This document shows positions 1 to 64,000 of a stretch of DNA of 64,000 nucleotides, one piece after another. The position numbers were made by a program, and so were the translations under genes. Location: contig NZ_CP034463.1 of assembly GCF_003955715.1 (NCBI RefSeq), forward strand, positions 3,844,001-3,908,000. The letters are read 5' to 3'. The notes beneath the pieces were generated by a model. That model worked only from the letters and a program-made list of their open reading frames with translations, searched no databases and had not been told where the DNA came from. Positions within the stretch are counted from its first letter, which is position 1, and every line of letters begins with the position of its first letter. The stretch comes from Streptomyces aquilus (GTDB lineage Bacteria; Actinomycetota; Actinomycetes; Streptomycetales; Streptomycetaceae).

Positions 1-711
1 ACCCTGTGGCTGGTCGTGGTGATGGTCAGTCTCCGGGTCGTGTTCGGACTCGGGATCGGCCTGCTGATCACGAAGATCAAGACGGGGACTGGGGTCTTCC
101 GCACCCTGTTCTACCTGCCCTACCTGGCCCCTCCGGTGGCGGCGACGATGGCCTTCGCCTTCCTGCTCAACCCCGGTACGGGCCCGGTCAACTCGGTCCT
201 GGAGAAGGTCGGCATCCCGGCGCCCGGCTGGTTCAACGACCCCACCTGGTCCAAGCCGGCCCTCACCCTGCTCGCCCTGTGGGGCATCGGCGACCTGATG
301 GTCATCTTCATGGCCGCGCTGCTCGACGTACCCCAGGAGCAGTACGAGGCGGCCGAGTTGGACGGGACCTCCGCCTGGCAGCGGTTCCGGTACGTCACGC
401 TCCCGAACATCTCGCCGATCGTGATGTTCGCGGTGGTGACCGGCGTGATCCAGACGATGCAGTACTACACCCAGCCCCTGATCGCCGGGAAGGTCGCCTC
501 GGGCGTGATCCAGGGCGCCGGCACCCAGTTCGAGCCCGGCTACCCGGACAAGTCCACGCTCACCCTCCCCCAACTCGTCTACAACCTCGGCTTCCAGCGC
601 TTCGACTACGGCTCGGCCTGTGTCGTCGCCCTGGTCCTCTTCGCCCTCTCGATGGCCTTCACCGCGTTCCTGATGCGGCGCCGGGGCGGCCTGATCCAGG
701 CAGGTGACTGA
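1..711 (+). CDS. Sugar ABC transporter permease, MalF/UgpA-like (5' end outside window)
   Basis: Inner-membrane permease half of a carbohydrate importer; the frame is open from base 1, so the true start lies upstream. Several hydrophobic helices are visible. The loop EAAELDG, followed by a run ending in LPNISP, is the EAA motif that docks on the ATPase subunit. The C-terminus (MRRRGGLIQAGD) is typical of MalF/UgpA/LacF-type permeases. Three bases separate the stop from the next permease gene, so the two are co-transcribed. The substrate is probably a glycoside or amino sugar, inferred from the downstream family 4 glycosidase and sugar kinase. The binding protein and ATPase genes are not in view; in Streptomyces the ATPase (MsiK) is often encoded elsewhere. 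Confidence 0.9.
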   Translation, partial: TLWLVVVMVSLRVVFGLGIGLLITKIKTGTGVFRTLFYLPYLAPPVAATMAFAFLLNPGTGPVNSVLEKVGIPAPGWFNDPTWSKPALTLLALWGIGDLMVIFMAALLDVPQEQYEAAELDGTSAWQRFRYVTLPNISPIVMFAVVTGVIQTMQYYTQPLIAGKVASGVIQGAGTQFEPGYPDKSTLTLPQLVYNLGFQRFDYGSACVVALVLFALSMAFTAFLMRRRGGLIQAGD

Positions 712-714
712 CCG

Positions 715-1608
715 ATGACCCAAGTACTGGACAGGCCCGCACAGGTGCGCACCCCCGCCGGCCCCGCCGAACGAACGGCCCGCCGCAAGGCGCTCCTGGA
801 ATGGATCGCGGTCCACTCCCTCGGCCTCGCCGCCGCCCTCTTCTTCACCCTCCCCTTCGTGTTCGTGTTCCTGACCTCCCTCATGAGCGACACCCAGGCC
901 CTCAGCCGGGACCTGATCCCGCACACCTGGGAGTGGGGCAACTACCGCAGGGTCTTCGACACCCCGGGCTTCCTCACCTGGTGGCGCAACACGCTCCTGT
1001 ACGCGGGGGCGGGCACGGCGCTCACCGTCGTCTCCTCGCTCCCCGTGGCGTACGCGCTCGCCAAGTTCCGCTTCCGGGGCCGCAATCTGTCCCTGATGCT
1101 GGTGATCTCGATGATGATGCTGCCGCCGCAGGTCGTCATCATCCCGATGTACCTGTTCTGGGCGAAGCAGCTGGACCTCTCCGGCACGCTGTGGCCGCTG
1201 ATCATCCCGATGGCGTTCGGCGACGCGTTCTCGATCTTCCTGCTCCGCCAGTTCCTGATGACGATCCCGAACGAGTACGTGGACGCGGCGAAGGTCGACG
1301 GCTGCGGCGACCTGCGCACCCTCCTGCGGGTGGTCGTCCCCATGGCGAAGCCGGGCATAGCCGCGGTGGCCCTGTTCCAGTTCTTCTACGCCTGGAACGA
1401 CTACTTCGGCCCCCAGATCTACGCCTCGGAGAACCAGAACGCCTGGACCCTCAGCTACGGCCTGGAGTCCTTCAAGGGCATGCACCACACCGACTGGAAC
1501 CTGACCATGGCCGCGACCGTGCTGGTCATGGCCCCCGTGATCCTCGTGTTCTTCTTCGCGCAGAAGGCGTTCGTGGAGGGTGTCACGCTCACCGGAGTGA
1601 AGGGTTAG
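715..1608 (+). CDS. Sugar ABC transporter permease, MalG/UgpE-like
   Basis: Second permease of the same importer, 297 residues. It has the expected six hydrophobic segments, and the EAA loop reads VDAAKVDGCGDLRTLLRVV. The ending, FVEGVTLTGVKG, is a highly conserved MalG-type C-terminus. The ATG start lies 3 bases after the stop of the preceding permease gene. The gene is followed after 8 bases by a glycosidase gene, so uptake and intracellular hydrolysis appear to be one transcription unit. The substrate is inferred, not shown. Confidence 0.93.
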   Translation: MTQVLDRPAQVRTPAGPAERTARRKALLEWIAVHSLGLAAALFFTLPFVFVFLTSLMSDTQALSRDLIPHTWEWGNYRRVFDTPGFLTWWRNTLLYAGAGTALTVVSSLPVAYALAKFRFRGRNLSLMLVISMMMLPPQVVIIPMYLFWAKQLDLSGTLWPLIIPMAFGDAFSIFLLRQFLMTIPNEYVDAAKVDGCGDLRTLLRVVVPMAKPGIAAVALFQFFYAWNDYFGPQIYASENQNAWTLSYGLESFKGMHHTDWNLTMAATVLVMAPVILVFFFAQKAFVEGVTLTGVKG

Positions 1609-1616
1609 TCCCGCAT

Positions 1617-2882
1617 ATGAAACTCACCGTGGTAGGCGGCGGTTCGACCTACACCCCCGAACTCATCGACGGCTTCGCCCGCTTGCGGGACACGCTCCCC
1701 ATCGAGGACCTCGTCCTGGTCGACCCGTCAACCGAACGCCTCGACCTGGTGGGCGGCCTGGCCCGCCGCATCTTCGCCAAGCAGCACCACGACGGCCGTA
1801 TCACCACCACCTCCGACCTGGACGCGGCCGTGGACGGCGCCGACGCGGTCCTGCTCCAGCTCCGCGTCGGCGGCCAGGCGGCCCGCGCACAGGACGAGAC
1901 CTGGCCCCTGGAGTGCGGCTGCGTAGGCCAGGAGACGACCGGCGCCGGCGGCCTGGCCAAGGCCCTCCGCACGGTCCCCGTGGTCCTGGACATCGCGGAG
2001 CGGGTCCGCCGCGCCAACCCCGACGCCTGGCTGATCGACTTCACCAACCCGGTCGGCATCGTCACCCGGGCCCTCCTCCAGGCGGGCCACAAGGCGGTGG
2101 GCCTGTGCAACGTGGCCATCGGCTTCCAGCGCAGGTTCGCGGCCCTGCTCGACGTCGCCCCCTCCGAGGTCCACCTGGACCACGTGGGCCTCAACCACCT
2201 CACCTGGGAGACGGCGGTACGCCTCGGCGGCCCCGAGGGCCGCAACGTCCTCCCCGACCTCCTCACCCACCACGGCGAGGCGATAGCGGCGGACCTCCAC
2301 CTCCCGCACGCCCTCCTCACCCACCTCGACGCGATCCCCTCCTACTACCTCCGCTACTTCTACGCCCATGACGAAGTCGTACGGGAACTACGCACCAAGC
2401 CCTCCCGGGCGGCCGAAGTAGCCGCGATGGAGGCCCAGTTGCTGACGCTCTACGCCGACCCCGCCCTGGACGAGAAGCCGGAGCTCCTCTCCCGGCGCGG
2501 CGGCGCGTACTACTCGGAGGCGGCGGTGGACCTGGCCGCGGCCCTGCTCACCGGCGCGGGAAGCCCGTACCAGGTGGTCAACACCCGCAACAACGGCACG
2601 CTCCCCTTCCTCCCCGACGACGCGGTGATCGAGGTCCAGGCGGCCGTGGGCCAGAAGGGCGCCACGCCCCTCCCCGTCCCACCCCTGGACCCCCTCTACG
2701 CGGGCCTGATCGCCAACGTGACGGCCTACGAACACCTCGCCCTGGAAGCGGCCCTGCACGGCGGCCGGAACCGTGTCCTCAAGGCCCTGCTCGCCCACCC
2801 CCTGATCGGCCAGTACGAGTACGCCGACCACCTCACCGACCGACTGATCGCACACAACCGGGAGCATCTCGCGTGGGCATGA
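1617..2882 (+). CDS. Glycoside hydrolase family 4 (6-phospho-beta-glucosidase-like)
   Basis: Cytosolic NAD- and Mn-dependent glycosidase of family GH4, 421 residues. The N-terminus carries the nucleotide-binding signature VVGGGSTYTPEL. NPVG lies near residue 145. Cys164 in GLCN and His194 in GLNH match the two metal ligands of GH4, with the usual 30-residue spacing. GH4 enzymes cleave by oxidation at C3 and elimination, usually on 6-phospho-glycosides. Streptomyces ABC importers do not phosphorylate sugars, so the substrate here may be non-phosphorylated. The ATG follows the permease gene closely, and the last four bases (ATGA) overlap the start of the kinase gene, indicating translational coupling. 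A longer in-frame upstream extension was ignored because it would run through the permease gene. Confidence 0.92.
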   Translation: MKLTVVGGGSTYTPELIDGFARLRDTLPIEDLVLVDPSTERLDLVGGLARRIFAKQHHDGRITTTSDLDAAVDGADAVLLQLRVGGQAARAQDETWPLECGCVGQETTGAGGLAKALRTVPVVLDIAERVRRANPDAWLIDFTNPVGIVTRALLQAGHKAVGLCNVAIGFQRRFAALLDVAPSEVHLDHVGLNHLTWETAVRLGGPEGRNVLPDLLTHHGEAIAADLHLPHALLTHLDAIPSYYLRYFYAHDEVVRELRTKPSRAAEVAAMEAQLLTLYADPALDEKPELLSRRGGAYYSEAAVDLAAALLTGAGSPYQVVNTRNNGTLPFLPDDAVIEVQAAVGQKGATPLPVPPLDPLYAGLIANVTAYEHLALEAALHGGRNRVLKALLAHPLIGQYEYADHLTDRLIAHNREHLAWA

Positions 2883-3844
2883 CCGCAGGTGTCCTCGCCA
2901 TAGACGCGGGCAACAGCAAGACGGACGTCGCCGTCCTGGCCCCCGACGGAACGGTCCTGGCCACGGCACGAGGAGACGGCTTCCGCCCCCACGCGACGGG
3001 CGTCGAGGCGGCGCTGGACACCGTGGCCGAGGCCGTGACCGAAGCCTTCACCACAGCCGGAGTCACCACCACGGACCACATCTCGGCGTGCCTGGCGAAC
3101 GCGGACTTCCCTTTCGAGGAGGAACAGCTGGCCGCGGCCCTGAAAGCCCGCGCCTGGGGCACCACCGTCGCGGTCCGCAACGACACCTTCGCCATCCTCC
3201 GCGCCGGCGCCGCCGAACCCCGCGGCGTGGCCGTGGTGTGCGGCGCCGGCATCAACTGCGTCGGCATGCGTCCCGACGGCCGCACCGCCCGCTTCCCGGC
3301 ACTGGGCCGCATCTCCGGTGACTGGGGCGGCGGTTGGGGCCTGGCGGAGGAGGCCCTGTGGCACGCGGCAAGGGCGGCGGACGGCCGCGGCGCCCCCACC
3401 GCGCTGGCCCACACCCTGCCCGCCCACTACGGCCTCCCGTCCATGTACGCCCTGATAGAGGCCCTGCACCGGGAACACATAGCCCCCGCCCGCCGCCACG
3501 AACTCACCCCGGTCCTCTTCACCACGGCGGATTCCGGCGACCGCATCGCCCGCGCCCTGGTGGACCGCCTGGCCGAAGAGGTGGTGGCGATGGCCACGGT
3601 GGCCCTGACCCGTCTGGACCTCCTGGAGGAGGAGACGCCGGTTCTCCTGGGCGGCGGCGTACTGGCCGCACGCCACCCCCGACTGGACGCAGGAATAAGG
3701 GACCTGCTCGCGTCCCGTGCCCCCAAGGCCGTCCCCCAAGTGGTCACGGCGAGCCCGGTACTGGGAGCGGCACTGCTGGGCCTGGACGACGTAGGGGCAC
3801 CCGTGGAGGCCCAGACACGCACACGAGAGCACTACGAGCACTGA
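2879..3844 (+). CDS. BadF/BadG-type ATPase, probable N-acetylglucosamine or sugar kinase
   Basis: Cytosolic ASKHA-fold kinase of 321 residues from the ATG used here; an in-frame GTG lies 6 bases upstream. The N-terminus AIDAGNSKTDVAVLAPDG is the phosphate-1 loop of the BadF/BadG/BcrA family, which includes N-acetylglucosamine kinases. GGGWGLAEEALWHAAR and LLGGGVLAAR supply the later nucleotide-binding motifs. The start overlaps the glycosidase stop by ATGA. As the last gene of the operon it probably phosphorylates the monosaccharide released by the family 4 glycosidase. An amino sugar is a reasonable guess but is not demonstrated. Confidence 0.85.
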   Translation: MTAGVLAIDAGNSKTDVAVLAPDGTVLATARGDGFRPHATGVEAALDTVAEAVTEAFTTAGVTTTDHISACLANADFPFEEEQLAAALKARAWGTTVAVRNDTFAILRAGAAEPRGVAVVCGAGINCVGMRPDGRTARFPALGRISGDWGGGWGLAEEALWHAARAADGRGAPTALAHTLPAHYGLPSMYALIEALHREHIAPARRHELTPVLFTTADSGDRIARALVDRLAEEVVAMATVALTRLDLLEEETPVLLGGGVLAARHPRLDAGIRDLLASRAPKAVPQVVTASPVLGAALLGLDDVGAPVEAQTRTREHYEH

Positions 3845-3953
3845 CGGCCCACCTCCCCACCGCCGTCCACCCCGCATCCACCCGAGCCCGCCCGAACCGG
3901 GAACCGAACAGATTCCCCCGACGTGTGATTGGGCAGGGGGTGGTGCGGGGCGC

Positions 3954-3984
3954 TGTGTGATGCCGGGATTCCGGCAGACACACT
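3954..3984. terminator. Hairpin after the sugar operon
   Basis: A near-perfect inverted repeat: TGCCGG, a GATT loop, then CCGGCA, flanked by GTGTG and CACAC arms. It lies about 110 bases after the kinase stop and about 90 bases before the glnX-like start. No T-run follows, as is common for Streptomyces terminators. It could instead be an operator. Confidence 0.45.
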
Positions 3985-3989
3985 GCGAT

Positions 3990-4020
3990 CCGATCAAGAT
4001 CCAGTGAAGGCCGGTGCGCA
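3990..4020 (+). promoter_or_regulatory. 31-base motif shared with the FtsX operon upstream region
   Basis: This segment begins CCGATCAAGATCC. It matches 16545-16575 at 25 of 31 positions by eye, and the conserved core reads GATCCnGTnAAGnCCGG. Both copies lie upstream of the first gene of an operon, so a shared promoter or operator is likely. The protein that binds it is unknown. Confidence 0.5.
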
Positions 4021-4076
4021 TTGTCGGTCCCGGCAGCGATACTTGCGGCGACAGATGACCATGGGGGAGGTCAACA

Positions 4077-5549
4077 GTGACACACCCGCCGAAAAGCAGC
4101 GCGGCGCCACCACCGAACCTCGGCATGCCCACGATGCCGGCCGTACCGCCACAACCAGGCCCCCCGGCGCAGGGCGACGGCTCCCCCACCCCGGCCGCCG
4201 CCCCCGCCCCACAGGAACCCCGCCGCACCGCGTTCGCCGAGGGCCTCGATCGCCTGCGCCACGCGGCCACCACCGAACCCGGCCGGCTCCGCATCATCGG
4301 CGCCTTCCTCGCCGCCCTGGTCATCGCGTTCGGCGCGGTCACCGCCTGGCAGACGGCCGACCGCGCGGCCGCCGCCGACGACGTCCTCAACAAGAGCCAG
4401 CCGCTCAGCAGCGCCGCCGCCGACATCTACCGCAGCCTCGCCGACGCCAACACGGCCGCCTCCAGCGGCTTCCTCGCCGGCGGCCAGGAGACGGCGACCT
4501 CGCGCGACCGCTACGAGAAGGACATCGACAAGGCGGCCGCCGGCCTCGTCAAGGCCGCCGCGAACTCGGACCCCGACTCCCCGGCCGCGGCCACGGTCAC
4601 GAAGCTCAACCGTCTGCTGCCGGAGTACAAGGGCCTGGTGGAGCGCGCCCGCACCTACAACCGCCAGGGCTTCCCGGTCGGCGGCGCGTATCTGCGCTAC
4701 GCCAACGAGAAGATGCAGAACGACATGCTCCCGGCGGCGGAGGACCTGTACACGAGCGAGAACGAACGCCTCCGCGCCGACTACGACGACGCGACGCCCT
4801 ACCCGTGGGCGGCGATAGCCCTCGGCGTCCTGGTCCTCGCCGCCCTCGCCTGGGCCCAGCACCGCAACTACCGGCGCACCAACCGGGTCATGAACCACGG
4901 CCTGGTCGCGGCGACGGCCACCGCGACGGTCGTGCTCCTGTGGCTCGTCGTCGGCCACACCGTCGCGCGCGCGGGACTGAACGACTCCTACGACCACGGC
5001 GTCCGCTCCCTGAACGTCCTGCACGACGCCCGCATCGCCTCCCTGAAGGCGCGCGGCAACGAGAACCTCACCCTGGTCGCCCGCGGCGCCGAGACGGTGA
5101 CGGTGAAGGACGCGAACGGCGTGGAGCAGACGCTGGACGCGTACGACAGCGACTTCCAGGAGGACATGAAGACCCTCGGCGCGGGCCTGGCCGAAGCGGC
5201 GAAGCTCGCCGACGACAACTCCGGCGAGAAGCCGGTCACCGAGGCCCAGGGCAACATGAAGGAGTGGCAGAACCGCCACAAGGCGGCCCGCGACGAGGAC
5301 GACAACGGCAACTACGAGGCGGCGCTGAACCGGGTCATCGGCCCCAAGAACGCGACGGGCGAGTGCTTCGACAGCGTCGACGCCAATCTCGCCAAGGCGA
5401 TCGCGCACGAGGAGACCGAGTTCGAGCAGTCGGCCGGCGACGGCCTGGACGCGATGACGGGCCTGACCGTGGGCGCGGCGGTGCTCGCCGTCCTGGGCGC
5501 GGCCGGCGCGGTGCTGGGCATCGGCCGCAGGCTGTCGGAGTACCGGTGA
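4077..5549 (+). CDS. glnX: GlnX-like membrane sensor protein
   Basis: Integral membrane protein, 490 residues, GTG start with GGGGGAGG six bases upstream. A Pro/Ala-rich cytosolic N-terminus is followed by four hydrophobic segments near residues 70-90, 240-257, 277-297 and 460-482. Between TM1 and TM2, and again between TM3 and TM4, lie helical, charged domains of about 150 residues without cysteines, resembling tandem four-helix-bundle sensor domains. Gene order (sensor, solute-binding protein, PknG-like kinase) matches mycobacterial glnX-glnH-pknG, where GlnX passes an amino-acid signal from GlnH to PknG. The identification rests on topology and context rather than on a recognised sequence signature. 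Confidence 0.75.
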   Translation: MTHPPKSSAAPPPNLGMPTMPAVPPQPGPPAQGDGSPTPAAAPAPQEPRRTAFAEGLDRLRHAATTEPGRLRIIGAFLAALVIAFGAVTAWQTADRAAAADDVLNKSQPLSSAAADIYRSLADANTAASSGFLAGGQETATSRDRYEKDIDKAAAGLVKAAANSDPDSPAAATVTKLNRLLPEYKGLVERARTYNRQGFPVGGAYLRYANEKMQNDMLPAAEDLYTSENERLRADYDDATPYPWAAIALGVLVLAALAWAQHRNYRRTNRVMNHGLVAATATATVVLLWLVVGHTVARAGLNDSYDHGVRSLNVLHDARIASLKARGNENLTLVARGAETVTVKDANGVEQTLDAYDSDFQEDMKTLGAGLAEAAKLADDNSGEKPVTEAQGNMKEWQNRHKAARDEDDNGNYEAALNRVIGPKNATGECFDSVDANLAKAIAHEETEFEQSAGDGLDAMTGLTVGAAVLAVLGAAGAVLGIGRRLSEYR

Positions 5550-5563
5550 GAGGGGGCGTGACG

Positions 5564-6631
5564 ATGAACGTACGACGTCTGCGGGCCGGTCTGAAGGGCT
5601 GGGGCGGTGTGGCCGCGATGGCGGTGGTCTGCGCCCTCGCGCTCGCGTTCGTACTGCTGCTGCCGCTGACGCAGTCGAAGGGCGCCGACAGCACGGCGGC
5701 CGGCGGCCCCGGTGTGGCCCACGGCAGCCAGGCGCGCGCCGAGGACGACCCCTGCCAGGACCCGCAGATCGTGAAGGCACCGGAGAAGCAGACGCTGTCC
5801 CCGTCGGGCGCGGACGGCGACACCATCAAGAAGATCAAGGCCCGGGTGGGCGACAAGCGCAAGCTGATCGTCGGCGTGGACCAGAACAGCTACCGCTGGG
5901 GCTACCGCAACCCGAACGCCGGCACCAGCGGTGAGCTGGAGGGCTTCGACATCGACCTGGTGCACCGGATCGCCGCCGAGATCCTCGGCGACCCGAACGC
6001 GGTGCTGTTCAAGGCGATCCCCACCAACCAGCGCATCCCGGCGCTCCAGGAGGGCCGGGTCGACATGGTGGTGCGCACGATGACCATCAACTGCAAGCGC
6101 CTGGGCCAGGTCGCGTTCTCCGCCCCGTACTTCAAGACCGGCCAGCAGGTCCTCGCCCCCAAGTCCTCGCCGATCAAGGGGTACGACGACACGCTCGCCG
6201 GCAAGAGGATCTGCACGGCGGAGGGTTCGACGGCGAACACCACGCTGACGGACGACCAGAAGGCGGGCCGGCTCCCCGCGACGGCGAAGATCGTCGAGCC
6301 GGTGCCGAACCAGCTGGACTGCCTGGTGCGGCTCCAACTCGGCGAGGTGGACGCGGTGGTGACGGACGGCGCCCTCGCCGCGAGCCAGGCGGCCCAGGAC
6401 CCGACGGTCCAGCTGAAGGGCGAGCCGTTCACGACCGAGTACTACGGCGTGGCGATGAACCTGAAGGCGGACGATCTGGTACGCCGGGTCAACCAGATCC
6501 TGGCGGACTACCGCAAGGACACCGCGAACGGCTGGCAGGCGTCGTACGACAAGTGGCTGTCGGCGACACTGGACAAGGACTCAGCGAAGTCGAAGCCGCC
6601 GACACCGGCGGAGTACCTCCGCACGGGCTGA
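5564..6631 (+). CDS. glnH: GlnH-like extracellular amino-acid-binding protein (SBP family 3)
   Basis: Membrane-anchored periplasmic-binding-type protein, 355 residues. The N-terminal hydrophobic segment near residues 14-32 has no lipobox cysteine at its end, so it looks like a signal anchor or signal peptide rather than a lipoprotein signal. The family 3 fold is clear: KLIVGVDQNSYRWGY, LEGFDIDLVHRIA, ALQEGRVDMVVRTMTI and FSAPYFKTGQQVL. The mycobacterial homologue binds Asp/Glu/Asn and signals through GlnX to PknG. No transporter permease lies nearby, which fits a sensor rather than an uptake role. The start is ATG; an in-frame GTG 6 bases upstream sits too close to the AGGGGG. Confidence 0.82.
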   Translation: MNVRRLRAGLKGWGGVAAMAVVCALALAFVLLLPLTQSKGADSTAAGGPGVAHGSQARAEDDPCQDPQIVKAPEKQTLSPSGADGDTIKKIKARVGDKRKLIVGVDQNSYRWGYRNPNAGTSGELEGFDIDLVHRIAAEILGDPNAVLFKAIPTNQRIPALQEGRVDMVVRTMTINCKRLGQVAFSAPYFKTGQQVLAPKSSPIKGYDDTLAGKRICTAEGSTANTTLTDDQKAGRLPATAKIVEPVPNQLDCLVRLQLGEVDAVVTDGALAASQAAQDPTVQLKGEPFTTEYYGVAMNLKADDLVRRVNQILADYRKDTANGWQASYDKWLSATLDKDSAKSKPPTPAEYLRTG

Positions 6632-6713
6632 GGCAGGCACGGACAGGCACCGACAGGCACCCGAACGGCGAGCAACCACCCCCAACAACCAGACCAGCAG
6701 CGAGAGGTGATCG

Positions 6714-8048
6714 ATGGGCGTCACGGGACCCCCCGGGCCGGTGATGGACCGGGACGAGGTGGACCGTGCGCTGGCGCGGCTCGGCGCGGAGTACGAGGCG
6801 ATCGAGACCTCGCTCCTCGCCTTGCAGGACCACTCCGGCCGCAGGCTCCTGGAGGGCGCCCAGCTCACGGGGGTCACCAAGGAGCGCTGGGCGGCCGCGG
6901 AGGCGTCGATCACGCTGCTGTGGGCGTACTTCGACGCGTACACGGACGCGTTGCGCAGCGCCAGGGAGATCAGGTCGCGGCGCCGCTGGTCCAGCCGCGA
7001 GGACCTGGTGGAGCTGACGGAGCTGCTGCGCGGCGAGTCGGTGACGGTCGCGGGCAGCGCCACGGCGACGGCCAACGCCCCGACCCTGCACGGCGGTTCG
7101 GGCAAGCTCAGCGAGCAGTTCAGCCTCGCCACGCTGGTCGACCGGATGAACGAGCTGTACGCGACCTCGCTCGACATGGTCGTCGCCGCCGACGCGGTGT
7201 GGTCGGCGCTGCCCGCGCGGATAGATTTACTGGCCGCCGAACTCCAGCGCACCCGCAAGCTCGCGCACTCGGTGGGCGTCCGCCCGGGCGAGCACCCGGC
7301 GGGCGACGACCTGGAGCGCATCACGCACACGCTGACGCACCTGCGCGAGCAGGTGGTCTCCGACCCGCTCGCCTACTGGAACCCCACCCCGGGCAGCTCG
7401 GCCCCGGGCGGCGGCCGCCCGGACACGACGGTGTACGACCGTGAGGCGCGCGCCCTGGAGGACGTACGCCGGGAGATCGACGCGGTGCTGACGGTCCGTC
7501 AGGATGCGGAGCAGCGGCTGATCAGGCTCCGTGACGTGCTCTCGCGCGCGGACCGTACGCTCGCCGAGGCCCGTACCGCGCGCGGCGAGGTGCTGGCGAA
7601 GATCGCGGCCACGGAGGTGCCGGTCGTCAGCGGTCCGCCGACCGTCCTCCAGGAGCAGCTGGCGACGGCCGCCGAGTACCGCAGACAGGCCCAGTGGCAC
7701 CGCCTGTCCCCGCTCCTGGAGTCGCTGGAGCAGAAGGCGGAGGACGAACTGCTGCGCGCCCGCGAGTCGTTGACCGCGGTCACCCAGCCACTGGCGGTCC
7801 GCGCGGAGCTGCGCGGCCGCCTCGACGCGTACAAGGCGAAGGTCGCCCGGCACGGCCTCGCCGAGGACCCGTTCCTGATCGAGCGCTACGACGCGGCGCG
7901 CCGCATGCTGTGGAGCGCCCCGTGCGATCTGCGCGTCGCCGAACAGGCCGTGCTGCGCTACCAGCACGCGGCCGCCGAGCTGCTGCGCGCCCCGCGGGTG
8001 CCGGAGCAGAGCGGGCCAGAGGACCGTAGGGGGGAGGACCGGTCATGA
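6714..8048 (+). CDS. Unrecognised coiled-coil protein encoded between glnH and pknG; contains a TTA codon
   Basis: Predicted soluble cytosolic protein, 444 residues, with no membrane segment or signal peptide. It is rich in Glu, Arg and Ala with long helical heptad stretches, especially residues 240-420. I recognise no enzyme motif. The start is ATG after GAGAGGTGA, and its last four bases overlap the pknG ATG (ATGA), so it is coupled to the kinase. A rare TTA leucine codon at 7227-7229 (about residue 172) would make translation depend on the bldA tRNA. A scaffold or adaptor between the membrane sensor and the kinase is a plausible inference only. Confidence 0.8.
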   Translation: MGVTGPPGPVMDRDEVDRALARLGAEYEAIETSLLALQDHSGRRLLEGAQLTGVTKERWAAAEASITLLWAYFDAYTDALRSAREIRSRRRWSSREDLVELTELLRGESVTVAGSATATANAPTLHGGSGKLSEQFSLATLVDRMNELYATSLDMVVAADAVWSALPARIDLLAAELQRTRKLAHSVGVRPGEHPAGDDLERITHTLTHLREQVVSDPLAYWNPTPGSSAPGGGRPDTTVYDREARALEDVRREIDAVLTVRQDAEQRLIRLRDVLSRADRTLAEARTARGEVLAKIAATEVPVVSGPPTVLQEQLATAAEYRRQAQWHRLSPLLESLEQKAEDELLRARESLTAVTQPLAVRAELRGRLDAYKAKVARHGLAEDPFLIERYDAARRMLWSAPCDLRVAEQAVLRYQHAAAELLRAPRVPEQSGPEDRRGEDRS

Positions 8049-10564
8049 GTCAGGCAGCACAGCAGGCCTGTCAGCGGCCAGGCTGCGACGGGACGTACGA
8101 GGACGTCGGCGGCGGTGAGCTGTACTGCGACACCTGCGGTCTCGCGCCGGTGGTGTCGGCCAGCGGCATGGTGGGGTCGTCGCCGACCGGCATGACGGGC
8201 GGCGGCAAGGGCTCGCGCGGTTCCGGCAGCGGCAGCGCGCGCTCCGGCAGCAGCCGCAGCACCTCGCGCAGCACGTCCCAGTCGTCGAAGTCCCGGCGCT
8301 CGGTGTCGGGCCGCCTCTCCCGCTCCCTGTCGGGCCGTACGACGGGCCGCTCGGTGTCGGTGCGCAGTTCGGGTTCCAGCACCGGGGCGAGTGCCCGGGG
8401 CCGGCTGGGCGCCGGTCTGGTCGAGGTGCCGGGCGTGCCGCGTCCGGACCCGCGCGGGATGGTGCTGGAGAACCCGGAAGTCCCCGAGCGCAAGCGGTTC
8501 TGCTCCCGTTCGGACTGCGGGGCGCCGGTGGGCCGGTCCCGGGGCGACCGTCCGGGGCGTACGGAGGGCTTCTGCACCAAGTGCGGCAACCCGTACTCGT
8601 TCGTGCCGAAGCTGGCGGCCGGTGACATCGTGCACGGCCAGTACGAGGTCGTGGGCTGTCTGGCGCACGGCGGCCTCGGCTGGGTCTACCTCGCCGTCGA
8701 CCGCGCGGTCTCCGACCGCTGGGTGGTCCTCAAGGGCCTCCTCGACACCGGCGACCAGGACGCGATGGCGGCGGCGATCTCCGAGCGGCGCTTCCTCGCG
8801 GAGATCGAGCACGCCAACATCGTGCGGATCTACAACTTCGTCGAGCACCTGGACCAGCGCACCGGCTCGCTCGACGGCTACATCGTCATGGAGTACGTCG
8901 GCGGCAAGTCCCTCAAGGAGATCGCCAACGACCGCCGCACCCCGGCCGGCAAGCGCGACCCGCTCCCGGTGGAACAGGCCTGCGCGTACGGCATCGAGGC
9001 GCTGGAGGCGCTCGGCCACCTCCACAGCCGCAACCTGCTGTACTGCGACTTCAAGGTCGACAACGCCATCCAGACCGAGGACCAGCTCAAGCTCATCGAC
9101 ATGGGCGCGGTCCGCAGGATGGACGACGACGAGTCGGCGATCTACGGCACGGTCGGCTACCAGGCGCCGGAGGTCGCCGAGGTCGGCCCGTCGGTGGCGT
9201 CCGACCTCTACACGGTCGCCCGCACCCTCGCCGTCCTCACCTTCGACTTCCAGGGCTACACGAACGTCTTCGTGGACTCCCTGCCCGACCCCGACAACAT
9301 CGAGGTCTTCCACCAGTACGAGTCCTTCTACCGCCTCCTGGTCCGCGCCACCGACCCCGACCCGGCCCGCCGCTTCGCCTCCGCCCAGGAGATGGCCGAG
9401 CAGCTGACCGGCGTGCTGCGGGAGGTCGTGTCGCTCCAGACGGGGCGGGCACGCCCTGCCCTGTCGACGCTGTTCGGGCCCGAACTGCGGGTGCCGGACA
9501 CGGAGTTGTTCCCGAAGCTGGACGGGGAGGTCTCGCGGCTGGGGGCACGGGTGGTCGTTCCGCGGCGGTCCGCCCCGGGCGCTCTCCTCCCTGCGGCCGT
9601 TCCGACGCCGGGGAGTGGCGCGGCGCTGGTCAAGCCGGTGGCGACGCCCGCCGCCGCGCTGGCCCTCCCCGTGCCGCGGGTCGACCCCTCCGACCCCAAC
9701 GCCGGCTTCCTCGCCGGGCTCATGGCGACCGCCGCCGCGGAGCTGCTGGGGGCGCTCGCCGCCGCGCCCGCGCCGTCCGTCGAGACGCGGTTGCGGCAGA
9801 TCCGGGCCTGGCTGGAGAACGGCGACGCGCACACCGCCCTGGAGGCGCTGACGCGGGTCGAGGACGAGCGGCCCGACGACTGGCGGGTGGTCTGGTACCG
9901 CGGGGTCGCCGCCCTCGTCACCGGCGATCACGAAGCCGCCGCGCTCGCCTTCGACGCCATCTACGACGCCTTCCCGGGCGAGCCCGCGCCGAAGCTGGCG
10001 CTCGGCCTGTGCGCGGAGGTGCTGGGCCAGCTCGACAACGCCGCCGAGTACTACCGCCTGGTCTGGGCGACCGACCCCAGCTATGTCAGCGCCGCCTTCG
10101 GGCTCGCGCGGGTCCAGCTCGCCGCCGGCGACCGCGGCAGTGCCGTACGCACCCTGGAGTCGGTTCCGGAGTCGTCCATCCACTACACCGCCGCCCGCGT
10201 GGCCGCCGTACGGGCGCGGCTGCGTCAGCGCACGGCCGCCGCCGGTGACGTACCGTTCCTTGACGACCTGACCGCCGCCGCCGGGCAGGTCGAGGCGCTG
10301 GACGCGTACGGACTGGATCCGGCGCGCCGGGAGCAGTTGTCCGCCGAAGTCCTCGGCTGCGCGCTGGACTGGGTACTCTCCGGTGGCCAGGGCGCCGACC
10401 CGGCCGCCCGCCGGGTGCTGCTCGGCAGCGAGCTGGACGAGCGGGGACTCCGCTTCGGACTGGAGCGTTCGTACCGCACGCTGGCCCGGCTCGCGCGGGG
10501 CGGCGAGGAGAGGATCGACCTGGTGGAACGTGCCAACCGTTACCGCCCCCGGACGTGGGTGTAG
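8045..10564 (+). CDS. pknG: PknG-like serine/threonine protein kinase with TPR domain
   Basis: Soluble kinase of 839 residues. The N-terminus has two zinc-ribbon or rubredoxin-like cysteine sets: C9, C14, C28, C31 and, after a Ser/Arg-rich stretch, C153, C158, C177, C180. The kinase domain has a glycine loop in LAHGGLGWVYLA, Lys230 in VVLKG, a catalytic loop YCDFKVDN with Asp335 (YCD instead of HRD, as in PknG), DMG at 352-354 instead of DFG, and GTVGYQAPE. The C-terminal 200 residues form TPR-like helical pairs. In mycobacteria PknG phosphorylates the FHA protein GarA to control 2-oxoglutarate metabolism. The FHA gene at the end of this operon is a candidate partner. Coupled by ATGA to the preceding gene. 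Confidence 0.93.
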   Translation: MSQAAQQACQRPGCDGTYEDVGGGELYCDTCGLAPVVSASGMVGSSPTGMTGGGKGSRGSGSGSARSGSSRSTSRSTSQSSKSRRSVSGRLSRSLSGRTTGRSVSVRSSGSSTGASARGRLGAGLVEVPGVPRPDPRGMVLENPEVPERKRFCSRSDCGAPVGRSRGDRPGRTEGFCTKCGNPYSFVPKLAAGDIVHGQYEVVGCLAHGGLGWVYLAVDRAVSDRWVVLKGLLDTGDQDAMAAAISERRFLAEIEHANIVRIYNFVEHLDQRTGSLDGYIVMEYVGGKSLKEIANDRRTPAGKRDPLPVEQACAYGIEALEALGHLHSRNLLYCDFKVDNAIQTEDQLKLIDMGAVRRMDDDESAIYGTVGYQAPEVAEVGPSVASDLYTVARTLAVLTFDFQGYTNVFVDSLPDPDNIEVFHQYESFYRLLVRATDPDPARRFASAQEMAEQLTGVLREVVSLQTGRARPALSTLFGPELRVPDTELFPKLDGEVSRLGARVVVPRRSAPGALLPAAVPTPGSGAALVKPVATPAAALALPVPRVDPSDPNAGFLAGLMATAAAELLGALAAAPAPSVETRLRQIRAWLENGDAHTALEALTRVEDERPDDWRVVWYRGVAALVTGDHEAAALAFDAIYDAFPGEPAPKLALGLCAEVLGQLDNAAEYYRLVWATDPSYVSAAFGLARVQLAAGDRGSAVRTLESVPESSIHYTAARVAAVRARLRQRTAAAGDVPFLDDLTAAAGQVEALDAYGLDPARREQLSAEVLGCALDWVLSGGQGADPAARRVLLGSELDERGLRFGLERSYRTLARLARGGEERIDLVERANRYRPRTWV

Positions 10565-10567
10565 TTG

Positions 10568-11863
10568 ATGTCGCAGATGCCCCAGCAGGCCGCCCTGACG
10601 AACTGCCCGAGCTGCGAGGAGCCGCTCGAGTCGGGTGACCGTTTCTGCGGTGCGTGCGGATACGACCTGTCCGCCGTACCGGCACCTCCGGACGACCACC
10701 CGACGCTCGCCGTGAACGGCTCGGCGCCGGTGCCGCCGCCCGCCGAGGGCGACCCCTGGCCGGTCGCCCACGACCCCGCGGGCACCGCCCCCGGCGACCA
10801 CGGCCTGACGCCACCGCCGCCCCCGAGCGGCTCCCCCGTCTCACCGGCCTCCGGGGTGCGCTTCGACCGCCCGCCGGAGCCGGACGAGTACCCGCTCCAG
10901 GCGCCGGACCCGCGGGTGGCCGCCGAGACGCCGACCCCGGCGGAGGGCGTCAAGGTGTGCGTGGCCTGCCGCGCGGGCCGCGTCGACCACGACGGCTACT
11001 GCGAGAACTGCGGGCACGCCCAGCCGCGCGAGCGCGACCACATGGAGCAGGAGTGCGGCCCGATGGCGGCCGTCAGCGACCGCGGTCTGCGCCACCACCG
11101 CAACGAGGACGCGTTCGCCGTCGGCACCGCCGCCCTGCCCGACGGCTCGCCCGCGTCCGTGGCGATCGTCTGCGACGGCGTCTCCTCGGCGACCCGCCCC
11201 GACGACGCCTCCCTCGCCGCGTCCCGGGCGGCGAGCGAGTCGCTGCTGGCCGCCCTGCCCCTCGGCACCCACCCGCAGCAGGCGATGCACGAGGCGATCG
11301 TCGCCGCCTCCCGCGCGGTCAACGCCCTGGCCGCCGAACCGCAGACGGCCCGCGAGCACGCCCCGCACCAGAACGCCCCGGCCTGCACCATCGTCGGCGC
11401 CGTGGTGACGTCCGGGCTGCTGGTCGTCGGCTGGGTGGGCGACAGCCGCGCCTACTGGGTGCCGGTGGACCGCAGCGCGCTGCCGGCCCGCCTCACCGAG
11501 GACGACTCGTGGGCCGCGCAGATGGTCGCGGCGGGCCTGATGAACGAGGCGGAGGCGTACGCCGACGAGCGCGCCCACGCGATCACCGGCTGGCTCGGCG
11601 CGGACGCCTACGAACTGGAGCCGCACACCGCTTCCTTCAAGCCGGACCGGCCGGGTGTAGTGGTGGTGTGCACCGACGGACTGTGGAACTACGCGGAGGC
11701 CGCCCAGGAGATGGCCGAGGCCGTCCCGCTCGATGCCGCCGTCCGCCCCCTGCACGGCGCCCAGGTCCTGGTCGGTCACGCACTGGACGGCGGCGGCCAC
11801 GACAACGTAACAGTGGCCCTCGTGCCGTTCCCCGCCCCGCATCAGGGGGCAGGATCGGCCTGA
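10568..11863 (+). CDS. PP2C-family protein phosphatase with zinc-ribbon N-terminus
   Basis: Cytosolic Mn/Mg-dependent Ser/Thr phosphatase, 431 residues, starting 3 bases after the pknG stop (a TTG immediately precedes the ATG). Zinc-ribbon cysteines are C13, C16, C27 and C30. A second pair set, CVACRAG with CENCGH, lies before the catalytic domain. PP2C motifs are in order: RHHRNEDAF, VAIVCDGVSSA, GWVGDSRAYW, VVCTDGLWNY and GGHDNVTVAL. These supply the aspartates that bind the two metals. It probably reverses phosphorylation by the PknG-like kinase. The shared zinc-ribbon style across kinase, phosphatase and FHA protein suggests a common docking mode. Confidence 0.93.
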   Translation: MSQMPQQAALTNCPSCEEPLESGDRFCGACGYDLSAVPAPPDDHPTLAVNGSAPVPPPAEGDPWPVAHDPAGTAPGDHGLTPPPPPSGSPVSPASGVRFDRPPEPDEYPLQAPDPRVAAETPTPAEGVKVCVACRAGRVDHDGYCENCGHAQPRERDHMEQECGPMAAVSDRGLRHHRNEDAFAVGTAALPDGSPASVAIVCDGVSSATRPDDASLAASRAASESLLAALPLGTHPQQAMHEAIVAASRAVNALAAEPQTAREHAPHQNAPACTIVGAVVTSGLLVVGWVGDSRAYWVPVDRSALPARLTEDDSWAAQMVAAGLMNEAEAYADERAHAITGWLGADAYELEPHTASFKPDRPGVVVVCTDGLWNYAEAAQEMAEAVPLDAAVRPLHGAQVLVGHALDGGGHDNVTVALVPFPAPHQGAGSA

Positions 11864-11925
11864 GGCCGATTCGTACGGGGATGCCTCGCAGGACCGGAGG
11901 GGACCGGTCCGCACACAGTCGTACG

Positions 11926-11945
11926 CCCCGCAACCGCGGGGTTTT
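11926..11945 (+). terminator. Rho-independent-type hairpin between phosphatase and VWA genes
   Basis: CCCCGC, AACC loop, GCGGGG, then TTTT: a six-pair GC stem with a T-run, lying 20 bases before the VWA start codon. It may act as a terminator or attenuator that lowers expression of the VWA and FHA genes relative to the upstream signalling genes. Confidence 0.6.
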
Positions 11946-11965
11946 CAAGGGGGATTCGAACAGGC

Positions 11966-13312
11966 ATGGCCAATTTCTCGAAGTCCAACGTGCCGCAGTT
12001 CTCGGTGGACGTGTACCAGAACGAGTACCTGCCGGAGGGCGGCCGCGAGGTCAACGCGATCGTCACGGTCTCCGCGACCGGCGGCGGCACCGTCGGCAGC
12101 GCGGTCGGGGCGCCCCATCTCTACACATCGGGCCAGGGCCCGGACGCGGCCGTGGCGATCATGGTCGACTGCTCGGGGTCGATGGACTACCCGCCGACCA
12201 AGATGCGCAACGCGCGTGACGCCACGGCCGCGGCCGTCGACACCCTGCGCGACGGGGTGCACTTCGCGGTGATCGGCGGCACGCATGTCGCCAAGGAGGT
12301 CTATCCGGGCGGCGGGCGGCTCGCGGTCGCCGACGCCACCACCCGCGAGCAGGCCAAGCAGGCGCTGCGCAAGCTCAGCGCGGGCGGCGGCACCGCCATC
12401 GGCACCTGGCTGCGGCTCGCCGACCGGCTGCTGTCCTCGGCGGACGTCACCATCCGGCACGGCATCCTGCTCACCGACGGCCGCAATGAACACGAGTCAC
12501 CCCAGGACCTCAAGGCGGCCCTCGACTCCTGCGCCGGACGCTTCACCTGTGACGCACGGGGCGTGGGCACCGACTGGGAAGTGAGTGAAGTCACAGGCAT
12601 CGCCTCGGCGCTGCTCGGCACCGCCGACATCGTCGCCGACCCGGCCGGGCTCGCCGCCGACTTCACGCAGATGATGGAGACGGCGATGGGCAAGGAGGTC
12701 GCGGACGTCTCGCTGCGGCTGTGGACGCCGGTCGGCACCACCATCAAGTTCGTCAAGCAGGTCGCGCCCACCGTCGAGGAGTTGACCGACCGCCGCACCG
12801 AGGCGGGCCCGCGCGCCGGGGACTACCCCACCGGCTCCTGGGGGGACGAGTCCCGTGACTACCACGTCTGCGTGGAGGTCCCGGTCGCGAACCTCGGCCA
12901 GGAGATGCTGGCCGCCCGCGTCTCGCTCGTCATCCCCCAACCCGACGGCAGCGCACAGAACTTGGGCGCCCAGGGGCTGGTACGAGCGGTGTGGACCGAC
13001 GACATGGTCGCCTCGACGTCGATCAACCCTCAAGTAGCCCACTACACCGGCCAGGCCGAACTGGCACAAGTCATCCAACAAGGCCTCGATCTGCGCAAAG
13101 CGGGCGATATGGATGGAGCAACGGCCAAACTGGGCCGGGCCGTTCAGCTCGCAAGCGCTTCCGGCAACGCCGATACTGCGAAACTGCTTGCGAAGGTGGT
13201 GGACGTGGTCGATGCCGCGACAGGTACTGTGCGGTTGAAGGCGAAGGTCGAGGAGGCCGACGAGATGACTCTCGAGACCCGGTCCACAAAGACAGTTCGT
13301 GTAAAGAAGTAA
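11966..13312 (+). CDS. VWA-domain protein
   Basis: Soluble protein of 448 residues with a von Willebrand factor A domain. The MIDAS metal site is Asp68-x-Ser70-x-Ser72 in VDCSGSM. VWA continues through LSAGGGTAIGTWL (the MIDAS threonine) and the GILLTDGRN strand near residue 170. A beta-rich middle and a helical C-terminus with alternating Glu/Lys follow. No signal peptide or membrane segment is visible, so it should be cytosolic. VWA proteins commonly build metal-dependent complexes. Its place between a phosphatase and an FHA gene suggests a scaffold for phospho-dependent assembly. ATG start with GGGGG upstream. Confidence 0.88.
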   Translation: MANFSKSNVPQFSVDVYQNEYLPEGGREVNAIVTVSATGGGTVGSAVGAPHLYTSGQGPDAAVAIMVDCSGSMDYPPTKMRNARDATAAAVDTLRDGVHFAVIGGTHVAKEVYPGGGRLAVADATTREQAKQALRKLSAGGGTAIGTWLRLADRLLSSADVTIRHGILLTDGRNEHESPQDLKAALDSCAGRFTCDARGVGTDWEVSEVTGIASALLGTADIVADPAGLAADFTQMMETAMGKEVADVSLRLWTPVGTTIKFVKQVAPTVEELTDRRTEAGPRAGDYPTGSWGDESRDYHVCVEVPVANLGQEMLAARVSLVIPQPDGSAQNLGAQGLVRAVWTDDMVASTSINPQVAHYTGQAELAQVIQQGLDLRKAGDMDGATAKLGRAVQLASASGNADTAKLLAKVVDVVDAATGTVRLKAKVEEADEMTLETRSTKTVRVKK

Positions 13313-13370
13313 ACAGAAGTAGACAGAAGCGACCTAGAAGTCTCCTTACGTGAGAGGGGGAAGCGCCGAC

Positions 13371-15017
13371 ATGCCGACCTGCCCGAACGGACACCAGTCG
13401 GGTTCCGACGACTGGTGCGAGGTCTGCGGTCACCGCATGGCCGGTGCCGTGCCTCCGCCCCCTCCCCCGCCGCCGCCCCCCGGTGGCGGCTACGGCTTCC
13501 CGCCGCCCCCGCCCGGCGCCGGCGGCCAGCCCGGACGCTCCCACCTGTCCGCCGTGCCGGACCCCGAGCCGGAGCTCTGCCCGCAGTGCCGTACGCCCCG
13601 TGAGGGCGGCGCGCCGTTCTGCGAGGAGTGCCGGTGGAACTTCCTGACGAACACGGCGACCTCGTACACCCCGGCCGCCCCGCGCCCGCCGGCCCCCGGC
13701 CCGGGCGTGCGCTTCCAGGGCCCGCCGCCGGGTGCGTCGTACGGCGGCGGTGACTCGTACGAGTACCAGGGCTCCCGCCCGTCCCAGATGAACCGCCCCG
13801 CCGAGCCGATCCCGCCCTTCGGCGGCGAGCGCCAGGGCCCGGACGGCCCCGGCGGCCCCAACGGCCCCGGCGGCTACGGCGGGCAGCCCGGACCTGGCGG
13901 TCCTGGCGGCTCCGGCGGCCCCAACGGTCCCGGCGGCTTCGGTACGCAGGCCGGACCTGGTGGTCCCGGCGGCCCCAACGGCCCTGGTGGCTTCGGCGGC
14001 CCGAACGCTCCCGGCGGTCCCGGTGGACCCAACGGTCCCGGTGGTTACGGCACGCAGGGCGGCCCGGGTGGCCCCGGCGGCCCGAACGGACCTGGCGGCT
14101 TCGGTACGCAGGGTGGTCCTGGCGGGTCCGGCGGTCCCGGTGGCCCCGGCGGTCCCGGTGGCCAGGGCGGCCCGAACGGCCCCGGCGGCTTCGGAACCCA
14201 GGGCGGCCCCGGTGGTCCCGGTGGTCCGGGCGGCTACGGCTACCCGCAGCCCGGCTCCACGCAGGCCCCGCCCGGCTCCGGCGGCTCCTCCCCCTTCGGC
14301 AACGACCCCTCCCGCCCCGTCCCGCCCCCGCCCGGCCCCACGCCGCCCGCAGGGCCCGGCGGCCCCGGCGCCCCGTCGGCGTTCTCGCCGTCCGGTCCGT
14401 CCGCCCCGCCCGCCTTCCCGCAGGAGACGAACCGGCCGCAGCCCGGCGGTCCGTCCTTCGGCGGCGGCGAGGACGACTGGGTGATCTCCCCGCCGTCCTC
14501 CAACGCCCCCGGCGGCGGTCCCGGTGGTGCCCCCGGCGGCTACGGCTACCCGCAGCCCGGCTCCACGCAGGCCCCGCCCGGCCCCGGCTATCAGCAGCAG
14601 CCCGCGGGACCGGCGACCTGGATCGCGACCATCGGCCCGGACCGCGAGTACTTCATGGCGATGATGCAGCGTTCGGGGCCCGAGGCCGCGGGTCTCAACC
14701 TGCCCGCGTACTCGCCCGAGCAGCAGCGCACGCTCACCGGCAACCAGGTCACCATCGGCCGCCGCCGGCACTCCACCGGCGACACCCCGGACATCGACCT
14801 GTCGGTGCCGCCGGAGGACCCGGGCGTCTCGCACCAGCACGCGGTGCTGGTGCAGCAGCCCGACGGCTCCTGGGCGGTCGTCGACCAGAACTCGACGAAC
14901 GGTACGACGGTCAACGGCGCGGAGGAGCCCATCCAGCCCTTCGTGCCGGTGCCGCTCCAGGACGGCGACCGGGTGCACGTGGGCGCCTGGACGACGATCA
15001 CGGTCCGCCGCGGATAG
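13371..15017 (+). CDS. FHA-domain protein with zinc ribbon and collagen-like Gly/Pro linker
   Basis: Cytosolic protein, 548 residues, ATG start after GAGGGGG; a GTG 21 bases upstream is less likely. The N-terminal zinc ribbon has CPNGH and CEVCGH, and a second set CPQCRTP and CEECRW lies near residues 70-90. Residues about 160-300 are an almost pure Gly/Pro/Asn linker built on repeats of the type GGPGGPNGPGG(F/Y)G. The C-terminal FHA domain (about 455-548) has GRRRHS (residues 463-468), the SHQHA phospho-Thr contact region and NSTNGT. It is the likely reader of kinase phosphorylation in this operon. The N-terminal ETTS phosphosite of mycobacterial GarA is not present, so it is an analogue at most. 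Confidence 0.9.
   Translation: MPTCPNGHQSGSDDWCEVCGHRMAGAVPPPPPPPPPPGGGYGFPPPPPGAGGQPGRSHLSAVPDPEPELCPQCRTPREGGAPFCEECRWNFLTNTATSYTPAAPRPPAPGPGVRFQGPPPGASYGGGDSYEYQGSRPSQMNRPAEPIPPFGGERQGPDGPGGPNGPGGYGGQPGPGGPGGSGGPNGPGGFGTQAGPGGPGGPNGPGGFGGPNAPGGPGGPNGPGGYGTQGGPGGPGGPNGPGGFGTQGGPGGSGGPGGPGGPGGQGGPNGPGGFGTQGGPGGPGGPGGYGYPQPGSTQAPPGSGGSSPFGNDPSRPVPPPPGPTPPAGPGGPGAPSAFSPSGPSAPPAFPQETNRPQPGGPSFGGGEDDWVISPPSSNAPGGGPGGAPGGYGYPQPGSTQAPPGPGYQQQPAGPATWIATIGPDREYFMAMMQRSGPEAAGLNLPAYSPEQQRTLTGNQVTIGRRRHSTGDTPDIDLSVPPEDPGVSHQHAVLVQQPDGSWAVVDQNSTNGTTVNGAEEPIQPFVPVPLQDGDRVHVGAWTTITVRRG
13850..14245 (+). repeat. Collagen-like coding repeat in the FHA gene
   Basis: Imperfect in-frame repeats encode Gly-Pro-Gly-Gly units, many of the form NGPGGFGTQ or NGPGGYGTQ. 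In addition, the coding unit for GYGYPQPGSTQAPPG occurs twice, near 14234-14278 and 14541-14585. Such tracts slip easily during replication and sequencing, so copy number may vary between strains. Confidence 0.8.
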
Positions 15018-15029
15018 CGGCGCGCAGCG

Positions 15030-16019
15030 TCACGGCAGCCGGAGGGGCCACGCGTACGGCCCCTCCGGATCGTCCAGCCACCCCCACTCGTCCCCGCCGC
15101 TCACCGTGAGGCCGTACCGCCCGCGCGGCGGCCGCCCCTCCCGTTCCCAGAGCTGATACGCCTCCTGCGGCGTGAGGCTGCCCCGGCTGAGGTCCAGCAG
15201 GAAGCGGAACAGGTCGTCCTCCCGTGCCTGGCGCGGCACCCCGCCCAGCGAGGCGGGCTCCGGCTCCGGCCGCCCCTCGCCGCGCAGCGGCACGAAGTAG
15301 GCGGGCGTGGGCAGGAAGCGCCCCTCCGCGGACCCCGGGTCCCGGACGGTCAGCACGATCAGACCGGTGGCCAGCGGGGCCAGGACGCGGGCGCCGGGGG
15401 CGCACTGGGCGAGCCAGGCCGGCGGGATCGAGGTCAGGGCGCAGGTCGCGATGATCCGGTCGAAGGGGGCGCGCTCGGGCACCCCGCGGGCGCCGTCGCC
15501 GGTGACGACGACCGGGTGGTGGCCGGCGGCGGCCAGGTGCTGCCGGGCCGCCTCGGTGATGTCCGGCTCCAGGTCGACGGTGGTGACGAGGTCGTCGTCG
15601 CCGAGCCGGTGGGCGAGCAGCGCCGCGTTGTATCCCGTACCGGCGCCGATCTCCAGGACCCGGTCGCCGTCCTCGACCTCCAGGGCGGCCAGCATCATCG
15701 CCATGAGGGAGGGCTGGCTGCTGGAGGTGACCAGTTCGCCGTCGCGCAGCCGGGTGGCCAGCGGGGTGTCGGCGTAGGCGCCGCGCACCCAGCGTTCCCG
15801 GGCGCGGGCGTCGGGGCTCTCGCCCCAGCGGCGCTCGTGACCGCCCCTGACGCCGACGTAGTAGTACGGCACGAACAGATGCCGCGGTACGGCCGCGAAG
15901 GCCTCCCGCCACACCGGGTCGTCCGCCCAGGCCCCGCTCGCGTCGATCCGGTCGACGAGCTCGGCCCGCGCCTCGGCGGCGAGGTCTTCCAGGTCCTTGT
16001 GGAGAGCGTGCGCACCCAT
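15030..16019 (-). CDS. Protein-L-isoaspartate O-methyltransferase-like SAM methyltransferase
   Basis: Cytosolic class I methyltransferase, 329 residues. An N-terminal region (WREAFAAVPRHLFVP) typical of PCMT-like proteins is followed by the SAM site VLEIGAGTGYNAALLA near residue 125, the acidic loop TVDLEP and FDRIIATCAL. The C-terminal part after residue 230 is actinobacteria-specific. The frame is open further upstream, but that extension would cover glbO. The ATG chosen has GGAGG next to it on the minus strand. Related actinobacterial proteins include enzymes acting on peptides, so repair of damaged proteins is likely but not certain. Convergent with the FHA gene, 12 bases apart. Confidence 0.85.
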   Translation of the reverse strand: MGAHALHKDLEDLAAEARAELVDRIDASGAWADDPVWREAFAAVPRHLFVPYYYVGVRGGHERRWGESPDARARERWVRGAYADTPLATRLRDGELVTSSSQPSLMAMMLAALEVEDGDRVLEIGAGTGYNAALLAHRLGDDDLVTTVDLEPDITEAARQHLAAAGHHPVVVTGDGARGVPERAPFDRIIATCALTSIPPAWLAQCAPGARVLAPLATGLIVLTVRDPGSAEGRFLPTPAYFVPLRGEGRPEPEPASLGGVPRQAREDDLFRFLLDLSRGSLTPQEAYQLWEREGRPPRGRYGLTVSGGDEWGWLDDPEGPYAWPLRLP

Positions 16020-16088
16020 ACCTCCACTGTCCTGCGGAAGGGTCCTAAGCCCCAAGTCCTGGTTCCCCCCGTCTGAGACGATGGAGCG

Positions 16089-16493
16089 GTGACAGAGATT
16101 CGGCGCGGCTCGCTTCAGACGGAGACCTTCTACGAGCAGGTCGGCGGGGAGGAGACCTTCCGCCGCCTGGTCCGGCGTTTCTACGAGGGTGTGGCCGAGG
16201 ACCCGCTCCTGAAGCCCATGTACCCCGAGGAGGACCTGGGCCCGGCCGAGGAGCGGCTGACGCTGTTCCTCATCCAGTACTGGGGCGGCCCGACGACGTA
16301 CAGCGAGAACCGCGGCCACCCCCGGCTGCGGATGCGGCACGCCCCGTTCCAGGTGGACCGGGCGGCGCACGACGCGTGGCTGAAGCACATGCGGGTGGCC
16401 GTGGACGAGCTCGGCCTGTCCGAGGAGCACGAGCACACGCTGTGGAACTACCTGACGTACGCGGCGGCGTCGATGGTGAACACCGAGGGCTGA
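16089..16493 (+). CDS. glbO: Group II truncated haemoglobin (GlbO)
   Basis: Small haem protein, 134 residues, matching GlbO in length and sequence: FYEQVGGEETFRRLVRRFY, a Tyr in IQYWGGP, proximal His in RMRHAPF and Trp in DAWLKHM, the G8 tryptophan that is conserved in group II globins. The start is GTG. It is transcribed divergently from the methyltransferase gene with 69 bases between starts. GlbO-type proteins bind O2 and handle reactive oxygen or nitrogen species in the cytosol, often near the membrane. Confidence 0.95.
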   Translation: MTEIRRGSLQTETFYEQVGGEETFRRLVRRFYEGVAEDPLLKPMYPEEDLGPAEERLTLFLIQYWGGPTTYSENRGHPRLRMRHAPFQVDRAAHDAWLKHMRVAVDELGLSEEHEHTLWNYLTYAAASMVNTEG

Positions 16494-16544
16494 TCCCGGC
16501 ACCCGCGCACTGAGTCCCGAATTCCGGTCGTACGACGTCGATTT

Positions 16545-16575
16545 CCGATCACGATCCGGTCAAGTCCGGCGCACA
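16545..16575 (+). promoter_or_regulatory. Second copy of the 31-base motif found upstream of glnX
   Basis: Starts CCGATCACGATCC and agrees with 3990-4020 at 25 of 31 positions. It lies 105 bases upstream of the first FtsX-type permease gene. The otherwise unrelated flanks suggest a conserved regulatory site. Confidence 0.5.
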
Positions 16576-16679
16576 ACCGCTTACTGACCCTCGCCCCCTC
16601 TGACAGCATCGCCCGGAGGTCTGGACAACACGTCGGACCGCGGTGGGGATGACGGTCACGACGGGGGTCGGGTGACGGG

Positions 16680-19600
16680 GTGGCGTGGTACGGGGGGTTC
16701 GCGAGGTTCGTCCTTCAGCGGGCGCGGGCGCATCGCCCCCTGCTCGCCGCCGCGCTGCTGACCGTCCTGCTGACGACGGCGGTCCTGGCGACGCTCGCCG
16801 CGTACTCCGGCGCGATCGGTGACGCCGCCCTGCGCCACTCGCTCGCGGACTCCCGCAACGCTTCCGATGCCGCCCTGATCGTCAAGGCCGACGTCCCGGC
16901 CGCGTCCCGTGCCGCCGCCGACACCGCCGTACGCGAAGGCGCCCGCACGACGTTCGACGGGCTGCCGGTCACCGTGCGGACGCTGCTGAAGTCGGGCCCG
17001 TACGCGCTGCCCCGCTCGCTCCGGCCGCCCGCCGAGCGGTCCGGGGACCCGGATCTCACCCACTTCGCGGCCCTGGACGCCTCCCAGGTGCGGATCACGG
17101 ACGGCCACGCACCGGCGGCGGCCGGCGAGGTGGCGCTGCCGCAGAGCGCCGCCCGGCTGCTGAAACTGAAGCCGGGCGCCCGCCTCACCCTCGTCGACCG
17201 CCTCGGCGGCCCGAAGGTGAGGATCCACGTCGTCGGCCTCTACCGTCCCGCCCACGCGGACGCCCCGTACTGGCAGCTCCTGGACGATCTCCACGGCCGC
17301 GGCGTCAACAAGGTCGACTTCACCACGTACGGCCCCCTCCTCGCCGCCCCCGAGGCCCTGACCGGCGGCAAGGTCAGCGCCGGGCCCTCGGCGTGGCTCG
17401 CGACCGCCGACTTCTCGAACCTGACGACCGGCCGGATCGGCGCCCTGCGCGAGGCGGCCCGCGACGGCAGCGCGGCGCTGCGCGGCGAGGCCGCGCTCAG
17501 CGGCACCACGGCCGCACACACCGATCTGCCCGCCGTCCTCGACCGCGTCGACCGCTCGCTGCTGGTCTCCCGCTCCACCCTGCTGATCGTCGCCCTCCAA
17601 CTCGTGCTCCTCGCGGGCTGTGCGCTGCTGCTGGTGGCCCGGCTGCTGAGCGCCCAGCGCACGGGCGAGACCCGGCTGCTCAGGGCGCGCGGCGCCTCCC
17701 GGCCGCGGGTCGCGGGGCTGGCCGCGCTGGAGGCGCTGCTGCTCGCGGTGCCCGCGGTGGTGTGCGCGCCGCTGCTGGCGGGGCCGCTGACCCGGCTGCT
17801 GGCCGGGCAGGGCGCGCTGTCCCGGCTCGGCCTTGAGCTGGACGTGCCGGCGGCCGGGTCGTTCGGGGTGTGGCTGGTGGCGGCGGCTGTGGCGCTGGGC
17901 TGTGCGCTGGCGGTGACACTGCCCGCGCTGACGTCGTCCCTCGCCACTGGACGGGCCCGTGCCCTGCCGTCGGCGCTGCGCTCGGGCGCGGACGTGGGGC
18001 TGCTGGTGGTGGCCGGGGTGGCGTACTGGCAGCTGGGCCGGCAGACCACGGGCGCGGTGACCGGCGACAGCTCGGGCACCCTGGGCGTCGACCCCCTGCT
18101 GGTCGCCGCCCCCGCCCTCGCACTGCTCGCCGGTACGGTCCTCACCCTGCGGCTGCTGCCGCCGCTGGCCCGGCTCGCCGAACGCCGGGCCGCCGCCGGA
18201 CGGGGCCTCGCCGCGGCCCTCGCGGGCTGGCAGATCGGACGCCGTCCGATGCGGGGCGCGGGTCCGGTGCTGCTGCTGGTGCTCGCCGTGGCGCTGGGTG
18301 TGCTGGCGATCGGGCAGGGCGCCTCCTTCGACCGCTCGCAGGACGACCAGGCCGACTTCCGCGCGGGCGTGCCGGTGCGGGTGCTGGCCAACGGCGAGGA
18401 CGACCTCGGCCGCACCGACGCCTACGCCGCCGTCCCCCACGTACGCGAGGCCGCGCCGGCCGTCCGTACCGAACTGCCCCTGTCCGGCGGCCGTTCGGCG
18501 ACCGTGCTGGCCCTGGACACCGCGCACGCGGCGGACTCCGTCCTGCTGCGCCGGGACCTGTCCGACGAGCCGGTACGGCCCCTGCTGGCCGGCCTCGGCC
18601 CGAAAGGGGCGTCGGCCGGGGCGGCCGTCCCCGCGGGCAGCGCCCGCCTGCGGCTGACGGCGACCCTGCGCGGCTCGGCGCCGGGCACGAGTGCCGACGT
18701 GACGGTCACCCTGGAGGACCGCTACGGCACCCCGTACCGGCTCCCGGCCGGGTCCCTCGCCGCCGACGGCCGCCCCCACCCGCTGGAACTGGCCGTACCG
18801 CCGGGGAAGTTGCTGCTGACCGACGTACAGCTGGTGCTGCCGGTGCCGCGTGAGCGGGCGGACCAACAGCGTTTCTCCCTCGACGCGCTGACCGCTGTGA
18901 CGGCCCGAGGAGCGGAAAGCCGGGTCGAGTTGCCCACCGCCTGGACGGCCCGCACTCTCAGCGACAACACCTCGGAGTTCCCCGACCGCAGCAACGCGCC
19001 CGCCCCGCCCCGCGTGAGCGGGTCGTCCGTGGCGTACGGCACCGGTTACGTCCCGCGCGAGGACACCTGGACCCTGGCCTCGCTGACGGTCCGCCTCCAG
19101 GCCACGCAGCCCGCGGCACCGCAGGTCACCGCCGTCGCCACCGACCGCTTCCTCGACTCGGCGGGCGCCCGCACCGGGCAGCGCGTGGACGTGACGTTCG
19201 GCGGCCGGTCGCTGCCGGTGCGGATCGTCGCCGCGGTCCGGGCGCTGCCCACGACGGGGAGCGAGACCGGCGGGGCGCTGCTGGTCGATCTGCGGTCCGT
19301 GAACCGGGTGCTGGAGGCCAAGTACGGCGAGAGCGTCACGCCGACGGAGTGGTGGCTGGAGACGGACCGGCCCCCCTCGGTCGCCGCGGCGCTGCGGGCC
19401 CGCCCGGACCTGGACCCCGCCCAGGTCGTCGTCCGCGACGAGATCGCCGAGGAACTGCGCGACGACCCGTTCGGGGCGGGACCGGAGGCGGCGTTCACCG
19501 CGGCGGCCGGGGTGGCGGCGGCACTGGCCGCGCTCGGCTTCGCGGTGAGCGCGACGGGCTCGCTGCGGGAGCGGGACTCCGAGTTCGCGGTGCTGCGCGC

Positions 19601-19901
19601 CCTGGGCGCCCCACGCCGCCGGCTGGCCCGCACCATCGCCGTCGAGCAGGGCGTCCTGGTGACGCTGGCCCTGCTCGTGGGCGCCGCGCTGGGGACCGTC
19701 CTGGCCCGGGCGGTGATCCCGCTGATCCTCCTGACGTCCGACGCGACCCGCCCCGTACCGGAGGTGCTGGTGGAACTGCCGGTGGGACAGGTGGCCCTGC
19801 TGCTGGCGGCGGTCGCGGCGACACCGCTGGCCGTCACCGCCGTCCTCGCGCTGCGGCGGGCGAATCCACTGGTGTCGCTGCGGGAACAGGGAGGGGAGTG
19901 A
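16680..19901 (+). CDS. FtsX-like ABC transporter permease
   Basis: Large MacB/FtsX-type permease, 1073 residues, GTG start. A first transmembrane helix (about 18-38) is followed by a long extracytoplasmic domain. A membrane block near 300-520 contains the repeated sequence TRLLRARGASRPRVAGLAAL. A second extracytoplasmic part follows, and a C-terminal FtsX domain contains FAVLRALGAPRRRLARTI. This duplicated layout is common in Streptomyces. It works with the permease encoded directly downstream and the ATPase at 22855. Such systems usually export or sense lipids, peptides or antibiotics by mechanotransmission. No substrate can be assigned. Confidence 0.9.
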   Translation: MAWYGGFARFVLQRARAHRPLLAAALLTVLLTTAVLATLAAYSGAIGDAALRHSLADSRNASDAALIVKADVPAASRAAADTAVREGARTTFDGLPVTVRTLLKSGPYALPRSLRPPAERSGDPDLTHFAALDASQVRITDGHAPAAAGEVALPQSAARLLKLKPGARLTLVDRLGGPKVRIHVVGLYRPAHADAPYWQLLDDLHGRGVNKVDFTTYGPLLAAPEALTGGKVSAGPSAWLATADFSNLTTGRIGALREAARDGSAALRGEAALSGTTAAHTDLPAVLDRVDRSLLVSRSTLLIVALQLVLLAGCALLLVARLLSAQRTGETRLLRARGASRPRVAGLAALEALLLAVPAVVCAPLLAGPLTRLLAGQGALSRLGLELDVPAAGSFGVWLVAAAVALGCALAVTLPALTSSLATGRARALPSALRSGADVGLLVVAGVAYWQLGRQTTGAVTGDSSGTLGVDPLLVAAPALALLAGTVLTLRLLPPLARLAERRAAAGRGLAAALAGWQIGRRPMRGAGPVLLLVLAVALGVLAIGQGASFDRSQDDQADFRAGVPVRVLANGEDDLGRTDAYAAVPHVREAAPAVRTELPLSGGRSATVLALDTAHAADSVLLRRDLSDEPVRPLLAGLGPKGASAGAAVPAGSARLRLTATLRGSAPGTSADVTVTLEDRYGTPYRLPAGSLAADGRPHPLELAVPPGKLLLTDVQLVLPVPRERADQQRFSLDALTAVTARGAESRVELPTAWTARTLSDNTSEFPDRSNAPAPPRVSGSSVAYGTGYVPREDTWTLASLTVRLQATQPAAPQVTAVATDRFLDSAGARTGQRVDVTFGGRSLPVRIVAAVRALPTTGSETGGALLVDLRSVNRVLEAKYGESVTPTEWWLETDRPPSVAAALRARPDLDPAQVVVRDEIAEELRDDPFGAGPEAAFTAAAGVAAALAALGFAVSATGSLRERDSEFAVLRALGAPRRRLARTIAVEQGVLVTLALLVGAALGTVLARAVIPLILLTSDATRPVPEVLVELPVGQVALLLAAVAATPLAVTAVLALRRANPLVSLREQGGE

Positions 19902-19940
19902 CATGGCGTCTGTGACGCTTGGGCGAGGGGGGCCGGTACG

Positions 19941-22649
19941 GTGACATCGGCCGTCGCCCCTTGGGTCCGCACCCGGCTGCGCACCGCCCCCGGCGCGGCC
20001 CTCGCCCTCGCCCTGCTGGTGGCGCTGACCGCCTGCCTCGCCGCCGCCCTGCCCCGGGCCCTGGACCGGTACGCGGACGCGGGCCTGCACCGGGCCGTCG
20101 AGCGGGCCGGCGCCGACCGCACCTCGATCCAGCTGTACGCCCAGCCCGAGTACGGCATCGTCTCCGAACAGGACCTGCGCCCCGCCACCCTGGCCGAGCA
20201 GTACGAGAAGATCCTGGCCACGGTCGAGAAGCCGCTGGTCGCCGACCGCCATCAGTCGACGTACGGCGTGCGCACCTCCACCAACATGGAGGTGCCCGAC
20301 CCCTGGCTGCCCCGGCCGACCGGGACGCCCGCGCAGGTCGCTCTGGTCGCCCAGCAGGGCCTCGCCGACCACGTCCGCTCGGTCGAGGGGCGACTGCCGC
20401 GCGGGCCCGCCGCCCCGGCCGACGCGGCGACGCCGGAGGTGGAGGCCGCGGTCAGCGCCGCGACCGCCAAGTCCCTGCACATCAAGGTCGGTTCGGTCAT
20501 CCACGTGCCCGGCGAGTCACGCGCTCCGCTGGCCGTACGGGTCACCGGCATCGTCACCCCGCGCGACCCGTCCGGCGCCTTCTGGTCCGGACAGCCGCTC
20601 CTCCGCAAGCCCGCCCTGATCCGGATGCCGGGTCCGAGCTCGGACGCCGACAAGTACTGGCTCGGCGCCCTGCTGCTCGCCCCCGAGTCGGCGCCCGCGA
20701 TGCTGGGCACTCCCGGAAACCCCTGGCGCTACTGGCAGTTGGCGCCCGCGATGGGCGCGCTGCACGCCTACGACGTGGAGCGCCTCAAAACGGCTGTCGC
20801 CTCCCTGGAGTCCGGCCCGGCCCTTCAACAGGCCCGCTCGGTCACCGGCGGCCTCATGGACACGGACACCGATCTGAGCGAGGTCCTGACCGCCTACTCC
20901 CGGCTCCGCGAGGGCGTCTCCCCGCTGGTCGCCGTGGCCGCGGTCGGCGCCGGCACGGTCGCCGCGGTCGTCCTGCTCATGTCGGGGGGCCTCGCCGCCG
21001 ACCGCCGCCGCACCGAACTCGCCCTGCTGCGGGCCCGCGGCGCGTCCCTGCGCGGCCTCGCCGGACGCCTCCTCGCCGAGACGGCCACGGTCGCGGTACC
21101 GGCCGGCGCCCTCGGTCTGGCGGCGGCCGTGCTGGCGATCCCCGAGGGCAGAGCGACGTACGCCGTCGTCGCTGCCGCCGTCGTCACGGCCGTGGCCTGC
21201 GCCGCGCTCCCGCTGCGCGCGGCGGTGGCGCACCGGGTCGTCCGGGTGCACACCGGCCGCGAGGACGTGGCGACGCTACGACCGTCCCGGCGCCGTACGG
21301 TGGCGGAGCTGACACTGCTCGTGCTGGCCGTGGCGGCGGTGGAGACCCTGCGCAGACGAGGCTCGTCCGGCGACGAACTGTCCTACGTCGCCCCGGTGTT
21401 GACGGGCGTGATCGCGGCCCTGGTCCTGGTCCGCCTCTACCCCTTCCCGCTGCGCGGCCTGGCCCGCCCCGCCGGCCGCCTGCGCGGGGTGGTCGCGCAC
21501 CTCTCACTCGCGCGCGCGGGCCGCACGTCGGCTTCGGCGGTCCTCCCCCTGCTGGCCCTGCTCACCGCCCTGACGACGGCGGCCTTCGGCGGCTCGGTCC
21601 TGACGGGCGTCTCCGCGGCCCGCGACCAGGCGGCGCTGCTGGCGGTGGGCGCGGACGCCCGCGTCGACGCGGACGGACCGCTGCCGTCCGGCCTCGCGGA
21701 CCGGCTCCGCCACGCGCCCGGCGTGTCCGCCCTGACGGAGGCGAGCATCGCGTACCAGGCGAAGCCGACGGACGGCAGCGTGTCGGTGCCCCTGGTGGGC
21801 GTGGAGCCGGGCGGATACGCGAAGTTGGCGGCAAGCACGGGCCTGGGCCCCTACACCGAGGGCGAGTTGACCGGCACCCGCGCCGGCGGAGTCCTCCCCG
21901 CCCTGGCCTCCCCCTCCGTCGCGAAGGCGTACGGCACCCGCCCCTTCCCCGTCCTCCTGGAGGACGGCACGACGACGATCACCGTCCGCATCACGCTCGT
22001 ACGGGACCGGACGCCGGCGGTGAACGGCTCGGAGTTCCTGGTGGTGGACAGGGCGGGCCTCAGCGGCCCGACGGCCCGCCCGACGACGCTGCTGCTGACG
22101 GGCGGGGGCATCTCCGGCGCGACCCTGCGCAAGGCCACGGGCGACGCCGGCCACGTCCAGACGCGGTCCGAGGAGCGGGCACGGTACGTCAACTCCCCCC
22201 TCCAGTCGGGCGCCGAGGACATCTACACGGCAGCGGTGGCGGCGGGCGCCGGTTACGCCGTCCTCGCCCTCCTCCTCTCCCTCCTGCGCGCCGCCCCCGA
22301 ACGCATCGCCCTCCTGGCCCGCCTCCGCACGATGGGCCTCACCCGCCCCCAGGGCCGCCGCCTCCTGATCCTGGAGTCCCTGCCCCAGGCGCTCCTGGCA
22401 GCGGCGGGCGGCATCCTGACAGGCTGGGCAACGGTCCACCTCCTGTCCCCGGGCATCGACCTGACGACCATCGCCCTGGCGGCGGCCCCGTCTTCCGGAG
22501 GCAATGCCGAGTTGCGTACGTCCGCCTGGTCCCTGGCGATACCGGCGGCCGCGGTGGTGCTGGTGACGGTGGGAGTGGCGGGGGCACAGGCATGGTGGTC
22601 GGGAAGACGGGGGTCGGTGGCGGAGCTGCGGGCGGGGGATACGCGATGA
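19941..22649 (+). CDS. FtsX-like ABC transporter permease
   Basis: Second large permease, 902 residues, GTG start with GCGAGGGGGGCC upstream. It has an N-terminal helix (ALALALLVALTACLAAALP), an extracytoplasmic domain, a membrane block near 325-500 with TELALLRARGASLRGLAGRL, another extracytoplasmic domain and a C-terminal FtsX block. The last contains RIALLARLRTMGLTRPQGRR, a cytosolic loop that contacts the ATPase. It starts 39 bases after the first permease gene and probably pairs with it as a heterodimer. Confidence 0.9.
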   Translation: MTSAVAPWVRTRLRTAPGAALALALLVALTACLAAALPRALDRYADAGLHRAVERAGADRTSIQLYAQPEYGIVSEQDLRPATLAEQYEKILATVEKPLVADRHQSTYGVRTSTNMEVPDPWLPRPTGTPAQVALVAQQGLADHVRSVEGRLPRGPAAPADAATPEVEAAVSAATAKSLHIKVGSVIHVPGESRAPLAVRVTGIVTPRDPSGAFWSGQPLLRKPALIRMPGPSSDADKYWLGALLLAPESAPAMLGTPGNPWRYWQLAPAMGALHAYDVERLKTAVASLESGPALQQARSVTGGLMDTDTDLSEVLTAYSRLREGVSPLVAVAAVGAGTVAAVVLLMSGGLAADRRRTELALLRARGASLRGLAGRLLAETATVAVPAGALGLAAAVLAIPEGRATYAVVAAAVVTAVACAALPLRAAVAHRVVRVHTGREDVATLRPSRRRTVAELTLLVLAVAAVETLRRRGSSGDELSYVAPVLTGVIAALVLVRLYPFPLRGLARPAGRLRGVVAHLSLARAGRTSASAVLPLLALLTALTTAAFGGSVLTGVSAARDQAALLAVGADARVDADGPLPSGLADRLRHAPGVSALTEASIAYQAKPTDGSVSVPLVGVEPGGYAKLAASTGLGPYTEGELTGTRAGGVLPALASPSVAKAYGTRPFPVLLEDGTTTITVRITLVRDRTPAVNGSEFLVVDRAGLSGPTARPTTLLLTGGGISGATLRKATGDAGHVQTRSEERARYVNSPLQSGAEDIYTAAVAAGAGYAVLALLLSLLRAAPERIALLARLRTMGLTRPQGRRLLILESLPQALLAAAGGILTGWATVHLLSPGIDLTTIALAAAPSSGGNAELRTSAWSLAIPAAAVVLVTVGVAGAQAWWSGRRGSVAELRAGDTR

Positions 22650-22690
22650 ACGAGGCTGGGCGATGTCGCCCACGGCCCCGCAACGCCCTG

Positions 22691-22740
22691 AAGGGGCGCG
22701 GGGAACTGCGCGACCAGCCACAACGGCGCCGCAGCCGAAC
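22691..22740. repeat. Dispersed intergenic repeat of Streptomyces type
   Basis: The GC-rich string containing GGGGCGCGGGGAACTGCGCG and CCAGCCACAAC resembles a sequence I recall as very common between genes in Streptomyces genomes. It sits in the 205-base gap between the permease and ATPase genes. Only one copy is evident in this window, so the call rests on memory of the genus. Confidence 0.45.
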
Positions 22741-22854
22741 GTCGGCACCACGCGGCCCTTCCAGCGGAGCGCTTCGCGGCACCCCGCCAGCGCGGGCAAG
22801 TGAAGCCCACCCCCGCCCAGCCCCCACCCAGGCCAGCGCCACACGGAGGCCCCA

Positions 22855-23811
22855 GTGACCACCAACCCCACCCTCGCCGACCTGACCACCAAGGCCACCG
22901 CCGCCCGCAACACCCCCACCTACGGCCACGACGCCCTCATCACCTGCGACCGCCTGGTCCGTATCTTCACCACGGACGGCATAGAGGTCCAAGCCCTCCA
23001 AGGCCTCGACCTCCTGGTCCGCGAGGGCGAACTCATGGCCCTGGTAGGCGCGTCCGGCAGCGGCAAGTCCACCCTCATGAACATCCTCGCCGGCCTGGAC
23101 ACCCCCACCGCGGGCGCGGCCCGCGTCGCCGGCCACGACCTCCTCACCATGACCGCGAAGGACCGCCTGGCCTACCGCCGCAAAACCGTCGGCTTCGTCT
23201 GGCAGCAGACCTCCCGCAACCTGCTCCCCTACCTCACCGCGGCCCAGAACATCACCCTCCCGATGCAGCTCTCCGCCACCCGCACCGCACGGAAGGCGAA
23301 GTCCGAACGCGCCCTGGAACTCCTTGAGTTGCTGGGCATCGCGGACTGCCGCGACCGCCACCCCCACCAGATGTCCGGCGGCCAGCAGCAACGCGTCGCG
23401 ATAGCCGTCGCCCTCGCCAACGCCCCCGCGGTCCTCCTCGCCGACGAACCCACCGGCGAACTCGACTCCCAGACAGCGGAACAGATCTTCGCCGCGTTCC
23501 GCACCGCGAACGAACAACTCGGCACGACCATCGTGATCGTCACCCACGACCAGACGGTGGCCGGCGAGGTCCGCCGCACCGTCGCCATCAGGGACGGCCG
23601 CACCTCCACGGAGGTCCTGCGCCGCAGCGAGGTCGATGCGACGACCGGCCACGAGACGGTCGTGGCCCGCGAGTACGCCATGCTCGACCGCGCCGGCCGC
23701 CTCCAACTCCCCGCCGAGTACACCGACGCCCTGGGCATGCGCGACCGCGTGGCCCTGGAACTGGAGCCGGACCACATCGGCATCTGGCCGGACGACAGCG
23801 ACCACGACTGA
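22855..23811 (+). CDS. ABC transporter ATP-binding protein (MacB/LolD type)
   Basis: Cytosolic ATPase, 318 residues, GTG start. Walker A GASGSGKST is at 65-73, the Q-loop is in VWQQTSRNLLPYLT, the signature is MSGGQQQRVAIA, Walker B is VLLADEPTGELDS and the switch His is in VTHDQ. LPYLTAAQNI and the signature match the LolD/MacB subfamily that drives FtsX-type permeases. About 60 extra residues follow the core, including a segment (LQLPAEYTDALGMRDRVALELE) that resembles an AbrB-like strand region. It completes the three-gene system begun at 16680. Confidence 0.93.
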   Translation: MTTNPTLADLTTKATAARNTPTYGHDALITCDRLVRIFTTDGIEVQALQGLDLLVREGELMALVGASGSGKSTLMNILAGLDTPTAGAARVAGHDLLTMTAKDRLAYRRKTVGFVWQQTSRNLLPYLTAAQNITLPMQLSATRTARKAKSERALELLELLGIADCRDRHPHQMSGGQQQRVAIAVALANAPAVLLADEPTGELDSQTAEQIFAAFRTANEQLGTTIVIVTHDQTVAGEVRRTVAIRDGRTSTEVLRRSEVDATTGHETVVAREYAMLDRAGRLQLPAEYTDALGMRDRVALELEPDHIGIWPDDSDHD

Positions 23812-23846
23812 CCGCGCCCACACCCGAACCGCAGGTAGCCGCCCGC

Positions 23847-24515
23847 TCAGCGCACGCTGACGCCCAACGCCCCAAGTCCCGCCCGCCGCACGGCGATCGA
23901 CCCGTACGGCGTACGCAGCCGCAGCCACGCACCGCAGGACAGCAGCGCCAACTCCCCGCCACCGCGCAGGAATCCGAGCGACTGCGCGGCATGCACGGCC
24001 CGCACCGGCAACTCCGTCTCCCCGACGGTCCGGGACCAGATCTCCCGCCCGACCCGGTCGAGTTCGGCACGGGTACGGCTCTCGGGCGCCAACTCCTGCG
24101 TACGGGAACGGAATTCGGCGACCCCGGCGCCCACCATGCCCCGCAGGGCGTCAGGCGCGGGCAGCCCGGCGACGACCTGCCACCCACCGCGCGGCGGCAG
24201 CACCCCCGCCCACGGCGGCCCGGTCACCGCCGTCGGCACCCCGGCGGTGGCGGCGTGCTCGTCGACGGACTCCAGCAACTCGCCCGCCGACACGGTGACA
24301 TCGAGCGTGACGTCGAGCCCGTCCTCGTACGGCTTGGCCAGCCGCACCGCGCGGATCGCCAGCACCTCGAAGGACGGCGGCCGCCCGAACACGGCGAGCG
24401 CGGTCCCGGCGGCCTGGAGCCGCACGGCGGCCCCGCGGTCGTAATGCAGCAGACGGGAGAGGAAGGCCGCGAGATCCGCCGCCTCCCCCTCGTCGGCCAG
24501 GTGGAGCACCGTCAT
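23847..24515 (-). CDS. Conserved actinobacterial protein of unknown function
   Basis: Soluble protein, 222 residues, beginning MTVLHLADEGEAADLAAFLSRLLHYDRGAAVRLQ. I do not recognise a family with known activity. It shows alternating beta/alpha content, a Pro/Gly-rich middle (GPPWAGVLPPRGGW) and a C-terminal beta region ending in ALGVSVR. The ATG overlaps the thioesterase stop by four bases (ATGA on the minus strand), so it is translationally coupled to that gene and ettA. A longer upstream frame extension was rejected because it lies inside the thioesterase gene. Confidence 0.82.
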   Translation of the reverse strand: MTVLHLADEGEAADLAAFLSRLLHYDRGAAVRLQAAGTALAVFGRPPSFEVLAIRAVRLAKPYEDGLDVTLDVTVSAGELLESVDEHAATAGVPTAVTGPPWAGVLPPRGGWQVVAGLPAPDALRGMVGAGVAEFRSRTQELAPESRTRAELDRVGREIWSRTVGETELPVRAVHAAQSLGFLRGGGELALLSCGAWLRLRTPYGSIAVRRAGLGALGVSVR

Positions 24516-24925
24516 GCGGCGACGGCCTCCTCCTCGTCGTCGTCCCGGTACCCCTCCAGGAACTCCCGCTCCTCGGAGGTGATCCGACGCGGCCGCTGGG
24601 TCTCGAAGTCGAACGGCACGATGACGGTCGAGGCCCGCACATACACGAGATCCTCGTCCTTCACCTCGTAGGCGATGGTGAAGGACGCGGCCCTTATCTC
24701 CGTGACCCACAGTTCGATGGCCACGGGCGTGTGCCGGTGGACGAGCTGCCGCTTGTAGTCGATCTCATGGCGCGCCACCACGGACCCCTGCTTGAAGTCC
24801 TTCTCCGGGCGGAACAGGAAGTCGATACGGGCTTCCTCCAGGTAGCGGAGGAAGACCACGTTGTTGACGTGGCCGTACGCGTCCATGTCCGCCCAGCGCA
24901 GCGGGCAGTGGTAGAGGTGCCGCAA
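24512..24925 (-). CDS. Hot-dog acyl-CoA thioesterase (YbgC/4-hydroxybenzoyl-CoA thioesterase type)
   Basis: Cytosolic thioesterase, 137 residues, the usual size of a single hot-dog domain. The catalytic signature is RWADMDAYGHVNNVVFLRYLEEAR, with the Asp conserved in this family. EIDYKRQLVHRHTPVAIELWV is the second strand block. The start appears to be TTG, six bases after the ettA stop; no better ATG or GTG precedes the signature. It hydrolyses acyl-CoA thioesters, with unknown chain preference. It sits in a minus-strand run ettA - thioesterase - unknown protein. Confidence 0.88.
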   Translation of the reverse strand: MRHLYHCPLRWADMDAYGHVNNVVFLRYLEEARIDFLFRPEKDFKQGSVVARHEIDYKRQLVHRHTPVAIELWVTEIRAASFTIAYEVKDEDLVYVRASTVIVPFDFETQRPRRITSEEREFLEGYRDDDEEEAVAA

Positions 24926-24931
24926 GATCGA

Positions 24932-26596
<1,665 letters not shown>

Positions 26597-26801
26597 GAGA
26601 AACCGTCCGGCAGCTTGAAATCTGGCAGTGGGCAGATACACCCCATCTTGCCTGACCGCCACCCTCCGGGGGAAACGCGTTTGACCGAGGGGCCCTGACC
26701 TGGGACTCCTTCCCCGACGGCGACGGCTCGCCTGTCACTGTCGGTCGCTCTTGAGCAGCCGCGGGCGCCGTCGCACGGCCCAGAGACGGCCCAGGGACCG
26801 A

Positions 26802-27116
26802 TCACTCCGCAGACGTCCGCCACTCGTCCAACCGGACCCTCACCTGGTGATTGTGGGCGTGCCAGAAGACTTCCCCCTCGACGGAGGCCCCAAGGGCGGG
26901 CAGCTCCATCCCCAGCGGCATGGCCGTGATCTCGGCCAGCGCCACGGCATTGGGCACACCCTCGATGCGGATGAAGACACCAAAGGGCTGGCGGCCGATG
27001 ACCTCCCCGGTGATGTGGGTCCCCACAGGCAAGGCTGCGACGGTCGCCGCCCAGCTCTGGAGAACGGTGTCTCCCGTCGGCAGATCCGGGCCCGTAGGCC
27101 ACGCGTACTCATCCAT
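26802..27116 (-). CDS. Small S1/OB-fold-like protein
   Basis: 104 residues. The central region GTHITGEVIGRQPFGVFIRIEG followed by AVALAEI has the pattern of an S1 RNA-binding OB fold (G-x-V, F-G-x-F-V, then an I/V-rich strand). The start is ATG directly after an in-frame TTG. It stands alone between ettA and the surface-protein gene. A role in RNA binding is an inference from the fold only. Confidence 0.75.
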   Translation of the reverse strand: MDEYAWPTGPDLPTGDTVLQSWAATVAALPVGTHITGEVIGRQPFGVFIRIEGVPNAVALAEITAMPLGMELPALGASVEGEVFWHAHNHQVRVRLDEWRTSAE

Positions 27117-27191
27117 CAACAGATCATGACGCAGTGAGCGACCTGGGGCCTACGCTGTGACCTGGGGTTTCCTCCGGCCCTCCGGCCCCGC

Positions 27192-28610
27192 TCAGTCCTG
27201 CGTCCGCCGCCGCTGCACCAGCACCAGCGCCGCCCCGCCGATCACCACCAGCGCCACCGCCACACCCGTGATCACCGGCGTCACGCTGGACGCGCCGGTC
27301 TCGGCGAGGTTGGTGCCGGCCGAGGTGCCGCCCACCGTGAGCGGGCTCGGCTCGCTGAGGGTCTGGGTGGTGTCACCGGTCTCGTTGCCCTGGGTCTGGC
27401 AGTCGAGGACGCCGGTGAAGCGCTTGTCCAGGCCTGCGGGACCGGTGATCGCGAAGTCGTACGCCTGGTCCTCCTGGAGCGGGATCGTCACCGTCCGTGA
27501 CTCGCCCGCCGGGACGGTGTGCTCCAGGCCGAGCAGCTCGAAGGTGAACGGCTGGTCGCCCTCGTTGGCCGCGGTGATGTCGATGCCGCCCTCGGCGCAG
27601 TTCTTCGCCGCGGAGAGGGCCGGTATCGCGCCCTTGTCGGCCCAGGTCGCGCTCGCCGTCGCGGACACCGTCGACTCGCTGGAGCCGGCCAGGATCTGCG
27701 TCTGGCTCCTGCTCTCGGAGGTGAAGGCACGGCCCACCGGCACGGTCGTGGAGGCCTGGACGGCCACCTCGGCCGACCCGGCCGCCGCGCCCTCGGGGAT
27801 CTCGAAGAAGATCTGGCTGCCGTTCTTCGCGGACGTGAGGTCCATGCCGTTCTTGCCGACGACCCGCACGCCGCTGGTGACGGCGTCCGCCGGCGGCGTC
27901 ACCGTCACGCTGTCCGCGTCGGTGTGCACCGTCACCGGCCCGAGGAGCCCGCCGGAGCGGCCGGAGACCGCGGCCGGCGAGAGCGTCAGCGAGGCCGAGG
28001 GCTCCGCCAGCGCGCGGGCGTTGTCATGGAGGTAGTCGGCGAGCTTCTCGGCCTGCGGGTCGGCGGCGTCGACGTCCGCGCCGTCCGAGTAGCGCCAGAT
28101 GGCCACCTGGGTGCCGGCCGCCGCGTCCTGCTCGGTGAGGCCGCCGCCGATGCCCGCCTTCGCGGCGAGCGCCGCGAGGTCGTTCACCTGCGGATAGGAG
28201 TTCTGCAGGATCCAACGGATCTTGCCGGCGTCCCGGTTGGTACCCAACGAGGTGCCGCTCCACGGCGTCTCGTGGTACTTGGCGTCCCGCTGGGTCGGGT
28301 TGTAGAGGTCGACGCAGTACGTCTGGAGCATGCCGCCGTCCTCGACGGACATCTCGAACAGGCCCGCCGAGACCTCCATGTCCCCGGAGTCGTCGTGTAT
28401 GACGGCCGTGCCGTACGTCTTCAGGCCGCCTATGGTCGCGGTCGCCCCGCCCTGGATCTGCGCCGTACCGTCACCGGCGGCGGCCGTGCCGGCACCGGCC
28501 AGCACACCGGCCGCGACGAGCCCGGACATCAGCGTCCCGGCGATGAGCCGAGCCACCCCTCGTCCGCGTGCCGACCGCCGCGTGCCGGGCGCAGAGAGCG
28601 AAGAAAACAC
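27192..28610 (-). CDS. Thioester-domain (TQXA) surface protein with LAETG sortase signal
   Basis: Secreted, cell-wall-anchored protein, 472 residues, GTG start after AAGGGG. The signal peptide (residues 1-46) has an Arg-rich start, a hydrophobic core and ends in TAAAG. The thioester domain has Cys in TYCVDL and Gln in GTQVAIW, the pair that forms an internal Cys-Gln thioester in TIE/TQXA adhesins. Two Ig-like beta regions follow. The C-terminus has LAETG near 435, a hydrophobic helix and QRRRTQD, matching the LAxTG signal used by class E sortases in Streptomyces. Such proteins can form covalent bonds to surfaces. No sortase gene is adjacent. Confidence 0.93.
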   Translation of the reverse strand: MFSSLSAPGTRRSARGRGVARLIAGTLMSGLVAAGVLAGAGTAAAGDGTAQIQGGATATIGGLKTYGTAVIHDDSGDMEVSAGLFEMSVEDGGMLQTYCVDLYNPTQRDAKYHETPWSGTSLGTNRDAGKIRWILQNSYPQVNDLAALAAKAGIGGGLTEQDAAAGTQVAIWRYSDGADVDAADPQAEKLADYLHDNARALAEPSASLTLSPAAVSGRSGGLLGPVTVHTDADSVTVTPPADAVTSGVRVVGKNGMDLTSAKNGSQIFFEIPEGAAAGSAEVAVQASTTVPVGRAFTSESRSQTQILAGSSESTVSATASATWADKGAIPALSAAKNCAEGGIDITAANEGDQPFTFELLGLEHTVPAGESRTVTIPLQEDQAYDFAITGPAGLDKRFTGVLDCQTQGNETGDTTQTLSEPSPLTVGGTSAGTNLAETGASSVTPVITGVAVALVVIGGAALVLVQRRRTQD

Positions 28611-28944
28611 AGAATTCCCCTTCAGGCAGGACCCGTTGACATGGGGGGAACGGTCCCACCAGCAGAATCAGAAGCCCCGAGAGCCACGTTCGGCATCCTA
28701 AGGAAGCGCCGCACCACGGTTCCCGGTGATGCGGTCGCACGGCCGATCCGACTCGGAATCGTTATCGCCAAGATCACCCGCGAGCAGGGCTTATCGACAA
28801 ATCCACCCGACTGGTTCAGGGAGCATTCGCCGATAAGCCGCACTTCGGTACGCACAAGTCGCCGCCCACCGCGGTCGACTGAGGTCACGTCACCGCGACG
28901 GTCCGGCGCACACGTCGTCGCCCACTCGCCACAGCGGGCTGATG
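28611..28944. other. Intergenic region upstream of the surface protein
   Basis: 334 bases without a convincing gene. It is less GC-rich than its neighbours around 28750-28830 (TTATCG-type strings) and probably contains the minus-strand promoter for the surface-protein gene. No clear hairpin terminator for ssbB was seen. Confidence 0.5.
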
Positions 28945-29412
28945 TCACGTCACCGCGACGGGTTCCGGCTCCTGTTGGCCGGCACCGTCACCGACGGGTG
29001 TCTCCCAGTTCGGCTCCGGCTGCGCGGCGCTCGTGTCCGCCGCGCCCGCCTCCGGCTTCTGCCCGCGCCGGAACATGGCCGTCCCGCGCGCCAGGTCGTG
29101 CCCGATGGCCACCGCGTCGATGTCGGCCGAGGTCCAGCTCTGCCCCTCGCGCACGTCCGACCGCACCTTCAGCCGGCCCTGGACCACCACCGGGTCGCCC
29201 ACGTTCAGCGAGGCCGCCGCGTTCGTGGCGAGCTGCCGATTGGCCCACACGGTGAAGAAGTTGGTGTGCCCGTCCGTCCACGCGCTCTTCTCACGGTCCC
29301 AGTAGCGCTGGGTCACCGCCAGCCGGAACCGCGCCGACGGCCCGGCCGCCAGCTCCCGGTACACCGGCTGCGTCGCCACGTTGCCGACCACGCACACGAT
29401 CGTCTCGTTCAT
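28945..29412 (-). CDS. ssbB: Single-stranded DNA-binding protein SsbB
   Basis: Cytosolic OB-fold protein, 155 residues, ATG start after GGGAGGGG. The fold runs from MNETIVCVVGNVATQPVYREL through RFRLAVTQRYWD, TNFFTVWANRQLA, GDPVVVQGRLKV and ADIDAVAIGHDLARGT. The C-tail is short, Pro/Glu-rich and ends in EPVAVT. It lacks the acidic DDDIPF-type tip of essential SsbA, which marks it as the SsbB paralogue. In S. coelicolor SsbB is linked to chromosome segregation during sporulation. The upstream frame extension was rejected because it crosses a non-coding gap into the GTPase gene. Confidence 0.92.
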   Translation of the reverse strand: MNETIVCVVGNVATQPVYRELAAGPSARFRLAVTQRYWDREKSAWTDGHTNFFTVWANRQLATNAAASLNVGDPVVVQGRLKVRSDVREGQSWTSADIDAVAIGHDLARGTAMFRRGQKPEAGAADTSAAQPEPNWETPVGDGAGQQEPEPVAVT

Positions 29413-29654
29413 CTCGAACCCCTCCCTCGCCCGGCCGGCCCTCCGTACCGGGCGGATAGCGGACGACGGACACGCGTACGGGCCCGTCCCGTACGGCTGC
29501 TGTGTCCGTCCCCTGTCCCGTCGACCGCGTCCGCCGCGATCGCCGTGGAGCCAGACTGCCTCCGCCGGGCCGAGCCCGCTGAGCGCTGTGGACCACCGCC
29601 CACCTGTGGAAAACCCGACCCCCCGAACGAGCGACCCACCCCCCGAAACCGAGC

Positions 29655-31664
29655 TCACCGCACCCCGGCCTCCACCCCCAAAACCCTCCCGTACTGCTCC
29701 CGAACCTCCCGGTACCGCAGCAACTCCGCCGCCACCGGATCCAGCACCCGGGCCCGCCCACACCCGGCCGCCGCCTCCCGAAGCCGCCGCTCCGCCTCCA
29801 TGCCGTACCGCCGTGCCGGCCCCCGCGCCGCGATCCGGCAGCTCCACTCCACCAGCGGACCACCGATGATCCCGGCCACCATCAACAGCACCGGCACCCC
29901 GAGATTCGGCGCCATGAAGCCGACGATCTGCCCGACCAGCCACAGTCCGCCCACGACCTGAAGCAGCGTCATGGACGCCTGCGCGAGCACGGCCGCCGGC
30001 CACCACCCCGGCCGCGGCGGCCGCCCCGGCGGCAGTCCGGCCCGCGCCGCCAGCTCGTCCAGCGCCTCGGGCAGCCCCTGCGAGCCCCGTACGGCCGCCT
30101 CCCGCACCGCCTGCGCCCACGGCGCGGGCAGCCCGGCGGAGGCCCGGTCGGCGACGGTCCGCACCGCCTGCTCGACACGCTGCCGCGCGGTCGCCTCCTC
30201 CTCGGCCTGCGCGCGCAACGGCAGCCGCCCGGTGACCGGTTCGAGCCGGTCCTGGTACCACCGCCACAGCCGCAGCCACGGCGTCCCGCACGCGCGGTTG
30301 GCGTTGCGCAGCCAGGCCCGCTCGGCCGCCTCGCCGGCCGCCGTCGCGCCGACCGCGTCGGCGAGCCGTACCGCGAACTCGTCCCGCGCCTCCTCGCTCA
30401 GCCCGGTCCGCCGCCCGGTCGCGTACACGGGCCGCAGCCGCCACGCGGCGGCGTCGACATCCGCCGAGATCCGACGGGCCGCCGCCCCGCGTTCGGCCAC
30501 GAACTGCCCGAGCGCCTCCCGGAGTTCCCCCACACCGTCACCCGTCAGTGCGGACAGCGCCAGCACGGTCGCGCCCGGCTCGCCGTACTCCCCGAGCGCG
30601 ATCCCGTCCTCGTCGAGGAGCCGCCGCAGGTCGTCGAGGACCTGCTCGGTGGCTTCGCCGGGCAGCCGGTCGATCTGGTTGAGGACGACGAACATGACCT
30701 CCGCGTGACCCGCCATGGGCCGCAGATAGCGCTCGTGCAGCACCGCGTCCGCGTACTTCTCGGGATCGACGACCCAGATGACGGCATCGACCAGCGCCAG
30801 CACCCGGTCGACCTGCTCACGGTGCTGCACGGCCGCCGAGTCGTGATCGGGCAGGTCGACAAGGACCAGCCCACGCAACTGCGCCTCCATCTCGGCGCTC
30901 TGCAGGGGCCTCCGCCGCAGCCTCGGCGGAATGCCGAGCCGCTCGATGAGCGAGGCCGAACCGTCGCTCCAGCTGCACGCGATGGGCGCGGCCGTGGTGG
31001 GCCGCCGTACGCCCGTCTCCGAGATCGTCACCCCGGCCAGCGAGTTGAACAGCTGCGACTTGCCGCTGCCGGTCGCGCCCGCGATGGCGACGACGGTGTG
31101 CTGCCCGGACAGCCTGCGTCGCGCGGCCGCCTCGTCGAGCACCCGGCCCGCCTCAGAGAGCGTCCGGCTGTCGAGCCGGGTACGGGAGAGCCCCACGAGT
31201 TCCCGCAGCGCGTCGAGCCGCGACCGCAGCGCCCCGTCGTACGCCAGGGGAGCGGCCACCGGCGCCCCGGCCCCGCGCGCCTCCACGACGGCGACCGGCG
31301 CACCCCCGGCGGTCTCGTTCACCCGCCGCGCGATCAGCCCGTCGTCCCAGGCCCCGGAGGAGGAGTCCGTACGACCACAGGAGTCGCCCCTGCCGGATCC
31401 CTCAGGCTCCACAGCTTCCACGACGTCTTCCGTCTCTACGACCTCTGCAACCTCTACGGCATCTACGGCATCCACGGCATCCACGGCATCCACGGCATCC
31501 ACGGCATCGTCCTCCACCGGCGCTCCACCCCCACCCCCGTCCCCGGAAACGGTCTCCTCCGCGTGATCAGCAGGGTGAGCGGCACGATCGGTGTGATCGG
31601 TGTGATCGGCGTGATCTGTGCGATCGGTGTCGTCGGCGTGGTCCTGGTCAGTGACGGCGGTCAC
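29655..31664 (-). CDS. dynB: Dynamin-like GTPase with membrane segments (DynB-like)
   Basis: 669 residues, GTG start with GGAGAGG inside the end of the upstream GTPase gene. The N-terminal 110 residues are disordered, with Asp/His/Thr repeats and an Ala-Val-Asp repeat. The GTPase domain has Walker A GATGSGKSQLFNSL, the G3 motif DLPDHDS and the G4-like NQIDRL. A hydrophobic hairpin near residues 580-625 (LLQVVGGLWLVGQIVGFM and VPVLLMVAGIIGGP) inserts into the membrane. With the neighbouring GTPase it matches the DynA/DynB pair known to stabilise sporulation Z-rings in S. venezuelae. The symbol is assigned from this resemblance and is less certain than the fold. Confidence 0.85.
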   Translation of the reverse strand: MTAVTDQDHADDTDRTDHADHTDHTDRAAHPADHAEETVSGDGGGGGAPVEDDAVDAVDAVDAVDAVDAVEVAEVVETEDVVEAVEPEGSGRGDSCGRTDSSSGAWDDGLIARRVNETAGGAPVAVVEARGAGAPVAAPLAYDGALRSRLDALRELVGLSRTRLDSRTLSEAGRVLDEAAARRRLSGQHTVVAIAGATGSGKSQLFNSLAGVTISETGVRRPTTAAPIACSWSDGSASLIERLGIPPRLRRRPLQSAEMEAQLRGLVLVDLPDHDSAAVQHREQVDRVLALVDAVIWVVDPEKYADAVLHERYLRPMAGHAEVMFVVLNQIDRLPGEATEQVLDDLRRLLDEDGIALGEYGEPGATVLALSALTGDGVGELREALGQFVAERGAAARRISADVDAAAWRLRPVYATGRRTGLSEEARDEFAVRLADAVGATAAGEAAERAWLRNANRACGTPWLRLWRWYQDRLEPVTGRLPLRAQAEEEATARQRVEQAVRTVADRASAGLPAPWAQAVREAAVRGSQGLPEALDELAARAGLPPGRPPRPGWWPAAVLAQASMTLLQVVGGLWLVGQIVGFMAPNLGVPVLLMVAGIIGGPLVEWSCRIAARGPARRYGMEAERRLREAAAGCGRARVLDPVAAELLRYREVREQYGRVLGVEAGVR
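31456..31509 (-). repeat. Six tandem 9-base repeats in the dynB-like gene
   Basis: ACGGCATCC-type units are repeated six times head to tail and encode repeated Asp-Ala-Val on the minus strand. A second 9-base series (GATCGGTGT-type, about 31585-31640) encodes the Asp/His/Thr repeat of the same N-terminus. Both keep the frame. Confidence 0.85.
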
Positions 31665-31667
31665 CGG

Positions 31668-33275
31668 TCACCTCTCCTTCTGCAGTACGGACAGGGCGGC
31701 GATGAGTTCGGCCTGGGGTTCGGGGTGTACGTCGAGCGCGTCGAGCGGCGCGAGACGGCGCTCGCGTTCGGCGTGCACGACCCGGTCCAGGTGTTCGCTG
31801 AGCAACCGCCCGCCCCGGTCGCGCAACCGCAGCGCGCCGTGGGCGCCGAGGCGCTCGGCGAGGCCCTCACCGGCGGTCCGCGCGCGACGGCCGCCGAGCA
31901 GCGCGGTGGCGACGAGGGCGGCGATCACCTCGGGGTCGGGCGCGACACTTCGCTCCAGGTCGCGCACCTCTTCCTCTGCGTACTCCTCGAGCTCGCGCCG
32001 CCAGCGCCGTACGGCGAGCCCGATCCGGTGCTCGGGGGTCTCCAGTGCCGGGTCGCGGCCGGTGAGTTCCGGGGCGCCCGCCGCGGGTTCGCGCCGCCAG
32101 GCCTCGTCGACGCGTTCGTCGGCGGCGGTGACGGCGCACAGCAGGAGCGCGGCGAGGCTCTCCACGAGCGCGTCGAGCAGTTCCCCGGCGGTGCAGTCGA
32201 GCGGAAAGGCCCGCCACCGCTTCAAGGCGTCCCCGGCCAGTACAGCCCCCGCCTGCAACCGCCCCCGCACGCGCGCGTGCTCGCTGTCGTAGGCCCCGTC
32301 GACGGCGGCGGTGAGCCGCAGCGCGGCGGCGTACTGGGCGGCGGCGGCGCCGGCCAGTTCGGGCATGCGGGCCTTGAGGGAGTCGAGGACGCCGTGCGCG
32401 GTGCGCGCGAGGGCGTGCTGGCGGAAGGCGGGGTCCTGGGCCTGGTGCACGAGCCAGGTCCTGAGCGGCGCCACGGCGGTGGCGGGGAGCAGTCCGCCGC
32501 CCCAGGCCGACTCGGGCAGCTCGGGCACGGTGAACCGGGGTACGTCGCCGAGCCCCGCCTTGGTGAGCAGCGCGGCGTACTGGCGCGACACCTCGGAGAC
32601 GACCTGGTGGGGTACCCGGTCGAGGACGGTCACGAGGGTGGCGTCGTACTCCTTGGCGGTGCGCAGCAGATGCCAGGGGACGGCGTCGGCGTACCGCGCG
32701 GCGGTGGTCACCATGACCCAGATGTCGGCCGCGCAGATGAGTTCGGCGGCCAGGGTGCGGTTGTCGGCGACGAGGGAATCGACGTCGGGGGCGTCGAGGA
32801 GGGCGAGGCCGGGCGGGAGGGTGTCGGCGGTCTCGACGCGCAGTACGCGCGTGGGGTCCTCGCCGGGCAGCAACAGGTCGTCGCCGCCGTCCTGCTGGGG
32901 CACCCACACGCGCGTGAGGTCGGGCAGGACCCGCATGCCGCTGAACCAGTGATGGTCCTCCGGATGGCACACGAGTACCGGGGTGCGGGTCGTGGGGCGC
33001 AGCACACCGGCTTCGCTGACCCGCCGCCCCACAAGGGAGTTGACGAGGGTCGACTTCCCGGCGCCGGTCGAACCCCCCACCACGGCCAGCAGGGGAGCTT
33101 CGGGTTGCCTCAACCGGGGCACCAAGTAGTCGTCGAGCTGGGCGAGCAGTTCGTCGCGGTTGGCACGCGCGCGTGGAGCCCCTGGGAGGGGCAGCGGGAA
33201 GCGTGCGGCGGCGACACGGTCGCGCAGGGCGGAGAGTGCGTCGAGCAGCTGAGGCCGTACGTCCAAGGTCACCAC
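31668..33275 (-). CDS. dynA: Dynamin-like GTPase (DynA-like)
   Basis: 535 residues from the GTG used ([14 protein letters not shown]). An in-frame ATG 39 bases upstream (MLQKSPKIG) and longer extensions are possible, but no ribosome-binding site distinguishes them. The GTPase domain has Walker [16 protein letters not shown] near residue 65, G2 Thr in RPTTRTPV, G3 LLDAPDVDS and the G4-like TVLDRV. A long helical middle and C-terminal region follows, with Glu/Arg-rich coiled segments. The gene ends 3 bases before the DynB-like start, so the two are one operon. DynA/DynB act together at sporulation septa. Confidence 0.85.
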
Positions 33276-33595
33276 ATGCGAAGAATGCCCAATTTTAGGG
33301 GATTTCTGAAGCATATGAGCATGTCTGCGCGCCGACAGGACACAAGGGACGGAAGGGGTGACCGGGACAACGGCATAGTCCAGGCATAACGAGTACACAA
33401 CACCCGTGGCGTGAGACGCCAAAAGCGATGCACGATTCGTACCTGCCTGCGATTATCAGGACCGCTTCACCGAACCTCCACATTGAGCCACGGAGGCGAA
33501 GCAACAGGGACATGGATCCGGGAGCCCTATCCTTGTCCCCGGCAACGTCACGGATCAGCCCACACCCGGGCACCAGACACGAGGCCACCACACCG
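33276..33595. other. Intergenic region between the dynA-like gene and tRNA-Arg
   Basis: 320 bases containing the divergent promoters of the GTPase operon (minus) and the tRNA (plus). It has AT-rich stretches such as AATTTTAGGGGATTTCTGAA near 33291. No gene is supported here. Confidence 0.5.
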
Positions 33596-33671
33596 GCCCC
33601 CGTAGCTCAGTGGATAGAGCAGGCGCCTTCTAAGCGCTTGGCCGCAGGTTCGAGTCCTGCCGGGGGCGCCA
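33596..33671 (+). tRNA. tRNA-Arg (anticodon UCU)
   Basis: A complete 76-base cloverleaf with encoded CCA. The acceptor stem GCCCCCG pairs with CGGGGGC. The D-arm is GCTC/GAGC, the anticodon arm GGCGC-CTTCTAA-GCGCT gives anticodon TCT, and the T-arm is GCAGG-TTCGAGT-CCTGC. It reads the rare AGA codon. An integrase gene lies just downstream with its 3' end facing the tRNA, so the 3' half of this gene is very probably the attachment site (attL) of the adjacent element. Confidence 0.97.
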
Positions 33672-33878
33672 CCGGCTTACCACCGACGAGGCTGCGTTTT
33701 CCCAGTTCAGGGTGTGTTTACGCGGCCTCCTGCTACCGCGCAAACCGATGGCCTGGCAGGCGCCGGAGTCCGGCTAGCACTGGCTGAAACCGGGTCTCTA
33801 CGGCTGGCCGTCCCCCATGCGTCCCCCAGAATCCCGCCCCGCCAGCCCTTCTACGAGAACCCGCCCCCGACATACAGA

Positions 33879-33918
33879 AAGTGGTCCGGGCCCCACCGTG
33901 GTGGGGCCCGGACCACTT
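33879..33918 (-). terminator. 18-bp perfect hairpin at the end of the integrase gene
   Basis: AAGTGGTCCGGGCCCCAC and its exact complement are separated by four bases. The structure touches the integrase stop codon and is followed on the minus strand by a TTTCTGT tail, fitting a strong terminator. Because it is symmetric it may also stop read-through from the tRNA side. Confidence 0.8.
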
Positions 33919-35339
33919 CATGCTGCCGATACGTAGCGGATGCCGACAATCCGTTTCAAGTAGTCGGATTGTCGACCACCGATGCACCGGGCGTAGATCG
34001 CGAGCAGGACCGGCACGCTATTGCCCGCCCACGCAGCTACCTGGGCCGGGGGGATACCTTCATTCAGCCACGCTGTCAGACAGATATGACGGCAGTCGTA
34101 CACCCGTCTGCCAGCCGGGGAATCGTACTCGTGCGGCGCAAGGACTGCCTTGCGCGCCTTGTCCCAGAGTCGTCGGAAGACGGACCCCGCCAGCATGCCC
34201 CCCTTCCGCTCCCCCGGGAAGAGCAAGTCGGCCGGCCCCAACTTGTGACGCTCGACGACCGTCCGCAGCAGGGCGACAAGATCGGGGTGGATTGGCACGG
34301 TGCGAGTGTCTCCGTCAGCTCGACCCTTCAGGTACCGCTGTTCGTGCGGGTCCCCCGTATCGGTCCATTGACTGCCGACCTCCGGCTGGGCCTCGTGCAC
34401 CACGAACTCCCCCCAGACTGGTTCGCCGTCTTCGTCCACGGCGCCAGGCTCCGGGAGGTAAGCGTCAGTTACGCGTAGGGCAACGGCTTCCTCGGGGCGG
34501 AGGCCGGCGTAGCAGAGCGTGGCGAAGAACGCCTGGTAGACAGCTGCGTGGCGCGGGCGGCGGCCGATCCAGTCCAGGAGAGCCGCTACCTGCTCCTGAT
34601 TCAGCAGCGAGCGCTTGTCGATGGCCTGGGCCACCTTGGGAGCACCACCGCCCTCCCCCTTGCCCTTCCCTTTCGGGAGCGGGTTCGACCGGAGGATGCC
34701 GTGTCGCACGGCGTACTCCATTGCCAGGTTCATGATCCGCCGGTTTCGGGTGACGGAGCTGGCTGCGGCTGCGGTGCCGTCCAGTAGCGTTCCTAGTGCG
34801 GTGACGACTGCGTCGACCTTCTCGGTCTTCTCCCAGGCAGACATCGGCAGGGTGTTCCGCTGAACCCAGTCGAGGACGACTCGGACCTCATCAGGGATGG
34901 GCTCATCCGGGTTGGTCCGCCGCTTGGTATTGAAGGCCCACTCGCGCAGTGCCGTGCGAACGAAGACCGCATCGAACTGCGGCGTAGTCCGGAGAAGGGC
35001 GACAGTTGCTGTGGTCATCGCCTTGGCGATGTTCTTTCGAGTATTACCCGAGGAGCGGGGCCACGTCTTATCGACGAAGTCAAGAGCAAAGTCGTACCAG
35101 TTGGTCTCCGCCGCCTTGCTGGAGTGCGAGATCGGCAGTCCAGTTTCGAGGCTGAAGGGTTCACCACGCTTGACCGCAGTCAGCAGATCCGAGCGGCGAG
35201 CATCCGCAAGTGCTTTGGTGCTGTAGGTCTTGCTGTGCTTCTTGGTGCCGACCTTCCAAACTACCTTATAGGTGTACCCGTTGGCTCGCTCGCGCCGCTC
35301 GATGCTGTAGACCCGGACGTCAAACGTACTGCCTATCAA
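33918..35339 (-). CDS. int: Tyrosine recombinase / integrase of an integrated element
   Basis: 473 residues. It has an N-terminal arm-binding region (YTYKVVWKVGTKKHSKTYST), a core-binding domain near 70-230 and a catalytic domain with Arg in CYAGLRPEEAVALR, the YDCRHICLTAWL box and WAGNSVPVLLAIYARCIGG. The last contains the nucleophilic Tyr and the N-for-H variant usual in Streptomyces phage-type integrases. The TTG start overlaps the excisionase stop by four bases (TTGA). Its 3' end lies 247 bases from tRNA-Arg. Codon use is less GC-biased than in flanking genes, consistent with acquired DNA. It integrates and, with the adjacent small protein, excises the element. Confidence 0.95.
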   Translation of the reverse strand: MIGSTFDVRVYSIERRERANGYTYKVVWKVGTKKHSKTYSTKALADARRSDLLTAVKRGEPFSLETGLPISHSSKAAETNWYDFALDFVDKTWPRSSGNTRKNIAKAMTTATVALLRTTPQFDAVFVRTALREWAFNTKRRTNPDEPIPDEVRVVLDWVQRNTLPMSAWEKTEKVDAVVTALGTLLDGTAAAASSVTRNRRIMNLAMEYAVRHGILRSNPLPKGKGKGEGGGAPKVAQAIDKRSLLNQEQVAALLDWIGRRPRHAAVYQAFFATLCYAGLRPEEAVALRVTDAYLPEPGAVDEDGEPVWGEFVVHEAQPEVGSQWTDTGDPHEQRYLKGRADGDTRTVPIHPDLVALLRTVVERHKLGPADLLFPGERKGGMLAGSVFRRLWDKARKAVLAPHEYDSPAGRRVYDCRHICLTAWLNEGIPPAQVAAWAGNSVPVLLAIYARCIGGRQSDYLKRIVGIRYVSAA

Positions 35340-35533
35340 AGACGATCCTCACAATCAGTAAGCCAGTTTTCGAAATCACCGCGCCGTATCCGGAGTGAGC
35401 CGTTGGGAAGCCGAATGCAGCGCGGCCCACGCCCCTTCTGCCGCCAGTCATAGAAGGTCGACTTGGCGATCTGCAGCTCGGCACAGACCTCGTCAACCGT
35501 CAGCTTTTGCCCAGGTCGAACCGCTACCGCCAT
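35336..35533 (-). CDS. xis: Excisionase-like small HTH protein
   Basis: 65 residues, a MerR/AlpA-type winged helix: KLTVDEVCAELQIAKSTFYDWRQKGRGPRCIRLPNGSLRIRRGDFENWL. This is the standard Xis partner of Streptomyces integrases. ATG start after GAGGTGG; the stop overlaps the integrase start, so the two are co-translated. A longer upstream ORF extension lacks homology-like content. Confidence 0.9.
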   Translation of the reverse strand: MAVAVRPGQKLTVDEVCAELQIAKSTFYDWRQKGRGPRCIRLPNGSLRIRRGDFENWLTDCEDRL

Positions 35534-35880
35534 GAGGCCACCTCGCGATTGCGGATGGAGGCGGGGGTGGCGAGCGAGGCACACGGGTCTGCCAGCCCGG
35601 GGCGAAAATGGGCAGGGGGTATCGCGGATCGGCACATGGCGGGTGTTCCTTGCGAAGGAGCGCGCGGGGGCGACAGAGCGGAACCAACAGCACTGAGGAC
35701 CTACGCCGACTCGGCGGAGGCACCACTGACATTCAGCTATCAGGCGCTGCGGATTCAGGGCAGCAGCGGGCGGGGGCCGCGCATACCTCCTTGCGTCTTA
35801 TGCGGCGCTGCCTACTGCGTCCGCCACGGCTCCACCGCCAAGCACAGCCGGGTGCGAACACCATTAATGCTCCGCACAAT

Positions 35881-35901
35881 CCCCGGTTTCGGTAACCGGG
35901 G
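35881..35901. terminator. Hairpin in the degraded element region
   Basis: CCCCGGTT, TCGGT loop, AACCGGGG: an eight-pair perfect stem, followed on the plus strand by an AT-richer TCTGCTATATAT stretch. It may be a terminator remnant. Confidence 0.4.
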
Positions 35902-36005
35902 ATCGTCTGCTATATATCGCTCCGCACTACGAGAGCTGCCCCTCGCCCCTTTCTCCGCCTCGATCAGGAGGCCAGGCGGCACGAGTGGAGAGCGGGGGTC
36001 GCACC

Positions 36006-36158
36006 ATGCGCGACAAGCTCCAGCAGCCGGTCGCCGGTGCGGCGTTCGAGGTTGCGTGCCACGACGCACTCGGAGGCGCCAACGCCATGGGCAGTGTTGC
36101 GAGTTGCGCGCCGGGATGTACCACGATCAGGCGAGAACCTCTCGGGTCGCGGTGGTAG
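36006..36158 (+). CDS. Possible 50-residue Cys-containing peptide
   Basis: ATG preceded by GCGGGGGTCGCACC, an acceptable ribosome-binding site. The product has cysteines in VACHDALGG and SCAPGCTT and ends in GSRW. I recognise no family and no modifying enzyme lies nearby. A longer ORF exists on the opposite strand over the same bases. It may be spurious. Confidence 0.25.
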   Translation: MRDKLQQPVAGAAFEVACHDALGGANAMGSVASCAPGCTTIRREPLGSRW

Positions 36159-36608
36159 CCGCGTTGTATCAGGTCCTCACCGAACAGACCTGCCGCCGTG
36201 CAGACGCAGAGACAAAACCCTGTAGACAGGGCGGCGTAGTCCTCCGTCACCTGGGCGGTCCACGCGTTCGCGACGCTGAGCGCCATGAGGGTGAGTGCAG
36301 TGAAGGGGGCAGATCGGCTTGCGGGATTCGGCAGGTGGACCTCCTTGGGGCTGCGCTCGGTCACGGGACGAGTGGCGCGGGCTGCGGACTGGGGGCGACC
36401 GTCTACCGGTTTGCCCCGGAAGCCCACATCCCTTCGTTGAACAGGTGTTTTCCGGGTCGTTGTACGTTGACATGATCCCGGAGGAGCTTCCAGTCCATTG
36501 GGGCTCTTTCTCGTCTGCCATGAGCTGAAGCCGTACCAGGCGTCCTCCGGCACGCCGAGTGGAACGCGCGCCAGACTTCCTGGGAAGTTGACTGATCACC
36601 ACCCTGCC

Positions 36609-36776
36609 GCCAAGGCTCAGTCGCTCGGAGGGATCTTGGGCAGGGATGTAGAACAGCTCCGGGCGGCAGCGATGCTGCACGACATCGGCTACACGCCCTC
36701 GCGGGCCACCACCGGGTTCCATCCGCTCGATGGTGCCCGGTACCTCCGCGATCACATAGCTGCGGACGGGAGGTTG
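36609..36776 (+). pseudogene. Internal fragment of an HD-domain phosphohydrolase gene
   Basis: Translation AKAQSLGGILGRDVEQLRAA, then MLHDIGYTPSRATTGFHP and LDGARYLRDHIAADGRL, aligns residue for residue with the intact HD gene at 38134 (its residues about 28-83). The fragment has no start codon, lacks the front and the last 100 residues, and the similarity stops abruptly. It is a decayed partial duplicate left of gpsA. Confidence 0.85.
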
Positions 36777-36881
36777 GGGGCAGCGGCGACGGCGATCTGG
36801 ACAGCGGACACGTGCATGGGCAGGCGCCTCCGGGTGGGGAGTCAAAGTGATGGGGACGGCCCCGTGACCGGGCACCGGGGG

Positions 36882-37895
36882 TCAGCGCTCGGGCTTGGGG
36901 GGCCGCTGCATCAGCGCGGCGGCGGCCTCGTCGAGGGTGACCTTCTCGCGCAGCAGGGCAGAGATCACTTCCGTGATCGGCATCTCAACGCCGTGTGCAT
37001 GCGCGAGGGCGAGAACCGCCTGGGCGGATTTGACACCTTCGGTGGTCTGCCGGGTGGCGGCCGTCGCCTGTTCGACGCTTAGGCCATGGCCGAGGTGGGT
37101 GCCGAAGGTGCGGTTACGGGAAAGCGGAGACGAGCAGGTGGCCACTAGGTCGCCGAGGCCGGCCAGACCGGCGAGGGTGGCCGGGTGGGCGCCCATGGCC
37201 ACAGCAAGCCGGGTGGTCTCTGCCAGCCCGCGCGTGATGAGCATCGCCGAGGCGTTGTCGCCCAGGCCCATGCCTGAGGCGATGCCGACCGCTAGGGCGA
37301 TGACGTTCTTCACGGCGCCGCCCAGCTCGCAGCCGGTCACGTCGGTGCTGGTGTAGGGCCGGAAGTAGGTGGTGTGGCATACCTGCTGGAAGCGACGGGC
37401 GGCGTCCTCGTCGGGGCAGGCGACGGTGGCAGCGGCGGGCTGGCCGTCCATGATCTCGCGGGCGAGGTTCGGACCCGACAGCACTGCGACCCGGTTCGCG
37501 TTCACGCCGGTCACCTCGGTGATGACCTGGCTCGCCCGTTCCCCGCTGCCCAGTTCGATGCCCTTCATCAGCGACACGATCACGGTGTCGGGCCCGATGT
37601 GCGGCGTCCACGCGGCGAGGTTGGTCCGCAGGGACTGCGCGGGGATGGACAGCACAAGGTAGTCCGCGCCGCGAAGCGCGGCGGCCGGATCGGTCGTAGC
37701 CGTCAGGGAGGCGGGCAGCTCTACGTCCGGGAAGTAGCCGGGGTTGCGGTGAACCGTGTTGATCGCGTCGGCGATCTCGTCTCTGCGGGCGTGCACGGTG
37801 ACGTCGGTACCAGCGTCGGCCAGGATCTTGGCGACTGCGGTACCCCAAGACCCAGCCGAGAACACCGCCGCACGGGCGGAACGGTGCTGGCTCAC
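36882..37895 (-). CDS. gpsA: NAD(P)-dependent glycerol-3-phosphate dehydrogenase paralogue
   Basis: Cytosolic enzyme, 337 residues, normal family length, GTG start. The N-terminus reads [18 protein letters not shown] (usual GAGSWGTA, with Ser for the first Gly). Substrate and catalytic motifs are present: [11 protein letters not shown], the catalytic Lys in [15 protein letters not shown], and [23 protein letters not shown]. It reduces dihydroxyacetone phosphate to sn-glycerol-3-phosphate. Lying between two copies of the HD gene inside accessory DNA, it is probably a second gpsA rather than the housekeeping copy. It may serve the surrounding pathway or be a cargo gene. Confidence 0.92.
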
Positions 37896-38068
37896 TGCGG
37901 GGTCCTCTCACCGGACGCGGGCCCGTCACCGGGACAGCGGCTGGGCCCGGACACCCTATCGGCCGCGCCAGGACCGGGCGGAACACACGTGGGGCGCCGC
38001 ACGGTCAGCCGGACGGCTCGACGGCCCTTCCTCACCTGACGTCCGCCCGGCGGGGGATCAGAACGGTA

Positions 38069-38084
38069 GACGTCCTGGGACGTC
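38069..38084. promoter_or_regulatory. Operator-like inverted repeat upstream of the HD gene
   Basis: GACGTCCTGGGACGTC is a 7-2-7 inverted repeat. It ends 50 bases before the HD start codon, which is also the predicted transcription start. A near-identical sequence occurs twice in front of the HTH regulator and HAD genes (39958-39973 and 39988-40003). Confidence 0.65.
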
Positions 38085-38120
38085 CGGCCGATCACCGCTC
38101 GGCCCCCGCGCCCTACGTCA

Positions 38121-38126
38121 TAGTCT
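38121..38126 (+). promoter_or_regulatory. -10 element of a leaderless promoter for the HD gene
   Basis: TAGTCT matches the actinobacterial TAnnnT -10 consensus and stands 7 bases before the ATG, with no ribosome-binding site, as expected for a leaderless mRNA. Confidence 0.55.
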
Positions 38127-38133
38127 GCCGAGC

Positions 38134-38691
38134 ATGGATCTCACCGTTTGGGCCCGCGACCTGGCCAGGTCCCTCCTCGCGGAGCCCCTGCCTCGGCGCT
38201 GGGCACACTCTCAGGGCGTTGCCGCAAGGGCCCAGTCCGTGGCAGGGATCCTGGGCGACGATGCCGAACTACTGTGGGCAGCGGCGATGCTGCACGACAT
38301 TGGTTACACGCCGTCGCTCGCCACGACGGGGTTCCATCCGCTGGACGGCGCACGCTACCTGCGCGACCGTTCAGCCGCGGACGCGCGCCTGGTACGGCTG
38401 GTCGCCAACCACTCGTACGCGCTGTTGGAGGCGGAAGAGCGCGGGCTGCGCGAAGAACTGGAGGCCGAGTTCCCGATCCTCGACCACGCCGAGCTGGTGG
38501 ATGCTCTCGTGTACTGCGATATGACCACCACCCCGGACGGCACCCCCACCACCGTGGATGCGCGGCTGGCGGAGATCCTCACTCGGTACGACTGCGACAG
38601 CATCGTCGGCCGGTTCATCCGCCGAGCCGATGAGGATCTCCGAGCTGCTGTACACAGAGTCGAAGCCCGACTGATCTTGGCAGAGCGGTAA
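38134..38691 (+). CDS. HD-domain phosphohydrolase
   Basis: Cytosolic metal-dependent phosphohydrolase, 185 residues. The metal ligands of the HD superfamily are visible: His in RRWAHSQGVA, the His-Asp pair in AAMLHDIGY and a later Asp in YCDMTTT. Members cleave phosphate from nucleotides or related small molecules. It is apparently translated from a leaderless transcript with a candidate activator site upstream. Its stop is 15 bases from the convergent Nudix stop. A broken second copy lies at 36609. With the HAD and Nudix genes around the same regulator, it may form a small phosphate-hydrolysing regulon. Confidence 0.88.
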   Translation: MDLTVWARDLARSLLAEPLPRRWAHSQGVAARAQSVAGILGDDAELLWAAAMLHDIGYTPSLATTGFHPLDGARYLRDRSAADARLVRLVANHSYALLEAEERGLREELEAEFPILDHAELVDALVYCDMTTTPDGTPTTVDARLAEILTRYDCDSIVGRFIRRADEDLRAAVHRVEARLILAER

Positions 38692-38706
38692 GGGAGGGCA
38701 CAGTGC

Positions 38707-39177
38707 TCAGTCGACGTGAGGGAACGTCCCGTCCAGGTAGTGGGCGATCTGCTTCCGCATGGAGTGGTGGATGTCGTAGGAGTCCAGTTCGCCGGGCAGG
38801 ATCCAGCGGACGCCATCGGCCTCGTCGTTGATGGTGGGCTCGCCTCCGACCGGCCGGCCGATCACGGTGACCTCGTATGCCTGCCGGATCTCCCCGTCCG
38901 TGTAGGCCACGACATGCTCAGGGACCGAGTACACGCCGAGGAGCCCGGTGGGTTCGGCGTCGATTCCGGTCTCTTCCTTGCATTCGCGGACTGCGCACTG
39001 CGATGGGGATTCCCCTATGTCCATGGCTCCCCCGGGTAGAGCCCACTGCCCTGTGTCGCGGCGCCGCTGCAGGAGGATCGCCCCGTCCGCCTCCCGGACT
39101 ACCAGCATGTTGCACGCCGGGATCAACGTGTTCGGCTTGGGTGCGTTCTCGTCGTACCAGTACTCCGTACGTCCCAT
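38707..39177 (-). CDS. Nudix hydrolase
   Basis: 156 residues. The Nudix box GAMDIGESPSQCAVRECKEETGI fits G-x5-E-x7-REUxEExGU. The N-terminus with TLIPACNMLVVREADGAILLQRR is typical of nucleoside-diphosphate-derivative hydrolases. ATG start 15 bases after the regulator stop, with GAGGAG 11 bases before it, so the gene is the second of a regulator-Nudix operon. It cleaves an X-linked nucleoside diphosphate of unknown identity in the cytosol. Confidence 0.92.
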   Translation of the reverse strand: MGRTEYWYDENAPKPNTLIPACNMLVVREADGAILLQRRRDTGQWALPGGAMDIGESPSQCAVRECKEETGIDAEPTGLLGVYSVPEHVVAYTDGEIRQAYEVTVIGRPVGGEPTINDEADGVRWILPGELDSYDIHHSMRKQIAHYLDGTFPHVD

Positions 39178-39192
39178 CGCGGGCCGCGCTCC

Positions 39193-39945
39193 TCACATGG
39201 ACTCGGGTGACCAGGGCTTTGCAGTCTCCCAGACGGCGTCGAAGCTGCCGGCGTAGTGGTCGAACCAGCCGTCTTCTTCCAGGCGCCGCAGCTCGAACAG
39301 GGGGTTTGCGCTGGCGGGCTGCCCCCAGACGTGCGGATTGACCAGGAGCACGTCATCGAAGCGGAAGAGGCTGTTGTAGAGGGTGGTGTCGTGGAGGCGC
39401 ACCTCGCATCCGGGCGTGCCGATCAGCTTGCGGTAGTAGGTGAGGGACGCCCTGATCTTTGCTGAGAGGGTGCCGCCGATGCCTTCTTCCTCGTCCCTGA
39501 CGGCGACCGCCTTGCCCGATGGGTCGCCGAAACAGAGGCGGACCTGAACTCCGGCATCGGAGCGCTCGGCAAGCATCGCCGCAACGCGCGGATTAGTCTG
39601 CGCGAAGAACGTGCCGCTGAACACCAGCACGTCGATGTGCTCCTGAGCGGTCTTCAGGAGGCGGACCCAGGACTTCTGCGGGAAGCTCGCGCGGTTCGGA
39701 AAGGCAGCGACCAGTTCGGTCTGCTCGGTCGGCTGCCCCTGCGCCTCGTCCTCCTCGGGCGGCCACAGGTACGACACGTCCACACCGAGATGCTTCGCAA
39801 CCGCCCACTGGTGCCGACGGAGCGGCTGACGGCCGATGCTGATCCAGCGCTCCACCGTCTTGACATCAACTTGGCACGAGGCCGCGAGCTTCTCTGGGGT
39901 GATCTGCCGCTGAAGCATCACCGTACGCAACCGCTCGTTCACCAT
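39193..39945 (-). CDS. HTH regulator with C-terminal PLD-like (DUF5919-type) domain
   Basis: 250 residues from an ATG preceded by GAGGA. An N-terminal helix-turn-helix (TPEKLAASCQVDVKTVERWI) binds DNA. The C-terminal domain from about residue 80 has a beta-strand DVLVFSGTFF, RLCFGDPSG, and LVNPHVWG, the layout of the phospholipase-D-like sensor domain seen in Streptomyces regulators annotated DUF5919. The catalytic HxK is not evident, so it should bind rather than cut a ligand. It is divergent from the HAD gene, with two operator-like repeats in the shared 105-base promoter region, and co-transcribed with a Nudix gene. A longer upstream ORF start was rejected because it runs across the operators. 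Confidence 0.85.
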   Translation of the reverse strand: MVNERLRTVMLQRQITPEKLAASCQVDVKTVERWISIGRQPLRRHQWAVAKHLGVDVSYLWPPEEDEAQGQPTEQTELVAAFPNRASFPQKSWVRLLKTAQEHIDVLVFSGTFFAQTNPRVAAMLAERSDAGVQVRLCFGDPSGKAVAVRDEEEGIGGTLSAKIRASLTYYRKLIGTPGCEVRLHDTTLYNSLFRFDDVLLVNPHVWGQPASANPLFELRRLEEDGWFDHYAGSFDAVWETAKPWSPESM

Positions 39946-39957
39946 CGCATCCTCGCA

Positions 39958-39973
39958 GGACGTCTTGGGACGC
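39958..39973. promoter_or_regulatory. Operator-like site near the regulator start
   Basis: GGACGTCTTGGGACGC shares GACGTC[C/T]TGGGACG with the HD-gene site. It lies 13-28 bases upstream of the regulator ATG, overlapping where its promoter should be, a position suited to autorepression. Confidence 0.6.
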
Positions 39974-39987
39974 GGCAAGATCTTGCG

Positions 39988-40003
39988 GGACGCCAGGACG
40001 TCC
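39988..40003. promoter_or_regulatory. Operator-like site upstream of the HAD gene
   Basis: GGACGCCAGGACGTCC is the same motif read on the other strand (GGACGTCCTGGCGTCC). It ends 48 bases before the predicted HAD transcription start, almost the same distance as in the HD promoter (50). Confidence 0.6.
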
Positions 40004-40038
40004 CACCAGGTCACTTTTAACAGGTAGTTCACGCTGCC

Positions 40039-40044
40039 TACCCT
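40039..40044 (+). promoter_or_regulatory. -10 element of a leaderless promoter for the HAD gene
   Basis: TACCCT fits TAnnnT and is 6 bases before the GTG start. No ribosome-binding site precedes the gene. Confidence 0.5.
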
Positions 40045-40050
40045 GGTCAC

Positions 40051-40740
40051 GTGCAGCGAATTGTGTTGTGGGACGTGGACCACACCCTTGTGGAAAACTC
40101 CGGTGTGAGCAAGGAGATCTACGCCAGCGCCTTCAAGGCACTAGCTGGGCGGGAGGCCGAATTGCCTGCTCCAACAGACGGGCGTACGGATCGGGCGATC
40201 ATGCGCGAGATGTTCATCCGGCACGGTTTGCCGGATCCTGACTGGGAGCGGGCGCAGCAGGCACTGGAGGAAGCTGGCCGTTGCCGCGAGGAAGATCTGC
40301 GCCGGCGGGGTCATGTCCTGCCCGGTGTCGAGGACGCGTTGAAGGCACTCGCGGCGAACCCAGCTATCTGTTCCTCAGTCCTCACCGGCAACATTTCGGC
40401 CAATGCCCACGTCAAGCTGCGTGCGTTCGGGCTTGATGGCCTGCTCGACATGGCTGTTGGCGGGTACGGCGAGGACAGCGACGACCGAGCGCGTCTCGTC
40501 GACGCGGCCCGTGCCCGTATCCATGCTGCCCACGGCATCCCACTCGTCGTGCCGACCGTCCTGATCGGGGACACGCCCCGCGATGTGCGCGCGGCCCATG
40601 ACGCCCAGGCACACTGTGTTGCCGTCGCCTCCGGGATCCACTCGGTGGCGGAACTCCGCGCCGCCGGGGCCGACGCTGTCGTCCCTGATCTGACCGACAC
40701 GGAGGGCTTGTTGACCCTCCTGCGGGTAGTCCTGACCTGA
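40051..40740 (+). CDS. HAD-superfamily phosphatase
   Basis: Cytosolic hydrolase, 229 residues. Motif I is WDVDHTL (nucleophile Asp and the +2 acid/base Asp), motif II Thr is in SVLTGN, motif III is the Lys in NAHVKLRAFG and motif IV is LIGDTPRDVRAA. A helical cap follows motif I (C1 type), as in phosphoglycolate phosphatase-like proteins. The GTG start is apparently leaderless. Its upstream site and divergent arrangement tie it to the HTH regulator. The substrate is probably a phosphorylated sugar or nucleotide. Confidence 0.92.
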   Translation: MQRIVLWDVDHTLVENSGVSKEIYASAFKALAGREAELPAPTDGRTDRAIMREMFIRHGLPDPDWERAQQALEEAGRCREEDLRRRGHVLPGVEDALKALAANPAICSSVLTGNISANAHVKLRAFGLDGLLDMAVGGYGEDSDDRARLVDAARARIHAAHGIPLVVPTVLIGDTPRDVRAAHDAQAHCVAVASGIHSVAELRAAGADAVVPDLTDTEGLLTLLRVVLT

Positions 40741-40780
40741 GTGGACAATGGAGCTCCGGGACCAGAGACCGGTGACCGGG

Positions 40781-41350
40781 TCAGGGGCGCAACGCGTAGC
40801 AGCGCAGCGTGTCCAGATCTTCGCTGTGGACAGAGGACCAGGACGCGGTCAGCAGTTCGGCGTGCTGTGGGCTGATCCCGATGGACTTCCGATCGTCCGG
40901 GAGGCGTTCAGCGAGCGGGGTAACGACCCAGAACGTCCCGCCGGGTGGGAGAAGGTATCGGACGCGGGCGAGGAAGGCCGCCTTGTCCTTGATGAAGGCG
41001 AACACCAAGCGGCAGGTGACGGCGGCGTAGCCCGCCTCAGGCAACACTCGGATGTCCTCGGTCTCGATGTCCAGCCGCTGAAAATGCGGACCGTCCGACA
41101 TGTCCTGCTCGGCCTGGGCGATCTCCAGCGCGGCGGAGGAACAGTCAATCGCTGTGGTGCGGTATCCCAGGTCACCATGCAGATACCGGGCAAGGACACC
41201 GTCGCCGCAGCCGACGTCGAGCGCGGGCCGGCCGTGGCCGGCGCCGAGGAACTGGCCGGTCAGCTGCTGCTCTTCGAGACTGAGGCGGCGGTAGCGGCGC
41301 CCTGATGTCCACAGCGGATCCCAGTACGTGGCCGGGTTGTTGATAGTCAC
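40781..41350 (-). CDS. Class I SAM-dependent methyltransferase
   Basis: 189 residues. SAM motif I is ALDVGCGDGVLARYL, the acidic residue is in TTAIDCSSAALEIA and motif IV is in YAAVTCRLVFAF; LLPPGGTFWVVTPL is post-IV. A small-molecule methyltransferase fold without an added substrate domain. The GTG start overlaps the MFS stop by four bases (GTGA), so it is the last gene of the minus-strand operon that begins at 48083. Convergent with the HAD gene, 40 bases apart. Confidence 0.9.
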   Translation of the reverse strand: MTINNPATYWDPLWTSGRRYRRLSLEEQQLTGQFLGAGHGRPALDVGCGDGVLARYLHGDLGYRTTAIDCSSAALEIAQAEQDMSDGPHFQRLDIETEDIRVLPEAGYAAVTCRLVFAFIKDKAAFLARVRYLLPPGGTFWVVTPLAERLPDDRKSIGISPQHAELLTASWSSVHSEDLDTLRCYALRP

Positions 41351-42635
41351 GGGTTCGCGGGCTCCTCGGTAACAGTCAGGGAAGCGGGGGCGACCGTGCC
41401 CATGTCCCGCACGGGTGAGTTCCAGAGCACAAGGAACGGGATGACCAGGGCTGCGGTGATGAGCGTGAGGGTGGGGTGCAGCCCTAGCCACGTGCCGAGG
41501 CCGCCAGCGGCGAGGGCGGCGAAGGGTCGCAGGCTGAAGGCGAGCCACGCTCCGGTTGCCTGGGCCCGTCCCTGCAGTTCGTCGGGGGCGAGTTCCTGGC
41601 GGACTGCCCTCTGGAGTCCGCCGTGGCACACCGCGGCGCCGGTTTGGATGACCATGCCGATACCGATAGCGATCTGCCCGCCAAGTCCAGGTCCAACGAG
41701 AACCAGAGGGATTTGGGCGAGTGGGTTGAGGGAGAGCGCTCCGAGCATTACCGGGCCTGGGCCCCAGCGTCGTTCCAGGGGCTGCCAGACGAGGGCGCCG
41801 AGGATGCCGCCGGCGCCGCCGGCGCCCATGACGATGCCGAGGGCTGCCGGGCTCCAGTGCAGCTCGCGCAGCAGGTACAGCGACCAGAGGGCGCTACTGG
41901 CGGCCAAGACGAAGGAGGTGGCCGTGTTGGACAGCACGATGGACCGCACGACGGGGGTGCGCAGGGTGTAAGTGAGGCCCTCGCGGATCTCGGCCCATTG
42001 GCTGGTGCCGGCCTTTCGGGGTGGCGGCGGCTCTTCGTGGTGCCTGATGCGCCACAGGAGCAGGGCGCTGGCCAGGTAAGAGGCGGCATCCACGGTGATG
42101 GCGCGGGCGGCGCCGAGCGCCATGACGAGGGCACCGCCGGAGTTGGTGCCGATGAGGTCGGCCAGGGAGTTGCCAGCGCCCATCTTGGAGTTGCCCTCCC
42201 TCCTCGGCCCGGGCCGAGGAGGGAGGGCAGGAAGCTGATGGCCGCGTTACTGCCGATGACCTGCAGGGCGGCCACCGTGAAGGCGACCGCGTAGAGATGG
42301 ATCAGGGTGATGCGGGCGAGAAGCTGTGCGGTGGGAAGGGTGAGCAGGACAGCCGCGCAGAGCAGATCGCAGGTGATGATCAGGGGACGTTTGCGCCGTC
42401 GGTCGGCCAGGACGCCGGCGTGGAGGGACAGCAGCAAAGGTGGGAGTTTGGAGGAAAAGGCGATCAGCGCGACGTTGAAGGTGGAGGCGTGCAGTTCGAC
42501 GACGGCCAGGACGGACAGCGCGATCGTGGTTACGCCGCTCCCGGTAACGCTGATGCCCTGGGCGACGGCATAGTGCCGGAAGTCTCTGTCTCGCCACAGG
42601 CTTCCTGGGGCGTTGGGATCGGATCGGTGCGGCAC
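41347..42635 (-). pseudogene. MFS exporter split by a frameshift
   Basis: Two frames together make one enterobactin-exporter-type MFS protein. The first (42635 to about 42200) starts MPHRSDPNAPGSLWRDRDFR, runs through AISFLPSLLGPG and then becomes nonsense. The second (from about 42220 to 41347) carries GNSKMGAGNSLADLIGTNSG and continues through the remaining helices to EEPANP. The frame break coincides with a perfect 38-base palindrome. Restoring one base would give a full transporter of about 428 residues. The break is either a real mutation or a sequencing error in the hairpin. The gene sits between hemC-like and methyltransferase genes and would export the pathway product or a toxin. Confidence 0.85.
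42192..42229. repeat. Perfect 38-base palindrome at the MFS frameshift
   Basis: The two 19-base arms are exact complements with no loop (the centre is CGGCCCGGGCCG). The palindrome lies inside coding sequence exactly where the reading frame is lost. Confidence 0.95.
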
Positions 42636-42732
42636 GTCTGTGAACTCCCCTCATGGGTATGGCTGTTACGGCCCCGCCGTGTGGTGTCTCGTCCCGTGTT
42701 GAGCTCCCGCTGGCGACCGGGGCCGCACGCGG

Positions 42733-43686
42733 TCAGCGCGGCAGGAGTCGTTCGACGCCTTCGCCGTGCAGCAGCTGCGTGATGTTCTCGACGAGGCCGC
42801 CGAGGTCGTCGGCCGGTCCGGTGGCTGCGACGCGGATCGCATCGCCGTGCGAGGGGTGGTAGACGGCGGCGTCGACTCTGATCCGGTGGGGCTTGTCGGT
42901 GTAGTGGGCGTGGACTGAGCAGGCGGTCTGGCAGTTGCCTTTGAGCTGGGCGAGGACGCCGCGCTCGACAGCCAGCAGCCGGGCGGTGGCGGGGTCGTTG
43001 ATGGCCTCGAGGAGGTGGGCGGCAATGGTGTCGCCGCTTCGCTGCTCGACGACGAGCGTGCCCGCGCCGGTGGCCGGGGCCAGCACCGAGACCGGGATGA
43101 GCTGTGTGGCACGGTCCGCCCGGGACACCCGGCATAGTCCGGCATAGGAGACCACGAGGGCGTCGAGGGGCTTGTCACCTTCGCCGGAGTCGAGGCGGGC
43201 GAGCCTGGGGATCAGGTTGCCGCGCACCGGCTGGATGGTGAGGTGGGGGTAGCGGGTGCGGAGTTGGGCGATGCGGCGCGGCGCGCTCGTGCCAAGGATG
43301 CTTCCGGGTGCGAGGTCGTCCAGGGTGGCGTCGGGCTGTCCGGCGGGGAGAACGAGGGCGTCCCGGGCGTCTTCGCGGGGCAGGACGGCGCCGATGGTGG
43401 TGTCGGTGCCGCGCTCGTGGGGCCCGGGGAGGTCTTTGGCGCACGAGACGGTGACATCGACGCGTGCGGCGGCCAGCGCCCGGTCCAGCTCGCGTACCCA
43501 TACGGCCTTGCCGCCGATCTGCGCGAGGGGACCCTGGTGCAGATCACCGGCCGCCTTCATCGGGACCACATGTACGGCGACTTGGGGGAAGGCGCGTTCG
43601 AGTAGTCCGGCGACGTGGGCTGCTTGGACCATGGCCAGGTCGGAGTCGCGGGTTCCGACGACGAGCTTGGGCGGGAGGTGGGTCAC
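42733..43686 (-). CDS. hemC: Hydroxymethylbilane synthase-like protein (divergent HemC paralogue)
   Basis: 317 residues, GTG start. HemC features in order: VVGTRDSDLAMVQAAHV, the KDLP segment holding the catalytic Asp (the usual HSxKD is SCAKD here), GTSAPRR for GTSSLRR, RGNLIPRLARLD, and the cofactor-attachment Cys region LKGNCQTACSVHA (usual EGGCQVPIG). The cofactor cysteine and catalytic Asp are kept, so activity is possible, but several binding positions differ. HemC joins four porphobilinogens into hydroxymethylbilane in haem and cobalamin synthesis. No other haem gene is nearby, so the protein may act on a related pyrrole. Its start overlaps the preceding small gene by GTGA. Confidence 0.88.
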   Translation of the reverse strand: MTHLPPKLVVGTRDSDLAMVQAAHVAGLLERAFPQVAVHVVPMKAAGDLHQGPLAQIGGKAVWVRELDRALAAARVDVTVSCAKDLPGPHERGTDTTIGAVLPREDARDALVLPAGQPDATLDDLAPGSILGTSAPRRIAQLRTRYPHLTIQPVRGNLIPRLARLDSGEGDKPLDALVVSYAGLCRVSRADRATQLIPVSVLAPATGAGTLVVEQRSGDTIAAHLLEAINDPATARLLAVERGVLAQLKGNCQTACSVHAHYTDKPHRIRVDAAVYHPSHGDAIRVAATGPADDLGGLVENITQLLHGEGVERLLPR

Positions 43687-43895
43687 GGACGGATCCTGTG
43701 GTCGGGGAAGTGGGAGGTGAGGAGGGTGACGATCATGGTGATGGCGAGGCCGACTGCGATCACGCCGAGGCAGCCCAGCAGGTCGCGCAGCGTGCTCCAC
43801 AACGGGTCGGCGGTCCACTTGCTGCGCCGCCGCTGACCACCGGGCCTGGCGGTACGCGGCGGGTGGTGGCGGTTAGTCGGGGGTGCTTGCGGCAT
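43683..43895 (-). CDS. Small single-span membrane protein
   Basis: 70 residues: a basic Pro/Arg-rich N-terminus, then one hydrophobic helix (CLGVIAVGLAITMIVTLLT) and a short tail SHFPDHRIRP. It overlaps the ABC exporter stop by 23 bases, and its stop overlaps the hemC-like start by GTGA, which supports it as a real gene of the operon. No family is recognised. It could be an accessory subunit of the exporter. Confidence 0.65.
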   Translation of the reverse strand: MPQAPPTNRHHPPRTARPGGQRRRSKWTADPLWSTLRDLLGCLGVIAVGLAITMIVTLLTSHFPDHRIRP

Positions 43896-45864
43896 GCGAT
43901 TCGCCGTTGGCCGAGGGAGTCGGCAGCACCAGTGGCGCGGTGCTGCCGTACTGGTTGGCCTGCATGAGGTACATGCGCCGGTAGGGGGAATCAGGTCGAG
44001 CCATGAGCTCCTGGTGGGAACCGCTCTCTACGAGGTGTCCCTCGTCCAGGACATAGATGATGTCGGCGTGCTGGACGCCGGCCATGCGGTGGCTGACGAG
44101 CACGACGGTCTTGCCCTCGTCGGCCAGGCGGCGGATGCGTTCGAAGGATTCGATCTCGGCCTCGGGGTCGAGGGCGGAGGTGGGCTCATCGGCGATGACG
44201 AGGCTCGCCTGCCGGTGCCGCAGCCGGGCTTGCCCGACCGTCTGCCACTGTCCCCCGGACAGTTCCTGACCGCCGCGGAACTGCCGGGCCAGCAGGGTGC
44301 CCAGACCACGGGGAAGGGCGGCGGCGAGCTTGTCGGCGCCCGAGTAGGCGGCAGCGCGGGTGATGTCGTCGTCCGCGTTGCGTTCCGGCTGGCCGATCTG
44401 GATGTTGGTCCGAAGGGTGAAGGGCCAGCGCTGGAAGCCCTGATCGAGAGCGGCCACGTGCCGGAAGATGTCCACCCGGTCGGCCTCGACGAGATCGGTC
44501 TGTCCCCACAGGATTCGGCCGGCCGTGGGCCGGTGCAGGCCGGCGAGGAGCTTCACCGCGGTGGACTTGCCGCTGCCGTTCGCGCCGACCAGGGCGATGA
44601 CGGCTCCGCGCGGGAAGGTCAGGTTCACTTCGTGCAGGGCGGGAGTGTCGCGTTCGGGGTAGGTGAACGACACGTTCTCGAAGGTGACCTGGTCGGGAAA
44701 GTCGCTTACGGGCTGTCCGCCTGTGGGGATGGCCCGGCGTTCGGCTTCGTCACGGAAGTGGTCGAGGTCGCGGACGTAGAGGGACTCCTCGTGCAGCCGC
44801 AGGATGTTGTCGACGAGGGCGCCCAGGCTTGCTGAGCCGGTGCGGATCGCGAGCGCGGCCGTGGCAACGGTGGCGGCGCTCATGTGGCCGGTCAGCCACA
44901 GCGCGCCCAGGCCGGCAAACGTGGCCGCCGACGCGAGGCCGGCCATGGCCGCGGCGATCAGTTCGGTGACCGCGCGGCCGTCGGCAAGGCGGGTCTGTTC
45001 AGCCTCGGCGGTCTGGCCCATCTCGTGGAAGTGATCGAGCAGGAAGGGGCCGACCTGATGGACGCGGATCTCCGTGGCAGATTCCCGGGCGGTGATGAGG
45101 TTGTTGACCAGGCGCTTGGCCCGTTCGTGCTCGATCCACTGCATCCGGGAGGCGTAGCGGCGCCGTGCCACGTGCATGGCGCCCCAGCCACGGGGCAGCG
45201 CGATGAGCAGCAGCAGGGGCAGCAGTACGGGGCTGAGGACCGTGACCACGCCGGCTGCGGCGATGAGGGAGAACACGCCGTTCACCACTGCTACGCAGAC
45301 GCCGATCATGGTGCGGGAGGACTGGGCGCCGAAGTACGCCGAGTCCAGGAGCGTGCGGAACTCGCCGTCTTCGATGGCCTCGAGTTCCGCGCGGGCAGCG
45401 CCCTCCAGGAACTGTTCGGTGGCCAGCCTCTCGACTTTCGGCTCCAGCCGTCCGGTGCCCGCCGTCGAAAGGCAGGCCAGGACGGTGCCGACCACGGCGA
45501 TGATGCAGCCGACGATCAGGGCCGGCAGCGCGGCGTGCAGCCGTGAGGCGTTGTCCCCGTCCTTGAGCAGGGCTTGGATGACCTGGTTGGTGACCAGCAG
45601 CCCGGCGGCTTGGGTGATGCTCTGGCCCACCTCGGCGATCCCGATGGTCAACAGGGCACGGCGGTCCGCCTGCCAGGCCAGGCGCAGGGTGCTGCCCACC
45701 AGCGTCGGAACCATCAGGGCGGCCTGCCCGAATTTGGTGTCCAGTCGCGCGTACTCGTGGCGTACCCAGCCGAAGTCGTAGCGCAGCGCCCCGCCGAAGA
45801 GCGCGACCTCGGACTCGGAGACGGTCTGTTCCGTCTTCCAGACCCGTTTCAGGAGCCGTTTCAT
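43873..45864 (-). CDS. ABC exporter (fused membrane and ATPase domains)
   Basis: Half-transporter of 663 residues. A transmembrane domain (about 55-320) has six hydrophobic segments. The ATPase domain has Walker A VGANGSGKST, the Q-loop in VAALDQGFQRWPFTL, signature LSGGQWQTVGQARL, Walker B LVIADEPTSALDP and switch VSHR. The signature LSGGQW is typical of exporters near peptide and natural-product genes. Its ATG overlaps the Nudix stop (ATGA). It would act as a homodimer, exporting a product of this operon. Confidence 0.92.
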   Translation of the reverse strand: MKRLLKRVWKTEQTVSESEVALFGGALRYDFGWVRHEYARLDTKFGQAALMVPTLVGSTLRLAWQADRRALLTIGIAEVGQSITQAAGLLVTNQVIQALLKDGDNASRLHAALPALIVGCIIAVVGTVLACLSTAGTGRLEPKVERLATEQFLEGAARAELEAIEDGEFRTLLDSAYFGAQSSRTMIGVCVAVVNGVFSLIAAAGVVTVLSPVLLPLLLLIALPRGWGAMHVARRRYASRMQWIEHERAKRLVNNLITARESATEIRVHQVGPFLLDHFHEMGQTAEAEQTRLADGRAVTELIAAAMAGLASAATFAGLGALWLTGHMSAATVATAALAIRTGSASLGALVDNILRLHEESLYVRDLDHFRDEAERRAIPTGGQPVSDFPDQVTFENVSFTYPERDTPALHEVNLTFPRGAVIALVGANGSGKSTAVKLLAGLHRPTAGRILWGQTDLVEADRVDIFRHVAALDQGFQRWPFTLRTNIQIGQPERNADDDITRAAAYSGADKLAAALPRGLGTLLARQFRGGQELSGGQWQTVGQARLRHRQASLVIADEPTSALDPEAEIESFERIRRLADEGKTVVLVSHRMAGVQHADIIYVLDEGHLVESGSHQELMARPDSPYRRMYLMQANQYGSTAPLVLPTPSANGESHAASTPD

Positions 45865-46430
45865 CGCGCCTCCGATACGACCGAGCTGGACAGGACGTGG
45901 GACTTGCCGTCGATCAGAGCGGCCGGCACACCAGCGAGGAGCGCGGCGTACGCCGCCTGGATGCGGCGGGCGAGGCGGTGCGGCAGCCGCGCGAGGGCCT
46001 CCTCGACGGGGAGGAACTCGGCGGCGCCGATCTCCCCGTCCGCGAAGCGCAGGGACTGCGTCTGCTGGTCGGTGAGGGGACCCACGTGGAACACCGTGAC
46101 GACCATGGCCCGCCCGTACCGGGCAGCGGGGACCTGGTCCAGGACGAGGAACCGGCCGATCGGTACGCCGGTCAGGTCGAGTTCCTCGGCCAGTTCACGT
46201 TCCAGGCCCTCGATCTGCGTTTCGTCTGCCTGGACCATGCCGCCGGGCATGTCGAAGCCGTCCTTGTAGGTCGGGTCAACCACGAGAATGCGGCCGTCAG
46301 CATCGGTGATCAAGGCCGTGCAGGAGGCCATGGGTGCCTCGAGCTGGGCCCAGTACGCCCGTTGCTCGTCGGTGACCACGCGGTCAGGGCTGCCGACAGT
46401 CTGTTCGGTCGTGTCAGGTTCGCCGGACAT
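45861..46430 (-). CDS. Nudix hydrolase
   Basis: 189 residues. The Nudix box lies in FDMPGGMVQADETQIEGLER followed by ELAEELDL, close to G-x5-E-x7-REUxEE, although the second half is ERELAEEL. RILVVDPTYKDGFDMPGG is the preceding strand. The ATG start is 86 bases after the two-domain Nudix gene, and the stop overlaps the ABC exporter start. The two neighbouring Nudix genes share the VVDPTY/VLDPAY wording, suggesting duplication within the operon. Confidence 0.9.
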   Translation of the reverse strand: MSGEPDTTEQTVGSPDRVVTDEQRAYWAQLEAPMASCTALITDADGRILVVDPTYKDGFDMPGGMVQADETQIEGLERELAEELDLTGVPIGRFLVLDQVPAARYGRAMVVTVFHVGPLTDQQTQSLRFADGEIGAAEFLPVEEALARLPHRLARRIQAAYAALLAGVPAALIDGKSHVLSSSVVSEAR

Positions 46431-46516
46431 GAGAGTCCTCCTCCAGGGCCAGAAAGGCGGTGCAGGGCGTCGCGCCGGCAGGACTCCGGCACGAGGGTGC
46501 GCGTCACGTGCGGACG

Positions 46517-47647
46517 TCAGGGCAGGAGGGCCGCCATGCCCGTGTGAGGGATCTCGATCGCGGCCTGCGGCGGACTCAGCGGAATCCCCCAGCGGATTGC
46601 CGCCGTTTGGGCCGCGTACTCGGCCTGTTCGACTCCGGCGCGTCCAAGGCCGAGCAGCTCGCTCGCCTGCACCGGGCTGACCAGCAGCCGACTGTAGGTG
46701 ATGCGGGTCGCGACATCCGGTGCCGCCGGCCCCAGGGAGTCGATGCGTGCGATGTAACGCGCCCGGGCGTTCGCCCCGGTGCCTGGGCCGTAGACCGCAC
46801 CGTCCGGATCGAGGAGGTAGCCGAGGTAGACGGCATCGTGCAGGCGCAGAGCCGCCTCTTCGGCGGCTTCACGCAGTGCTGCCGCCTTCGGCCCGTCATC
46901 GTCCGTTTCGACCGTTCCGCCCGGCAGGACGACATGGCCGTCGCGCGGATCCACGAGGACGACGACCCGGCCGAGCGGGTCGAATGCCCACACCCACGCT
47001 TGCTTCACGGGAAGGCCGGCGGCGGGCTCCATGGCCGGGTGCCATGCGATGTCCTGGTAGCCGATCGCAATACGCGGGACGACGTCCAATCGCTGCAGTG
47101 CCCGTCCGAGCCCGACGCTCTCACCGTCCTCCAGCACGGCGGGTCCGGCACGGTCGATCCGGGCACGCAAGGCAGCGAGCATCCGTCGCCTCTCGATCGG
47201 GCGCATGCGGCGTGCGGCCTGCGCCGGCGGAAGGAAGTGGAACGAGGTGATCTCGTTCTCGGGCAAGCGAATCCGGGCGATGTCGCTCTCCTCCAGGACG
47301 CCACCGTCCCAAATGGAGACGGTTTCACCGGGAAAGCCGCACACCGTCCCAAACTCCGGATTGCCCCTGCTGACCCAGTCCACCGCCAGCAGCTGGCGTA
47401 CACCGACGGACAGCCCGAGTTCCTCGGCCACCTCGCGCACCGCCCCGGCCGACGGCCGCTCCGCCTGGTCCACGCCCCCACCGGGCAACAGCAGCTTTCC
47501 AGGCCGGTACGCGGGATCCAGGACCAAAACCCTGCCCTCTGCATCGGTGAACAGCACCGCAGCCCCACCCCAGAAAACCGCGCGTGAACGCGCATAGTCC
47601 TCCGGCGCCATCAAACCCACCGGCTCACGCACGTCGTCAGCAGGCAT
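46517..47647 (-). CDS. Two-domain Nudix hydrolase
   Basis: 376 residues with two Nudix folds in tandem. The first box, GGGVDQAERPSAGAVREVAE then ELGL, is canonical. The second, GGTVETDDDGPKAAALREAA then EEAAL, has Asp in place of the first Glu and one extra residue, so it may be inactive or altered in specificity. The first half (RVLVLDPAYRPGKLLLPGG) resembles the Nudix at 45861. ATG start, overlapping the upstream Nudix stop by 11 bases. Tandem Nudix proteins can act as sensor-enzyme hybrids. Substrate unknown. Confidence 0.9.
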   Translation of the reverse strand: MPADDVREPVGLMAPEDYARSRAVFWGGAAVLFTDAEGRVLVLDPAYRPGKLLLPGGGVDQAERPSAGAVREVAEELGLSVGVRQLLAVDWVSRGNPEFGTVCGFPGETVSIWDGGVLEESDIARIRLPENEITSFHFLPPAQAARRMRPIERRRMLAALRARIDRAGPAVLEDGESVGLGRALQRLDVVPRIAIGYQDIAWHPAMEPAAGLPVKQAWVWAFDPLGRVVVLVDPRDGHVVLPGGTVETDDDGPKAAALREAAEEAALRLHDAVYLGYLLDPDGAVYGPGTGANARARYIARIDSLGPAAPDVATRITYSRLLVSPVQASELLGLGRAGVEQAEYAAQTAAIRWGIPLSPPQAAIEIPHTGMAALLP

Positions 47648-48083
47648 CGGGCCACCCCACCGTGCTCGCGCTCTGGCCCCGCTGAATACAGATCAGGGCC
47701 TGGCGGGTGTAGCGCACGAGCTTCTCCGGCAGAGCCGAGAGCGGCCACCACCGTAGCTCTGCACACTTGTCCGGTTCTGCGGCATGAGGCCGCCCGGCGT
47801 ACTGATTGGCGGTGAAGAAGACTTGGAGCCGACTCTCGCGAGTCTTGGGGTCGTAGTCGTGGACCGTGTGCGCGACCACCAAGTCCGCCTCTTCGAGAGC
47901 GATGCCCAGCTCCTCCCGAGCCTCACGGACCATGCCGGCGAGGAAGGACTCACCCTCCTCAAGATGGCCGGCCGGAACATGCCACCAGCCGTCACACCAA
48001 GCGGTGCCTGCACGGAGACCGAGCAGCACCCGGTCACCCTGAACCAGGACTAAGTGAAGTCCGATCACACAACGGTGTGGCAA
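47637..48083 (-). CDS. Nudix hydrolase (MutT-like), first gene of the minus-strand operon
   Basis: 148 residues, TTG start with AAGGAG six bases before it, the best-placed start in the frame. The box GHLEEGESFLAGMVREAREE then LGI is canonical. WWHVPAGHLEEGES and VHDYDPKTRESRLQVFF fit MutT-type enzymes that sanitise oxidised or modified nucleotides. Its 3' end overlaps the two-domain Nudix gene. The frame continues far upstream, but that stretch shows no protein-like content. Confidence 0.88.
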   Translation of the reverse strand: MPHRCVIGLHLVLVQGDRVLLGLRAGTAWCDGWWHVPAGHLEEGESFLAGMVREAREELGIALEEADLVVAHTVHDYDPKTRESRLQVFFTANQYAGRPHAAEPDKCAELRWWPLSALPEKLVRYTRQALICIQRGQSASTVGWPDAC

Positions 48084-49143
48084 GACCTTCTCCTTCTCGA
48101 CATGCCGGTGGCGAAGGACAGTTGATCGCGCAGGCCGCAAGGCAGGCCCTCGGGTGCAGGACGACCCGTTCTGGGAACGCGGCACTTGCGCACGCGGCCT
48201 CGTGCCACGTAATGGCATGGGTTGGGTCAACGCCTCAGCAGGAGCGTCGGGGCGATATCGACGGCGCCTGACAGGCAGCACACACGGCACAGCGGGGCCT
48301 CCCGAGCATAAGGAAAACAATGCGTACGCCGCCTGTGACCGCAGCGACTCGGGTGCCCGTTGCCGGACTCCGCCGAGTCTATCTAGCCTGAGTCCTAAGG
48401 TCGTTGGGCAAATCGGTGTTCGCGACGCTTCCACTCGTTGCGGTACTTCTCCGGAGCCTCGGGCGCGTCGCGGCGTACGACGACCGGGCAGCCGAGCCGC
48501 GACAAGGGCTGTCGCCCGCGCGTCCTCGCGTGTCGACTCCAGCGTTCCCGGGCAACGGCTGCCGGAGGCCACCGGCGATCCATCGCCGCCCCGAGTCTCC
48601 AAACTCCGCACACAGCCACTCGACGCAAGAACCTGTTGCCTGGGCGACGGCAGCAGCACGGGCCGTCGAACGAGTAGATGTGTCGTTGACACGAAAATGC
48701 CTAACACCCCTGCGTCACAGCACAGATAGACTCGTCAACGTCCGGCAACGGGCACCCGGGCGTCGCGGTCACAGACGGCTTTGGACAGGATTCTTCGTCC
48801 CCGGGAGCGCCGTCTCGTGACGCCACGTTCATGCCAGAGCCGACTCGCCAACGAGTTCACCGTTGTCGACGTCGACCACCTCGCTCAGCACGGATCCGGC
48901 CCGGCTGGAGGCCGCCGAACGCGCGCTGCTGGACCGCGCCTTTTCCCCCTCGCTGAGCGCGTTGCTGCCTGGCGCGAGACCCGGGTAGCGACCCTCGATC
49001 GGCGCCCGCCTCCCTGAACCCTTGCCTCCAGGTGGGGAGCGATCCTACTCGCCGCACGCCTGAGCCGAGTCACCGCCGTTGCAACGCCGCCCAACCCGTG
49101 GGCTGGGCGTTTCCACGTCGTCTGCCGATCGAAGGAGGGCGTC
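48084..49143. other. 1.06-kb divergent intergenic region
   Basis: It separates the minus-strand Nudix operon from the plus-strand UGM operon and should contain both promoters. ORFs of up to 138 codons exist on both strands but have no recognisable content or ribosome-binding sites. A 41-residue TTG-start frame (48863-48988) reading STDPARLEAAERALLDRAFS looks protein-like and may be a gene remnant. Confidence 0.55.
49088..49109 (+). promoter_or_regulatory. Hairpin in the leader of the UGM operon
   Basis: CGCCCA and TGGGCG enclose a further CCC/GGG pairing and are followed by TTTCC. The structure lies 35 bases before the UGM start codon and could be an attenuator or a terminator of upstream transcription. 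Confidence 0.35.
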
Positions 49144-50574
49144 ATGCCCCACCCCACGCACACGCCAGACACCGGCCGGATCGTCATACTCGGGGCCGGA
49201 CCATGCGGTCTGGCCTGCGCCGACGAGCTGACCCGCCTCGGCCACCGCGACTTCCTGCTGCTGGAGTCCGCGTCCACCCCAGGCGGGCTCGCCTCCTCCG
49301 TAGTGGACGCGGCCGGCTTCACGTGGGACCTGGGCGGCCACGTGGTCTTCTCCCACTTCGGCGAGTTTGACCGGCTGCTGGCCGATCTGTTCACCGCAGA
49401 GGAACTGCTGTACCACGACCGCTCCTCCTACATCCGCTACGGCGACGGATGGATGCCCTACCCCTTCCAGCACCACCTCCATCACCTCCCGCCAAGGGAC
49501 GCTACGGCCTGCCTTAGTGATCTCCTGGCTGCACGTCACGTCAGCAGCGGGGAACCCTCGGCACCGGCGGACTTCGCGACGTGGCTGGGCACCATGTACG
49601 GGCAGGCCCTGGTGGACCGCTTCTTCGCCCCGTACAACACCAAGGTCTGGGCGACGCCGCTTGAGGACATGGGTTCGGCGTGGGTGGCCGAGCGGGTGGC
49701 CCCTGTAGAGGTCGAGGAGATTCTGGCCGCGTTCGCCGGAACCGCAGCACCCGCGCGCCGGTGGGGTCCGAACGCCACCTTCGCCTTCCCCACGTCCGGC
49801 GGCACGGGCGAAATCTGGCACCGGCTCGCCGTCCGCATCGACGCTGGCCACCTGCGCACCCAGACTCACGTGGTCGCCGTCGATCCCACCACCCGCACCG
49901 TCATCCTCGCCGACGGCGAGAGAGTCGGCTACGACCACCTAGTGGCCACCGGCCCGCTCGACCAGCTCACCGCCATGACCGCCACATGCCCGTCCTCGCT
50001 CCGGACGGCCGCCCGGAGCCTGCGGCACACCACCGTGGCCATGGTCGGCCTGGGCTACAAGACACCGACCACGGACAGCCGGTCCTGGCTCTACTTCCCG
50101 CAGCCCGACATCCCCTTCTACCGGGCCACGAACTTCAGCAAGTACGCACCCGCCAACGTCCCCTGCGCCGACACGGGCACCTACAGCGCCTGGATGACCG
50201 AGACCTCCCTCGCCGCCGGCCAAAGCCTCGACCACCATGCTCTGGTCCGCTCGTGCGATCAGGCACTTCGCCGTCATGGCCTGGTGCCCGAGCACACGCC
50301 GCTCGCCAGCACCCATGTCGAGGTGATCCCGTACGCCTACCCGGTGCCCACCATGGGGCGGGACGAGGTCTTGGCGCAGGTAGTGCCGTGGATGGAAGCC
50401 CACGGGATCTACCCTCGGGGCCGGTTCGGGACCTGGCGCTATGAGATCGGCAACATGGACCACGCGGTCAAGATGGGCATCGACGTCGCCCGTCGCCTGC
50501 TGAACGGAACGCCCGAGGAACTCCTCGCCTCCGCACCCGCCCTGACCGCGGTCCGGGTGGAGTGCCGATCATGA
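49144..50574 (+). CDS. glf: UDP-galactopyranose mutase, eukaryotic type
   Basis: Flavoenzyme of 476 residues, ATG start after GAAGGAGG. FAD-binding VILGAGPCGLACADEL (14-29) and GGLAS are followed by GGHVVFSH, whose His66 corresponds to the conserved His next to FAD in fungal UGM. Other blocks match fungal and protozoan UGMs far better than bacterial Glf: YPFQ, PYNTKVWATP, WVAERVA, WGPNATFAFPTSGGTGEIW, PFYRATNFSKYAP and GRFGTWRYEIGNMDHAVKMG. The Arg residues in ERVA and FYRAT that hold the UDP diphosphate appear retained. It should interconvert UDP-galactopyranose and UDP-galactofuranose in the cytosol, or act on a related nucleotide sugar. It leads a seven-gene operon with glycosyltransferases. 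Confidence 0.88.
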   Translation: MPHPTHTPDTGRIVILGAGPCGLACADELTRLGHRDFLLLESASTPGGLASSVVDAAGFTWDLGGHVVFSHFGEFDRLLADLFTAEELLYHDRSSYIRYGDGWMPYPFQHHLHHLPPRDATACLSDLLAARHVSSGEPSAPADFATWLGTMYGQALVDRFFAPYNTKVWATPLEDMGSAWVAERVAPVEVEEILAAFAGTAAPARRWGPNATFAFPTSGGTGEIWHRLAVRIDAGHLRTQTHVVAVDPTTRTVILADGERVGYDHLVATGPLDQLTAMTATCPSSLRTAARSLRHTTVAMVGLGYKTPTTDSRSWLYFPQPDIPFYRATNFSKYAPANVPCADTGTYSAWMTETSLAAGQSLDHHALVRSCDQALRRHGLVPEHTPLASTHVEVIPYAYPVPTMGRDEVLAQVVPWMEAHGIYPRGRFGTWRYEIGNMDHAVKMGIDVARRLLNGTPEELLASAPALTAVRVECRS

Positions 50575-51656
50575 CCGGCGCGAAGACGGCCATGGTGATG
50601 TTCGCCGGACACCGCTTCCACGCCGTCACCGACGTCGCCTTCTACGCCGCCCAAGCGCGGTACCTTCGGGCCTTCGTCCCCGAGCGCCAGCTCGCCCCAC
50701 CGTGTGGGGAGAAGACGACAGTCCGGATCCGCCACGACGCGGGCTCCTTCCAGAACCGGATCGCCCGCGCCGCGGGCGCCCCGTCACTGACCGTGGTGCC
50801 GTTCCGCGGCGAGCCGTACCGCTCCTGCCAACTCGAACAGATCACCTGGTGGCGGCCTGGCCCCGACACGCATCTGCCCCAGGACCACCTCTACGCTCGG
50901 GATGCGGCAGGTCGGCTATCCGTGCTCCTAACCCCTGGAGCCGAGCGCGGCGAGCGGTACCTGATGCGCGTCGTCCGCGAGGTCGTGATGCGCTGCGCCG
51001 AGAATCGCGGCTTGACCTCCTTTCACGCCGCAGCCGCTGCCCTCGACGACCACGGCGTGCTCATCGCCGCCCCCTCCGGGTCGGGCAAGACCACCGTGCT
51101 GACCGCGCTGGCCGCCCACCGCGGGGCCGACCTGATCGCCTCCGACCGAGCGCTGATCACCGCCGACGCCGGCGTGGTGGCCGGAGTGCCGATCTCCGTC
51201 CGGATCGGCGGCGGCACCCTGTCCGCAGTCGCCCCGCGCGAGGGCCTGCCGAAACCGCACACGCTGCCCGACGCATTCGGCAGCAGCCGAAAAGCTGCCC
51301 TGACCCCACGCGAGTTCGCCCGCGCCTTCTCCTCTCGCGTGCAGGAGACGGCGCCACTGCGGCTCGTAGTCATCCCACAGCTCCGCGAGGAAGACCACAG
51401 CCTGGGCAGCCGCGTCCTCGGCGCGGCGCAGGCCCGCACCGCTCTTGCCGCGGCATGCTGCACCCCGCACGACGAGGACTGGCGGGAGCCCTGGTTCGCC
51501 GTCCGGACGCGGCCCGTGGACGACCTGGCCTGCCAAGCCGCCGCCCTCATCGAGAACCTCATCGCCACGGTGCCCGTCCTCGCGATCACGGCCGGCGTAC
51601 ACAGTCCTGCCCTGTTGGAGCGGATCGCCGACACGGTGACGGGGAGGCTCCCGTGA
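50571..51656 (+). CDS. HPr-kinase-like P-loop protein
   Basis: 361 residues, ATG overlapping the UGM stop (ATGA). Walker A APSGSGKTT lies at 167-175 after SFHAAAAALDDHGVLIA, the arrangement of the HprK C-terminal domain and its relatives in RiPP and polysaccharide clusters. LIASDRALI supplies an acidic residue after the P-loop. The N-terminal 150 residues are unlike the HPr-kinase regulatory domain. No PTS HPr gene is present, so the substrate is probably a sugar or small molecule made by the operon. Catalytic function is inferred. Confidence 0.8.
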   Translation: MTGAKTAMVMFAGHRFHAVTDVAFYAAQARYLRAFVPERQLAPPCGEKTTVRIRHDAGSFQNRIARAAGAPSLTVVPFRGEPYRSCQLEQITWWRPGPDTHLPQDHLYARDAAGRLSVLLTPGAERGERYLMRVVREVVMRCAENRGLTSFHAAAAALDDHGVLIAAPSGSGKTTVLTALAAHRGADLIASDRALITADAGVVAGVPISVRIGGGTLSAVAPREGLPKPHTLPDAFGSSRKAALTPREFARAFSSRVQETAPLRLVVIPQLREEDHSLGSRVLGAAQARTALAAACCTPHDEDWREPWFAVRTRPVDDLACQAAALIENLIATVPVLAITAGVHSPALLERIADTVTGRLP

Positions 51657-52204
51657 CACCCAGCCGTATAGCCCTGATCGGACCGGTCGCCTCGGGCAAG
51701 TCGACGCTGGCCGCAGCGCTCTCCGCCCACACCGGCCTGCCCGGCATCGACCTCGACGAGCTGTTCTGGGGGCCCGATTGGACTCCCCTGGACACACCCG
51801 TCTTCCACAAGGGCGTCCGTGACCGCCTCGCCGGACCGGCGTGGATCGCGGACGGCAACTACGGCGGCGAGGTCGCCGAGATGCTCCTGGAACGTGCCGA
51901 GCTGGTGCTGTGGCTCGATTTGCCGCTGCGGGTCTGCCTGCCCCGGCTGGTCAGCCGCTCGCTGCGCCGGGCCGCCACCGGCGAAGAGCTGTTCGCCGGA
52001 AACCGGGAGACCTTCCGCCACTTGCTGGCCCCGGACTCCATCCTGCGCTGGGGGCCTCTGCACCACCACCGGCACCGCCGACGCTGGTCCGAGCGCCTCC
52101 ACCCCAACCGCACGGCCGGCTTGACTGTGGTGCGCCTCGACCGGCCCGCCGCCATCACCGCGCAGCTGCGCCGGCTCGGCCTGCTGCCCGCAACAGAGAG
52201 GTGA
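51653..52204 (+). CDS. Small P-loop kinase (adenylate-kinase / topology-modulator-like)
   Basis: 183 residues, GTG start overlapping the preceding stop (GTGA). Walker A is GPVASGKST at 10-18. GIDLDELFWGPDWTPLD and ADGNYGGEVAEMLLERAELVLWLDLP are hallmarks of the AAA family of adenylate-kinase-like proteins often named FlaR or topology modulation protein. RLVSRSLRRA is the lid region. It phosphorylates an unknown small substrate. The gene sits between the HPr-kinase-like and glycosyltransferase genes. Confidence 0.88.
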   Translation: MTPSRIALIGPVASGKSTLAAALSAHTGLPGIDLDELFWGPDWTPLDTPVFHKGVRDRLAGPAWIADGNYGGEVAEMLLERAELVLWLDLPLRVCLPRLVSRSLRRAATGEELFAGNRETFRHLLAPDSILRWGPLHHHRHRRRWSERLHPNRTAGLTVVRLDRPAAITAQLRRLGLLPATER

Positions 52205-52209
52205 CGCGC

Positions 52210-53229
52210 GTGATCGCCTCCGTCGTCCGCGTGCCCTGGCACACCGCCCACGGCGGCTACGACCGCCTGCTGGACCACCTGCCCGACGTCCGCCGCATCG
52301 CCCCGCCCCGACACCCGGGTGCGCGGCTGGCCTTCACTGCCGCCCACCGCGTGCTCGGTCCTCAGTGCCCTCTGCCGTTCTACCCGGCCGAGCACTTCGC
52401 CACAGATCTGCGCGTCCTCACCTCCCGCCAGCCTGCGCACGTGCTGTACGGGGACGAGCAGTTCTGGTTCTCCCGTCACCGCACCAGGCCGACGGCCGTC
52501 ACCTACCACCAGCCACCCGACCAACTTGCAGGGCTGGTGCCGATGCGGGTATGGCGGCGCCTGGCTTCGCGGGCCGAGCAGATCATCGTCCTCGACCCTC
52601 ATCAGCAGGCGTTCTTCTGCAACCTGATTCCGGAGAAGCGCGTGCACCTGGTGCCGCACGGCATCGACACCGCTGCCTTCACGCCCGCCGCCACAGCGCC
52701 GGAGCCCGGCCGGCCGCTGGTGCTGACCGTCGGCTGGTGGCTGCGCGACTTCGGCACCCTCGATGCTGTCCACCACCTCCTGCACCGCCGCCACGGCGGA
52801 GAGATCGAGCTGACTGTCGTCACCCGGCAGGCCGCCTCGCGCCCCTGGCACCCGGCCGCCCGCGTACTCGAAGGGATCAGCGAGCAGGAACTGATCAGCC
52901 TGTACCGGCGGGCGGCGTTCTTGCTGCTGCCCCTGAACGGGGCGAGCGCCAACAACGCTCTGCTGGAAGCGCTCGCCTGCGGTACCCCGGCCGTCGTCAC
53001 GGATATCGGCGGCATCCAGCACTACACCGGAAACGGCCCGTCAGCCGTCCTCGTCCCACCCGGCGACGTCCCGGCCGCAGCCGACGCCGCCGACAAGCTC
53101 CTTGCCGAGCTGGGCACCGCCGACCACACCGCACGGCGCGTGGCCGCCCGGGAGCGGGCCGAGTCCTTCGCCTGGCCGCTGGTCGCCGACCAAGTGCGCA
53201 CCGTCTACCGGCTGCTGGGGGAAGGATGA
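52210..53229 (+). CDS. Glycosyltransferase, GT-B fold (group 1 / GT4-like)
   Basis: 339 residues, GTG start 5 bases after the kinase stop; an in-frame GTG 9 bases upstream is possible. The N-domain has HTAHGGYDRLLDHLP. The linker strand is LVPHGIDTAAFTP. The C-domain has LVLTVGWWLRDFG and the nucleotide-sugar motif LLLPLNGASANNALLEALAC, ending in GTPAVVTDIGG (E-x7-E with Glu-Ala-Leu-Ala-Cys-Gly). It transfers sugar from a nucleotide donor in the cytosol. With UGM encoded upstream, UDP-galactofuranose is one candidate donor. The stop overlaps the next start by ATGA. Confidence 0.9.
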   Translation: MIASVVRVPWHTAHGGYDRLLDHLPDVRRIAPPRHPGARLAFTAAHRVLGPQCPLPFYPAEHFATDLRVLTSRQPAHVLYGDEQFWFSRHRTRPTAVTYHQPPDQLAGLVPMRVWRRLASRAEQIIVLDPHQQAFFCNLIPEKRVHLVPHGIDTAAFTPAATAPEPGRPLVLTVGWWLRDFGTLDAVHHLLHRRHGGEIELTVVTRQAASRPWHPAARVLEGISEQELISLYRRAAFLLLPLNGASANNALLEALACGTPAVVTDIGGIQHYTGNGPSAVLVPPGDVPAAADAADKLLAELGTADHTARRVAARERAESFAWPLVADQVRTVYRLLGEG

Positions 53230-54812
53230 GCGCCGCCAACGTGTGGTTGGACGTTGTGGTGCCGGTGCTCGTGACCGGGCTGCTGGTCCGCGCGGTCTGG
53301 GCCGCCCTCGCGGTCGAGGCGAGTGCGCGGTGGCTGCTGTCCGCCTCCGCCCACCGCCCCGCCGACGAGGATGGGGAGGCGCCGTGGCTGGTGGTGCTGC
53401 TACCGATGCTCCGCGAACAGGCCGTCGCCGCCCAGTCGATCGCCGCGTTCACCGGGCTCGACTACCCCACCGGCCGGGCGGCCGTCGCGGTCATCACCAC
53501 CGAACGCGAGCAGACTGCCCGCGCCCAGCACCGCGCTCGCCTACCGGAGCTCGCCGCGCTGCCCATACTGACGGCATCCCAGCTGCGGGGCCTGTTCCCC
53601 GCCGCTCGCTGCCCCGCCGTTGCTGACACCGTCAACACCACCCCGCCCGGCGAACGCCTGGAGGTGCTGACTGAGCGGTTCGACGCCGAGCCGAGCACCG
53701 CCGACATCGTGACCGCCCTGGCCACCGGCCCCACGAGCGGGCTGCCGCTGGCGCATCTGCACCAGCCCGACGTCGGGGGCCGAAAGCCCGGACAGCTCAA
53801 CTTCGCCCTCGACCGCCTCCCCGACCTGCTCGGGCCGCTCGGCTGGTGCGAGGACACCCACGCCCACGACACCTTCGTCCTGGTCTACGACGCCGACGCC
53901 GTCCCCGACACGGCCACCCTGACCGCCTTCGCCGACGCCGCCGCAGCCCACCGGGCACGCATCGGCCGGACGCCGGCACTGATACAGCAACAGCGGCTCC
54001 CTCTGCTCACCCGCCGCCCCTTCCCGCGCGGCATGGCCGGCCTGCTGCTGACCGAGGAGTGGGTATACCAGCTGCGGCGCTCCCTCGGCATCGAACTCGC
54101 CCGCGTACGCCTCCACCAGTGGCTCACCCGCTCCCGGCTCCCGGAGCCGGTCCGGACGTGGCTGCGGCCGATGGTGTACGCCGTCGGATGCGGCATGGCC
54201 GTCCACCTCCCGGCCCTGCGCAGGCTCGGCGGCTTCCCCGAACCGATGGAAGACCTCGGCACCGGTCACCGCCTCTCCCTCCTCGGCGCCGACTTCGCAC
54301 CGTCCACCGCTCTCGTCCTCGACGAGCCCTACACCGACACCGCCGGACTGACCAACCTCCACGCGCTCGCCTTCACCGCGTCGGCACGACCTGACCGCCA
54401 CGCCCGAGAGATCGCCCACCTGCCCAGCGCCCTCCCCCGGCCGGCCAGGGCCGCCCTCGTACTGCGGGAGTGGGCGGACGAAGCCGCCTGGCTCGTCGGC
54501 GCACCGCTGCTGACCGCCGCCGTGGCCAGCGCCTGGTGGGCAGGCCCTCTCTGGGCCGGGCTCGCCGCAGCCGGCGTCCTCCTTCACGGCCCCATCACCA
54601 CCTGCCGGCTGCTCGCCCTGGCACCGGCTCTGCACCACCGCGTTATCCCGCCCGCCACCACCGAGCCACCGCCGCGCGCTGCCCCAGCGCGTGCGATCGC
54701 GGTCGTCGCGGCCAGCCCCTTCCAGCCCTTCATCCGGCTGGGCGGGCCCTGGCGGCTGATCTGGGCCAAGGCCACCGGACGCCGCCTCGGCTTCGGCAAG
54801 ACTGAACGCTGA
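53226..54812 (+). CDS. Membrane glycosyltransferase, GT-A/GT2-like
   Basis: 528 residues. An N-terminal helix (VVVPVLVTGLLVRAVWAAL) is followed by a GT2-like domain with WLVVLLPMLREQ, the DxD in LVYDADAVPD, QLNFALDRL and MEDLGTGHRLSLLG as the acceptor/base motif. A hydrophobic pair near 430-490 (LLTAAVASAWWAGPLWAGLAA) anchors the C-terminus. It is longer than simple GT2 enzymes because of an insertion around 130-190. The likely role is sugar transfer at the cytosolic membrane face. ATG start overlaps the preceding stop by ATGA. Confidence 0.85.
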   Translation: MSAANVWLDVVVPVLVTGLLVRAVWAALAVEASARWLLSASAHRPADEDGEAPWLVVLLPMLREQAVAAQSIAAFTGLDYPTGRAAVAVITTEREQTARAQHRARLPELAALPILTASQLRGLFPAARCPAVADTVNTTPPGERLEVLTERFDAEPSTADIVTALATGPTSGLPLAHLHQPDVGGRKPGQLNFALDRLPDLLGPLGWCEDTHAHDTFVLVYDADAVPDTATLTAFADAAAAHRARIGRTPALIQQQRLPLLTRRPFPRGMAGLLLTEEWVYQLRRSLGIELARVRLHQWLTRSRLPEPVRTWLRPMVYAVGCGMAVHLPALRRLGGFPEPMEDLGTGHRLSLLGADFAPSTALVLDEPYTDTAGLTNLHALAFTASARPDRHAREIAHLPSALPRPARAALVLREWADEAAWLVGAPLLTAAVASAWWAGPLWAGLAAAGVLLHGPITTCRLLALAPALHHRVIPPATTEPPPRAAPARAIAVVAASPFQPFIRLGGPWRLIWAKATGRRLGFGKTER

Positions 54813-54846
54813 ACACCTCAACCTCCAAGCAAGAGTGGGAGCCCCC

Positions 54847-55317
54847 GTGGCTGAAACCGTTACCGCGACCGTCCGCAACGCCGCCAAGGCCGTCGTCCTC
54901 CATGACGGCCACGTCCTGCTCCAGCGCGCCCACTGGGAGGGACAGGACTGCTACTTCCTTCCCGGCGGAGGCCAGCACCCCGGCGAAGCCCTCGGCACCA
55001 CGGTCCGCCGCGAGGTCCACGAGGAAACCGGCCTGGACGTCACGCCCGAGCGCCTGCTGTGGCTGCGCGAGTACATCGGCGCCCACCACGGCGGCGCCCC
55101 GGAGGACCACCGGGTTGAAGCGATCTTCCTGTGCCGGCCCGAAGGCGACCCGGGCCCGCTCGGCGGCCACGCCGAAGACGACGTGCAGACCGGGCTCGAA
55201 TGGGTGGAGCTAGAGAAGGTTCCCGGCCTCAACCTCCTGCCCCAGGGCCTGCGGGGACCGATCGCCGACCTCGCCCACGGCGAGCCTCCCACCCGCTACC
55301 TCGGCGACATCGCCTGA
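54847..55317 (+). CDS. Nudix hydrolase
   Basis: 156 residues from a GTG preceded by GGGAG; another in-frame GTG lies 12 bases upstream. The box GGQHPGEALGTTVRREVHEE then TGL is a perfect Nudix signature. AAKAVVLHDGHVLLQRAHWEG and a C-terminal VPGLNLLPQGLRG fit ADP-sugar or nucleotide-sugar pyrophosphatases. Its place in a nucleotide-sugar operon suggests control or clean-up of an activated sugar. The stop lies 2 bases before the next start. Confidence 0.92.
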   Translation: MAETVTATVRNAAKAVVLHDGHVLLQRAHWEGQDCYFLPGGGQHPGEALGTTVRREVHEETGLDVTPERLLWLREYIGAHHGGAPEDHRVEAIFLCRPEGDPGPLGGHAEDDVQTGLEWVELEKVPGLNLLPQGLRGPIADLAHGEPPTRYLGDIA

Positions 55318-55319
55318 CT

Positions 55320-56090
55320 ATGAGGATCGACGGCCGCGTCCCCGACGACGCCACCGAAATCACCACCGGCCAGGCCAACCGCGTCTGGTACATCGGCGGA
55401 CGCGAGCCGTACATCCTCAAGCACTACAGCGACCCGGCCCGTGCCGCCAACGAGGCCGCCGCCCTCGCCCTCCTCACCCACCACCGGGCCCCCAGCCCCC
55501 GCCTGCTGCACGCCGACGTCGAAAGGCAGCCGGCCTGGACCGCCCAGAGCGTCGTCCAGGCCGAGCCCGTTCCCGCCGACCAGTTCCTGGATGAACTCGT
55601 CGGCCCCCTCGCCGCAGTCCACGCCATCCCCGGAACCCACTTCGGGCGCCTCGCCGGAGCCACCCGCCACCACACCTGGCGCGACTACCTCCACGACCGC
55701 CTGAACCTCTACACAGCCACGGCACCCGATCTCGCTACTGCCGCAGCAGCCCTGCGCCGAGACCTCGACCGAGTGAACCTCGAGATCGAGCCCCGGCTGC
55801 TCCACCACGACCTCCAGCCCGGACACCTCCTCCGCGTCCCAGAGGGTCCACGGCTCCTGCTGGACTGGGAACTCGCCGCTTTCGGCGACCCGATATCCGA
55901 CCTCGCCCGCCTCGCCGTACGTCTACGTCTGCTCTCACCTCAGCCCATGCTCACCCATAGGCCCGCCCCAGCCGATCAGCGGCGCCTGGACCTGTACTGG
56001 CGCCTCCATCTCCTCGCCGATGCGGCTCTGGGTACCGACCCGGGAGTCCGCGCACACGCCCTGGCTCTCACCACCGGCACCAGTACATGA
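55320..56090 (+). CDS. APH/choline-kinase-family phosphotransferase
   Basis: 256 residues, ATG start. Protein-kinase-like fold: YILKHYSDPARAANEAAALALL (Lys and Glu of the N-lobe), the catalytic loop LLHHDLQPGHLL with Asp (the usual metal-binding Asn is His here), and LLLDWELAAFGDPISDLARL supplying the second Asp. It probably phosphorylates a small molecule such as a sugar, alcohol or aminoglycoside. It is the final gene of the UGM operon, so a biosynthetic or self-resistance kinase is equally likely. Confidence 0.85.
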   Translation: MRIDGRVPDDATEITTGQANRVWYIGGREPYILKHYSDPARAANEAAALALLTHHRAPSPRLLHADVERQPAWTAQSVVQAEPVPADQFLDELVGPLAAVHAIPGTHFGRLAGATRHHTWRDYLHDRLNLYTATAPDLATAAAALRRDLDRVNLEIEPRLLHHDLQPGHLLRVPEGPRLLLDWELAAFGDPISDLARLAVRLRLLSPQPMLTHRPAPADQRRLDLYWRLHLLADAALGTDPGVRAHALALTTGTST

Positions 56091-56300
56091 GGTGAACAGC
56101 CGCAGGTGGCTTCGACAGTCTTGACTGGCCCCGCGCGTCAGCTTGCCAAGTGAGGTCAGGAAGTGCTGGCAGAGCCACGCGGGCCCGTCATCGGCCGTCG
56201 AGGCGGAAACGAGCAGCCGAGTAGCGCACTATGGGGCAAAATCCCGATGGCCGTCAGCGAAGAGGGAGTTGGTGAGACTCAGCCAGCGCCTGAAGGAGTC

Positions 56301-56867
56301 CTACACCCGCGTGGTGGACTGCCACTCTCGATCGAGGATCGCGTGCACGACGGAGTCCCGCCATTTGCCGCCTTTCAGGACGTGCTCGCGGATCGCTCCT
56401 TCCTCAACCATGCCGACAGCAGCCATCGTCTTGGCCGAGGCGTCGTTAAGAGGAGATCGCGCTCCCCAGATGCGGTGAAGACCCAAATCGTCGAACCCGA
56501 CGCTGAGTAGCAACCGCACCATCTCCACGCCGTATCCGACGCCCCAGGCATCTGGACGCAGTGCGAAGCCCATGGTGGCTCCGCGCTGCTGATGTGGATC
56601 GGCGGCGAGACGGCCGAACCCGATCAACTCGTTCGTGTCCCGTTCGATGACGGCGAGCGCGTATTCGATGCGCGGAGTCGCTCTCGCCGAGGCAATCGAC
56701 CTGGCCGCCATCTGGGCCACCTCTTCACGGCTACGCGGTTCGAACGACAGGTGCTCCGTAGCTTCGGGGCTGCCGTAGATGGCCAGCACCGCATCCACGT
56801 CCTTAACGGCGAGTTCACGCACAGCAAGGCGTGGGCTAGAACGATCGACCGGATGCATGGAATACAT
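56301..56867 (-). CDS. GNAT N-acetyltransferase (RimJ/RimL type)
   Basis: 188 residues, ATG start with AAAGGGA seven bases before it; longer GTG starts lie inside the upstream gene. The fold is that of ribosomal-protein and small-molecule acetyltransferases: LAVRELAVKDVDAVLAIY, IGFGRLAADP, the acetyl-CoA loop RPDAWGVGYGVEMVRLLL and LHRIWGARSPLNDASAKTM. The start codon overlaps the phosphotransferase stop by one base (TGATG), so the two are coupled. Substrate unknown. Confidence 0.9.
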   Translation of the reverse strand: MYSMHPVDRSSPRLAVRELAVKDVDAVLAIYGSPEATEHLSFEPRSREEVAQMAARSIASARATPRIEYALAVIERDTNELIGFGRLAADPHQQRGATMGFALRPDAWGVGYGVEMVRLLLSVGFDDLGLHRIWGARSPLNDASAKTMAAVGMVEEGAIREHVLKGGKWRDSVVHAILDREWQSTTRV

Positions 56868-57748
56868 CACATGATCCCTTTCCAGCTCCACGGACGCGGC
56901 TCGGCACGACCGCGCAGGCAGTCAACGCGGTACTGAGCCTCAGCCTGCCGCTCGGGCCGCGTCGCGGCGTACTGGGCCGCGTATGTGGTCATGCGCAACT
57001 CACGAACCCCGGCGAGAAGGCCGTACCCCTCCCACTTCGTGACGTCCATGCCGTACGCAGCACAGAACTCGGCATACGCCGCTGCGGTCACGGTGCCGGT
57101 CGTGGACACTTTGACCGCCATGGACACCAGATCCCACTCTGGCGGCCCGACGGAGGCACGCTCGAAGTCCAGCAGTACCGGACCGTCCACCGTACGCACG
57201 ACATTGCCCACCCATGCATCGCCGTGCACGACACACTCGGGCAGGCCCCGAGGCCGGTGCTCCCACTGCTCGCGAAGTTCGGCATGCCGATCCCGTAGCC
57301 AGGCGCGATCGTCCTCCGTCAGCGACGTGGCCGCCTCGATACGCTCGGTCACTCGGACGAACGGGTCCAGCCGGTCGAGCGGCAGGTCCGGGACCGGCAA
57401 CGGGTGGAGTTGCATCAGCAGCGTGACAACGTCCATGACGCTGCCGGTCTCGTGCGGCGGGAGCTCGGCCCAAAAAGTCACGGGCCGTCCTCCGGCCTCG
57501 ATGGGCTGCTCGGACGGCAATGCGCGCACGGCCGACACTCCGTTGTCGGCGAGCCACCGGGCCACGAGGACCTCGCGCAAGGCAGCCTTCCACTGGCCGG
57601 CGCGGGCAATACGGACGATTACGTTGCTGCCAAGGCGCCAGATCTCGTTCTCGGCGAGGCGGACGGGCTCGGCACCTGCGGGGTCGAAGCCTGCTAGGGC
57701 GCAGGCTTCTTCTAATACAGCGCGGGCGGCTACAGCCGAGATCGTCAT
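56867..57748 (-). CDS. Aminoglycoside-phosphotransferase-family kinase
   Basis: 293 residues. N-lobe LAENEIWRLGSNVIVRIARAGQ, catalytic loop CVVHGDAWVGNVV with His-Gly-Asp and the Asn metal ligand, then VLLDFERASVGPPEWDLV. All key residues of the APH family are in place. The mRNA is apparently leaderless: TACCTT ends 6 bases before the ATG. The gene is coupled to a GNAT gene, a pairing reminiscent of modification and resistance functions, but no antibiotic substrate can be inferred. Confidence 0.92.
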   Translation of the reverse strand: MTISAVAARAVLEEACALAGFDPAGAEPVRLAENEIWRLGSNVIVRIARAGQWKAALREVLVARWLADNGVSAVRALPSEQPIEAGGRPVTFWAELPPHETGSVMDVVTLLMQLHPLPVPDLPLDRLDPFVRVTERIEAATSLTEDDRAWLRDRHAELREQWEHRPRGLPECVVHGDAWVGNVVRTVDGPVLLDFERASVGPPEWDLVSMAVKVSTTGTVTAAAYAEFCAAYGMDVTKWEGYGLLAGVRELRMTTYAAQYAATRPERQAEAQYRVDCLRGRAEPRPWSWKGIM

Positions 57749-57752
57749 ATCA

Positions 57753-57767
57753 GCAAGGTAGTCGTGA
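57753..57767 (-). promoter_or_regulatory. Leaderless promoter of the APH gene (copy 1 of an identical 15-mer)
   Basis: On the minus strand TCACGACTACCTTGC includes a TACCTT -10 hexamer 6 bases before the start codon. The same 15 bases occur at the same distance from the gene at 58288. Confidence 0.65.
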
Positions 57768-57820
57768 GTCGATTGCGCTGGTGAGGGTTACATCGCCTGA
57801 CCAGCCTGGCGCCAGACTGC

Positions 57821-58288
57821 CTACTCGCCCTTGGGCTCGCCTGCGGCCAGCCTCGGTCCGATCCGGGCGCACCGAGCGGCGTAAGCCTGAAGATGCAGAC
57901 TCTCGAATTCGGCTCGGTCCCAGTCCTCTGGCCGCACCTCCCCGTCCGGCCAGATGTACGCCAACCCGTGGCCGCCGGTCGAGAGAGCCACCTCCCGCAA
58001 CTCGTACCGGTTGTCCTCGAACGAGTCGAGCAACGTCCATTCCTGGTCGGTCAGGTTGGTGAGCACGAGGCCAGCCGCGGCGGTTCCGGGCGCGGCAACG
58101 AGGCCGGGATAGACCCGGCCCTCGAGCGCGGCAGCGCGCCACCCCGGTGTGGAAGCCGGAATGTAGGCCGGTACTCGCCCCAACAGAGCTTCGAGGACGA
58201 CAGCGAACTGGAGCGTGCCGTAAACGAAGAGTTCGCCAGGCGCATCGGAGAGGCGATCGAGACGGCTGGAAGGCTGGACCAAGGTCAT
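57821..58288 (-). CDS. Gamma-glutamylcyclotransferase-like (AIG2/GGCT) protein
   Basis: 155 residues. It has the family signature ELFVYGTLQFAVV, RVYPGLVAAPG, LVLTNLTDQEWTLLDSFED and NRYELREV. Members cleave gamma-glutamyl amides to 5-oxoproline or act on gamma-glutamyl adducts of biosynthetic intermediates. The ATG is 6 bases after a TACCTT -10 element, so the transcript is apparently leaderless. A longer ORF start upstream would run through this promoter. Confidence 0.88.
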   Translation of the reverse strand: MTLVQPSSRLDRLSDAPGELFVYGTLQFAVVLEALLGRVPAYIPASTPGWRAAALEGRVYPGLVAAPGTAAAGLVLTNLTDQEWTLLDSFEDNRYELREVALSTGGHGLAYIWPDGEVRPEDWDRAEFESLHLQAYAARCARIGPRLAAGEPKGE

Positions 58289-58292
58289 TCCT

Positions 58293-58307
58293 GCAAGGTA
58301 GTCGTGA
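58293..58307 (-). promoter_or_regulatory. Leaderless promoter of the GGCT-like gene (copy 2 of an identical 15-mer)
   Basis: Identical to 57753-57767 (TCACGACTACCTTGC on the minus strand) and again five bases from the start codon, giving a TACCTT -10 at the same spacing. Confidence 0.65.
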
Positions 58308-58443
58308 TCCGTCGGCGCGGGTATGCCGTCTCCTCCATGTGACAACGGGGGTGGCACGGTGAACCGGCCGCGCGTGGTTCGCCCGGGATGGGCGTCCCGT
58401 CCGGGAAGCCGCGCACAGCATTGCCAGCCGCTCGGCGGTACAG

Positions 58444-59235
58444 CTACAGGGTCTCGCCGGGGATGGACAGGTACGTCTCGCGGAGCTCGCTCAGCACAGG
58501 GTGCTCAGCCGACAATTCCTTGTCGTTGATCGCCGACAAGGCGCGTACCCCGATGCTGGTGTTCGTCGCGAAGACCGCCGCCATACGCTTGGCCTGGTCG
58601 ATGGTGATAGGGGCGGTCCGGTGCTCGACGCCGTTGCCGTGCTTCCGCAGGAGGGCCATCGTCACACCGGGCAGCACGGGGGCCTGCGGCCACACCACAG
58701 TCCCGTTGCGGTCGATGAAGCCAACGTTCCAGGTGCCGCCCTCGCTCACGCGACCGTCGCGGCCGACGAACAGCGCGTCGCCGAACCCCGCACGTTGCAC
58801 TGCCCCACGGGCGTGCAGGGCACCGAAGAGACCGACGTGCTTCACCTCCGGCAGGTCGCGCTCGTACGGCACGCTCATGGCGCGCAGCGGCTCCGGGGGC
58901 AGGGCGCCGGCGCCGCGCACCGACACAAGGATGTGCGGCTCGTCAGCGTCGGCCGGGTGTCCCATCTCGACCTTCGGGTCGTAGATCGTGACTCGGACGA
59001 CGCACGGGCCGCTCTGCCCCTCCAGGCCCCGGCGGACGTACTCGCGAACGAGCGTGGCGTCCAGATCCGCGCCCCACACGGTCTTGCAGTCGCGTACGAG
59101 CCGTTCCATGTGCAGCCTCAGGCCCCGGATGCTGCCATCGCCATCGACGCGCATGGACGTGAAGTGACCGAAGTTGGTCAGGGCCAGGGGGAGCAAGTCG
59201 TCTGCGGACATGGGCTTTCCACCGAGAGTTGCCAT
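58444..59235 (-). CDS. PLP-dependent class IV aminotransferase-like protein
   Basis: 263 residues, starting MATLGGKPMSADDLLPLALTNFGHFTSMRV. Class IV features are LHMERLVRDCKTVWG, the PLP-lysine region EVKHVGLFGALHARG, and SEGGTWNVGFID, the equivalent of the TEGSxxN motif of branched-chain and D-amino-acid aminotransferases and aminodeoxychorismate lyase. A later in-frame ATG (MSADDLLP) has a better ribosome-binding site and is an alternative start. It transfers or eliminates an amino group of an unknown substrate. Confidence 0.88.
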   Translation of the reverse strand: MATLGGKPMSADDLLPLALTNFGHFTSMRVDGDGSIRGLRLHMERLVRDCKTVWGADLDATLVREYVRRGLEGQSGPCVVRVTIYDPKVEMGHPADADEPHILVSVRGAGALPPEPLRAMSVPYERDLPEVKHVGLFGALHARGAVQRAGFGDALFVGRDGRVSEGGTWNVGFIDRNGTVVWPQAPVLPGVTMALLRKHGNGVEHRTAPITIDQAKRMAAVFATNTSIGVRALSAINDKELSAEHPVLSELRETYLSIPGETL

Positions 59236-59331
59236 GCCGCCCAGCATGTCAGGACCGTCCGCGCCTTCCTGGCCCCCACCGCTGGCTGAGTCTCGGCGAG
59301 CGGCTGAAGGCCCCCTGTCGAGCACCGAGGG

Positions 59332-59805
59332 TCAGCCCTTCTCTGCCCAGTAGTTCTCCAGCATCTCGCCAGGCCATGCGGGCTCGTGAACCGGGCCGCG
59401 CGGCCCCATCGCAATGAAGAACGGAGACAGGTCGTAAATCTTCGTACCGACCACGGCATCCAGGTCGGTCACCCGCAGACGGAGGCCGTCGACTCCCAAC
59501 AGGCGGGGGAAGGACTGCGCGAGTTGATTGGGGCGCCGGTGATTGCGGTGCGCGAAGGTGCCTGTTGCCGGCCACTGCGGGTTTCCGCGCGGGCTGCGGG
59601 CGTGGTACTCGATGTCGCTCGGGGACGCTTGGTCGAAGTGCCACACGACCACCAGATGAGAGAATTCACGCAGGCCCTGCACTGAGTCGAGTGGGAACTC
59701 ATCCTCATCGAGCTGAATTACCGACTCGATGCCACCCCAATAGTCATCGGAGACCTCCCTACGGCCCGCGACGACTTCCCCGATCGGCTTGATCTCCAAG
59801 GTCAT
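59332..59805 (-). CDS. TsaA/TrmO-like SAM-dependent methyltransferase domain protein
   Basis: 157 residues, ATG start (MTLEIKPIGEVV). It matches the TsaA-like beta-barrel domain of TrmO: LVVVWHFDQ, GTFAHRNHRRPNQLAQS and LDAVVGTKIYDLSPFF. TrmO N6-methylates threonylcarbamoyl-adenosine at position 37 of tRNA. This protein is only the catalytic barrel, without the C-terminal domain of E. coli TrmO, and actinobacterial relatives also occur in biosynthetic loci. The function is therefore either tRNA modification or small-molecule methylation. Confidence 0.85.
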   Translation of the reverse strand: MTLEIKPIGEVVAGRREVSDDYWGGIESVIQLDEDEFPLDSVQGLREFSHLVVVWHFDQASPSDIEYHARSPRGNPQWPATGTFAHRNHRRPNQLAQSFPRLLGVDGLRLRVTDLDAVVGTKIYDLSPFFIAMGPRGPVHEPAWPGEMLENYWAEKG

Positions 59806-59843
59806 GCCCCAGCCTTTCGACTCCATCTCAACGACACTTGCGA

Positions 59844-61235
59844 TCAATCTACTTGGGCCAGATACGCCGCCGCGCGGGCATCGAGCACGCCTACCGCGGG
59901 GATGCCGCGCTTCCGGTAGGGCGACAGAAGTTGTCGCATCTCGACGACCCTCTGCCGCGCACGGCCGGAGTAGATCCCGTCCTCCATAGCGTCCAGGACG
60001 CTAGTCCATGTCGCGCAGGCTTCTTCGACGCCACCTTGTGCGATTTGCGTCGCCCCCATGTACCCGAGGGTAACCGCGTGCGTCCGCCGGAACGCAGTTC
60101 CACGCGTGCGCACGGAGCGCCGGAACTCCTTGATCGCCCGCTGGTGATCACCGAGATCCCGCAGTGTGCATGCGGTCTCGTGTGCCAACGACGCCTCGCC
60201 GAAGAAGAACGTGCGGTCCGGCTCCCTGATGCCGTCATGGGCGTTCGACAGATTGTCCTCCGCTCGAAGCAGGGCCCGGACCGCCTCTTGGTTGTGGTCA
60301 TTGGCGGCGAGAGTCCGTGCGTGCACTACACCCAGGAGAGCGCGTTCCCGGGGCGTGGCGGCTGCGTACCGCTCGCCGTGCACCGAAGCCTGCGCGATCT
60401 GAAGGGCTTCGCGCCGGAAACCTAGGTCGAGTGCCTGGTGCGCCATGGCCCGCAGTATGTGTCCGATCAGGGGTGCGTTGCCGGAGCGCGCTGCCAGCTT
60501 CACCGCGGTGTTGAAGCGCTGGAGCGCGATCGCATGCTCGCTGTTGTCGAAGGCCATCCACCCCGACAGATACGCCAGTTCGGCAGAGGCCGCGAACATG
60601 GCGCGCCGGGTCTCATCGTCAGCGAACCTGCCCCGGAGGAATTTGTGGGCCTCATGCCGCAGGTACTCGTCGACCGCGCGCCGACCGTGCCCGCCGCCGC
60701 GCCGCTGGTCCATGCGCGAGAACGCTAGAGTCAGCTCGCGTACGGTCTCTACGTCTCCCAGGCCGACGCGCTTGCCCGTCGGCGGCTCTTCGGCTGGTGG
60801 CCGCGACATGGTGTCCCACCACGTCTCGTCCGGCAGGATCAGGGCCGCCGCGGAGTACACCCCGCCCGCCAGCAGGCGGCGCCGGTCCGGGTCCACGCCA
60901 CTCCCTATGTCTTTCAGCGTGATCAACGGATCGACGCGCCAGTCCAGCGCCCCCTGCGCTGGTGAGGTGGATGCTGCGAACCCGATCTCTTGTGGCGTGA
61001 TCTCACGCTTCAAGCGACGGGACAGCGCCTGGCACAAGATAGCGGGTGCGATTCCCGTCGGCTGGGTGCCTCCCACCCACATGCTCACGTGGGAGCGCCC
61101 GATCTTGGAGTTCTCCCGGACCTCGCCGTTCAGTGTCTCCTCGGCGACTCGGTTGTACGCCGCGGCGGCCTGGGCCCGTGACCAGCGAGCTTCCTCCAGC
61201 AGTGCGGCTAGCTTCTCGTTCCGCTCGCGCGCCAT
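59844..61235 (-). CDS. HTH regulator with TPR-like sensor region
   Basis: 463 residues, ATG start after GGTGGGGGC. The N-terminal 75 residues are a DNA-binding domain (NEKLAALLEEARWSRAQAAAAYNRVA through GRSHVSMWVGGTQPTG). A linker with GVDPDRRRLLAGGVYSAAALILP follows, then about 260 residues of helical repeats (AHQALDLGFRREALQIAQAS, LGDHQRAIKEFRRSV). This architecture is common among Streptomyces regulators and resembles peptide-sensing RRNPP proteins. The ligand is unknown. Its 3' end is 38 bases from the TrmO-like start, so the two genes probably share a transcript. Confidence 0.88.
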   Translation of the reverse strand: MARERNEKLAALLEEARWSRAQAAAAYNRVAEETLNGEVRENSKIGRSHVSMWVGGTQPTGIAPAILCQALSRRLKREITPQEIGFAASTSPAQGALDWRVDPLITLKDIGSGVDPDRRRLLAGGVYSAAALILPDETWWDTMSRPPAEEPPTGKRVGLGDVETVRELTLAFSRMDQRRGGGHGRRAVDEYLRHEAHKFLRGRFADDETRRAMFAASAELAYLSGWMAFDNSEHAIALQRFNTAVKLAARSGNAPLIGHILRAMAHQALDLGFRREALQIAQASVHGERYAAATPRERALLGVVHARTLAANDHNQEAVRALLRAEDNLSNAHDGIREPDRTFFFGEASLAHETACTLRDLGDHQRAIKEFRRSVRTRGTAFRRTHAVTLGYMGATQIAQGGVEEACATWTSVLDAMEDGIYSGRARQRVVEMRQLLSPYRKRGIPAVGVLDARAAAYLAQVD

Positions 61236-61437
61236 CCTTGCGCCCCCACCAGTGAACTCGATCTTTGACCACGTTGACCGACTGCGCTCGCTGGAAGCCC
61301 CCAGGCCAGCCACAGCTCCAACGCTTCACGACTTCGGGCGCTCTGGTGCCCGTGGTCTCGATGGTTTGCCGTGTTCTGGCGAGCGCGTGCCAACTACGAC
61401 TCTATGGCGGAGGTCCTTGCCGCCGTGAGCTGATAAC

Positions 61438-61443
61438 TACGCT
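61438..61443 (+). promoter_or_regulatory. -10 element of a leaderless promoter for the hydrolase gene
   Basis: TACGCT fits TAnnnT and ends 7 bases before the ATG, with no ribosome-binding site in between. Confidence 0.45.
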
Positions 61444-61450
61444 TGCCCTC

Positions 61451-62263
61451 ATGGTGACTAACAGCGTGAGCGTTCGCACCCTTGACGGCCTGCACCTGGC
61501 GGGCACCCTGGTACGTCCCCGGAAAGCGACGCCGTCGGCCGTGGTGCTTGTGCACGGCGGAGGCGTCACCCGTGAAGAAGGCGGCTTCTTCACGCGGCTT
61601 GCGGGCGGCCTTGCTGACGCCGGCATCGCCTCGCTCCGTTTTGACCTACGCGGCCATGGCGAGAGTGAAGGACGGCAGGAAGAGCTAACGCTCTCGACAA
61701 TCCTCAACGATATTCGCGTCATGCTTGCGCACGTCCACAAAGCGACTCAGGCCGAACAAATCACGTTGCTAGGCGCGAGTTTCGGCGGCGGTATCTGCGC
61801 CTATTACGCCGCAAAGCAACCGAGCGAGGTTACTCGGCTCGTACTTTTCAACCCACAGCTGGACTATAAGCGGCGGACTATCGACAGTCGGCCGTACTGG
61901 ACAGATGACGCCATCAGCGATGACGCCGCCCAGGAACTCAACGAGCGCGGCGCACTCCAGTTCACGCCGACGCTCCGCCACGGGCGGCCCATTCTCAACG
62001 AGGTGTTTTGGCTTAATCCCTATGAAGCACTCGGGGAGGTCCAAGCACCAACGCTCATCGTGCACGGCACGGCTGACACGCTCGTTCCGTACGAGTCCTC
62101 GCGCGTTGCTGTCGAGCACTTCACGGCACCGGTTGAGCTCGTTCCCGTTGAGGGCTCGCAGCACGGTTTCGCTGTCCACGATGACCCGCAATACTTGAAC
62201 CCCAAGAGCCAGGAATACCAAGCCTTCGTCATCCGCACCGTGACCGAGTGGCTCAGGCAGTAA
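61451..62263 (+). CDS. Alpha/beta hydrolase
   Basis: Cytosolic hydrolase, 270 residues. The oxyanion region is VVLVHGGGVTREEGG, the nucleophile elbow is LLGASFGGGICAYYA (Gly-Ala-Ser-Phe-Gly), the acid is in LIVHGTADTLVPYES and the catalytic His is in VEGSQHGFAVH. It resembles esterase/lipase-type proteins acting on small esters or acyl groups. The start is an ATG or the GTG directly after it; an upstream extension has no protein-like content. Its 3' end overlaps the convergent regulator gene by 11 bases. Base composition is lower in GC than the left half of the window. Confidence 0.92.
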   Translation: MVTNSVSVRTLDGLHLAGTLVRPRKATPSAVVLVHGGGVTREEGGFFTRLAGGLADAGIASLRFDLRGHGESEGRQEELTLSTILNDIRVMLAHVHKATQAEQITLLGASFGGGICAYYAAKQPSEVTRLVLFNPQLDYKRRTIDSRPYWTDDAISDDAAQELNERGALQFTPTLRHGRPILNEVFWLNPYEALGEVQAPTLIVHGTADTLVPYESSRVAVEHFTAPVELVPVEGSQHGFAVHDDPQYLNPKSQEYQAFVIRTVTEWLRQ

Positions 62264-63863
62264 GCGACTCACAGAATTCACGGACCGCAGGCCGGCTACG
62301 CCACCGATCAAGGGTCAGAAGTACCTCGCCGAGGACGTGCACTGTGCGCTCTGACTTCACTTCACGCGCAACTTCGGCCGACTCCTTGCCGACCTTCGCG
62401 GCTTCGTCAGGCTCACCGCTGAGCGCCAGTGCTGCCGCCCGTCGCGCATTGAAAAAGCCCGTGTCGCGGCGGGAGAGGCCACCCATGCTCAATACGTCGC
62501 TGAAGAGATCGACGGCGAGACTCGGCTTACCGGCCTCAGTGTAGGTAATTGCATCGCGGAGCAGGCGCGTGTGCCCGGTGAAGTACGCCCCGAGACTGTT
62601 TGGCTCCTCCTCGGGAACGCTGGCCAAGAGGTTCTGCGCCGTGTCCAATTTGCCGCGCACCACGTCGAGCGGGTCCCCGAGCATGGCGCGGCCTAGTGCT
62701 TCTTGCTGCGTAACTTCGGCCCGGACACGGACGGGCAGCTGCCAGCGGGCATTGCTGGCAGCTTCGGCAAGCGTCAGCATGCGCAGGGCATCACGCTCGT
62801 CGTACGCCATCTGTGACTTTTTGAGAAGCACGTAGCCCTGCATGGCGGCGTTGTCCGCTTCCTGTGCCCACTCCATCGCACGGTCATACCAGAAGACGGC
62901 CGCCTGCGGCTGTTGAATGTCTCGGTACAGCCATCCGGTGAACTCTGCACCTTCCGCACCGACGGCGAGGAGTTCACGGCGCACACGCGGTGTTACGTCC
63001 CGAGCATGGCCCCCAATCGCACCCAATAGGCCGAGCATAACCGGCAATGTCTTCTTCGGGCCAAGCGCCCCATCGTCGTGCTTGGCTTTTTCGAGTTGGC
63101 GACGGAAGTAGCCAACGACCGGCCCGTCGAGGTAGCGGGCATCGTCCAGCGCAGCCGCAATGTGTTCTAGCTCGTCCAGCCCGAGGCCAGGCAGCGCGGC
63201 AGCTGCAACGCCAGTCCTGAGCAAGTCGCGGCGGTTTATGGGGCTCATTGGGTCTCGCTTGCGTGCGTCCGTGGCGGTGCTGTCCGCCGAGTGACCAAGT
63301 AGCGTGCCCAAACCGCTCGCTGCAAGGGTTTCAGCGTTTACCGGCACCAGGACTGCCCGGCCGTGGATGACGACAGGCAGCATCACGCCGACCTGCGGGG
63401 CCTCTTTCTGAGCGGACGACGTTTCTTCAGGTGGTGGCACTACAGGCACAGCCTCGGTAGAGACTTCCTGCGTTGGCCTGGGCAACTTGAACCACAGTAG
63501 GTCTGCCGGAATCCGCAGGCTATGCGCCCACCTCATGAGTTTGCTGAGGTCCTGCGGAGGTTTTCCGCTCTCAATACGGCTGAGTTGCGCCTGATTGAGT
63601 CCGAGCCATACAGCCATGGCTTCTTGCGAGAGCACCCGGCCATGCCATGGATGTGTGCGGTAGGCGTAGAACACCTGGCCCATGTGCCAACTACTCAGCG
63701 CTTCACGCATGGTGGGCCGCTGCCAGAACTCTGGGGGCACAACGGGCGGGGAGGCCACAGCATGAGCCCGGTCCCGGCGGAGGCAGAGGGCGCACCGGTT
63801 CGCGTAATTGTCCCGTGCCAACCGGGTGCCACAGGAGCAGTGCCGAACCTGCCCAGTTGCCAT
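62253..63863 (-). CDS. XRE-type regulator with N-terminal zinc finger and TPR-like domain
   Basis: 536 residues, ATG start. The first 30 residues contain CSCGTRLARDNYANRCALC, a likely zinc-binding finger. An XRE helix-turn-helix lies near 78-120 (SQEAMAVWLGLNQAQLSRIE). A linker, RRDLLRTGVAAAALPGLGLDE, precedes about 300 residues of helical repeats (WYDRAMEWAQEADNAAMQGY, LAVDLFSDVLSMGGLSRRD). It follows the same plan as the regulator at 59844 but is not a close copy. Convergent overlap with the hydrolase gene may give mutual antisense effects. The target and ligand are unknown. Confidence 0.88.
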   Translation of the reverse strand: MATGQVRHCSCGTRLARDNYANRCALCLRRDRAHAVASPPVVPPEFWQRPTMREALSSWHMGQVFYAYRTHPWHGRVLSQEAMAVWLGLNQAQLSRIESGKPPQDLSKLMRWAHSLRIPADLLWFKLPRPTQEVSTEAVPVVPPPEETSSAQKEAPQVGVMLPVVIHGRAVLVPVNAETLAASGLGTLLGHSADSTATDARKRDPMSPINRRDLLRTGVAAAALPGLGLDELEHIAAALDDARYLDGPVVGYFRRQLEKAKHDDGALGPKKTLPVMLGLLGAIGGHARDVTPRVRRELLAVGAEGAEFTGWLYRDIQQPQAAVFWYDRAMEWAQEADNAAMQGYVLLKKSQMAYDERDALRMLTLAEAASNARWQLPVRVRAEVTQQEALGRAMLGDPLDVVRGKLDTAQNLLASVPEEEPNSLGAYFTGHTRLLRDAITYTEAGKPSLAVDLFSDVLSMGGLSRRDTGFFNARRAAALALSGEPDEAAKVGKESAEVAREVKSERTVHVLGEVLLTLDRWRSRPAVREFCESLTA

Positions 63864-64000
63864 GTGCCGTACCCCGCTCGTCTGGCGCTCCGCTCTGGGA
63901 GCCCAAGCCTAGAGACGCTAGGTGTCCGCTGTCCGCCGGTCCATGCGTCTCATGCATACCCGCTCATGCAACGACGCAATGACGCAAGAGGGTTCGCGGC
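63864..64000. other. Region upstream of the last regulator
   Basis: 137 bases to the window edge. It should hold the promoter of the regulator gene. No further gene is supported. Confidence 0.4.

Follow-up and report, generated by a model that had tools for sequence, protein, structure and literature searches.

A predicted eukaryotic-type UDP-galactopyranose mutase at the head of a conserved seven-gene cassette in Streptomyces aquilus

Seven tightly packed genes were identified on the same strand of the window, that is, the whole stretch of 64,000 nucleotides of Streptomyces aquilus DNA that was analysed. The first of them is predicted to encode a UDP-galactopyranose mutase (UGM), and the order of the cassette is as follows:

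49144..50574, plus strand: UGM, eukaryotic-type UDP-galactopyranose mutase, 476 aa, cassette gene 1, as judged from homology, residues and trees
50562..51656, plus strand: HprK/PEPCK-like P-loop kinase, 364 aa, from a GTG start at 50562, with a weak TIGR04352 match, predicted fold and Walker A motif
51653..52204, plus strand: small P-loop kinase-like protein, 183 aa, with 4-base overlaps on both sides and AAA_18 and SKI matches below cut-off
52201..53229, plus strand: GT4 glycosyltransferase, 342 aa, with Pfam Glyco_trans_1_4 and Glycos_transf_1
53226..54812, plus strand: membrane GT2-like glycosyltransferase, 528 aa, a candidate furanosyltransferase from predicted fold and motifs
54835..55317, plus strand: NUDIX hydrolase, 160 aa, from Pfam
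55320..56090, plus strand: APH-family phosphotransferase, 256 aa, the last cassette gene, with Pfam APH on slightly longer frames

The HprK-like ORF overlaps the UGM gene by 13 bases when read from the GTG start, or by 4 bases when read from an in-frame ATG at 50571, which would form an ATGA overlap with the UGM stop. Each of the next three junctions is a 4-base overlap; the NUDIX gene starts after a gap of 22 bases and the APH gene after one of 2 bases. The cassette genes are presumably co-transcribed. The Pfam domains of the GT4 protein were found on a longer ORF (51841..53229), for which the shorter start at 52201 was selected. No structured RNA was found at Rfam gathering scores in window 47500..57000. 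Upstream of the UGM gene, a non-coding inverted repeat (window 48350-48439 and 48669-48758) has 90-nt arms that are 72% complementary and 229 nt apart; it had no Rfam match and was partly present at the cassette locus L015 as well. On the minus strand upstream of the cassette (window 42733-48707), there are a porphobilinogen-deaminase-like gene, an ABC transporter and three NUDIX genes, one of them with two NUDIX domains. Related ABC and NUDIX genes were likewise found upstream of the UGM gene of another Streptomyces locus, L093.

The ORF at 49144..50574, with its ATG at 49144 and its stop ending at 50574, is a genuine gene for a protein of 476 aa at the coordinates that the original prediction gave. 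The five sequence blocks that the prediction quoted were all present in the translation, and the matches below show that they do not reflect chance. Its third-position GC (GC3) was 0.87, and a ribosome-site-like gaaggaggg was located just 5' of the ATG. When compared with solved chains by phmmer, the protein matched 4dsg with 319.6 bits (E 2.6e-94) over residues 10-465, nearly the whole chain, and 3ute with 306.3 bits (E 2.8e-90). The best 14 PDB matches listed, which were 4dsg together with Aspergillus fumigatus entries and variants, were all named UDP-galactopyranose mutase, and the next match had an E value of 1.6e-05. We take 4dsg to be the UGM of Trypanosoma cruzi, in line with a T. cruzi UniRef entry that it matches at 97%, and the organism of some of those 14 entries is likewise presumed. 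The query resembled 4dsg and 3ute in full-length homology and in a length near 480 aa, and its identity to the eukaryote clade described below (16 rows) was 35-38%.

The bacterial Glf model TIGR00031 gave only 22.1 bits on the protein, against a curated cut-off of 303.75, and identity to six actinobacterial Glf proteins was 20.6-23.4% in loose alignments. Classical Glf shares with the query the superfamily, the presumed chemistry and a Met at the isoalloxazine contact, but it lies apart in the tree, and an identity as classical Glf was rejected. A search of the genome itself with the UGM protein returned the protein and one weak match of 22 bits, and no Glf above the TIGR00031 cut-off was found in 31 genomes (this genome and 30 relatives), so that the UGM gene is the sole UGM candidate found in its own genome. 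Glf proteins above the cut-off were present in 14 of 100 drawn Actinomycetota genomes.

If the protein were instead a UGM look-alike, either a flavin amine oxidase or an oxidase of the protoporphyrinogen type, this would account for the Pfam Amino_oxidase match (E 2.5e-21) and for the source names of close homologues, such as 'protoporphyrinogen/coproporphyrinogen oxidase'. However, the Pfam domain is a superfamily domain common to UGMs, and the protein scored below the equivalog cut-offs of all 18 NCBIfam families listed, the best being PRK07208.1-4 (177 of 389 bits), with 20 bits against a cut-off of 517 for the protoporphyrinogen oxidase model. The oxidase annotation was rejected on these cut-offs. 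The UDP-Galp site is also kept and two glycosyltransferase genes follow downstream, and we consider an oxidase very unlikely. The sequence evidence strongly supports the class of eukaryotic-type UGM for the product of 49144..50574, and the original prediction of this type rather than bacterial Glf was borne out by the 4dsg and 3ute matches, the low TIGR00031 score and the residues described next.

The 26 positions of A. fumigatus UGM (AfUGM) given in the accessible text of PMC3624792, namely the ligand contacts of its Table 3 together with the His-loop residue Gly61, were mapped on an alignment of 75 UGM rows, and the query was the same as AfUGM at 22 of them. All 13 substrate contacts of that table were kept, including the sugar contacts R182, N207 and N457. 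The two-glycine His loop (AfUGM G61 G62 H63, query G64 G65 H66) was GGH in 75 of 75 rows, as invariant as the uracil contact Gln107 (query Q109) and Asn207 of the 200s flap (query N210). In the same accessible text, UGMs are split into prokaryotic and eukaryotic groups, the His loop and Gln107 are assigned to the eukaryotic group, the loop and the 200s flap are described as unique to eukaryotic UGMs, and Gln107 is given as absent from bacterial UGMs. The diphosphate contacts R182, Y317, R327, Y419 and Y453 of AfUGM correspond to R184, Y317, R327, Y399 and Y433 of the query, so that the GGH loop, the uracil Gln, the flap Asn and the diphosphate Arg/Tyr set are common to the query and the T. cruzi and A. 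fumigatus enzymes.

The four positions at which the query differs from AfUGM are all flavin contacts (T18 to C21, D38 to E41, Q458 to M438 and S461 to A441). These differences, which hold for the query's clade, would be in keeping with a furanose mutase of the same chemistry that acts on a different nucleotide sugar, such as UDP-arabinopyranose, UDP-GalNAc or a deoxy sugar produced elsewhere, and that feeds a natural product rather than Galf. The identity of only 35-38% to the eukaryote clade, the absence of a recognised nucleotide-sugar-making gene among the seven cassette genes, and a related UGM within a PrnB-like/GHMP/PLP-decarboxylase cluster resembling natural-product genes point in the same direction. 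However, all 13 substrate contacts, among them the three sugar contacts, are kept, and we regard another sugar as unlikely. Galactose is the likely sugar of the mutase, as judged from these residues.

A quick tree was built from 81 rows, hand-picked from at least 240 listed protein matches and from fetched loci. The query did not group with bacterial Glf and fell in a 40-row clade (SH-aLRT 100) whose rows of known source are all actinobacterial. The eukaryote clade comprised 16 rows (support 97), of which eight are named or EukProt eukaryotes and eight are metagenome proteins assigned by tree position only; it lay inside a 28-row clade (100) with proteins of Gemmatimonadota, Sumerlaeia and Acidimicrobiales (Actinomycetota). 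A careful tree of 56 rows, which left out the six Glf and 19 other rows, gave support of 100/100 to the query's 30-row clade, 100/98 to the 13 eukaryote-clade rows and 100/100 to 21 rows of eukaryotes and bacteria. The sampling held one fungal row and no animal or plant rows, and the trees were rooted on very distant Glf or on a single Desulfuromonadales row. Of the other-bacterial rows, the five closest to the T. cruzi UGM, among them P0217 from a Sumerlaeia bin, share 53-55% identity with it, and the A. fumigatus UGM shares 49%.

The original prediction had offered cross-domain transfer or an ancient split as the origin of the gene. Entry of the UGM into Streptomyces from a fungus or protist would fit the fact that the closest solved structures are eukaryotic UGMs. 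Against it stand the place of the query in a fully supported actinobacterial clade and the AU tests on the quick tree, which rejected holding the actinobacterial clade together with the eukaryotes (p 0.0045) and joining the Streptomyces-type rows to the eukaryotes (p 3e-37), both groupings having been picked after the tree was known. AfUGM position 458 also separates the two groups: all 40 rows of the query's clade have Met there, and all 16 eukaryote-clade rows have Gln. We consider such an entry extremely improbable, and a recent transfer from a eukaryote to Streptomyces is rejected by the trees and AU tests on the present sampling; the ancient split fits. In the sequence trees, the query is a member of an old bacterial lineage of the eukaryotic-type UGM family, set apart from the T. 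cruzi and A. fumigatus enzymes by its bacterial clade and operon setting and by Met and Ala in place of Gln458 and Ser461. Because the eukaryote clade is nested among bacteria, the trees suggest, without proving, that eukaryotes acquired UGM from bacteria. At position 458, the 19 other bacterial rows had Gln (12), Met (6) or Thr (1). Met is probably the older state, since classical Glf enzymes carry Met at the isoalloxazine contact (Table 3 in the accessible text of PMC3624792).

In the rows compared, the eukaryotic-type UGM group also includes bacteria, namely Actinomycetota, Gemmatimonadota, a Sumerlaeia bin and a Desulfuromonadales bin. A fungal UGM clade appears in the accessible text of PMC8092308. 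The bacterial members bear on the origin of eukaryotic UGM and supply enzymes for studies of structure and mechanism. The enzyme belongs to a known family, in a little-noticed bacterial branch. Many proteins of this type are named protoporphyrinogen oxidase or FAD-dependent oxidoreductase in databases, so that the furanose-making capacity of Streptomyces may be overlooked. A literature search found no paper on eukaryotic-type UGM in bacteria or on this cassette, which, given its partial coverage, is weak evidence of novelty.

Coupling of the mutase to two glycosyltransferase genes, the other element of the original prediction, is supported by the overlapping GT4 and GT2 ORFs and by their conserved order; the four further genes of the cassette were absent from it. 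The GT4 protein matched Tll1590, maltose-1-phosphate synthase and inositol-3-phosphate glycosyltransferase. The GT2 protein had only a Pfam match below threshold, and a Pfam domain was listed for none of the 84 homologues that turned up in 8000 scored candidates; those with a name come from Streptomyces, Kitasatospora, Micromonospora, a Streptomycetaceae bin and an Actinomycetota bin. Its AlphaFold model (pLDDT 89.4) had cellulose synthase, PcManGT and hyaluronan synthases as best fold matches. The protein resembles these membrane GT2 synthases in its predicted GT-A fold, in DxD (here DAD) and ED motifs and in long terminal helices, and it has hydrophobic N-terminal and C-terminal stretches. 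In contrast, identity to them was 8-17% with TM at most 0.58 among the matches listed, and unlike them the protein forms a family of its own with no listed Pfam domain.

The annotation of the cassette kinases and of the NUDIX and APH proteins is weak or generic. The HPr kinase-related model HprK_rel_A (TIGR04352) gave 31.2 bits on the product of 50562..51656, against a cut-off of 200. Its five structure models, built from only 10 sequences, had pLDDT values of 54.8-76.6, and in Foldseek the low-depth model with pLDDT 76.6 matched PEPCK (E 1.2e-07) and HprK/P (E 1.3e-04) with TM at most 0.50. A Walker A motif is present, and profile comparison with solved structures returned only weak AAA-ATPase P-loop matches. 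The protein may share its fold with HPr kinase/phosphorylase and PEPCK, as these matches and the Walker A motif suggest, but at the sequence level its score does not place it in the TIGR04352 family. The small P-loop protein had profile matches to adenylate and cytidylate kinases. The NUDIX protein has an intact Nudix box and its solved relatives are generic MutT/NUDIX proteins, and the APH protein weakly matched choline kinase and hygromycin kinase. None of the seven genes codes for a flippase, an exporter or a carrier-lipid enzyme.

The UGM gene was found in 12 of 392 Streptomyces genomes at E <= 1e-40, and a family member in 15 of 296 Actinomycetota genomes at E <= 1e-100, the present genome being included in both counts. 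A scan of named genomes gave 41 loci, including Streptomyces, Kitasatospora, Micromonospora, Microthrixaceae and a Desulfuromonadales bin; eight of these (L048 to L055, E 4e-5 to 1e-3) were short weak matches and were left out. Among 30 distinct genomes whose UGM match reaches 55% identity or more, a sample biased by the use of UGM as bait, all seven genes were detectable in one order and strand in 23 (window, L015 to L027, L040 to L042, L097, L098, L100, L129, L130 and L131), with L003, L004, L099 and L132 counted as duplicates of L015, L017, L021 and L097. A gene was broken or split in four of the 23: the UGM gene lies in two frames in L041, about 1 kb interrupts the HprK-like gene in L020, and the P-loop gene consists of two adjoining pieces in L042 and is split by about 1.1 kb in L131. 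The other seven genomes had UGM and GT2 only (L028), a second cluster (L093 to L096), or UGM fragments with partner genes not seen (L044 and L047).

A tblastn search pointed to five Streptomyces plasmid records, and four were examined. A 114-kb plasmid was typed as mobilizable with a MOBP relaxase, and plasmids of 561 kb, 639 kb and 2.8 Mb were typed as non-mobilizable. Since its flanks differ beyond close relatives, the cassette behaves as a transferable module. In L130, on a linear plasmid of Streptomyces sp. NBC_01334, the cassette is located a few kb from the BREX-2 genes pglZ and brxD; no BREX-2 genes were present in the stretch examined of the two other annotated plasmid copies. A role in anti-phage defence was rejected, as PADLOC matches were weak or local and concerned four of the seven proteins, the best (E 4e-12) being to a 'desaturase' model with its best stretch at UGM residues 12-55.

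The GT2 gene (E <= 1e-15) was present in 19 of 392 Streptomyces genomes, including all 12 with UGM (hypergeometric P 2e-18, a statistic that ignores kinship). Eight of these 12 carry the cassette and four the second cluster. Of the seven genomes with GT2 and no UGM, three carry partial cassettes. In G175, APH, NUDIX, GT2 and a GT4 without the N-terminal 63 residues form a truncated copy of uncertain cause, and genes upstream of GT4 were not seen in the 0.7 kb before the contig end. G013 and G060 hold cassette remnants. The G013 remnant (L122, 4285-10282), a decayed cassette with the 3' part of GT2, NUDIX and APH, occupies the same site as in the window and adjoins the same GNAT and APH genes. 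In G066, G081, G126 and G131, a GT2 34-35% related lies in a PrnB-like/GHMP/PLP-decarboxylase cluster, and no UGM was found in these four of the 392 genomes searched. The GT2 therefore need not be a Galf transferase, and these four genomes speak against a strict link between GT2 and UGM across the wider GT2 family. We name the GT2 as candidate transferase on the ground that L028, L093 to L096 and the cassette all retain it as a partner of UGM.

The second Streptomyces UGM cluster (L093, L095, L096 and partly L094) has a UGM 60-62% identical and a GT2 29-31% related to those of the cassette. By Pfam, L093 (8980-18178) contains UGM, a DSP-like phosphatase, GT2, PLP decarboxylase, APH, NUDIX, a PrnB-like protein and GHMP kinase. 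Several of its ORFs recur with matching starts in L095 and L096, and L094 was checked for UGM, GT2 and NUDIX only. NUDIX is shared with the cassette, as is APH in L093, whereas the phosphatase, decarboxylase, PrnB-like protein and GHMP kinase of L093 replace the HprK-like protein, the P-loop kinase and GT4. The second cluster looks like uncharacterised natural-product genes. UGM-free relatives of it, with GT2 (34-35%), PLP decarboxylase, GHMP kinase and a PrnB-like protein, were seen at L123, L124, L126 and L127.

We consider it probable that 49144..50574 encodes an FAD-dependent UDP-hexopyranose/furanose mutase, most likely converting UDP-Galp to UDP-Galf, at the head of a mobile furanosyl-transfer cassette. 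From the family, the active-site residues, the phylogenetic place, the conservation of the cassette and its plasmid carriage, we infer, as the best explanation, that the enzyme is catalytically active, that galactose is its sugar, that the genes are co-transcribed and share out the work as set out below, and that a (phospho)furanosyl glycoconjugate or small molecule results. As judged from homology to the T. cruzi and A. fumigatus enzymes, catalysis would start at the anomeric carbon C1 of UDP-Galp with an attack by N5 of the reduced FAD; ring opening through an iminium would be followed by re-closure as a furanose and re-addition of UDP. Flavin N5 attack, iminium and furanose closure are given in the accessible text of PMC3624792, as is the finding that NADPH reduces TcUGM but does not effectively reduce M. 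tuberculosis UGM. The membrane GT2, possibly with GT4, may then transfer the furanose to an acceptor, perhaps a phosphorylated one. Phosphorylation of the acceptor or sugar could fall to three proteins (HprK-like, small P-loop kinase and APH), and the NUDIX enzyme could trim nucleotide intermediates.

The original prediction had suggested galactofuranose or a related furanose in a glycoconjugate or natural product, and a furanose-containing product is also our best guess for the cassette. More tentatively, and with clearly less confidence than in the mutase itself, the seven genes may form a self-contained mobile pathway to an undescribed phosphorylated furanosyl metabolite or glycolipid. In that case the eukaryotic-type mutase would provide the UDP-Galf used by membrane GT2 furanosyltransferases of a new family, the HprK/PEPCK-fold kinase would act on the sugar or acceptor, and this bacterial class would be the ancestor of the kinetoplastid, chromerid and fungal UGMs rather than their descendant. 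The cassette, whose GT2 family is known from few actinobacterial genera only, offers a compact starting point in the search for a new furanosyl product. According to the accessible text of PMC13390465, an Actinoplanes polysaccharide may contain galactofuranose.

In the wider actinobacterial clade, seven neighbour proteins of UGM relatives, picked by eye from five loci, were two flippases (Polysacc_synt), one Wzy_C, three PMT_2 and one sulfatase; the flippase, Wzy and PMT-type neighbours count in favour of the mutase reading. UGM-like proteins 25-28% identical were also seen on the faecal phage contigs MT835622.1 (12152-13330) and MT835980.1 (8610-9854).
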